From positions 1-34,476 of the forward strand of contig WFPA01000279.1 in the NCBI GenBank assembly GCA_015487815.1: a stretch of DNA of 34,476 nt. The letters are read 5' to 3'. Of this stretch, positions 1-34,476 are shown in pieces. The notes beneath the pieces were generated by a model that saw only the letters and a list, made by a program, of their open reading frames with translations, was not told the DNA's origin and made no database searches. The stretch's first letter is position 1; each line of letters opens with the position of its first letter. The DNA comes from Albidovulum sp. (GTDB lineage Bacteria > Pseudomonadota > Alphaproteobacteria > Rhodobacterales > Rhodobacteraceae). Position numbers and translations under genes: made by a program.

Positions 1-2428
1 CCGGCCAGCCGGCGGGCCAGTCAGCGGGCCGCCAGCCCTCAATCAGCCTTGCGGCGAAGAGCTCGAGCCGCTCGACGGTGTCGCCCGTGCTGCGCCAGCG
101 ATCGGGGGTGAGATCGGCCAGAAGGGCGGGGCGCGGCCCTTCCCAGCGCGCGGCCATGTCGCAATCGAGCGGATCGAGATCGAGGCCGAGATCGGCGGCC
201 AGCGCCTGCACGAGCGAGGCGTTTCCCCCCTTGCCGTCGCCGCGGGGAATCCGCACCAGCGCCTGCACCAGATCGCGCGCCTGCCGCCCTTCGGGCGAGA
301 CGCCGAAGATATGCAGCCCATCACGGATCTGCGCTTCCTTGAGATCGCACAGCCAAGCGTCGAGCCGGGCGAGATCGGCCTCGACATCCTCGCCCGAAAG
401 CCCGGCATCGGCAGCAATGCCGGTGGCCTCGCACAGGGTGACGATCTCGCCCTTCAGCCGCTCCACCCGCCGCGGATCGACGCCGGCGGCCTCGTAATAC
501 TCATCGACCAGCGCTTCGAGATCGCGCAGCGGGCCGTAGCTCTCGGCCCGGGTCAGGGGCGGGGTGAGGTGGTCGATGATCACCGCCTGCGCCCGCCGCT
601 TGGCCTGGGTGCCCTCGCCCGGATCGTTGACGATGAAGGGGTAGATGTGGGGGATGGGCCCGAGCGCCGCCTCGGGCCAGCAGCTCGCTTCGAGCGCCAC
701 CGCCTTGCCGGGCAGCCATTCGAGATTGCCGTGCTTGCCCATGTGAACGATGGCATCGGCTCCGAACTGGTGCCGCAACCAGAAATGGAAGGCGAGGTAG
801 TTGTGGGGCGGCACCAGATCGGGGGAATGGTAGGTATCCTTCGGATCGATGTTGTAACCCCGTGCCGGCTGGATGCCGACGACGACATTGCCGAACTGGT
901 GGATCGAGAGGCGGAAACGGCCGCAATCGGTCTCGCCCGGCACGAAGAACGGGTCGGCCTCGGGCGGTCCCCAGCGTTCCTCGATGGCGCGGCGGAGCGG
1001 GTCGGGCAGCGCGCCGTAGTCGATCATGTAGTCGGCGAGTGAGAGATCGACGCCGCCTTCGCGGGCGAAGCGGTCGACCAGCCAGTTGGTCGGCCCGGCC
1101 ATGAGCCGCGCCATCAGCGCGTCGGCATCGGCCGGGATGCCCTGCAGCCCGTAACCTGCGCCCGCAAGGGCCTGCATCACCTTGACGGTGGCAGCTGGCG
1201 TGTCGAGACCGACCCCGTTGGCGAGTCGTCCGTCGCGATTGGGATAGTTGGCCAGGACGATGGCGACCCGTCGCCCGGCCGGCGGCTTTTGCCGCAGCCG
1301 CACCCAGCGGGCGGCGAGATCGGCGACGAAGGCGATGCGGTCCGCGCGCGGTTTCCAGGTGGCGATGGCGCATTCCACCGCCGGGTCGAAGCGCGCCTCG
1401 CTCTTGAAGGCGATCGCCCGCGTGAGCACTCGCCCGTCGATCTCGGGCAGGGCGACATTCATCGCGATGTCGCGGCCGGTGAGCGAGGCGGGGTTGTCGT
1501 CGTGGAAACTCTCGGGTGTCGAGGCGAGGACCGCCTGGAGGATCGGCGCCCCGTTGGCAGCGGTATCGGCCAGCGGGTTGACGGCGCCCGATTCTCCCTC
1601 ATGGGGCGTGCCGGTGGCGAAGCTGGTGAGGTTGAGGATCACCGCGGGCGGCGCCTCGGCAAAGACGTCGGCAAGAAAGGCGGCGGAAACAGGGTCCTTC
1701 AGCGATGTGACGAAGATCGGCAACGGTGCGAGTCCCCGCCGGTGCAGCGCGGTGACGAGATCGGTCACCGGGCCGAGACCGCCGCCCTGCAGCAGCGCGC
1801 GGTAGAAGACGACCGGCACGATCGCCCCGCCCTCGGGCCAATGTCCCCGGAGCGTTTCGAGATCGACCTGCCCCGCCCCTTCGCCGGGCCACCAGAGCCC
1901 GGCCCGCACAAGCGGCCGCGGCGCCGGCGGCCGTTCGGCATCGTCGAGCATGGCCCTGGCGTGGCGCAGGAAGGTGACCGCGTTGTCCACCCCGCCTTCG
2001 GCAAGCGCCCGGTGCAGCGCGAGGTAGTCCTCGGCGGGAATCGTGGAGAGGGCGGCAAGCTCGGCGTCGGGGTTCTCGTCTCCGGGCAGGAATGCCACCT
2101 TCACCCCGGCCTCGCGCAGCCGGGCCGAGTATTGCTCGACGCCATAGCGCCAATAGCCCATCCCGCCAAGCACGCGCACCACCACCAGCCGGGCATGGGT
2201 GGCGCACTGGTCGAGATGCAGATCGACCGAATATGGATGAGCAAGATGGGCGATATTGATGAGCCGGAGGCTCGGTGCCGCCTCTCCGAGGAGCGCCCGG
2301 GCTTCAGCGAGGGTGGCGATCTCGCTGTCGGCGGCGCTGATGACGACGAGATCGGCCGGGCTCTGCCCCGGATCGACGGGCTCGGTGCCGTCGGCGATCG
2401 TGCCCGGTGTCGCGGCGAGAAGATGCAT
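1..2428 (-). CDS. cobN: Cobaltochelatase large subunit CobN (3' end outside window)
   Basis: CobN is the large subunit of the ATP-dependent aerobic cobaltochelatase that inserts cobalt into hydrogenobyrinate a,c-diamide with CobS and CobT. The minus-strand frame is open from the ATG at 2428 to the left edge, giving 809 codons of a protein usually around 1,100-1,250 residues, so the C-terminus is missing. Diagnostic is the family motif VHMGKHGNLEWLPGK near residue 560, followed by a conserved stretch containing IYPFIVNDPGEGTQAKRR. The N-terminus begins MHLLAATPGTIADG. The start overlaps the stop of the upstream GNAT gene as TGATG, and an AAGG sits about 8 nt upstream, so translation is probably coupled. 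It is the last visible gene of the riboswitch-controlled operon. The related magnesium chelatase subunit BchH is the main alternative; cobalt context and motif favour CobN. Confidence 0.95.
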   Translation of the reverse strand, partial: MHLLAATPGTIADGTEPVDPGQSPADLVVISAADSEIATLAEARALLGEAAPSLRLINIAHLAHPYSVDLHLDQCATHARLVVVRVLGGMGYWRYGVEQYSARLREAGVKVAFLPGDENPDAELAALSTIPAEDYLALHRALAEGGVDNAVTFLRHARAMLDDAERPPAPRPLVRAGLWWPGEGAGQVDLETLRGHWPEGGAIVPVVFYRALLQGGGLGPVTDLVTALHRRGLAPLPIFVTSLKDPVSAAFLADVFAEAPPAVILNLTSFATGTPHEGESGAVNPLADTAANGAPILQAVLASTPESFHDDNPASLTGRDIAMNVALPEIDGRVLTRAIAFKSEARFDPAVECAIATWKPRADRIAFVADLAARWVRLRQKPPAGRRVAIVLANYPNRDGRLANGVGLDTPAATVKVMQALAGAGYGLQGIPADADALMARLMAGPTNWLVDRFAREGGVDLSLADYMIDYGALPDPLRRAIEERWGPPEADPFFVPGETDCGRFRLSIHQFGNVVVGIQPARGYNIDPKDTYHSPDLVPPHNYLAFHFWLRHQFGADAIVHMGKHGNLEWLPGKAVALEASCWPEAALGPIPHIYPFIVNDPGEGTQAKRRAQAVIIDHLTPPLTRAESYGPLRDLEALVDEYYEAAGVDPRRVERLKGEIVTLCEATGIAADAGLSGEDVEADLARLDAWLCDLKEAQIRDGLHIFGVSPEGRQARDLVQALVRIPRGDGKGGNASLVQALAADLGLDLDPLDCDMAARWEGPRPALLADLTPDRWRSTGDTVERLELFAARLIEGWRPADWPAGWP

Positions 2429-2892
2429 CAGAGCGCCTTTTCCATGAACAGGCTGGCCGGGTGCGCCGCATAATCGCCGAAGGGCCCGCGCTCACGGTAG
2501 CCCCGTCGGCGGTAGAGGGAGACGGCAGCGGTGAGCTTCGGCCCGGTTTCGAGCCGCATCAGGCCAAGCCCGGCCTCGCGGGCGCGGGCCTCGGCCGCGT
2601 CCATCAGCGCGTCGGCCACGCCCCGGCCGCGAGCTTCGGGACGCACGTAGAGCCGCTTGATCTCGCCGTAGCCCCCCATGTCGACCAGGGCGACGCAGCC
2701 CAGCGGCACACCTTCGGCCTCGCGGGCGACGAGGAAGGCGATACCGGGCCGGGCCAGCTCCTCCGGGGTGAAGGTGAAGCACTCGTCGGGGCCGTAGTGC
2801 TCGCGCAGCGCCGCTTCGGACCCCTCGAGCAGGGCGCGCCCGTCGGCTGACAGCGGATCCTCGATGGTGATGCGGAGCGTGGCGCCGGCCAT
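2428..2892 (-). CDS. GNAT family N-acetyltransferase
   Basis: A 154-residue single-domain GNAT acetyltransferase, expected to transfer acetyl from acetyl-CoA to an amine; the substrate cannot be told from sequence. The acetyl-CoA binding motif is visible as YVRPEARGRGVADALMDAA (R-G-x-G-V/A type), followed by the typical helix and a C-terminal LYRRRGYRERGPFGDY, where GNAT motif B and the Tyr lie. I chose the ATG at 2892 because it follows the cobW stop by one base (TGAGATG) and an AAGGGCGG lies just upstream; a longer in-frame start at 2943 would overlap cobW. Its stop overlaps the cobN start. It is therefore wedged between two cobalamin genes with no room for its own promoter and should be co-transcribed under the B12 riboswitch. 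A role in cobalamin metabolism is only inference. Confidence 0.9.
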   Translation of the reverse strand: MAGATLRITIEDPLSADGRALLEGSEAALREHYGPDECFTFTPEELARPGIAFLVAREAEGVPLGCVALVDMGGYGEIKRLYVRPEARGRGVADALMDAAEARAREAGLGLMRLETGPKLTAAVSLYRRRGYRERGPFGDYAAHPASLFMEKAL

Positions 2893-2893
2893 C

Positions 2894-3961
<1,068 letters not shown>

Positions 3962-3977
3962 GGGTCCTCTCCTTGAA

Positions 3978-4004
3978 GCGGCCCCGACGGCGGGTCGGGG
4001 CCGC
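3978..4004 (-). other. Perfect 11-bp hairpin upstream of cobW
   Basis: Arms GCGGCCCCGAC and GTCGGGGCCGC (3978-3988 and 3994-4004) pair perfectly around a 5-nt loop. The hairpin ends a few bases before the cobW ribosome binding site. No T-run follows on the minus strand, so it is not a classical intrinsic terminator. It may act in mRNA processing, stability or partial attenuation between transporter genes and cobW (inference). Confidence 0.7.
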
Positions 4005-4055
4005 ATGCCTCTTCTCACAAGCCCGGGGCGCCGGGTCTGTCAAGCGGTCGTGCGC

Positions 4056-4733
4056 TCAGGACGAGGCGGGGGCGAAGAGCCGCCGCGTCACGAGACCGCT
4101 CCTGCCGAGCCCCCGGATGGCCTTCGCGCCGGCCAGGAGCGCCAGATCGACCAGCGGCTCGATCAGCACCACGAGCATGTAGGCGCCGGCAAAGGTGGCG
4201 AGTTCGGGCAGGGCTCCCAGCCCCCGGCCATAGAGCACCCAGAACGCCACCCAGCTGACGATGCCGGCCTGGAATGCCACCGACAGGGCGAAGGTGTGAC
4301 GGTAGCCGAGATCGACATAGGGCGTATCGGCCGGAATGATCCGCCGCGCGAGCGCCGCGATGCCGAAGAGCGGCACGAGGAGCGTTGTGACGTTCATCCC
4401 GAATTGCGGCAGGTCGAAAGGTGCGAAGAACAGGCCCTGGATCAGGAGACCGAGGGCAAGGCCGATCGCCGCCGGCGCGGCGCCAAGGATCAGGAACAGG
4501 CTCGAGCCGAGGATCAGGTGCACCTCCGAGACGCCCACCGGGTGGTGTGGGAAGATCTCGAAGAAGGTGAAGACGGCGGCGGTGGCGATGGCGCTGCGGG
4601 CGAGCACCGAGCCGATCCCGCGGGCGCGCATCTCCCGCAGGGCAAGCTTGCCGGCGTAAAGCATCGCGCCGGCGGCGGTGGCGTAGGAGAGGGCGATCTT
4701 GGCGCCGGTCACGACGCCGGGTTCGATATGCAT
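4056..4733 (-). CDS. CbiM-like cobalt transporter permease
   Basis: A 225-residue polytopic inner-membrane protein resembling CbiM, the substrate-binding membrane component of energy-coupling-factor cobalt transporters. In CbiM the N-terminus MHIxxG carries metal-binding residues; here the protein starts MHIEPGVVTGAKIALSYA, matching that pattern. Further conserved features are HHPVGVSEVHLILGSSLFL (His-rich loop then helix) and about six hydrophobic segments. The start at 4733 has an AAGGAGAG site. No CbiN, CbiQ or CbiO partner is present in the operon, so this may be a solitary CbiM-like permease working without, or with distant, ATPase subunits. It follows cbtA by 61 nt, and that gap holds a small hairpin. 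The family call is good; transport mode is uncertain. Confidence 0.88.
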   Translation of the reverse strand: MHIEPGVVTGAKIALSYATAAGAMLYAGKLALREMRARGIGSVLARSAIATAAVFTFFEIFPHHPVGVSEVHLILGSSLFLILGAAPAAIGLALGLLIQGLFFAPFDLPQFGMNVTTLLVPLFGIAALARRIIPADTPYVDLGYRHTFALSVAFQAGIVSWVAFWVLYGRGLGALPELATFAGAYMLVVLIEPLVDLALLAGAKAIRGLGRSGLVTRRLFAPASS

Positions 4734-4773
4734 GGTTGCTCTCCTTTCGTGGTTGGCAAGGTCGATGTGTTCG

Positions 4774-4790
4774 CGTCTGCCGAACAGACG
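4774..4790 (-). other. Intercistronic hairpin between cbtA and the cbiM-like gene
   Basis: Arms CGTCTG (4774-4779) and CAGACG (4785-4790) pair around a 5-nt loop that reads TTCGG on the transcribed strand, a stable UUCG-like loop. It lies a few bases downstream of the cbtA stop and has no T-run. Confidence 0.55.
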
Positions 4791-4794
4791 GCGA

Positions 4795-5526
4795 TCAGGT
4801 GTTGTGGTGTTCCCGCCCCCAGTAGAGCCCGGCGAGCGCGCCCATGACGAGCCAGGCGGCCCCGTTCACTGCCAGAGCCCGGCCGACGAACAGCCCCTGC
4901 AGCTCGGGCGGCACCACACCGCCGAATTCCTCGGGGTGCGGTGCGCCGGCGAGATGGGGCAGGAGCACGAGCCCGAGGCCGAGCGCCACCGGCCACCAGC
5001 CCCTTCCGAAGGCGATGAAGGCGATGCCGGCGGCGGTGAGGATGACCGTCGCGGTCCACCAGATCTGCCGGGCCGCGAGCGGGGCGGCCGAGCTGCCGGG
5101 CAGCTCGGGCGGCAGGCCGGCGGCCGGGGCGAGGTGGACGGCGAGAAAGCCGCACATGCCCCAGACGATGCCGCGCCGCCAGTCGAGCGGACCGGCCAGT
5201 CCCGCCCCCTGCGCCAGCGAGATGGCGATCGAGAGCAGAATGGCGAAGGCCGTCCAGGTAACGAGATCGGCCGAAAAGGTCAGCACATGGCGCCGGAGAG
5301 CGCCTTCTTCCTCCTGATGGGCCTTTTCGTGGGCCGCGACCGCGGCCCTTTTCTCCTCGGCATTCGTCGCTTCGGCCTGAGCGGGGGCGAAATGGGTGAG
5401 CACGCCGGTCTCGTAGAGCTCGGCTTCGAGGATCAGCGGCACGGTCAGCCACAATTGCAGCACGGCGGCGAGCACACCCGCCCCGAGACCGGCGAGCAGC
5501 CCGCCGGCAAGCAGTCTCTTCAGCAT
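4795..5526 (-). CDS. cbtA: Cobalt transporter subunit CbtA
   Basis: CbtA is a predicted multi-spanning inner-membrane protein that pairs with the small CbtB protein; the pair was assigned to cobalt uptake because it recurs under cobalamin riboswitches. The 243-residue protein starts MLKRLLAGGLLAGLGAGVLA with a first membrane helix, followed by a Glu-rich segment (ILEAELYETGVLTHF) and several further hydrophobic helices, with repeated His residues in VHLAPAAGLPPELPG. I chose the ATG at 5526 because it begins the membrane helix; the in-frame start at 5559 adds 11 residues. It lies 103 nt after cbtB, and that gap holds two small stem-loops (5558-5570 and 5574-5587). Confidence 0.9.
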   Translation of the reverse strand: MLKRLLAGGLLAGLGAGVLAAVLQLWLTVPLILEAELYETGVLTHFAPAQAEATNAEEKRAAVAAHEKAHQEEEGALRRHVLTFSADLVTWTAFAILLSIAISLAQGAGLAGPLDWRRGIVWGMCGFLAVHLAPAAGLPPELPGSSAAPLAARQIWWTATVILTAAGIAFIAFGRGWWPVALGLGLVLLPHLAGAPHPEEFGGVVPPELQGLFVGRALAVNGAAWLVMGALAGLYWGREHHNT

Positions 5527-5629
5527 GTCGAAGTCCTCCGTGAGGCCGGCCCGGCGCACGGATCATCCGTCCCGCCCCTTGCGGGGCAGGAAGCGGGCCG
5601 GGGGGAGCCCGGTTGCAGGGCTGGATGGA

Positions 5630-5809
5630 TCAGTGGCAGGCGAAGCCGATCGAATGCCGGGCGTCATGCGCGCTGTCGTGGAAGACGGCGGTCTCGGCGA
5701 AGCCGGCGAAGAAGATCAGCACCAGCGCGATCGCGCCGGCACCCAGAATGGCCGGCAGCTGACTGGCGAGAGGAAGCGCCTTTGCGGCGACGGATCTGGT
5801 CGTGGTCAT
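5630..5809 (-). CDS. cbtB: Cobalt transporter subunit CbtB
   Basis: A 59-residue single-membrane-helix protein that ordinary length cut-offs miss. It reads MTTTRSVAAKALPLASQLPA, one hydrophobic helix (GAGAIALVLIFFAGFAE), and a conserved metal-ligand tail FHDSAHDARHSIGFACH rich in His plus a Cys, the hallmark of CbtB. It is the first gene of the operon, and the riboswitch ends about 45 nt upstream of its ATG. An AAAGGAGA site sits just ahead of the ATG at 5809, and a 6-bp hairpin (5823-5839: CCCGTC and GACGGG) lies immediately upstream of that site, where it could take part in the riboswitch expression platform. Confidence 0.93.
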   Translation of the reverse strand: MTTTRSVAAKALPLASQLPAILGAGAIALVLIFFAGFAETAVFHDSAHDARHSIGFACH

Positions 5810-5854
5810 GTGTCTCTCCTTTCCCGTCCACCCGACGGGGCTTGATGGAACCGA

Positions 5855-6046
5855 TGCACGGCCGGTCTCCTGGCTCGCGGGTCATCACGCGGCTCCGCCT
5901 TCCCGGCCTTTGCCAGTGGCATGATGGAGCGCACTCGCCGCATACAGTCGCGGGGGCGGCTGCGGCTTCGGGCCCCGGCATGGGTCGCCCTGTACCGCAT
6001 TCCCGTTTCACCCCGGATGCTTTGCATCCCTTTGGGGAACCGTGCA
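5855..6046 (-). promoter_or_regulatory. Cobalamin (adenosylcobalamin) riboswitch
   Basis: The minus strand carries the B12-box, AGCCAGGAGACCGGCC, at about 5861-5875, preceded by GCCACTGG, GGGAAGGC and CGACTGTATGCGGCGAG elements in the order typical of cobalamin riboswitches. A 7-bp P1 stem closes the element: TGCACGG (6046-6040) with CCGTGCA (5861-5855). Extra hairpins such as GGATGC-AAA-GCATCC decorate the 5' half. No T-run terminator follows, so control is probably at translation of cbtB through the hairpin at 5823-5839 next to its ribosome binding site (inference). Binding of adenosylcobalamin should lower expression of the cbtBA-cobN operon. Confidence 0.96.
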
Positions 6047-6052
6047 GGCTCC

Positions 6053-6080
6053 ATTATTCGCCCTTCGCGGCCCCCGTCAA
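6053..6080 (-). promoter_or_regulatory. Sigma70-type promoter of the cobalamin operon
   Basis: On the minus strand a TTGACG -35 (6080-6075) and an AATAAT -10 (6058-6053) are separated by 16 bp; each matches the consensus at five of six positions. The predicted start falls at about 6046, exactly where the riboswitch P1 stem begins. This agreement supports both calls. Confidence 0.75.
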
Positions 6081-6166
6081 CGCTTTTCTGCCGCTTCTCT
6101 GTCGCGCTGGATGGTCTTCGCTGACTGCAAGGGTGGCAATATCTGGTGGGCCGCTGCCATTCGATC

Positions 6167-6214
6167 GCCAGATCTGGCTATCGCGTTGACAGGGGCGCCC
6201 CCCTCGCGCATCCT
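6167..6214 (+). promoter_or_regulatory. Candidate smc promoter with upstream palindrome
   Basis: A perfect TTGACA -35 (6186-6191) is followed after 17 bp by CATCCT (6209-6214, weak -10), about 50 nt upstream of the smc GTG. A perfect 12-bp palindrome GCCAGATCTGGC (6167-6178) lies 7 bp ahead of the -35 and could be a protein-binding site. The rest of the 5810-6268 gap is accounted for by the B12 promoter and riboswitch; I see no gene in it. Confidence 0.45.
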
Positions 6215-6268
6215 TGATCGTTGAATCGCAGCCCCGGCATCGCCCGGCCGAGAGAAGCAGAGGATCCC

Positions 6269-9200
6269 GTGCAGTTCACCCGCCTTCGTCTCAACGGGTT
6301 CAAGAGTTTTGTCGATCCGACCGAGCTTCTCATCCGCGAGGGGCTGACCGGCATCGTCGGGCCCAATGGCTGCGGCAAGTCGAACCTTCTCGAGGCGCTG
6401 CGCTGGGTGATGGGGGAGAACCGGCCCAAGGCGATGCGCGGCGCCGGGATGGAGGACGTGATCTTCGCCGGTTCCGCCACGCGGCCGCCGCGCAACTTTG
6501 CCGAGGTCGCCCTCACCATCGACAATTCCGACCGCACCGCCCCGGCCGCCTTCAACGACAGCGACACGCTCGAGGTCGTCCGCCGCATCACTCGCGACGC
6601 GGGGTCGGCCTACAAGGTCAACGGCAAGGATGTGCGGGCGCGCGATGTGCAGATGCTGTTCGCGGATGCCTCGACCGGGGCTCATTCGCCGGCCCTCGTG
6701 CGTCAGGGGCAGATCGCCGAACTCATCAACGCCAAGCCGGCGGCGCGGCGGCGGATCCTCGAGGAGGCGGCAGGCATCGCCGGACTCTACCAGCGGCGCC
6801 ACGAGGCGGAACTGAGGCTGAACGCGACCGAGGGCAATCTCGAGCGCATCGAGGACGTGCTCGAACAGCTCAAGGGGCAGCTGGCTGCTCTCGCGCGGCA
6901 GGCGCGACAGGCGGCGCGCTACCGCGAGATCGGAGCGAAGCTGCGCAAGGCAGAGGCGCTTCTTCTCTACCGTCGCTGGCAGGCGGCGGGAGAGGCGGCG
7001 GCGGCGGCCGATGCCGAGCTTCGGGCGCGGACCGGGGAGGTCGCGCGGCTTTCGGCGGAGGCTTCCGAGGCGATGCGGATGCATGGGGATGCCGAGGCCG
7101 CCTTGCCGCCCCTGCGCGAGGAAAGGGCGATCGCCGCCGCGCTTGTGCAGCGGCTCGCCCTCGAACGCGACCGGCTCCGGGCCGAGGCCGAGCGCGTCCG
7201 CGACGAGATCGACCGCACCCGTCGCACCATCGCCCAGCTTGGCGAGGACATGGCCCGCGAGGAGGCGCTGGCGAAGGATGCGGCCGGCACCATCTCCCGC
7301 CTCGAATGGGAGGCCCGCGAGATCGAGAAGGCCGCCGAAGGGGCTGACGAGCGGATCGCCGCCGCCTCGGCCGCGGCGCGCGAGGCGGCCGAACGGCTCA
7401 AGGAGGGGGAAGCGGCGCTCGATGCGCTCTCGGAAGACCTTGCCCGGCTCACGGCGCGCCATCAGTCGGCGGAGCGGCTGGTGAACGATGCGGCCCGGAT
7501 GGCGGAACGCAACGCCCGCGAGGCGGAGAAGGCGCAGGCCGAGGCGGAGAAGGCCCGGGCCCGCGAGACGGCGGCCGAAGCGGCGATGGCAGAGGCGGCC
7601 CGGCAGCTTGCCGATGCCGAAGCCGCCACCCGCGCTGCGGAGGACACCCATCTCGAGATCGAGGCCCGCCGCGCGGCCCTTCAGGAGCGGGAGGCCGAGG
7701 CCCGGGCGCATCTGTCGCAGATGGAGGGCGAGGAAGGGGCGCTTCAGGCCGAATTCGATGCCCTGCGCCGGCTCGTTGAGCGCGAGGCATCCGAGACCGA
7801 CGCCTTGCTCGACCGGCTCAGGGTCGCGCCCGGCTGGGAGGCGGCGGTAGGCGCAGCGCTCGGCGACGACCTGCAGGCGCCCGAGCTCGAGGGCGAAGCG
7901 GCCGAGGCCGAGGAAAGCGGCTGGGTCGCGCTGGAGGATGATCTTGCTCCGCCCTCCTGGCCCGCGGGGGTGACACCCCTGGCCGCGCATGTCGATGCGC
8001 CGCCGGTGCTGGCACGGCGCCTTGCCCGCATCGGTGTGGTCGAGAGGGTGGAGGACGGGGCGCGTCTGCAACCCCTGCTCGGGCCGGGCGAGCGGCTCGT
8101 CAGCCGCGAGGGCGATCTGTGGCGCTGGGACGGCTACCGCATCGCCGCCGGTGACGCCGCCGGTTCGGCCGCGCTGCGCCTGCGCCAGCTGAACCGGCTG
8201 GAAGCGTTGCGCCATGAGCTCGAGGAAGCCCGGGCCCGGGCCGAGGGGGCACGGCAGGCTCACGCGCTGTTGCGCCGTCAGCTGGCGGAGGTGGCCGGGG
8301 AGGAGAAGGCGGCCCGGGAGGCCCGCCGCACGGCAGACCGGGCGCTGGCCGAGGCTTCGCGGGCGCTGTCGAAGGCCGAGGCGGAACGCAACATCGCCGC
8401 CGGGCAGCGCGAGCAGCTCGAACTCGCGGCCCGGCGCCATGCCGAAGAAGCGGCGGCGGCGCGGGTCCGGCTCGAGGAGGCTCAGGCGGCTCTGGCGGCG
8501 CTCGAGGATCCGGCGGCGCTGCGGATGGCGCTCGAGGAAAAGCGCACCGCGGTCGAGGACATGCGCCGGGAGATGCTTCAGCGTCGCTCCGAGGAAAGCG
8601 CGCTCATGCGCGAGGTCGAAGCGCGGACGCGACGGCGGCAGGAAATCACCCGCGAGCTTTCCGGCTGGCGCCACCGGCAGGAGACGGCCGGCGAGCGGAT
8701 CGCCGCTCTGGAGACCCGGCTCGGCGAAGCCCGGGAGACGCTCGATGCCCTGGAGGCACGTCCCGAGGCCATCGCGGCCGACATCGCGCGGCTCGATGCC
8801 GAGCTCGAGACGGCGGAGGCGCGCAAGGCCGCCGCCGGTGTGGCTCTCGGCAAGGGCGAGGCCGCGCTTCAGGAAGCGGCGCATCGGCTGCGCCAGGCCG
8901 AGGCGGCGCTCGGGGCGGCGCGCGAGGCGCGGGCCGGGGCCGAAGCGCGGGCCGAGGGTGCCCGCGAGGCCCTGCGCGAGGCCGCCGCCATGCTGGAGGA
9001 GGAGACCGGCCATCGCCCCGAATCGCTTCTCGAGGCTCTCGAGGTGACGCCCGAGGAAGTGCCGCCCCTCGAAAGGCTCGAGGTCGAGATCGCCACCTTG
9101 CGCCGTCAGCGCGACGCCATGGGGGCGGTCAACCTCAGGGCCGAGGAGGATGCGGCCGGGATCCGCGAGGAATTCGAGACCCTCGAGCGGGAGAAGACCG

Positions 9201-9739
9201 ATCTCGAGGCAGCCGTCGCCAGGTTGCGGCTTGGCATCCAGAGCCTCAACCGCGAGGGGCGCGAGCGGCTCCTGACGGCATTCGAGGAAGTCAACCGCAA
9301 CTTCGCCACCCTCTTCACCCATCTGTTCGGTGGTGGCGAGGCACGGCTGGTAATGGTCGAATCGGACGATCCGCTTTCGGCCGGGCTCGAGATCATGTGC
9401 CAGCCGCCGGGCAAGAAGCTCTCGACCCTGTCGCTGCTCTCGGGCGGGGAGCAGACGCTGACGGCGCTCGCGCTGATCTTCGCCGTCTTTCTCGCCAACC
9501 CGGCGCCGATCTGCGTGCTCGACGAGGTCGATGCCCCGCTGGACGACGCCAACGTCACCCGCTTCTGCGATCTGCTCGACGAGATGATCCGTCGCACCGA
9601 AACACGCTTTCTCATCATCACCCACCATGCCATCACCATGAGCCGCATGGACCGGCTCTTCGGCGTCACCATGGCGGAGCAGGGGGTGAGCCAGCTCGTC
9701 AGCGTCGATCTCGAGGGGGCCGAGCGGCTGGTGGCCTGA
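6269..9739 (+). CDS. smc: Chromosome segregation ATPase SMC
   Basis: SMC forms the ATP-driven condensin that organises and segregates the chromosome with ScpA and ScpB. The 1,156-residue protein has the full architecture: Walker A GPNGCGKS at residues 31-38, a long Ala/Glu/Arg-rich coiled coil, a hinge at roughly 505-650 (with RLRVAPGWEAAVGAAL), a second coiled coil, the ABC signature LSGGEQ (about 1057-1062) and Walker B ICVLDEVDAPLDD (about 1081-1093) before the D-loop and H-motif (IITHHAITM). I chose the GTG at 6269 (VQFTRLRLNGFKSFVDP) because family members start exactly there and AGAGG lies upstream; a TTG at 6221 would add 16 non-conserved residues. It is divergent from the B12 operon. 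scpA and scpB are not in the window. Confidence 0.96.
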   Translation: MQFTRLRLNGFKSFVDPTELLIREGLTGIVGPNGCGKSNLLEALRWVMGENRPKAMRGAGMEDVIFAGSATRPPRNFAEVALTIDNSDRTAPAAFNDSDTLEVVRRITRDAGSAYKVNGKDVRARDVQMLFADASTGAHSPALVRQGQIAELINAKPAARRRILEEAAGIAGLYQRRHEAELRLNATEGNLERIEDVLEQLKGQLAALARQARQAARYREIGAKLRKAEALLLYRRWQAAGEAAAAADAELRARTGEVARLSAEASEAMRMHGDAEAALPPLREERAIAAALVQRLALERDRLRAEAERVRDEIDRTRRTIAQLGEDMAREEALAKDAAGTISRLEWEAREIEKAAEGADERIAAASAAAREAAERLKEGEAALDALSEDLARLTARHQSAERLVNDAARMAERNAREAEKAQAEAEKARARETAAEAAMAEAARQLADAEAATRAAEDTHLEIEARRAALQEREAEARAHLSQMEGEEGALQAEFDALRRLVEREASETDALLDRLRVAPGWEAAVGAALGDDLQAPELEGEAAEAEESGWVALEDDLAPPSWPAGVTPLAAHVDAPPVLARRLARIGVVERVEDGARLQPLLGPGERLVSREGDLWRWDGYRIAAGDAAGSAALRLRQLNRLEALRHELEEARARAEGARQAHALLRRQLAEVAGEEKAAREARRTADRALAEASRALSKAEAERNIAAGQREQLELAARRHAEEAAAARVRLEEAQAALAALEDPAALRMALEEKRTAVEDMRREMLQRRSEESALMREVEARTRRRQEITRELSGWRHRQETAGERIAALETRLGEARETLDALEARPEAIAADIARLDAELETAEARKAAAGVALGKGEAALQEAAHRLRQAEAALGAAREARAGAEARAEGAREALREAAAMLEEETGHRPESLLEALEVTPEEVPPLERLEVEIATLRRQRDAMGAVNLRAEEDAAGIREEFETLEREKTDLEAAVARLRLGIQSLNREGRERLLTAFEEVNRNFATLFTHLFGGGEARLVMVESDDPLSAGLEIMCQPPGKKLSTLSLLSGGEQTLTALALIFAVFLANPAPICVLDEVDAPLDDANVTRFCDLLDEMIRRTETRFLIITHHAITMSRMDRLFGVTMAEQGVSQLVSVDLEGAERLVA

Positions 9740-9800
9740 CAGGTTGCCCCCGCCGCCGGTCATGTGCAGGATCGAAGAAACGCCTCATGAGGAATCGTGA

Positions 9801-10295
9801 ATGATGACTGTTCTGACCCGCCTTCGCTCCGTTCCTGCCGCTCTTGTCTGTGCCGCCCTGACGGCGGCGGGCGCTGCGGCCGGCAATGTCGTCGCCTCCG
9901 ACCCGGTGGCCATGCAGGCCTACTTTCTCAATGAAGGCGTGCCGATGAAGCTGACCGAGGACGAACAGGGCGATCCGCTCCTCCAGGGCCGCTATTACGG
10001 CACCCGCTTCTCGATCTATTTCTTCGGCTGCACCCGGGGCCGGGAGTGCTCATCGATTCAGTATCACGCCGGATACGGGCTCGACGGGCCGGTTCCTTTC
10101 GACGTTCTCGATGGCTGGAACCGCAATTATCGCTATGCCCGTGCCTATCGCGACGGGAAGGACGATGCGGCGGTGCATCTCGAATACGACGTCTTCCTCG
10201 GCAGGAAAGGGCTCGACGAGGCCGATTTCGGCGAAACCTTCACCATCTGGACCGGGCTGATCGAGGATTTCGAGAACATGCTTGAGAGCTACTGA
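9801..10295 (+). CDS. Secreted YbjN-domain protein
   Basis: A 164-residue protein with a clear Sec signal peptide (MMTVLTRLRSVPAALVCAAL, then TAAGAAAG, likely cleaved near residue 28) followed by a YbjN-like domain of the type III secretion chaperone fold: a short helix, the strand FSIYFFGCTRGRECSSIQYH with two Cys that could form a disulfide, a WNRNYRYARAYRD segment and the C-terminal acidic helix. Molecular function is not known; E. coli YbjN affects stress and motility but is cytoplasmic. GAGGAA lies 7 nt upstream of two consecutive ATGs (9801, 9804); either may be used. It follows smc by 61 nt on the same strand. It is convergent with the transglycosylase; the 177-nt gap after it holds nothing I recognise. 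Confidence 0.82.
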   Translation: MMTVLTRLRSVPAALVCAALTAAGAAAGNVVASDPVAMQAYFLNEGVPMKLTEDEQGDPLLQGRYYGTRFSIYFFGCTRGRECSSIQYHAGYGLDGPVPFDVLDGWNRNYRYARAYRDGKDDAAVHLEYDVFLGRKGLDEADFGETFTIWTGLIEDFENMLESY

Positions 10296-10472
10296 GCGGC
10301 CCGGGCCGTCTGCGTCTCGGCGCCGTGATGCTTCTCGCAGGGCGGTGGTCGGAAGCGGGAGACGGGGCGGGGCGGCGAAGGGCCGGTCATGTGGTGGCGG
10401 GCTCCCTTCCGCCCCTTCATCCGGTGGCTTCCCGGCCTTGATTCCTCGGGGCCGCTAGGATCTTCAGCGCGA

Positions 10473-11693
10473 TCAGAGCCGCTCGAGGAGCGTCCGCGTC
10501 GGCCAGCCATCGGCCGGCAGGCCAAGGCGCGCCTGTTCCTTGCGGACGGCGGCGCGGGTGCCGGCGCCGAGCACCCCGTCGATCCGGCCGACATCATGGC
10601 CGCGGGCACGCAGCTTCTTCTGCAGCGCCTTCATCTCGGCAAGGGAAAGCGGCGGGTCGGGATTGCCCGGGTCGAATGGGGGTGCGCCGGCAAGGCGGGT
10701 GGCGAAATAGGCCGCCGTCGTCACATAGACGAAGCTCTGGTTCCATTCGAAGAAGACGTCGAAATTGCGGAACACCATGAAGACCGGCCCCTTGCGGCCC
10801 TGTGGCAGGATGATCGCGGCCGGCATGTCGTCCTTCACCGGCCAGCGGGGACGGTAGCGCAGCCGCACCCCGTCGGCGCGCCAGGCGCGGACCGGGCGGC
10901 GGGCGACAAGACCGGTGAGCGTCCAGTCGAGATCGGGCGGCACGTGTACCTCGACCATCCACGGCTCGCCGCGGTGCCAGCCGAACTCCTTCAGGAGCCG
11001 CGCCCCCGTGAGAAGGGCATCGGCGGCACTTTCCTTCAGGCGCACATGACCGTCGCCGTCGCCATCGACGCCGAGGCGCAATATGTCGGCGGGAAGCATC
11101 TGTACCATGCCGATCTCGCCTGCCCAGGCGCCGGTGGTGCGGACCGGGTCGAAATCGCCCTTCTCGAACAGGCTGAGAGCGGCGAAGATCTGCGGGCGGA
11201 AGAGGGCGGGCCGGCGGCAGTCATGGGCGAGGGTGACGAGGGCATTCAGCGTGTTGAAGTCGCCCTGAAAGGCGCCGTAGTCGGTCTCGAGGGCCCAGAG
11301 GGCGAGAAGCACCGGCCCCGGCACGCCGAAGCGCCGCTCGGCCTCGGCGAGGATGGCGGCAGCTTCCTTCGCCCTGCGGCGGCCGACGACCAGCCGGTTC
11401 TTCGAAATCACCCGACGAGCGAATTCGGTGAAGGTGAGACGGAAGACGCCCTGGGCCCGGTCGCGTCCGAGCACCTTCGGGTCGGGCCTGACATGGGCGA
11501 AGAAGCGGCGCACGGCCGCCGGATCGTGGCCGCGGGCGATGGCTTCGCGCGCGAGCCCCTGGACGAATCGGCCGAAATCCCCGCCGCAGGGCGTTTCCTG
11601 GGCGCCGGCGTTCTGGGAAAGGAGGCCGCCGACAAGGACCGCAAGCGCGGTCATGCGGATGAAAGCGCGGGGAAGGAACATGGACAAACGCAT
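10473..11693 (-). CDS. Lytic murein transglycosylase (MltB/SLT_2 type) with peptidoglycan-binding domain
   Basis: Cleaves the MurNAc-GlcNAc bond of peptidoglycan to give 1,6-anhydro ends, in the periplasm. The 406-residue protein has an N-terminal signal peptide (to about residue 32, AGAQ), a catalytic SLT_2 domain with the active-site Glu136 in ALWALETDYGAFQGDF, the substrate-binding segments EIGMVQMLPADIL and WNQSFVYVTTAAYFATRL, and a C-terminal PG_binding_1 domain (about 345-406: LSLAEMKALQKKLRARGHD and VLGAGTRAAVRKEQARLGLP). No lipobox is evident, so it is probably soluble rather than a lipoprotein. Starts at 11693, 11681 and 11654 are possible and none has a strong ribosome binding site. 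It lies downstream of the serine hydrolase with a 165-nt gap and is probably transcribed separately. Confidence 0.93.
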   Translation of the reverse strand: MRLSMFLPRAFIRMTALAVLVGGLLSQNAGAQETPCGGDFGRFVQGLAREAIARGHDPAAVRRFFAHVRPDPKVLGRDRAQGVFRLTFTEFARRVISKNRLVVGRRRAKEAAAILAEAERRFGVPGPVLLALWALETDYGAFQGDFNTLNALVTLAHDCRRPALFRPQIFAALSLFEKGDFDPVRTTGAWAGEIGMVQMLPADILRLGVDGDGDGHVRLKESAADALLTGARLLKEFGWHRGEPWMVEVHVPPDLDWTLTGLVARRPVRAWRADGVRLRYRPRWPVKDDMPAAIILPQGRKGPVFMVFRNFDVFFEWNQSFVYVTTAAYFATRLAGAPPFDPGNPDPPLSLAEMKALQKKLRARGHDVGRIDGVLGAGTRAAVRKEQARLGLPADGWPTRTLLERL

Positions 11694-11858
11694 CTACAAT
11701 GAACGGGACAGCAAGGGGCGGGATCAGAAAGCCGGTCAATGTCTCGAGGATAGCGCTTCCCCGTCCGATGCCAAGAAGAATGTGTCGCCGCCCGCCCTTC
11801 AGCCGGTTCGCCATGCCGGGACCACATGGATGAACCGTCATGCATTGGCGCGAACGGG

Positions 11859-13046
11859 TCAGCCGGTCGCGCGGCGGGGAGGCAGCAGCCGGTCGAGCGT
11901 GACAAGAATGTGCCGGCCCCGTTCGTTGACGAGAAGGCCCTCGCCGAGCCGGTTCATCACATAGGCTGTGGCGAGGCGGCGGGCGGGGTCGGCGAGCACG
12001 AAGCTCCCGCCCATGCCGACATGACCGAAACTGCCGGGAGGTATGGGGAAATCCATGTCGCGCATCCCATCGGGGGAGTGCATGGCGAGCATGGCTCCTT
12101 CCGAGAAGGCGGTGTCGGCGAGGAGCAGCCGGTCGGGGCCGCGGGAGACGGGCCGCGCCAGCGCCGCCACGCGCTCGGCCGAGAGAAGATCGCCGCCGCC
12201 CATCGCCAGCGGTGACACCAGCCCGGCAAGCCCGCGTGCCGTGCCGACGGCACCTGCCGCGCCGATCTCGGCCCGGCGATAGGCGGGGTCGTTCCAGTCC
12301 CAGCGACCGGTGTTGAGCATGGCCCGCCCCTGAAGTGAATCGGGGTCGGCAAAGACGGCGGCATAGAAGGGTGCGGGCGGGTTCTCCCGGTCGATGCGGC
12401 CTTTCAGGACCAGGGCGACGCGGTGATCCTCGCTCTCGGGCAGGGAGATGTGCAGATCGATGCCGAGCGGGCCCGCGATGCGGTCCCGGAAGAGTGCGTC
12501 GAGCCCGGCTCCGCCGGCGCGACGCAGCACCTCGCCCACGAGCCAGCCGAAAGTGAGCATGTGGTAACCATGATCCGTCCCCGGTGCCCAGAGCGGGGCG
12601 GCCTTCTCGAGTCGGCCCACCATGGCGCCCCAGTCGAGAAAGGCTCCTTTGGGCAGGGGGGTGGGAAAGGCCGGGAGACCGGCGCGATGGGCCAGCATGT
12701 CATGCAGCGTGGTATCGGCCTTTGCGGGGGTGGCGGCGGCATATTCGGGCCACCAGCGGGTGACGGGCACGTCGGGCAGGAGCAGGCCCTCGTCGATCAG
12801 CCGATGGGCGAGGATGGCGGTTGCGAGCTTGGTGTTGGAGAAGACCGGCACGAGCGTGTCTTCCCGCCAGGGCCGGCCCTGGTCGGGATCGGCCATGCCG
12901 CCCCACAGATCGACCACCACCTCCCCCTCGAGGATGACGCACAGAGCCGCACCGATCTCGCCGTGGCGGGTGAAATTGTCGGCAAAGGCATCGGCCAGGG
13001 GGGCAAAGGTCGGGTCGGCATGGCCCGCGATCGTCGCTTCCGTCAT
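11859..13046 (-). CDS. Beta-lactamase-fold serine hydrolase (class C / EstB-like esterase)
   Basis: A penicillin-binding-protein-like hydrolase of the S12 / class VIII esterase group. Visible are the nucleophile motif SNTK (Ser70, Lys73 counted from the start used here), the Tyr motif in TDHGYHMLTFGWLVGEVL and the third motif FGHVGMGG (H-x-G) near the C-terminus. No signal peptide is present, so it is probably cytoplasmic; this fits esterase/lipase-like members better than a periplasmic beta-lactamase. The true substrate is unknown. I prefer the ATG at 13046 (395 residues) because a perfect AGGAGG lies 8 nt upstream; the ATG at 13052 is only 2 nt from it. It is divergent from a LysR-type regulator, which is the natural candidate for its control. 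Confidence 0.9.
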   Translation of the reverse strand: MTEATIAGHADPTFAPLADAFADNFTRHGEIGAALCVILEGEVVVDLWGGMADPDQGRPWREDTLVPVFSNTKLATAILAHRLIDEGLLLPDVPVTRWWPEYAAATPAKADTTLHDMLAHRAGLPAFPTPLPKGAFLDWGAMVGRLEKAAPLWAPGTDHGYHMLTFGWLVGEVLRRAGGAGLDALFRDRIAGPLGIDLHISLPESEDHRVALVLKGRIDRENPPAPFYAAVFADPDSLQGRAMLNTGRWDWNDPAYRRAEIGAAGAVGTARGLAGLVSPLAMGGGDLLSAERVAALARPVSRGPDRLLLADTAFSEGAMLAMHSPDGMRDMDFPIPPGSFGHVGMGGSFVLADPARRLATAYVMNRLGEGLLVNERGRHILVTLDRLLPPRRATG

Positions 13047-13155
13047 CTGCATTTCCTCCTGCGGCCTCTCGCAGAGCTACCATCCCGGTTTTCCGGCAAG
13101 CCGATCCGCCCGGTTCCCGTCTGAAGTGTCGCACCGCGGATGTTTGCCTTTGTGA

Positions 13156-13184
13156 TTGACTTGAGGCAAGTTGAGAAAGATAAA
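13156..13184 (+). promoter_or_regulatory. LysR-gene promoter with palindromic operator candidate
   Basis: In the serine hydrolase / lysR intergenic gap, a visibly AT-richer island holds TTGACT (13156-13161), 17 bp spacer, GATAAA (13179-13184), a good sigma70-like pair facing lysR. Overlapping the -35 and spacer is a 13-bp inverted repeat ACTTG-AGG-CAAGT (13160-13172), the size expected for a LysR-type half-operator. Autoregulation is inferred. Confidence 0.55.
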
Positions 13185-13234
13185 CTAGGTATGTCGTTAC
13201 CTTTCCGGGCTTGTGTGGCGCCTGTCTGTGGAGA

Positions 13235-14167
13235 ATGCATTTCGTGGCTAGCGATCTGGGGCGCATCTTCCGTCAACTGGTCACACTTGCGGAATACGGC
13301 AATTACCGCAAGGCCGCCCAGCGGCTGGGGATCACCCATTCGGCCCTGTCGCAGGCGGTCTCGCGGCTCGAGGCAAGCTACGGCGTGCCGCTTTTCGAAC
13401 GCAACGGACGGCGCACCGAGCCGACGGTCTTCGGGCAACGGCTGGTGGAGGCGGCCCGGATATCCCTTGCCGCCCTCGAGGAAGCCGAGCACGACATCGC
13501 CCGCTGGCGGGCGCAGGCGGCGGGAGAGCTGCGGATCACCGCGGCTCCCTGTCTTGCGGGCGGACCGCTGGCCCGGGCGGCTGCGGTGGCCCTGGCCGAG
13601 AACGGGCATGACCGGCGCCTTGCCATCGAACCGAAATCGCGACAGGAGGCGCTGCGGGCACTCGGTGCGGGTCTGCTTGATCTCCATGTGGACTATCAGC
13701 CGCAAACCCTGCCCGACGGTTTCGTTGCCGAACCGCTGCCGCTGCCGCCGCTCGAGGCCTTTGTCCGCCCGGAACACCCCCTGGCAGAGGGGGCGGCGCC
13801 CGTTCCCCTTGCACGGCTTCTCGACGGACCGGTGATGATGCCGCAAGGGCCGGCATGGCTCCACAGGCGGCTCATGGATGCTCTGGGAGAAGATGGGGAG
13901 ACGATCCGCGACCGCATCCTGCCCATCACCGATGCCGGTTTCATGCTGCATCTTCTCGAACTGCACGACATTGTCGCGCTGGTGCCCCGGACCACGGTGG
14001 CGGCCGCTCTGGCGAGCGGCCGGCTCGTCGGAATCGAGATCGCGGATTCGCCCTTCGCCGCCCCTCTGCCCGGTGTCGTCTTCCACGACGGAAAGACCGA
14101 GATGCACCCCGTTGCACGGCGGATCCTGGCGTTGATCCGGGAAGAGGCGACCGCCGCCGCGTCCTGA
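13235..14167 (+). CDS. LysR-type transcriptional regulator
   Basis: A DNA-binding regulator with an N-terminal winged helix-turn-helix (FRQLVTLAEYGNYRKAAQRL, then ITHSALSQAVSRLEASYGVP) and a C-terminal LysR substrate-binding domain (about residue 90 onward: AGELRITAAPCLAGGPL, VALVPRTTVAAAL). The inducer is not predictable. The start is uncertain: ATG at 13235 touches its only GGAGA site, while GTG at 13244 is 9 nt from it and may be the real initiator; both leave the HTH intact. It is divergent from the beta-lactamase-fold hydrolase, the usual arrangement for a LysR regulator and its target. Its 3' end is convergent with serA, 78 nt apart. Confidence 0.92.
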   Translation: MHFVASDLGRIFRQLVTLAEYGNYRKAAQRLGITHSALSQAVSRLEASYGVPLFERNGRRTEPTVFGQRLVEAARISLAALEEAEHDIARWRAQAAGELRITAAPCLAGGPLARAAAVALAENGHDRRLAIEPKSRQEALRALGAGLLDLHVDYQPQTLPDGFVAEPLPLPPLEAFVRPEHPLAEGAAPVPLARLLDGPVMMPQGPAWLHRRLMDALGEDGETIRDRILPITDAGFMLHLLELHDIVALVPRTTVAAALASGRLVGIEIADSPFAAPLPGVVFHDGKTEMHPVARRILALIREEATAAAS

Positions 14168-14245
14168 GACACCGGCTCGAGAAAGGGGGTAACGCACGGG
14201 GGAGGAAGGCTTCCCTTCCTCCCCCGCATCCGGAACGCTGTGGTT

Positions 14246-15877
14246 TCAGGCGGCCTCGGCGGTTCCGGCCGGGGCGTCCTTCACCTCGAATTCGAGTGGC
14301 CGCACCTGCCGGAAGAGGCCGGTTTCCTTGAGCTCCTCCACCGCCTTCTGCGGCACCGGCACGTCGAGCGAGAGCATGGCGATGGCCTCGCCGCCCACTT
14401 CCTTGCGGCCGAGGGTGAAGTTGGCGATGTTGATCTCGTTCTCGCCGAGCACCCGGCCGAGCGTGCCGATGATGCCGGGCACGTCGCGGTTGGTGGTGTA
14501 GAGCATGTGCCGCGCGATCTCGGCGTCGATGTTGATGCCCTTGATCTGGATGAAGCGCGGCCGGCCGTCGGAGAAGATCGTGCCGGCGATCGAGCGCTCG
14601 CGGGTCGGCGTCTTGATGGTGAGCTTCATGTAGGCGTCGAACACGCCCGACTTGTCCTGCTTCGTCGTCGAGATCTCGACCCCGCGTTCACGGGCGACCA
14701 TTGGCGCCGACACCATGTTGATGTCGGGGTTGGCGGTCTTGAGGATGCCGGCGATGGTGGCGGCGTTGAGTGCCTCGGTGTTCAGCTCGGCGGCGCGGCC
14801 GTTGTAGAGGATGTTGATGGCCTCGATCGGCTCGTCGGTCAGCTGGCCGACGAAGCTGCCGAGATGGCCGGCAAGCTCGACCCAGGGCATGAGCCGCGGT
14901 GCCTCCTCGGCCGTGATCGACGGCATGTTGAGCGCATTGCGCACCGCCCCGTCGAGCAGGTAGTCGGAGATCTGCTCGGCGATCTGGATCGCCACGTTCT
15001 CCTGCGCCTCGCGGGTCGAAGCGCCCAGATGCGGCGTGCAGACCACGTTGGGCGCGTCGAACAGCACGTTCTCGCGCGCCGGCTCCTCGGAATAGACGTC
15101 GATCCCCGCCGCGCGGACATGGCCCGAGCGCAGCGCTTCGGCCAGCGCCTCCTCGTCCACGAGCCCGCCCCGGGCGGCGTTGATGACGATGACGCCGGGC
15201 TTCATCTTCGCGATGGCCTCGCGCGAGAGGATGTTGCGGGTCTTGTCGGTGAGCGGCACGTGCAGGGTGATGACGTCGGCACGACGCAGGAGCTCGTCGA
15301 GCTCCTCGACCTTCTCGACACCGAGCTCCTTCGCCCGCTCCTCGGAAAGATAGGGGTCATAGGCGACCACCTTCATCCCCAGCCCCTGGGCACGGCTGGC
15401 GACGATCGAGCCGATATTGCCCGCGCCGATGAGCCCGAGGGTCTTGCCGGAGAGCTCCACCCCCATGAACTTCGACTTCTCCCACTTGCCGGCCCGGGTC
15501 GAGGCGTCGGCTGCAGGGATCTGCCGCGCGGCGGCGAACATCAGCGCGATGGCATGTTCGGCGGTGGTGATGGCGTTGCCGAAGGGGGTGTTCATCACGA
15601 TGATGCCGCGGCGCGAGGCCTCGGGAATGTCGATATTGTCCACGCCGATGCCGGCCCGGCCGATCACCTTGAGCTTCTTCGCCCGCTCGAGGATCTTCGG
15701 CGTGACCTTGGTCGCCGAACGGACGGCAAGGCCGTCATAATCGCCGATGATCTCGGCGAGCCTTTCCTTGTCCTTGCCGACCTCGGGCATGAAATCGACG
15801 TCAATGCCGCGATCACGGAAGATCTGGACGGCGGTTTCGGAAAGCTTGTCGGAAACGAGAACGCGGGGAGCTGCCAT
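14246..15877 (-). CDS. serA: D-3-phosphoglycerate dehydrogenase
   Basis: Catalyses NAD-dependent oxidation of 3-phosphoglycerate to 3-phosphohydroxypyruvate, the first step of serine synthesis. The 543-residue protein is the long form: substrate and NAD domains with GAGNIG (151-156), catalytic Arg236 (INAARGGLVDEEAL), Glu in DVYSEEPA (about 265) and His283 (TPHLGAST); then the allosteric substrate-binding domain; then a C-terminal ACT domain (NRDVPGIIGTLGRVLGENEI) that usually binds serine for feedback inhibition. The ATG at 15877 follows AAGGAGG at 7 nt and begins MAAPRVLVSDKLSE, the family start; the frame stays open about 90 codons further but those residues are not homologous. It lies 130 nt downstream of serC on the same strand, and that gap holds a hairpin. 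Confidence 0.97.
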   Translation of the reverse strand: MAAPRVLVSDKLSETAVQIFRDRGIDVDFMPEVGKDKERLAEIIGDYDGLAVRSATKVTPKILERAKKLKVIGRAGIGVDNIDIPEASRRGIIVMNTPFGNAITTAEHAIALMFAAARQIPAADASTRAGKWEKSKFMGVELSGKTLGLIGAGNIGSIVASRAQGLGMKVVAYDPYLSEERAKELGVEKVEELDELLRRADVITLHVPLTDKTRNILSREAIAKMKPGVIVINAARGGLVDEEALAEALRSGHVRAAGIDVYSEEPARENVLFDAPNVVCTPHLGASTREAQENVAIQIAEQISDYLLDGAVRNALNMPSITAEEAPRLMPWVELAGHLGSFVGQLTDEPIEAINILYNGRAAELNTEALNAATIAGILKTANPDINMVSAPMVARERGVEISTTKQDKSGVFDAYMKLTIKTPTRERSIAGTIFSDGRPRFIQIKGINIDAEIARHMLYTTNRDVPGIIGTLGRVLGENEINIANFTLGRKEVGGEAIAMLSLDVPVPQKAVEELKETGLFRQVRPLEFEVKDAPAGTAEAA

Positions 15878-15928
15878 CTTGGCCTCCTTGGTTGATGATG
15901 TCGTGTGGAAAATGGCGTCAGGATGCGC

Positions 15929-15962
15929 GCAGCCATGCCAGGGCTCCGAGCCCTGGCGCTGC
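15929..15962 (-). other. Hairpin between serC and serA
   Basis: A perfect 8-bp stem CCAGGGCT / AGCCCTGG (15938-15945, 15949-15956) with a 3-nt loop, flanked by outer arms GCAGC (15929-15933) and GCTGC (15958-15962). No T-run follows on the minus strand, so it could be an attenuator, an RNase-protected 3' end of serC, or a weak terminator. Confidence 0.5.
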
Positions 15963-16007
15963 GGGCGGGGCAGGACATCGCCATGATGGGATGTCCCGAA
16001 CCCCGTA

Positions 16008-17159
16008 TCAGCCGGAGGAAGCCGCGCGCTCGGTGGCGTAGGCCCATTCGATCCAGGGCATGAGCGCCTCGAGATCGGCGGTCTCGATGGTGGCGCCGCA
16101 CCAGATCCGCAGCCCCGGCGGCGCGTCGCGATAGGCGCCGATGTCATAGGCCACGCCTTCGGCCTCGAGCCGCTTCACCACCGCCTTGGCAAAGGCCGCC
16201 GGGTCGGCGATGGCCGGGTCGGTGAAACGCAGGCAGACGGAAGTGGTCGAGGCCGTGGCCGGGTCCTCGGCAAGATTGGCGATCCACTCATGTTCGGCCA
16301 CGAATCGGTCGATCACCGCCGCGTTGGCTTTGGTGCGGCGGATGAGTTCGGGCAGACCGCCGATCTCGCGCGCCCAGTCGAGGGCGACGAGCCAGTCCTC
16401 GACCGCGAGCATGGAAGGGGTGTTGATGGTGGCGCCCTGGAAGATGCCCTCGTTGAGCTTGCCGCCCTTGGTCATGCGGAAGATCTTGGGCAGCGGCCAG
16501 GGCGGGGTGTAGCTCTCGAGCCGCTCCACCGCCCGTGGCGAAAGCACGATCATGCCGTGCTGCGCCTCGCCGCCCATCACCTTCTGCCAGGAGAAGGTGG
16601 TGACGTCGAGCTTGTCCCAGGGCAGCTCCATGGCGAAGGCGGCCGAGGTGGCGTCGCAGATGGTCAGCCCCTCGCGATCGGGGTCGATCCAGTTGCCGTC
16701 GGGTACGCGCACGCCCGAGGTGGTGCCGTTCCAGGTGAAGACCACGTCGGAGGCGAAATCGACCGCCGCAAGATCGGGCAGCTGGCCGTAATCGGCCTCG
16801 AGCACGGTGGCATCGAGCTTCAGCTGCTTGAGCACGTCGGTCGCCCAGCCCTTGCCGAAGCTCTCCCAGGCAAGCACCGTGACCGGGCGGACGCCGAGCA
16901 GCGACCACAGCGCCGCTTCGACGGCGCCGGTGTCGGAGGCGGGCATGATGCCGATGCGGTAGTCGGCGGGGATGCCGAGAATCTCGCGCGCGCCCTCGAT
17001 GGCCGCCTTGAGCTTTGCCTTGCCCACCGCGGCACGGTGGGAGCGGCCGAGGGCGGCGTCCGCGAGCTTGTCGAGCGACCATGTGGGGAACTTGGCGCAG
17101 GGCCCCGAAGAGAAACGGGGATTGGCCGGGCGCCGGGCCGGCTTCGCTTGTGCAGTCAT
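16008..17159 (-). CDS. serC: Phosphoserine aminotransferase
   Basis: PLP-dependent conversion of 3-phosphohydroxypyruvate plus glutamate to phosphoserine; it can also act in pyridoxal phosphate synthesis. The 383-residue protein matches the alphaproteobacterial SerC type: N-terminal [32 protein letters not shown] and the PLP-binding Lys193 in [15 protein letters not shown], with the C-terminal [13 protein letters not shown]. The ATG at 17159 has a GGAAGGA upstream. It is the first gene of a serC-serA unit and is divergent from serB, so all three serine-pathway genes sit together. Confidence 0.97.
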
Positions 17160-17182
17160 GTCGATATCCTTCCAGATATGCG

Positions 17183-17274
17183 CCCCTCGTTGGGGAGGGG
17201 TGTCCCGCCGCCGCGCTTACGCCTCTGCCCGGGCTGGTGCAAGGGCAAAATCTGCGATATGTGCCGCATCGCAG
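17183..17274 (-). promoter_or_regulatory. serC leader / serC-serB intergenic regulatory structures
   Basis: The 170-nt divergent gap holds a perfect 7-bp inverted repeat CTGCGAT / ATCGCAG (17252-17258, 17268-17274) with a 9-nt centre, then, reading toward serC, a TGCCC/GGGCA pair (17226-17247) and a hairpin CCCCTC/GAGGGG (17183-17200) just before the serC ribosome binding site. These could be an operator or a structured 5' leader. A serC RNA motif is described upstream of alphaproteobacterial serC genes; membership is not shown here. Confidence 0.45.
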
Positions 17275-17329
17275 CAAAAAAGCGACACACCCTGCCCGCG
17301 GCAGGAGTAGCCCGCCGGAGGAATGCGCC

Positions 17330-18217
17330 ATGCCCATCGCCGTTCTCGTTTCCGCGCCCGATGCGCCGGCGCTCGATCCGGCCCTTCTCGACATGCTCAG
17401 GGCCGAGTGGGGTGGCGGCGATGTGCGCTGGCTGGCGCCGAGGGAGGCGGCGGAGTTCCCCGTCGAGCGGCGCCCCGAGATCGGGGCGGACGTGGCCGGT
17501 CTGCTCGACGGTCGACGAATCGACGTCGCCTTCGTGCCCGAGACGGGGCGACGCAAGAAACTGCTCATCGCCGACATGGATTCGACCATGATCGGCCAGG
17601 AGTGCATCGACGAGCTGGCCGACGAAGCCGGAGTCGGCTCCCGCGTGGCCGAGATCACCGCCCGGGCGATGAACGGCGAGCTCGACTTCGCCGGTGCGCT
17701 CAGGGAGCGGGTGCGACTCCTCGAGGGGTTGCCGGCCGATGTGATCGACCATGTGCTGGCGCACCGCATCACCCTTGCCCCGGGTGGAAAGACGCTGCTT
17801 GCGACCATGAAGGCGGATGGCGCCCATGCCGCCCTCGTATCGGGTGGTTTCGTCCAGTTCGCGGACGAGATCGCCCGGCGCCTCGGCTTCGACGAGGCCC
17901 GTGCCAACCGCCTCGAGATAAGGGGTGGCCGGCTCACGGGACGGGTTCACGAACCGATCCTCGGACGGGATGCCAAGCTGCACGCGCTCGAGGAAGTCAG
18001 CGCCCGGCTCGGCATCACCCCGGACGATGCGCTGGCGGTGGGAGACGGGGCCAACGATCTGGCGATGATCGAGCGCGCGGGGCTCGGGGTGGCGCTCCAT
18101 GCCAAACCCCATGTGGCCGCCCGGGCACCGGTTTCGATCCGCTACGGCGATCTCACGGCTCTACTCTATCTTCAGGGCTATCACCGCGACGAATTCGCCA
18201 CGCCCGAAGCGGCGTAG
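17330..18217 (+). CDS. serB: Phosphoserine phosphatase
   Basis: HAD-superfamily phosphatase that releases serine from phosphoserine, the last step of the pathway. The 295-residue protein has a degenerate N-terminal ACT-like region (1-75) and the catalytic domain with motif I DMDST (Asp82, Asp84), motif II in LVSGGFVQFADEIA and motif III/IV GDGANDLAMI. The ATG at 17330 is preceded by GGAGGA at 9 nt; another ATG at 17323 is out of frame. It is divergent from serC and convergent with the TetR gene, whose stop lies 22 nt away, leaving little room for terminators. Confidence 0.96.
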   Translation: MPIAVLVSAPDAPALDPALLDMLRAEWGGGDVRWLAPREAAEFPVERRPEIGADVAGLLDGRRIDVAFVPETGRRKKLLIADMDSTMIGQECIDELADEAGVGSRVAEITARAMNGELDFAGALRERVRLLEGLPADVIDHVLAHRITLAPGGKTLLATMKADGAHAALVSGGFVQFADEIARRLGFDEARANRLEIRGGRLTGRVHEPILGRDAKLHALEEVSARLGITPDDALAVGDGANDLAMIERAGLGVALHAKPHVAARAPVSIRYGDLTALLYLQGYHRDEFATPEAA

Positions 18218-18239
18218 GAGCGGCATGGGGACAGGCAGA

Positions 18240-18872
18240 TCAGGCTTCTGTCATCATGCCGCCGGCGAGGCAGTCGGGGCCTTCGGCATTGGCGGCCAGC
18301 CCGCCGCGGATGAAGCGCACCGCCAGATCACCGTATTCGGCCCGCGAGAGCCCCTTGCCGGGCCGGTGCCACATGTAGACCCAGTTGAGAATGCCCCAGG
18401 CCGTCATCGTCAGTGCCCGTAGCCGGTCGGGGTCCTCGCAGGCGGCGGGACATTCGCGCCTCAGGGCCTCGCCCATCAGGCGGATGAGAGCGCGTTGATG
18501 CGCCAGCAGCGCCGCCTGACGTTCGGGAGGGAGGACCGAGAGGCTTTCGAGCTGAAGCCGATGTTCGGCATCGGCATCCTCATAGGCGTCGAGAATGGCA
18601 GGAACGAACGCTTCGAGCGGTCGTTCTCCACCTTCTTCAAGCGCCGCTTCGGCCACTTCCACGAGGTGTCCGAGATGCGTGTCGAGGATGTCGAAGAGCA
18701 GCGCTTCCTTTCCGGGCCAGTAGTGGTAGAGCAGCGCCTTGGAGACCCCCGCCTCCTCCGCGAGGCCGGCCATCGACGCCCGGTCGAAGCCGTGGGAGGC
18801 AAACACGCGGGCGGCTGCCTTGCGCAGAGCCGCCCGCTTCGCGTCATGGTCACGCGCGAGGCCCCGGGGCAT
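18240..18872 (-). CDS. TetR-family regulator of the phenylacetate locus
   Basis: A 210-residue repressor-type protein with an N-terminal TetR HTH (FASHGFDRASMAGLAEEAGV, then SKALLYHYWPGKEALLF) and a helical ligand-binding domain. It follows paaK with only 3 nt between stop and start, so it is almost certainly co-transcribed with paaI-paaK. TetR proteins in this position (PaaR-like) control phenylacetate genes in many beta- and alphaproteobacteria, with phenylacetyl-CoA as inducer; that function is inferred from context. A perfect palindrome in the paaI-paaZ gap (20749-20760) is its best candidate operator. Confidence 0.9.
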   Translation of the reverse strand: MPRGLARDHDAKRAALRKAAARVFASHGFDRASMAGLAEEAGVSKALLYHYWPGKEALLFDILDTHLGHLVEVAEAALEEGGERPLEAFVPAILDAYEDADAEHRLQLESLSVLPPERQAALLAHQRALIRLMGEALRRECPAACEDPDRLRALTMTAWGILNWVYMWHRPGKGLSRAEYGDLAVRFIRGGLAANAEGPDCLAGGMMTEA

Positions 18873-18875
18873 CTC

Positions 18876-20186
18876 TCAGCCCTTGGGGCGGTTGTCGATG
18901 ATACGCACCGCCTTGCCCTGGCTGCGGGCGACGGTGCCGGGCGGGTGGATCACCGGCGAGACGGAGACGCCCACCACGTCCTTGATGCGCTTGCGCAGCC
19001 GTGCGGCGAGCGCCTCGCGCTCCTCGCCCGAGGCATGATCGGGCAGCGCCTCGGCATGGACGATCATCTCGTCCATCCGCCCGGGGCGGACGAGCTCGAT
19101 CTGGAAATGCGGCGCCAGCCCCTCGAGAGCGAGGATCTGCTCCTCGATCTGGGTCGGGAAGACGTTGACGCCGCGCAGGATGATCATGTCGTCGGAGCGG
19201 CCGGTGATCTTTTCCATCCGCCGCATGCTGCGCGCGGTGCCGGGCAGGAGCCGGGTCAGATCGCGTGTGCGGTAGCGGATGACCGGGAAGGCCTCCTTGG
19301 TCAGCGAGGTGAAGACCAGCTCGCCGAACTCGCCGTCGGGCAGCACCTCGCCCGTGGCCGGGTCGATGATCTCGGGGTAGAAGTGATCCTCCCAGATGTG
19401 GAGCCCGTCCTTGGTCTCGATGCATTCCTGCGCCACGCCCGGGCCGATCACCTCCGACAGGCCGTAGATGTCGACCGCGTCCATGGCAAAGGCCTCCTCG
19501 ATCTCGCGGCGCATCTCGTTCGTCCAGGGCTCGGCGCCGAAGATGCCGACCTTGAGCGAGCTCTCCCGGGGGTCGAGGCCGCGGGCGCGGTATTCGTCGA
19601 GGATGGCGAGCATGTAGGACGGGGTAACCATGATCGTCGTCGGTCCGAAGTCCTCGATCAGCGTCACCTGCCGCGCGGTCATTCCCCCCGAAATCGGAAC
19701 GACGGTGCAGCCGAGCTTCTCGGCCCCGTAATGGGCGCCGAGCCCGCCGGTGAACAGGCCGTAGCCGTAGGCGACATGGACCACGTCGCCCGGCCGGGTG
19801 CCGGCGGCGCGGATCGAGCGGGCCATCACCGTCGCCCAGGTGTCGATGTCGCGCCTGGTGTAGCCGACCACGGTCGGCTTGCCGGTGGTGCCAGAAGAGG
19901 CGTGGATGCGCACCACCTTCTCGCGCGGGACGGCGAACATGCCGAAGGGGTAGTTGTCCCGCAGGTCCTGCTTGGTGGTGAAGGGGAACTTGGCCAGATC
20001 CTCGAGCGACTTCAGATCGTCCGGGTGCACGCCGGCCTCGTCGAATTTGCGCCGGTAGAAGGGCACGTTCTCGTAGGCGTGTCTGAGCGACCATTTCATC
20101 CGCTCGAGCTGCAGCGCCGCGAGCTCGTCGCGCGAGGCGGTCTCGATCGGCTCGAGCATGTCGGGATCAGGTTTCATCGGGTGCAT
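18876..20186 (-). CDS. paaK: Phenylacetate-CoA ligase
   Basis: Activates phenylacetate to phenylacetyl-CoA with ATP, the entry step of the aerobic hybrid pathway, in the cytoplasm. The 436-residue protein has the AMP-forming ligase P-loop HASSGTTGKPTVVGYT (about 95-110), the adenylate-binding YGLSEVIGPGVAQEC, and the C-terminal motif TGRSDDMIILRGVNVFPTQIE. Length is normal for the family. The ATG at 20186 (MHPMKPDPDMLEPIE) has GGGAGGAAACC upstream; the open frame continues a further 56 codons into paaI but without homology. It lies between paaI (61 nt upstream) and the tetR gene. Confidence 0.96.
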   Translation of the reverse strand: MHPMKPDPDMLEPIETASRDELAALQLERMKWSLRHAYENVPFYRRKFDEAGVHPDDLKSLEDLAKFPFTTKQDLRDNYPFGMFAVPREKVVRIHASSGTTGKPTVVGYTRRDIDTWATVMARSIRAAGTRPGDVVHVAYGYGLFTGGLGAHYGAEKLGCTVVPISGGMTARQVTLIEDFGPTTIMVTPSYMLAILDEYRARGLDPRESSLKVGIFGAEPWTNEMRREIEEAFAMDAVDIYGLSEVIGPGVAQECIETKDGLHIWEDHFYPEIIDPATGEVLPDGEFGELVFTSLTKEAFPVIRYRTRDLTRLLPGTARSMRRMEKITGRSDDMIILRGVNVFPTQIEEQILALEGLAPHFQIELVRPGRMDEMIVHAEALPDHASGEEREALAARLRKRIKDVVGVSVSPVIHPPGTVARSQGKAVRIIDNRPKG

Positions 20187-20247
20187 CGGTTTCCTCCCAA
20201 GGTGCCGGTGATCTGATGAGCGTATGAGCGTATCGGTGCGATTCGTC

Positions 20248-20691
20248 TCAGGCACCGCCTCCCTCCCCTTCGTCGAAATGGGTGCCGGGGATCTCGCGCG
20301 AGAAGCCGCGGAAGGTGGCGACGAGGCGTCCTCCCTCGCCGCGCACCTCGACATCGAAGATCCCCGATCGGCCCTGTCGCACGACTTCGCGGGCGGTGGC
20401 CGTCAGCGTCTCTCCGGGCTGGCCGGGAGCAAGATACGAGACGAGACAGTGCTGGGCGACGGTATTGCGGTTGCTGCTGTTGCAGGCGAAGGCGAAGGCG
20501 CTGTCGGCAAGGGCGAAGATCACGCCACCGTGGCAGATGCCATGACCATTGAGATGATGGGGCGCGACGGTGAGCGACATTACCGCGTGGCCCGGTCCGA
20601 TCTCGTCGAGCGTCATGCCGAACCAGCGCGAAGCCTCGTCGCCCGACCACATCGCTTCGGCTGCTTTCCGGGCCCGCTCTTCGGGTGTCAT
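20248..20691 (-). CDS. paaI: Hotdog-fold phenylacetyl-CoA thioesterase PaaI
   Basis: A 147-residue thioesterase that hydrolyses ring-hydroxylated phenylacetyl-CoA dead-end products, freeing CoA. The hotdog motif is clear: HHLNGHGICHGGVIFALADS with catalytic Asp63, followed by AQHCLVSYLAPGQPGETLTA. The ATG at 20691 begins MTPEERARKAAEAMWSGDEA, and AGGAGGAG lies upstream. The same reading frame stays open for hundreds of codons further upstream across paaZ antisense; that part is a GC-rich artefact. It is divergent from paaZ and is the first gene of the paaI-paaK-tetR unit. Confidence 0.95.
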   Translation of the reverse strand: MTPEERARKAAEAMWSGDEASRWFGMTLDEIGPGHAVMSLTVAPHHLNGHGICHGGVIFALADSAFAFACNSSNRNTVAQHCLVSYLAPGQPGETLTATAREVVRQGRSGIFDVEVRGEGGRLVATFRGFSREIPGTHFDEGEGGGA

Positions 20692-20748
20692 GCGCGTCTC
20701 CTCCCATCCCCTGGCTTCGTCCTGTCGGCCGCACCTTGCCGCAAAACC

Positions 20749-20780
20749 GACCGCGCGGTCAAGAGTGTTGCAATCACAAC
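20749..20780. promoter_or_regulatory. Candidate operators between paaI and paaZ
   Basis: The 141-nt divergent gap contains a perfect 12-bp palindrome GACCGCGCGGTC (20749-20760), suited to a TetR dimer and overlapping a TTGACC that faces paaI. Seven bases on is a second inverted repeat, GTTG-CAATCA-CAAC (20767-20780), whose minus strand contains TGTGATTG, loosely like PaaX sites. Assignments are inference. Confidence 0.45.
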
Positions 20781-20832
20781 GATTCCGGTGCACCTTGCGC
20801 GGCGACAGCGAACGAACGGGAGGGAGGACGAC

Positions 20833-22881
20833 ATGCGCAAGCTCGAAAGCCACGCCGCCGGCGAATGGGTGCCGGCCCACGGGCGGCTGAGGGAGATCCG
20901 CGCCGCCGCCACCGGCGAGCCGATCGCCGTTGCCGGTGCCGACGATCTCGATTTCGCCCGCATGATCGAGTGGGCGAAGGAGAAGGGCGGGCCGGCGCTC
21001 CGAGCGATGGGCTTTCATGAACGGGCGAAGATGCTGAAGGCCCTCGCGCTCCATCTCGACAGGCACAAGGAGGAGCTCTACGCCCTCAACCCGCTGACCG
21101 GCGCCACGCGCAAGGACGGCTGGATCGACATAGACGGCGGCATCGGCACGATGTTCGTCTTCGCCTCCAAGGGGCGGCGGGAGATGCCCGACGGCAAGGT
21201 CTATGTCGATGGCGATGTCGAGCAGCTCTCGCGCAAGGGCACCTTCCTCGGCCAGCATTACGCCGTGCCGCTCAGGGGCGTGGCGGTCCACATCAACGCC
21301 TTCAACTTTCCGGTCTGGGGCATGCTCGAGAAGCTGGCGCCCACCCTCCTCGCGGGGGTGCCCGCCATCATCAAGCCGGCGACGCAGACCGCCTATCTCG
21401 CCGAGGCTGCCTACCGTTTGATGGTCGATTCGGGGATCCTGCCCGAGGGGGCGGTGCAGTTCATCGCCGGCGGCACGGGCGATCTTCTCGAGCGGCTCGG
21501 TCCGCAGGACGTGGTATCCTTCACCGGCTCGGCCGAAACCGCCGCCGCGCTGAGGCGCGCGGGCCCGATCGCCCGTGGGGAAACCCGCTTCATCGCCGAG
21601 CAGGACAGCCTCAACGCCTCCATTCTCGGCCCCGATGCCGTGCCGGGAAGCGAGGAGTTCGACATCTTCATCCGCGAGGTGGTGAACGAAATGACCACCA
21701 AATGCGGGCAGAAATGCACCGCCATCCGTCGCATTCTCGTGCCCGAGGTGCTGGTCGATGAGGTCACCAAGGCTCTCACCGAGCGGCTCTCGCGCGTCAC
21801 CATCGGCGATCCGGCCCGCGAGGGAGTGAAGATGGGGGCGCTGGCCTCGGCGGGGCAGAAGGCCGACGTGCTGGAGAAGGCCGCTGCCATCGCTGCCGAG
21901 GCCGAGCGCGTCTTCGGCGACCCGGCGGATTTCGCTGTCGAGGGCGGCGACCCCGAGAAGGGGGCCTTCCTGCCGCCGATGCTGTTCCGCTGCCCCGATC
22001 CCGACAGCGCCGAAGCGGTGCATGCCGTCGAGGCCTTCGGGCCGGTCTCGACCATTCTGCCCTATCGCGGCGCCGCCCATGCCGCCGGGATCGCCAATCG
22101 CGGCAAGGGGTCGCTGGTGCTGTCGGTGATGACCAACGATCCGGCCTTCGCACGTGAGATCGCCCTCGAGGCAGCCCCCTGGCACGGGCGGATCTACATC
22201 AACAACCGTGCCTCGGCGAAGGAGGCCACCGGCCACGGCTCGCCGCTGCCGCACATGATTCACGGCGGGCCGGGTCGGGCCGGCGGCGGGGAGGAGCTCG
22301 GCGGCGTGCGCGGCGTGCTGCACTACATGCAGCGGGTGGCCGTGCAGGGCAGCCCCGACATGCTGACGGCGATCGGCGAACGCTGGGTGAAGGGGGCGGA
22401 GGAAAAGACCCCGCCGGTCCATCCCTTCCGCCTCCATTTCGAGGATCTCGAGATCGGCCACACCATCTGGACCGAGCCGCGCACCGTCACGCTCGAGGAC
22501 ATCGAGCATTTCGCCCATTTCACCGGCGACACCTTCTACGCCCACATGGACGAGGAGGCGGCGCGGCGTAACCCCTTCTTTCCCGGCCGCGTCGCCCATG
22601 GCTATCTGCTCTTGTCCTTCGCCGCCGGTCTGTTCGTCGATCCCGAGGAGGGGCCTGTGCTGGCCAATACCGGGCTCGACGGGCTCAGCTTCCAGAAGCC
22701 GGTGAGCCCGGGCGACAGCATCCGGGTGCGGCTCACGGTCAAGCGCAAGACGCGGCGAACGGATGAGTATGGCGAAGTGCGCTGGAACGTCACCCTGTTC
22801 AACCAGGAGGACGAGCAGGTGGCCGAATACGAACTGCACACCATGGTGCGCCGCCGCGCGGGCGCCGTGGAGGCCGGCTGA
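20833..22881 (+). CDS. paaZ: PaaZ: oxepin-CoA hydrolase / semialdehyde dehydrogenase
   Basis: Bifunctional enzyme that opens the oxepin-CoA ring and oxidises the reactive aldehyde to 3-oxo-5,6-dehydrosuberyl-CoA. At 682 residues it is full length. The N-terminal aldehyde dehydrogenase domain has Glu256 (FIAEQDSLNAS) and Cys295 (MTTKCGQKCTAIRR), the same positions as the E. coli enzyme; the C-terminal MaoC-like hydratase domain (about 540-682) has the catalytic Asp566 and His571 in FTGDTFYAHMDEEA. Both activities therefore look intact. ATG 20833 is preceded by GGGAGGACGAC. It is divergent from paaI and is followed by paaX after 284 nt. That gap holds one hairpin (22918-22932, GCATGG/CCATGC) and the paaX promoter region. 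The multicomponent epoxidase genes are not nearby. Confidence 0.97.
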   Translation: MRKLESHAAGEWVPAHGRLREIRAAATGEPIAVAGADDLDFARMIEWAKEKGGPALRAMGFHERAKMLKALALHLDRHKEELYALNPLTGATRKDGWIDIDGGIGTMFVFASKGRREMPDGKVYVDGDVEQLSRKGTFLGQHYAVPLRGVAVHINAFNFPVWGMLEKLAPTLLAGVPAIIKPATQTAYLAEAAYRLMVDSGILPEGAVQFIAGGTGDLLERLGPQDVVSFTGSAETAAALRRAGPIARGETRFIAEQDSLNASILGPDAVPGSEEFDIFIREVVNEMTTKCGQKCTAIRRILVPEVLVDEVTKALTERLSRVTIGDPAREGVKMGALASAGQKADVLEKAAAIAAEAERVFGDPADFAVEGGDPEKGAFLPPMLFRCPDPDSAEAVHAVEAFGPVSTILPYRGAAHAAGIANRGKGSLVLSVMTNDPAFAREIALEAAPWHGRIYINNRASAKEATGHGSPLPHMIHGGPGRAGGGEELGGVRGVLHYMQRVAVQGSPDMLTAIGERWVKGAEEKTPPVHPFRLHFEDLEIGHTIWTEPRTVTLEDIEHFAHFTGDTFYAHMDEEAARRNPFFPGRVAHGYLLLSFAAGLFVDPEEGPVLANTGLDGLSFQKPVSPGDSIRVRLTVKRKTRRTDEYGEVRWNVTLFNQEDEQVAEYELHTMVRRRAGAVEAG

Positions 22882-23109
22882 ACAGACCGGCGTGAGCACA
22901 GCGCGGCGCACCTCGGCGCATGGGTCCCATGCCAGGGGCCGGCTGCCGTGCCGCTCCGATCCCAGCCCCTTGCCGATCGCATGGGCGGCCGGGTGGCATG
23001 CTGGGGGAGCGGCGTCGTCCGGTCCTTTCCGGGGGAGGCGTCCGCGTTTCATGGTCGCCTTTCGCCGCAAGGCGGGGTGGGGATGCCGAGGGGAGTCTGC
23101 GCCGTCCGC

Positions 23110-23144
23110 TTCACATGTGCAGGTCGGGCGGCTAGGGTCGCCCG
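23110..23144 (+). promoter_or_regulatory. Candidate paaX promoter with inverted repeat
   Basis: TTCACA (23110-23115), 17-bp spacer, TAGGGT (23133-23138). An inverted repeat CGGGCG / CGCCCG (23125-23130, 23139-23144) brackets the -10, so it could serve in autoregulation. It supports separate transcription of paaX from paaZ. Confidence 0.4.
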
Positions 23145-23165
23145 GCAACCACGCTGGAGCATTCC

Positions 23166-24056
23166 ATGGCCGATCCCCTTGCCCCGCTCATCGACCGGCT
23201 GCACGGCGAAGGTCGCCTGCGAGTGTGGTCGCTGGTGATCACCGTCTTCGGTGATGCGATCGAGCCGCGGGGAGGCGAGGTGCATCTGGCCCGCCTTCAG
23301 GCCCTTCTCGGGCGGCTCGGCATCGAGCCCGGCGCCCTGCGCACCGCCCTGTCGCGACTTGCCGCCGATGGCTGGGTGAAACGGGCGCGCCAGGGGCGCA
23401 ACGCGCTCTACCGGCTGAGCACGCGTGGCCAGCGCGAGTTCGGCCCGGCGGCGGCGCGGATCTACGCCCCGCCCCGCATCCGGCCCGTGGGGCGCTGGCT
23501 GCTGATGATGGGAGAGGCCCTGCCCGAGGGAGGGCTGCCCTGGGGGACGGGCCCCGGTGGCGTGCCGATGCGGCTTTTCGCGGCTGACGAAGCCCCGCGT
23601 CTTCCTGCCGGTGCCTTCGTCATCGCCGGCGAGATCATGCGGCCGGGAAGCGGCGAAGGGATCGGGCCCGAGCCCGGAAGCGTCGAAATGCGCGAGGCCC
23701 TGCGGTTGCGGCAGGACATGGCGGCTCTTGAGGGAGAGATCGGGCGGCTCGACCCGCTAGCAACGACGGCTGCGCGCATCCTTCTCGTTCATCGTTTCCG
23801 CCGCATCGTGCTGCGCGGTCCGGAATGGCCCGACGAGCTCCTGTCTCCGAACTCGCCACTCAGAGGGCTGCGCCGCGATGTCGCCGGTCTCTATCATCGT
23901 CTCGTGCCCGCTTCCGAACACTGGCTCGATTCGGAAGCGCCGGGCCGCTTTCCGCCTCTGCCTTCGCCCGGCCCGTCCATCACGGCCCGCTTCGGCGGCA
24001 CGGTCGCCGCACGGCAAGGGAAAAGCGCCAGCTCCGACGAGCGCCGCGGCGACTGA
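23166..24056 (+). CDS. paaX: PaaX-family transcriptional repressor
   Basis: PaaX represses phenylacetate catabolic genes and is released by phenylacetyl-CoA. The 296-residue protein shows a GntR-like winged helix at the N-terminus (VHLARLQALLGRLGIEPGAL, then RTALSRLAADGWVKRARQGR), the PaaX central domain (RPVGRWLLMMGEAL) and the C-terminal PaaX_C segment with LVHRFRRIVLRGPEWP. A GGAG lies 6 nt upstream of the ATG at 23166. The C-terminal 40 residues are Pro/Arg/Ser-rich and probably disordered. It lies downstream of paaZ and upstream of the molybdenum hydroxylase genes. It coexists with a TetR gene in the same locus, which is unusual redundancy. Confidence 0.93.
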   Translation: MADPLAPLIDRLHGEGRLRVWSLVITVFGDAIEPRGGEVHLARLQALLGRLGIEPGALRTALSRLAADGWVKRARQGRNALYRLSTRGQREFGPAAARIYAPPRIRPVGRWLLMMGEALPEGGLPWGTGPGGVPMRLFAADEAPRLPAGAFVIAGEIMRPGSGEGIGPEPGSVEMREALRLRQDMAALEGEIGRLDPLATTAARILLVHRFRRIVLRGPEWPDELLSPNSPLRGLRRDVAGLYHRLVPASEHWLDSEAPGRFPPLPSPGPSITARFGGTVAARQGKSASSDERRGD

Positions 24057-24137
24057 CTTCACGTCAAGGCTCCATTCGGAAGAATTGCTGCTATGCTCTC
24101 CTGAAGGCATGGCAGTGACGGGAGAGGGAGAGGCTTC

Positions 24138-24608
24138 ATGGCCTATGAAATCCGCGTGAACGGCAGGACCCATGCCGTCGATCTGCCGGGGGACGTGCCG
24201 CTTCTTTGGGTGTTGAGGGACGCGCTTGGCCTCACCGGCACGAAATACGGCTGCGGCATTGCCTCCTGCGGCGCCTGCACGGTGCATGTCGATGGCGAGG
24301 CGGTGCGCTCGTGCCAGCTGCCGCTTGCCGAGGCGGCGGGGCGCGAGATCGTCACCATCGAGGGGATCGGCTCTCCCGAGACGCTGAGCCTGCTGCAGGA
24401 AGCCTGGCTCGCCCATCAGGTGGCCCAGTGCGGTTACTGCCAGTCGGGGCAGATCATGCAGGCGGCGGCGCTTCTGGCGGCCAATCCCGATCCGTCGGAT
24501 GACGAGATCGACGAAGCGATGGCAGGCAATCTCTGCCGCTGCGGCACCTACCCGCGGATCCGGGCGGCGATCCGCACGGCGGCGCAGATGATGAGGGAGA
24601 AGGGCTGA
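24138..24608 (+). CDS. Molybdenum hydroxylase [2Fe-2S] subunit (IorA-like)
   Basis: The 156-residue iron-sulfur subunit of a xanthine-oxidase-family hydroxylase. The plant-type ferredoxin cluster is bound by Cys39, Cys44, Cys47 and Cys59 ([24 protein letters not shown]) and the second cluster by Cys98, Cys101, Cys133 and Cys135 ([17 protein letters not shown]). The two-subunit layout with no separate FAD subunit is that of isoquinoline 1-oxidoreductase and periplasmic aldehyde oxidases. A GGGAGAGG site precedes the ATG. Its stop overlaps the start of the large subunit (TGATG). The small subunit has no signal, so it presumably crosses the membrane folded together with the Tat-targeted large subunit (known for this family). 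The substrate is unknown. Confidence 0.95.
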
Positions 24609-26857
24609 TGGGACGGCTGGGCAGGATCACGCGGCGCGCCTTTCTCGTTACCTCCGTGGCCGTGGCCGGCGGGGTAGCCCTCGGCGTCTGGCAGGCGAAG
24701 CGCGATTTGCCGAACCCGCTGGAGCCCGACGAGGGTGAGATACCGCTCAATTCGTGGGTGATCATCACCTCGGACGGATATGCCATCGTCACCCCGCGGG
24801 CCGAAATGGGGCAGGGGGTGCACACCACCCTCGCCGCGCTTGTTGCCGAGGAGCTCGAAGTGCCGTGGGAGGAAATCCGCACGCTCCACGGCCCCGCGGC
24901 CCAAGCCTATTTCAACGGTGCGCTGCTGCGCGCGGCCGTGCCCTGGCCCGATTACGAGATCACCGGCTGGAAGGAGTGGCTGGCCGATGCCACCTTCGTT
25001 CTGCCGAAGATGCTCGGGCTGCAGGTGACGGGCGGTTCGACCTCGATGCTCGACGGTTTCGAGAAGATGCGCCTCGCCGGTGCCGCCGCCCGCGAGATGC
25101 TGAAGACGGCTGCGGCCCGCCGCTGGGGGCTCGAGGTCGAGGATGTGCGGGCCGAGAACGGCAAGGTGATCGCTCCTGACGGTCGCGCCATCCCCTATTT
25201 CGACCTTGCGGCGCAGGCGGCGGACATCGAGCCGCCGTCGGATCTCGAACTCAAACCCCGCAGCGAGTGGCGCTACCTCGGCCATGCCATGCCGCGGGTG
25301 GACATGGTTCCCAAGATCACCGGCCGAGCCGGCTTCGGCATCGATGTGCGCCTGCCGGGAATGAAGTTCGCCACCGTGCGCCGCAACCCGAAGCTCGGTG
25401 GCAGGATGCTCGACCACGACCCGGCCCCGGCCCTTGCCATGCCCGGCGTGGAGAAGGTGATCGCCCTCGAGGACGGGGTGGTGGTCGTGGCGAACAATAC
25501 CTGGCTGGCGATGCGGGCGGCCGAGGCTGTTGCTATCGAATGGGAGGAGTCCCCGCATCCGCCGACGACGCCGGCCCAGATCGCCCGTCTCGAGGCGGCT
25601 TTCGAGACCGAGCCGGATTCGGTGATGCGGGACGAGGGCGACGCGGTGGCCGTCATCGCCCGGGCCCCGACCGACAAGGTGGTGGAGGCGGAGTATCGCG
25701 TGCCCTGGCTCGCCCATGCCACCATGGAGCCGATGAACGCCACCGCCCTGCTCGAAGAGGACGTGCTGACGATCTGGGCCCCGAATCAGGCACCGACCCT
25801 CATCAAGGCCAAGGCGGCGGCGCTTGCCGGCGTGCCGGAAGATCAGGTCGAGGTGCACACGACCTATCTCGGCGGCGGTTTCGGCAGGCGGGCCGAGACC
25901 GACTTTGCGCTGATTGCGGTCGAGGCGGCGAAGGCCATGCCCGGCGTGCCGGTGCAGGTGAGCTGGTCGCGCGAGGAGGACATGACCCACGACTTCTACC
26001 GCCCCGCCGCCATGGCCCGGATGAAGGGCGTGGTGAACGAGGAGGGCATTGTCGCCTTCTACGGCCGCGTGAGCGCGCCGGCGCTCGGGCGGCAGGCGGG
26101 CCGGCGGCTTTCTGGCGTCGCCTCGCCGGGGCCGGACCGCATGATCGTCGAAGGGATGTTCGACCAGCCCTACGGCATCGCCGATTATCGCGTCGAGGGT
26201 TACGCCGCCGATCTCGACATCCCCGTCGGCTTCTGGCGCTCGGTCGGCAATTCCTACAACGGTTTCTTCCATGAATGCTTCATCGACGAGCTTGCCCGCG
26301 CGGCAGGACGCGACCCGCTGGAGCACAGGATCGAGCTCGTGCGCCGCGTGCATGAGCCTTCGGCGAAGGTGCTCGAGGCGGTGGCCGAGATGAGTGGCTG
26401 GGGCAGGTCGCGGCGCGAAGGGGTGGGGCGTGGCGTTGCCTTCACCTATTCCTTCGGCACGCCGGTGGCGCAGGTAATCGAGATCGGCCATGCCGATGAG
26501 AGGATTCGCCTGCTCCGGGCCTGGATCGCCTGCGATCCGGGCATCGCTCTCGATCCGCTCAATGTCGAGGCGCAGATGATCTCGGGCATGGTCTATGGAC
26601 TCTCGGCCGCCATCTTCGGCGAGATCGGTTTCGAGGACGGGGCGGTGATCCAGTCGAACTTTCCCGATTACGAGGCGTTGCGGATGCCGCAGATGCCGCA
26701 GGTGGAGGTGCGGATCGTCGAGGCCGGCAAACCCCTCGGCGGGATCGGCGAGCCCGGCACGCCGCCCTCGATGCCGGCGCTGGCGAATGCCGTCTTCGAT
26801 CTGACCGGCAAGCGGATCCGCACCCTGCCCCTTGGCAAGTTCATTTCCTTCGCCTAG
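24608..26857 (+). CDS. Molybdenum hydroxylase molybdopterin subunit (IorB-like), Tat-exported
   Basis: The 749-residue catalytic subunit that binds the molybdenum-molybdopterin cytosine dinucleotide cofactor and hydroxylates aldehydes or N-heteroaromatics with water as oxygen donor. The N-terminus ITRRAFLVTSVAVAGGVALG is a Tat signal with the RR-x-F-L motif (Arg9, Arg10). Cofactor segments TPRAEMGQGVHTTLAALVAE, TYLGGGFGRRAETDF and SREEDMTHDFYRP are visible, and the catalytic Glu lies in GIGEPGTPPSMP at about residue 715. Such enzymes usually pass electrons to a cytochrome c or quinone; no dedicated cytochrome is adjacent. The substrate cannot be named; proximity to the phenylacetate locus makes an aromatic aldehyde or heterocycle attractive but unproven. 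Confidence 0.94.
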   Translation: MGRLGRITRRAFLVTSVAVAGGVALGVWQAKRDLPNPLEPDEGEIPLNSWVIITSDGYAIVTPRAEMGQGVHTTLAALVAEELEVPWEEIRTLHGPAAQAYFNGALLRAAVPWPDYEITGWKEWLADATFVLPKMLGLQVTGGSTSMLDGFEKMRLAGAAAREMLKTAAARRWGLEVEDVRAENGKVIAPDGRAIPYFDLAAQAADIEPPSDLELKPRSEWRYLGHAMPRVDMVPKITGRAGFGIDVRLPGMKFATVRRNPKLGGRMLDHDPAPALAMPGVEKVIALEDGVVVVANNTWLAMRAAEAVAIEWEESPHPPTTPAQIARLEAAFETEPDSVMRDEGDAVAVIARAPTDKVVEAEYRVPWLAHATMEPMNATALLEEDVLTIWAPNQAPTLIKAKAAALAGVPEDQVEVHTTYLGGGFGRRAETDFALIAVEAAKAMPGVPVQVSWSREEDMTHDFYRPAAMARMKGVVNEEGIVAFYGRVSAPALGRQAGRRLSGVASPGPDRMIVEGMFDQPYGIADYRVEGYAADLDIPVGFWRSVGNSYNGFFHECFIDELARAAGRDPLEHRIELVRRVHEPSAKVLEAVAEMSGWGRSRREGVGRGVAFTYSFGTPVAQVIEIGHADERIRLLRAWIACDPGIALDPLNVEAQMISGMVYGLSAAIFGEIGFEDGAVIQSNFPDYEALRMPQMPQVEVRIVEAGKPLGGIGEPGTPPSMPALANAVFDLTGKRIRTLPLGKFISFA

Positions 26858-26891
26858 CTCGCGGGCAGCTGGAGAGAATGGGGAGAGCGCC

Positions 26892-27437
26892 ATGAACATT
26901 CTCGGCATCTGCGGATCCCTGCGGAAAGGTTCCTTCAATCGCAAGCTGCTCCGTGAAGCGGTGGCCGTGCTGGCCCCGGACAGCTTCGCCGAGGCCGATC
27001 TGCGCCTGCCGCTTTACGATGGAGATCTCGAGGCGGCCGAGGGCATTCCGCCCGAGGTGCAGGCCCTGGCCGATGCCATCCGGGCGGCCGACGGGATCAT
27101 CATCGCCTCGCCCGAATACAACAAGGCCTATTCCGGCGTGCTGAAGAACGCGCTCGACTGGGTGAGCCGGGTGAAGGGCAATCCATGGGAAGACAAGCCG
27201 GTGGCGATCGTCTCGGCGGCAGCGGGGCGCGAGGGCGGGGCGCGCGGCCAGTTTGCCCTGCGGCTGGCGCTGGCGCCCTTCCGGGTGCGGATCGTGCCGG
27301 GGCCCGAAGTGCTGGTCGCCCAGGCGGCCGATCAGTTCGACGAGGAAGGCCGCCTCGTCCCCGAAAGCTACCGCAAGGCGCTCGAAGGGCTGATGACCGC
27401 GCTCCGGCGCGAGATCGCCCGCTCCGCCGCGGGCTGA
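26892..27437 (+). CDS. NAD(P)H-dependent FMN reductase
   Basis: A 181-residue flavodoxin-fold reductase of the NADPH_dep_FMN_red family. The FMN phosphate loop GSLRKGSFNRKLL follows the first strand (MNILGIC), and the family motif SPEYNKAYSGVLKNALDWVS is present near residue 75. Members reduce FMN, quinones, azo dyes or chromate. It starts 34 nt after the molybdenum hydroxylase and is probably in the same operon. An earlier TTG in frame overlaps that gene and is unlikely. It is convergent with the next gene; the 138-nt gap has a weak hairpin (GGAAG-CCGAC-CTTCC, 27485-27499) without a T-run. Confidence 0.92.
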   Translation: MNILGICGSLRKGSFNRKLLREAVAVLAPDSFAEADLRLPLYDGDLEAAEGIPPEVQALADAIRAADGIIIASPEYNKAYSGVLKNALDWVSRVKGNPWEDKPVAIVSAAAGREGGARGQFALRLALAPFRVRIVPGPEVLVAQAADQFDEEGRLVPESYRKALEGLMTALRREIARSAAG

Positions 27438-27575
27438 CAGGAGGCGAAGCGCGACCGTCTCGTTTCGGAGCATCGACTCCCGGAGGAAGCCGACCTTCCG
27501 GGCGTGGCCCCGGAAATTCGTGCCGGCAATCTGCATGACGCAGGCGCCTTTGCATACGGGGTTCGAGGAGCTGTC

Positions 27576-28637
27576 CTACCCCTCCGCCTCACGGCCGGGC
27601 AGGGTGGCGGCACGTTCGTCGAAGACGCCGGCCAGATGGGCGATGAGCATGAATGCCCGGGCCGAGCGCGTGTCGGCGAAGGCGGCGATGTCCGCATCGG
27701 AGGCGTTTTCGGCCCAGGCGGTGAAGGTCAGCTCGAACTGGCGCAGGAAATGCAGCGCCGCGTCGCGGAAGACCGGATCCTTCTTCATCCGTCCGCGGGC
27801 AAGGGCGAGGGCCGAGCGATCGCGGATGCCGGCCAGCTCGCGCACCGCCTTGCCGCGCTCGCCGGCGGCGAAGCGCCGCCAGGCCTCGACGGGAGCGTGC
27901 ACCGGCCTGAGATCGTCGGTATAGATTCCATCCTGCGAAAGCAGTGTGAGCGTGTCCTGGGCCGCGCGCAGGAAGCGGGCCATCTGCGGATCACGCAGCG
28001 CCTTGCGGAGGACGGCGAACCCTTCGGCGTCGTGCTCGTCATGGGGGAAGTTGGCCGCACGGATCACTTCCTCGATGGTCAGCGGTTCGGAAGGTGGTGA
28101 CGGATCTTCGGCAAGGCCGAGCCCGAGGCTCGGCTGATCCGGCGGGGTGTCATCATGGTGATGCCCGGGCACAAAGGCCGGGATTTCCCGGGGCCGGTCA
28201 GCTCTCTCGTCCCTGAGCGTCTCGAGCATGGCTTCGGTGCGCCGCTGGGCTTCGGCCAGTTCGGCGAGGCGCTTTTCGAGGACGGGGCTGATCTGCCCGG
28301 ACTGGGCCTGGACCACATAGCTGTGGCGCAGCGCGTCGATCGCGGCCTGAAGCCGCCGCGCCTCCTCGCGCATCACCCGGGCAGTGCGTGCAGCGATCGC
28401 CGCCACCCAGATGATGGCGACGGGAAGAAGAACCGCGATCAGGGTGATGACGAAGCGCGTCGGGTCGAGGGTGATCCCGCCTTCCTCACCGACGAAGACG
28501 AACAGCACCACCACACCAAGCCAGAGAACCGTGAGAACCGAGGCCGCAAGCTCGATGGCGGTGAAACGCGGCCGTCGCTCCCGCCTGAACAGGAGCCCCA
28601 TGTTGAGCGGCGGATCCTCTTGCTGGCGCCGTGTCAT
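27576..28637 (-). CDS. Uncharacterised membrane protein with two TM helices and a coiled coil
   Basis: I do not recognise a named family. The 353-residue protein has a basic N-terminus, two membrane helices (about residues 27-50, AIELAASVLTVLWLGVVVLF; and 62-84, FVITLIAVLLPVAIIWVAAI), a predicted coiled coil (about 88-145, ARRLQAAIDALRHSYVV and LEKRLAELAEAQRRTEAML), a Pro/His/Asp-rich linker (VPGHHHDDTPPDQP) and a helical C-terminal domain from about 185 (EEVIRAANFPHDEHDAEGF; LHFLRQFELTFTAWAENASD). Topology suggests both ends in the cytoplasm. A GGGACGGG precedes the ATG at 28637; ATG 28601 is an alternative. It lies 70 nt downstream of greA on the same strand and may be read from the greA promoter. 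Function is unknown. Confidence 0.85.
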   Translation of the reverse strand: MTRRQQEDPPLNMGLLFRRERRPRFTAIELAASVLTVLWLGVVVLFVFVGEEGGITLDPTRFVITLIAVLLPVAIIWVAAIAARTARVMREEARRLQAAIDALRHSYVVQAQSGQISPVLEKRLAELAEAQRRTEAMLETLRDERADRPREIPAFVPGHHHDDTPPDQPSLGLGLAEDPSPPSEPLTIEEVIRAANFPHDEHDAEGFAVLRKALRDPQMARFLRAAQDTLTLLSQDGIYTDDLRPVHAPVEAWRRFAAGERGKAVRELAGIRDRSALALARGRMKKDPVFRDAALHFLRQFELTFTAWAENASDADIAAFADTRSARAFMLIAHLAGVFDERAATLPGREAEG

Positions 28638-28707
28638 CCCGTCCCCGTCTCCGGCCGCGCTGCATCTGTCCGGGGCAGGGCACTGCCTCCCGGGAGGGCC
28701 GGTCGGT

Positions 28708-29178
28708 TCAGATATACTCGACCTTGAGGATTTCGTAAGAGCGAATTCCGCCCGGCGTCCGCACCTCGACGCTGTCCCCTTCCTCCTTGCCGATCAGGGC
28801 GCGGGCAAGGGGGGATTTCAGGTTGAGCTTGCCGCGCTCGAGATCAGCCTCGGCCTCGCCGACGATCTGGTAGGTCTTCTCCTCGTCGGTTTCCTCGTCA
28901 ACGATGGTGACGGTGGCGCCGAACTTGATCGGCCCCGAGAGACGGGAGACGTCGATCACCTCGGCACGCGAGAGAATGGCCTCGAGCTCCTTGATCCGTC
29001 CCTCGATGAAGCTCTGCTTCTCGCGGGCGGCATGGTATTCGGCGTTTTCCGACAGATCGCCATGTTCGCGGGCTTCGGCGATGGCGCGAATGACGGCCGG
29101 TCGCTCCTCGCTCTTGAGCCGCTTGAGCTCTTCCTCGAGGGCGGCATAGCCCTCGCGGGTGATCGGTATCTTGTCCAT
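28708..29178 (-). CDS. greA: Transcription elongation factor GreA
   Basis: GreA enters the RNA polymerase secondary channel and stimulates cleavage of backtracked RNA. The 156-residue protein has the N-terminal coiled coil ([17 protein letters not shown] to about residue 75) with the catalytic acidic tip DLSENAEY (Asp41, Glu44), and the C-terminal FKBP-like domain ([42 protein letters not shown]). ATG 29178 begins [10 protein letters not shown], the family start, with AGGACGAG upstream; a longer in-frame start at 29319 is not supported by homology. The 309-nt gap to the ETF-QO gene holds its 5' region and the ETF-QO promoter and no other gene. Confidence 0.97.
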
Positions 29179-29411
29179 CTCTCGTCCTGCCTGACAGGTT
29201 TCGCCACAGGGCATGTCGGGCGCCATGCGGCCGGCCTGGTTCCATCGGGCCTTCAGACCCGGGCCGCATCGCCGCGGCACCGCTTCGAAAGCCGGATAAA
29301 GCCCCTGCCGCACCGTCAAGTCAAGGGGGCGTCCGCGCGCAGGAACGGGGCTGCCGGTTCAGCCGCCGGAGCACCGCCCGAAGCGACGCAACGTCCGCTG
29401 CGCTGCGGCGA

Positions 29412-29454
29412 TTGACCGGCGGGGGCGGGGCGGCTAGACCTGACGGAAACGTCA
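29412..29454 (+). promoter_or_regulatory. ETF-QO promoter with a perfect inverted repeat at +1
   Basis: TTGACC (29412-29417), 17-bp spacer, TAGACC (29435-29440), 47 nt upstream of the ETF-QO ATG. Immediately downstream, covering the expected transcription start, is a perfect inverted repeat TGACG-GAAA-CGTCA (29441-29454). A repressor bound there would block initiation. The remaining upstream part of the gap (29179-29411) shows no gene. Confidence 0.55.
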
Positions 29455-29487
29455 ACTGCCGCAATCCGCCAGCACGGGGAGCTCCAG

Positions 29488-31140
29488 ATGAGCGAACAGA
29501 TCGAGCGCGAGACGATGGAATTCGACGTGGTGATCGTGGGGGCCGGCCCGGCGGGGCTGTCGGCCGCGATCCGCCTCAAGCAGCTCGACCCGGATCTTTC
29601 GGTGGTGGTGCTCGAGAAGGGTTCCGAGGTCGGCGCACACATTCTCTCGGGGGCGGTGCTCGACCCGGTCGGTCTCGATGCCCTCATCCCCGACTGGAAG
29701 GAAAGGGGCGCGCCCGTTACCGTGCCGGTGAAGGAGGACCGCTTCTACATTCTCGGCGAGGCCGGGCAGATGCGGATCCCGAACTGGCCGATGCCGCCGC
29801 TGATGAGCAATCACGGCAACTACATCGTCTCGATGGCCAATGTCTGCCGCTGGCTGGCCGAACAGGCCGAGGGGCTTGGCGTCGAGATTTTCCCCGGCAT
29901 GTCCTGCAACACGCTGGTCTGGCGCGAGGACGGCTCGCTCCACGGGGTTGTGGCCGGCGAATTCGGTCTCGAGAAGGACGGCACGCCGGGGCCCAACTAC
30001 GAGCCCGGTGTCAATGTGGTCGGCAAGTATGTGCTCCTGGCCGAGGGGGCGCGGGGCAATCTCACCAAGCAGCTCATTTCCCGCTTCGAACTCGACAAGG
30101 ACAGTGACGTGCCGAAATTCGGCCTCGGCATGAAGGAAATCTGGGAGGTGAAGCCCGAGAACCACCGCGAGGGTCTCGTCATCCACACCATGGGCTGGCC
30201 CCTGGGCCGGAATGCCGGCGGCGGCGGCTTCATCTATCATCTCGACAACAACCAAGTGTTCGTCGGTTTCGTCGTCCATCTCAACTACGAGAACCCGCAC
30301 CTGTTCCCCTACATGGAATTCCAGCGCTGGAAGCACCACCCCCTGGTGGCGAAGATGCTCGAGGGCGGCAAGCGCGTGGCCTATGGCGCACGGGCGCTCT
30401 CTGAGGGCGGGTGGCAGTCGATTCCGAAGGTAGTGTTCCCCGGCGGCGCGCTCGTCGGTTGTGCGGCGGGGCTCGTCAACGTGCCGCGCATCAAGGGCAA
30501 TCACAACGCCATGCTCTCGGGCAAGATGGCGGCCGAGGCTGTGGTCGAGGCGATCCGCGCCGGCCGCGAGGGCGACGAGCTCACCGCCTATGAAACCGCG
30601 CTGCGCACGGGGCCGGTGGCGAAGGACCTCAAGCCGGTGCGCAACGTCAAGCCGCTCTGGTCGCGCCTCGGCATGTGGGCCTCGCTCGCCCTCGGAGGGC
30701 TCGACATGTGGGTGGCGAGCCTCTTCGGTGTCAATCTCTTCGGCACGCTGCGCCACGGCAAGACCGATGCCGCATCCACCGGCAAGGCCGCGGATTTCCC
30801 GAAGATCGACTACCCCAAACCGGACGGCACGCTCAGCTTCGACCGGCTGACCAATGTCGCCTATTCCTTCACCAATCACGACGAGAGCCAGCCGAGCCAT
30901 CTCAGACTCAAGGACCCGGAAGTGCCGATCCGGGTCAACCTGCCGCTCTATGACGAGCCGGCGCAGCGCTACTGCCCGGCCGGGGTCTATGAGGTGGTCG
31001 AGGAGGGCGAGACGCCGACCTTCGTCATCAACTTTCAGAACTGCGTCCACTGCAAGACCTGCGACATCAAGGATCCGAGCCAGAACATCGTCTGGACCTG
31101 TCCGCAGGGAGGAGACGGACCGAACTATCCGAACATGTGA
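29488..31140 (+). CDS. Electron transfer flavoprotein-ubiquinone oxidoreductase
   Basis: Monotopic membrane enzyme that takes electrons from ETF (reduced by acyl-CoA and other dehydrogenases) to ubiquinone. The 550-residue protein has the FAD-binding GAGPAGLS (18-25), the central segments GWPLGRNAGGGGFIYHLDNN and VFPGGALVGCAAGLVNVPRI, and a C-terminal [4Fe-4S] domain with ligands Cys519, Cys522, Cys525 and Cys538 (NCVHCKTCDIKDPSQN, WTCPQGGDGPNY). A GGGAG lies upstream of the ATG. A stem GCCGGA/TCCGGC (31198-31213) with a 4-nt loop 58 nt after the stop may be its 3' end, though no T-run follows. The rest of the 250-nt gap to the convergent cytochrome gene is featureless. It would serve beta-oxidation steps downstream of phenylacetate breakdown. 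Confidence 0.96.
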   Translation: MSEQIERETMEFDVVIVGAGPAGLSAAIRLKQLDPDLSVVVLEKGSEVGAHILSGAVLDPVGLDALIPDWKERGAPVTVPVKEDRFYILGEAGQMRIPNWPMPPLMSNHGNYIVSMANVCRWLAEQAEGLGVEIFPGMSCNTLVWREDGSLHGVVAGEFGLEKDGTPGPNYEPGVNVVGKYVLLAEGARGNLTKQLISRFELDKDSDVPKFGLGMKEIWEVKPENHREGLVIHTMGWPLGRNAGGGGFIYHLDNNQVFVGFVVHLNYENPHLFPYMEFQRWKHHPLVAKMLEGGKRVAYGARALSEGGWQSIPKVVFPGGALVGCAAGLVNVPRIKGNHNAMLSGKMAAEAVVEAIRAGREGDELTAYETALRTGPVAKDLKPVRNVKPLWSRLGMWASLALGGLDMWVASLFGVNLFGTLRHGKTDAASTGKAADFPKIDYPKPDGTLSFDRLTNVAYSFTNHDESQPSHLRLKDPEVPIRVNLPLYDEPAQRYCPAGVYEVVEEGETPTFVINFQNCVHCKTCDIKDPSQNIVWTCPQGGDGPNYPNM

Positions 31141-31390
31141 GTCGGAGCGCAGCCGCCGCCATGGCCCGGATGTGCAGGGGCGGTACCCGCGAATCTCGCC
31201 GGAACGCTCCGGCAGCGCGATGGAACCGGCCTGCGGCCGCCGGTTTGCGAAACGGGTTGCGGCGTCCGGCCGGGATGCGCTCCCGTTTCGCCGTAGGATG
31301 CTCCCGCGCCCGGAAGGGCACACCGCAGCGATGCGCCGTGGTGTGCGCACAACTCTCGCACATGCAGCTGATGCCTGGCTGCCCTCCCCG

Positions 31391-31858
31391 TCAGCGGATG
31401 CCGTTCGCCTGCTGCAATTCGCGGATGTAGCGGACGATGAGCTTCACTTCGCCCTCCGTGATCGCCTCGACCGGTGGCATGTTGCCGAAATTCCAGTGAT
31501 GGGCCTGCACCCCGTTCTTCGCCGCCAGCACGAAGGCGATGTCGGCGTGATGGGCGGGACGGTAGATCTGATGCACGAGCGGCGGCGCCACCCCGGCTTG
31601 TCCGGCGGCATTCTGACCGTGGCAGGTGGCGCATTTGGCCTCGAAGATACGCCGGCCCATCTCGGCCTGGGGCGACAGCGTGGCGGGCAGTTTCACCTCG
31701 GCAAGCGGGCTCCCCGGTTCGGTGGCACCGGCCGCGCCGCCTGACTTCTGCGAGGCGGAGCTTCCTTCGTTCCCGGAAGGGGTGATGCTCTGCCAGACCA
31801 TCCAGCCGCCGATGCCGAGCACTGCCAGCAGTCCTGCAACAAGCCATGTCCTGTTCAT
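31391..31858 (-). CDS. Membrane-anchored or secreted monoheme cytochrome c
   Basis: A 155-residue class I c-type cytochrome. The N-terminus MNRTWLVAGLLAVLGIGGWM is a single hydrophobic helix with no clear cleavage site, so it may be an uncleaved anchor; a Gly/Ser/Ala linker follows to about residue 55. The heme-binding motif is KCATCH (Cys76, Cys79, His80), and Met127 in FGNMPPVEAI is the probable sixth ligand. The partner is not evident; it is convergent with ETF-QO but that need not imply function. ATG 31858 is preceded by GGAGG at 8 nt. The leader has two competing hairpins (31886-31925). Confidence 0.93.
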   Translation of the reverse strand: MNRTWLVAGLLAVLGIGGWMVWQSITPSGNEGSSASQKSGGAAGATEPGSPLAEVKLPATLSPQAEMGRRIFEAKCATCHGQNAAGQAGVAPPLVHQIYRPAHHADIAFVLAAKNGVQAHHWNFGNMPPVEAITEGEVKLIVRYIRELQQANGIR

Positions 31859-31885
31859 TCGAGCAGCCTCCATGTCCCCGTTTCT

Positions 31886-31925
31886 GGCCTGCCTGCATCC
31901 TGGCAGCAGGCCATGGCTCATGGCC
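31886..31925 (-). promoter_or_regulatory. Two mutually exclusive hairpins in the cytochrome c leader
   Basis: In the transcribed direction, stem B pairs GGCCATG with CATGGCC (31919-31925 with 31909-31915, 3-nt loop), and stem A pairs GGCCTGC with GCAGGCC (31906-31912 with 31886-31892, 13-nt loop). They share bases 31909-31912 and cannot form together. Stem A ends about 15 nt before the ribosome binding site. A further 7-bp inverted repeat CACGCCG/CGGCGTG (31944-31972) lies upstream. Confidence 0.45.
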
Positions 31926-32070
31926 CGGATCATTGCATGAGAGCACGCCGCTGTCGCCTCCTGCCCGGCGTGGAAGCGGTGACAAATGCGTGAATGGCCC
32001 GCAGAGATGCGACGCACTATCCAAGGGCCTGCAATGAGGCATCTCGCCGGGGCCGGAAGCGGGAAGAAGG

Positions 32071-32147
32071 TGGTACCGCCTCCTGGATTCGAACCAGGGA
32101 CCCCCAGATCCACAATCTGGTGCTCTAACCAACTGAGCTAAGGCGGC
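32071..32147 (-). tRNA. tRNA-His (anticodon GTG)
   Basis: A 77-nt cloverleaf on the minus strand with all arms paired: acceptor GCCGCCT/AGGCGGT, D-arm GCTC/GAGC, anticodon stem CCAGA/TCTGG with loop TTGTGGA (anticodon GTG at 32113-32111), T-arm CCTGG/CCAGG with TTCGAAT, and an encoded CCA. The discriminator is A73 and the base before G1 is T, so the usual histidine identity pair G-1:C73 is absent; position 1:72 is G:T. This matches the altered tRNA-His reported for a clade of alphaproteobacteria. Confidence 0.97.
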
Positions 32148-32159
32148 ACGCGCAGCCCA

Positions 32160-32186
32160 ATTATCGTTCCGGGCGGGCGATTGCAA
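32160..32186 (-). promoter_or_regulatory. tRNA-His promoter
   Basis: On the minus strand TTGCAA (32186-32181) and GATAAT (32165-32160) are separated by 15 bp, placing transcription start a few bases upstream of tRNA position 1. The -10 matches consensus at five of six; the short spacer lowers confidence. Confidence 0.5.
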
Positions 32187-32273
32187 GAGCCCCGATCGCC
32201 CATCTCTCTTCCCTTGTCATCTCCGCGGCGCTGGGCCAGATTGCAGCGAAGAGGGGGAGAGCGGGAGCGGAAA

Positions 32274-32501
32274 ATGGGCATCGACAAGGAAAGCGACATC
32301 GTCGCCAATCTCCAGATCGGGCCGACGACGCTCGGCATGGTGCGGATCTATGTCGAGGGGGAGGGGGTCGAACTGCCCCTCGATTTCGACCCGGAAGAGG
32401 CCGAGGAGATCGCCGAGGAAATCCGCGCCGCCGCCGCCGCGGCCCGCCGCATCGCCGAAAGCGCGGCCAATGCACCCCGCAAGCCGCGGCGCAGGAAGTA
32501 G
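32274..32501 (+). CDS. Small DUF6324-like protein
   Basis: A 75-residue soluble protein of unknown function. It reads MGIDKESDIVANLQIGPTTL, then GMVRIYVEGEGVELPLDFD, an acidic Glu-rich helix (PEEAEEIAEEIRAAAAAARR) and a basic tail ending RKPRRRK. I recall this pattern as a small family of Rhodobacterales and relatives (DUF6324), often beside a tRNA gene; the family label is from memory. A GGGAG lies 6 nt upstream of the ATG at 32274; an upstream TTG at 32181 is not credible because it overlaps the tRNA promoter. It is divergent from tRNA-His and convergent with the secreted-protein gene (17 nt between stops). Confidence 0.8.
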   Translation: MGIDKESDIVANLQIGPTTLGMVRIYVEGEGVELPLDFDPEEAEEIAEEIRAAAAAARRIAESAANAPRKPRRRK

Positions 32502-32518
32502 CGCCGGTGCAGAGACAC

Positions 32519-33031
32519 TCAGAACGGATCGTTACGACTTTGAGCCACGATCGTTCTCCAGCAATCCAGAAAGCGGTTTGGAGACGCCGCGGAGCCTTTC
32601 AGGGAGAAAACGGCCAATCTTCGGCCCTCGGCGTTCATCAATGCCACCGCAAAGCCTTTCTTGAGCTCGCGGAAGAAACGCGCCGCCTTGTCGGCATCGC
32701 CGGGGATGACCGCCACGCTTCGACCTTCCGCGTTGCCCGTCATGCGCCAGCGACTGTAGTCGACATCGACGAGAAACGTCACCTCTCGGGCCACCAGTTC
32801 CCAGCGGGGATCAGCGAAGAGTATCATCAGCCAGCCTTGTTCATGACCGACAAGCATCATGCTCTGCCGCCGGGAATTTGTCGTGCGGGCGCTGCATGAG
32901 AGCGTGCCATCGTCCGAATCATGGAGCAGATCGACACGCCATTTCCCCTTGTGGAAGAGGGGGCGAGTCTCGATCCCGCCGGAAACGGGCGATGACAGCG
33001 CCAGAAGGCAAAGGGAGATGACGATGAAAAT
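32519..33031 (-). CDS. Small secreted protein of unknown function, start codon unclear
   Basis: The frame is open from a stop at 33097-33095 to the stop at 32519. Its first canonical start (ATG 32860) would begin in the middle of the domain (MMLVGHEQGW). Upstream in the same frame is a convincing signal peptide, IFIVISLCLLALSSPVSGG, then IETRPLFHKGKWRVDLLHD and a Cys in SCSART. A second Cys lies near the C-terminus (FLDCWRTIV), so a disulfide is likely. No ATG, GTG or TTG precedes the signal; ATT 33031 is the start used here, and ACG 33043 is another option. Alternatively one missing base in the GC run near 33035 would join it to ATG 33111, which directly follows the mmcB stop (TGAATG) and would add a KRRR n-region. 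No family was recognised with confidence. Confidence 0.6.
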   Translation of the reverse strand: MFIVISLCLLALSSPVSGGIETRPLFHKGKWRVDLLHDSDDGTLSCSARTTNSRRQSMMLVGHEQGWLMILFADPRWELVAREVTFLVDVDYSRWRMTGNAEGRSVAVIPGDADKAARFFRELKKGFAVALMNAEGRRLAVFSLKGSAASPNRFLDCWRTIVAQSRNDPF

Positions 33032-33111
33032 GCGCGGCGGCGTTTCGTGTTGATGTCCGCCTTTCTTCCAGATTGGATCGAATGAAGCCGCGGATCAACC
33101 CCGGGGTGCAT

Positions 33112-33585
33112 TCACCCGGCGCGAAGGCCCCGTGAACACTCCCCCGTCTCGAGTCGGGCCAGCCGGCCGGCGGCGTGGCGGGCGTGGCGCACCGTGAGCG
33201 CCCGGCGGCGGGCGTGGCCGAGGCGCCTTTCCGGTCCCATCCGCAGGATTTCGCCTTCGTGGTCGTCGGCGACGATCAGCCCGTGCTCCTCCGGCAGGAT
33301 CGCGCGGGGGAACGTCTCGGGCACGGCGAAGAAGAAGCGGTCGCACCACGGCAGGTAGCCCGGCCATTTGCGGTCGGTGACGAAATCGGTGCGCGATGAC
33401 TTGCACTCGACGATCCAGATCTCTCCGCCCCGCCCGAGTGCCATCACGTCGACCCGGCGGCCGCGCTCGGGCACGAACTCGACGACCGGCATCATGTCGA
33501 GGGAAAGGAGCAGTCGGCACACACCGCGCGCGAGGCGGCGTCCGGGAGGCATGACGGGTGTCGCGGAAGATGGGAGGAGAGGCAT
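33112..33585 (-). CDS. mmcB: MmcB-family DNA repair protein (PD-(D/E)XK type)
   Basis: MmcB proteins are small putative endonucleases linked to mitomycin C resistance and SOS induction in Caulobacter. The 157-residue protein has the nuclease-like core with Asp46 (RRVDVMAL) and Glu60-x-Lys62 (IWIVECKSS), then WPGYLPWCDRFFFAVPETFP, LPEEHGLIVADDHEGEILRM and a basic C-terminus. The ATG at 33603 lies inside the SOS box, so the ATG at 33585 (MPLLPSSATPVMPPG) is preferred; ATG 33552 is also possible. No ribosome binding site is visible before 33585, and the predicted transcription start falls near it, so the mRNA may be leaderless. Confidence 0.88.
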   Translation of the reverse strand: MPLLPSSATPVMPPGRRLARGVCRLLLSLDMMPVVEFVPERGRRVDVMALGRGGEIWIVECKSSRTDFVTDRKWPGYLPWCDRFFFAVPETFPRAILPEEHGLIVADDHEGEILRMGPERRLGHARRRALTVRHARHAAGRLARLETGECSRGLRAG

Positions 33586-33595
33586 GATCGCATGG

Positions 33596-33620
33596 GAACA
33601 CATGGCGAACAGCCCGTCAA
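33596..33620 (-). promoter_or_regulatory. LexA (SOS) box and promoter of mmcB
   Basis: The minus strand carries GTTC-N7-GTTC (GTTCGCCATGTGTTC, 33610-33596), the alphaproteobacterial LexA site. It lies directly downstream of a TTGACG -35 (33620-33615) and inside the 17-bp spacer to a weak -10 TCCCAT, an ideal position for repression. Confidence 0.8.
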
Positions 33621-33713
33621 GTGTCCTGCACGATGTGCTTCGGCCCGCCTATGTCATGCGCGGTTGCCCGGCGCTTCGGCCGCCCCGGTGCGGCCTGCTG
33701 CCCCATCTGTGGT

Positions 33714-34100
33714 TCAGGAGGCGAGAGCCTCTTCCCTCCCGATCGGCATCACGTCGTCGTCTTCGGTATAGCTGCCGGTCCGCACCTCGATCAGCTGCAG
33801 CGGCACCTTGCCGTGATTCTCTATGGCATAGGGCTTGCCGAGGGGGACGAAGACGGTGGCGTTCTCCTCGAGGAAGATCTCCCGCCCTTCGAGACGGATC
33901 CGCCCCGCCCCTTCGACGACGATGAAATGTTCGGCCCGGTGGTAATGGGCCTGCATCGGCAGCGCCGCGCCGGGGCGGATCACGAGATGGCGCACGCGAA
34001 AGCGCCGCGCCGCGAGCAGCTCCTCATGGGCACCCCAGGGCATGGCCCTGTCGCCCTGGCTGGGGGTGTCACCCTGGAACGGCATTTCCATGCGGGTCAT
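33714..34100 (-). CDS. Cupin protein (mannose-6-phosphate isomerase type II-like)
   Basis: A 128-residue single cupin resembling the C-terminal isomerase domain of bifunctional mannose-1-phosphate guanylyltransferase/phosphomannose isomerases. The first cupin motif is strong, MQAHYHRAEHFIVVEGAG, giving metal ligands His52, His54 and His58 or Glu57. In the second motif the usual G-x-x-H-R-L-E-N reads GKPYAIEN, so the normal fourth ligand His is replaced by Tyr91. The C-terminal LQLIEVRTGSYTEDDDV is typical. Whether it is catalytic is uncertain. ATG 34100 is preceded by GGGAGGG at 8 nt. The upstream gap is AT-rich and holds a direct repeat GGTAAA (34149-34154 and 34160-34165, 11 bp apart). Confidence 0.85.
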   Translation of the reverse strand: MTRMEMPFQGDTPSQGDRAMPWGAHEELLAARRFRVRHLVIRPGAALPMQAHYHRAEHFIVVEGAGRIRLEGREIFLEENATVFVPLGKPYAIENHGKVPLQLIEVRTGSYTEDDDVMPIGREEALAS

Positions 34101-34224
34101 GATGTATCCCTCCCGTCGTGTCCATGCCGTCAAGCTTCCCGACGAATCGGTAAACAAAAGGTAAATTTTCTGACGGATTTGAGGAAAATCTGGCCTCCCG
34201 CCCCGATTGCGCCTCATTTCGAAC

Positions 34225-34476
34225 TCAGCCGAAAAGAGCCTGCCAGGCCGGGCGGAGATCGCGGGCCATGGGCGTGGCGGCGTGGACGGCCCGGGCGATG
34301 GCCCGGGCGAGGGTCCGGGCGGCGGCATGACCGAGAACAAACGGGTCGAGCTGGTCGGCAAGGGGCTTTGCGCCGGTGCTGACGGCGAAGACGAGGTCGC
34401 CGTCATGAGGCGTGTGGGCCGGCACGAGGGCCTGGGCGATGCCGTCATGGGCGGTGATGGCAAGGCGCTTGAGGCC
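34225..34476 (-). CDS. P1-family (S58) peptidase, C-terminal fragment
   Basis: The frame is open from the right window edge to the stop at 34225; 83 residues of the C-terminus are visible. The segment PAHTPHDGDLVFAVSTGAKP followed by LGHAAARTLARAIARAVHAA is characteristic of the P1/DmpA (NylC-like) N-terminal nucleophile hydrolases, which self-cleave into two chains and act as aminopeptidases or amide hydrolases. The nucleophile lies outside the window. It is followed by the cupin gene after 124 nt. Confidence 0.85.
   Translation of the reverse strand, partial: GLKRLAITAHDGIAQALVPAHTPHDGDLVFAVSTGAKPLADQLDPFVLGHAAARTLARAIARAVHAATPMARDLRPAWQALFG

Follow-up and report, generated by a model that had tools for sequence, protein, structure and literature searches.

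The SOS box of Caulobacter crescentus is GTTCN7GTTC, and mmcB is an SOS-regulated gene that protects this species from mitomycin C, according to the available part of PMC9578287 (citing Lopes-Kulishev 2015), where MmcB is classed as a PD-(D/E)XK endonuclease. We analyzed an mmcB gene found in a 34,476-nt stretch of Albidovulum sp. DNA, a genome of the Rhodobacteraceae (this whole stretch is called the window hereafter). A first reading of the letters alone (the sequence-only reading) had mentioned the SOS regulation of mmcB in Caulobacter, and PMC9578287 indeed states it. The gene of the window and that of C. crescentus belong to the same family (the PF06319 match is also present in the Caulobacter control genome) and share the same GTTCN7GTTC type of operator, but a leaderless start does not appear in the account given by the available part of that paper.

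Leaderless mRNAs have been described in Alphaproteobacteria: the accessible portions of the respective papers report 375 in C. crescentus (PMC4117421) and 171 in Sinorhizobium meliloti (PMC3616915), and the term LexA is absent from both main texts. Unlike these mRNAs, the mmcB case is predicted from comparative geometry and is tied to a LexA operator. The lexA gene of Mycobacterium tuberculosis is a leaderless SOS gene in which transcription and translation begin at the same position and for which the annotated start was shifted (PMC2897130, available part). The mmcB gene would resemble it as an SOS gene with coinciding starts and a relocated start codon, but phylum, box and gene are all different. 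In the accessible part of PMC5552922, the leaderless genes are not the damage-induced ones. The gene mmcB is absent from the main texts of PMC12700426, PMC6473078 and PMC4287350, and no title on leaderless LexA-controlled genes in this bacterial group appeared among the matches listed (subscription literature lay mostly outside their scope). LexA control of mmcB is already known from Caulobacter; the locked leaderless start and its architecture were not found described among the matches listed.

The mmcB locus and its SOS box

The mmcB gene is encoded on the minus strand of the window (Table 1) and its product is MmcB-like (PF06319, E 1.8e-42, in a profile search using the longer frame, where the score of 145 bits exceeds the cut-off of 22). 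The protein presents the D...ExK arrangement of a PD-(D/E)XK-type core, for which D46, E60 and K62 were chosen by motif. These three residues are invariant across the 108 rows of the protein alignment, and C61 is conserved in 106 (two of the 110 translated hits held a stop and were left out). A cupin gene is found upstream on the same strand and ends about 100 nt before the SOS box.

Read along the minus strand, the upstream region consists of TTGACG, 4 bases, GTTCGCCATGTGTTC, 10 bases and ATG 33585, which is the next in-frame ATG after 33603. From the first base of the box to ATG 33585 the distance is 25 nt, and from the first T of TTGACG it is 35 nt. The sequence-only reading had proposed that a GTTC-N7-GTTC box overlaps the most upstream ATG and sits between a -35 TTGACG and a weak -10; both statements hold at the level of the letters, and the -10 position overlaps the right end of the box. 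A consensus scan of positions 33100-34200 found no sigma-70-type promoter at mmcB, so the promoter was inferred from the alignment of relatives on the box.

Table 1. Positions of the mmcB elements in the Albidovulum sp. window, and of the radical SAM gene in the same genome.
Feature	Position	Strand	Remarks
mmcB coding sequence	33112..33585	-	157 aa + stop from the supported start; near-fixed box-to-ATG spacing in relatives
Start codon ATG; proposed +1 on its A (33585) or a few nt away	33583..33585	-	spacing comparison
Predicted LexA operator (SOS box) GTTC-N7-GTTC, GTTCGCCATGTGTTC	33596..33610	-	exact match
-35 element TTGACG	33615..33620	-	5/6 to TTGACA; TTG position conserved in relatives
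Weak -10 position TCCCAT	33592..33597	-	3/6 to TATAAT; -12..-7 of ATG 33585
Upstream in-frame ATG inside the operator	33601..33603	-	box offset 7; not likely the start
PA0069-family radical SAM gene	L193:1001-1945 = G000:C278:12620-13564		ATG 27 nt after box

The GTTC-N7-GTTC pattern was found twice in the window for 0.50 expected, and at least two occurrences were obtained in 8 of 100 shuffles. Since such a pattern is unsurprising in 34 kb, the location of the box has to carry the argument. The whole Albidovulum genome contains 56 boxes, against 25 matches for the reversed control pattern, and a good part of the 56 may be chance matches. The same genome encodes LexA (PF01726, E 4.1e-18) and RecA (E 3.8e-146), and both genes are preceded by a GTTC-N7-GTTC box in the opposite orientation (beginning 151 nt before the ATG of lexA and 86 nt before that of recA). 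Among the relatives sampled, all 29 lexA hits have the box, as do 23 of 30 recA loci, at variable distances. Seven relatives (L257-L260, L271, L273 and L275) present two overlapping lexA boxes 11 nt apart.

A matrix built from 75 mmcB boxes of other genera was used to rank the 56 boxes: the mmcB box ranked 8, recA 13 and lexA 15. With its flanking base, the mmcB box of the window scores 15.0, when the 5th percentile of the relatives' own boxes is 15.2, and it drops out of the top ten once promoter positions are added. The box flanks and the -10 of Albidovulum sp. are among the poorer ones relative to its relatives. The second box of the window (6823-6809, minus strand) was considered as another LexA site and set aside as probably a chance match (rank 39 of 56). 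The boxes ranked 1 and 3 (L174:539 and L030:1515) precede genes that resemble uvrA and uvrD by eye.

Conservation of the box and its distance to the start codon

We collected 110 mmcB loci by protein similarity in two sets, composed of the 30 best loci from the 43 genomes that matched among 61, and of 80 of 193 confirmed relatives. One locus was removed as a duplicate (L126, whose upstream sequence is identical to that of L048), leaving 109 loci that include the window's own. An exact SOS box was found near the gene in 77 of them. In 13 of the 32 remaining loci, a box with one mismatch lies at the usual distance from an in-frame ATG (GTTT is the left half in 12 of them), compared with 0-2 such boxes at control distances; the last 19 of the 109 loci lack both an exact box near the gene and a one-mismatch box at the usual distance. 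In the same-genus genome sampled (G001, locus L054), the box occupies the same place, with a box-to-ATG distance of 25 nt as in the window. Five loci from Boseongicola and Silicimonas MAGs (L065, L067, L073, L119 and L124) present a near-identical CTTGCCTTTTGCRTCAATTTGTCCACCC stretch before mmcB in place of the box.

The distance between the box and the start codon is nearly constant. Measured from the initial G of the box, an in-frame ATG falls at 24-29 nt in 74 of the 77 box-bearing loci (24 nt in two loci, 25 in six, 26 in 38, 27 in 17, 28 in ten and 29 in one), and the rule is broken in three (L044, L120 and L132). Across the 109 loci, the 74 exact boxes at this distance compare with 0-7 at five other distance windows, a placement that chance does not account for; for the 77 box-bearing loci, in-frame ATG counts range from 3 to 9 in six other 6-nt windows. 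The spacing varies with a standard deviation of 0.96 nt against 11 nt for the N-terminal length, and 3 to 18 codons separate the locked ATG from a conserved codon across loci. Because the spacing is nearly fixed whereas the length of the N terminus varies, the ATG appears to stay with the promoter: on this comparison, the start codon is tied to the promoter and not to the protein, whose N terminus drifts.

Relatedness among the loci was evaluated by clustering the proteins at 70% identity. The locked loci fall into 15 clusters, every one of them with a spacing of 24-29 nt, and clustering of all loci yields 24 clusters, 17 of which have a locked representative. For the 38 loci with a spacing of 26 nt, the average identity between pairs of sequences amounts to 0.25 in the region preceding the -35, to 0.47 between the box and the ATG and to 0.32 across codons 2-7, which suggests that the shared spacing does not simply reflect recent ancestry.

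These distances favor 33585 over 33603 as the start codon, as the sequence-only reading had suggested, and ATG 33603 is not a likely start because it lies upstream of the inferred transcription start. The same ambiguity is common among the relatives: in 50 of the 74 box-locked loci, the locked ATG is preceded by a further in-frame ATG, GTG or TTG (an ATG in 24 of them). The spacing would therefore fix the start codon of this DNA-repair nuclease gene where start calling is ambiguous.

Promoter geometry and the predicted leaderless start

The -35 element follows the same geometry. The first T of a TTG precedes the box by 8-10 nt in 67 of the 77 box-bearing loci and the ATG by 33-37 nt in 65 of the 74 box-locked loci, the latter distance being exactly 35 nt in 43. 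Seven of the nine box-locked loci without a TTG at 33-37 nt have CTGGAC there. Positions -12 to -7 are enriched in A/T across this set: 42 loci have A at -11, 44 have T at -10 and 53 have T at -7, out of 74. With 35 nt from the -35 element to the A of the ATG, +1 falls on that A, so transcription of mmcB probably starts on the A of ATG 33585 or close to it, which predicts leaderless translation.

We then compared the sequences preceding the start codons, with a Shine-Dalgarno core defined as GGAG, GAGG, AGGA, AAGG or GGTG. The comparison kept 20 of 30 recA and 27 of 30 lexA loci (those with an ATG at the aligned start) and includes genomes from outside the family. None of the 74 mmcB starts is preceded by a core, in contrast to all 20 recA starts and 20 of the 27 lexA starts; within Rhodobacteraceae only, the counts are 17 of 17 for recA and 13 of 19 for lexA. 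The absence at mmcB is partly forced because the operator occupies the site and overlaps the tested region; in the box-to-ATG spacer alone, a three-base purine match is present in 13 of the 74 mmcB loci. In the window, the predicted anti-Shine-Dalgarno pairing is +0.9 kcal/mol before 33585, versus -2.5 kcal/mol before 33603. In contrast to lexA of M. tuberculosis, most of the Rhodobacteraceae lexA genes compared present a Shine-Dalgarno core, and their box-to-ATG distances vary.

We also searched for mmcB in a wider set of 289 genomes, of which 137 matched. Thirty loci from this search, 56 fetched stretches (hand-picked to spread over families) and four additional family genomes taken from the 61-genome search made up 90 loci, 82 of them outside Rhodobacteraceae. 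The exact box was found in only three of these 82 loci (with the ATG at 24, 27 and 29 nt), and a LexA box at mmcB as a trait of the whole class was rejected on this sample. For the 72 non-family loci taken into the -10 analysis, the -10-like score peaks exactly at -12 from the most upstream ATG (1.64, against a mean of 1.13 and a standard deviation of 0.15 over 35 offsets), a value reached in none of 2000 random rotations. Because of this peak, mmcB looks leaderless more widely.

Considering the box, its conservation, the near-fixed promoter-to-ATG distance and the lack of a Shine-Dalgarno core, we think it likely that mmcB has a LexA-controlled promoter with a transcription start at or within a few nt of ATG 33585, and that its mRNA is leaderless or nearly so. 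LexA bound to GTTCGCCATGTGTTC, in the spacer between the -35 and the -10, would block RNA polymerase. Upon DNA damage, RecA would be activated and LexA would cleave itself, and transcription would begin on the A of ATG 33585 or a few nt from it. The resulting mRNA would have no or almost no leader, and ribosomes would thus initiate at the 5' AUG, with no Shine-Dalgarno sequence involved, and produce a 157-aa MmcB of the PD-(D/E)XK nuclease type. The two main proposals of the sequence-only reading, LexA control and leaderless translation of mmcB, gain support from these comparisons: exact boxes at most of the loci, LexA and RecA encoded by the genome with the same box type at their own genes, and a -35-to-ATG distance in the window equal to the most frequent one. 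If true, part of the SOS response in these bacteria would be translated without Shine-Dalgarno sequences. The role of leaderless translation in DNA damage could then be tested directly, recA and lexA serving as internal controls that have leaders.

The observed spacing could also reflect the geometry of the operator and the promoter rather than an exact coincidence of +1 and ATG, with a LexA-controlled mRNA carrying a short leader (about 3-12 nt) devoid of a Shine-Dalgarno sequence. The range of 24-29 nt and the purine matches in 13 of the 74 spacers fit this alternative, but we consider it unlikely given that the most frequent -35-to-ATG distance is exactly 35 nt, which is where +1 stands in a standard promoter, and that the non-family peak falls exactly at -12. 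Since the upstream cupin gene runs in the same direction, read-through could also express mmcB. One may even imagine that mmcB is expressed mainly by this read-through or from another promoter, that the box is a relic and that translation begins elsewhere, for instance at 33603 or 33552. The short distance from the end of the cupin gene to the box, the weakness of the mmcB -10 and a scan that found no terminator-like site on the minus strand between the cupin gene and the box are all compatible with this scenario. It seems quite improbable, however, as the box, the -35 and the spacing are conserved in most of the loci sampled, the pairing before 33603 is weak and no purine-rich stretch is visible by eye before 33552.

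Finally, boxes do arise by chance in windows of this size, and the reversed control pattern accounts for 25 matches in the genome against 56 for the box itself. That the mmcB box is one of these fortuitous matches, with mmcB outside of LexA control, is nonetheless hardly credible considering that the box is found at the same place in the same-genus genome and in exact form at 77 of the 109 loci.

The radical SAM gene and boxes at other genes

The best box-plus-promoter score of the 56 genomic sites belongs to a PA0069-family radical SAM gene (NF033668, E 2.5e-117; Table 1). Within Rhodobacteraceae, the box is present in 14 of 16 radical SAM loci and an in-frame ATG lies at 26-28 nt in 12 of these 14; L327 and L332 deviate in spacing, and L316 has an additional in-frame ATG at 16. 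Outside the family, the ATG is at 34-40 nt in all eight box-bearing loci. In several of these eight, a -10-like hexamer is seen by eye 6-8 nt before the ATG, so that they may be leaderless in another register. Shine-Dalgarno strength did not differ significantly between family and non-family radical SAM loci (11 versus 10 loci; p 0.26).

These patterns lead to a broader scenario, whose chances we see as even: mmcB would be ancestrally leaderless in Alphaproteobacteria, and a LexA operator would later have been fitted into the -35/-10 spacer in Rhodobacteraceae, leaving the promoter-to-AUG geometry unchanged. Together with the radical SAM gene, mmcB would form a small leaderless branch of the SOS response read by 5'-AUG initiation, recA and lexA keeping their leaders.

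Leaderless geometry as a general rule for SOS boxes was largely rejected. We searched 31 family genomes and left out one (G024) for its repeats. On both strands of the other 30, a box followed by an ATG after 9-13 nt was found 320 times, versus 265 times for an ATG after 29-33 nt, an excess of only about two per genome. Among 17 box-plus-ATG frames inspected, four resemble the radical SAM gene by eye and one is mmcB. The G024 genome presents 51 box-plus-ATG matches (e.g., on contigs C11, C12 and C15), whereas the other 30 genomes average about 11. A dispersed short repeat of the GTTCATGC type is, by eye, the source of this excess.
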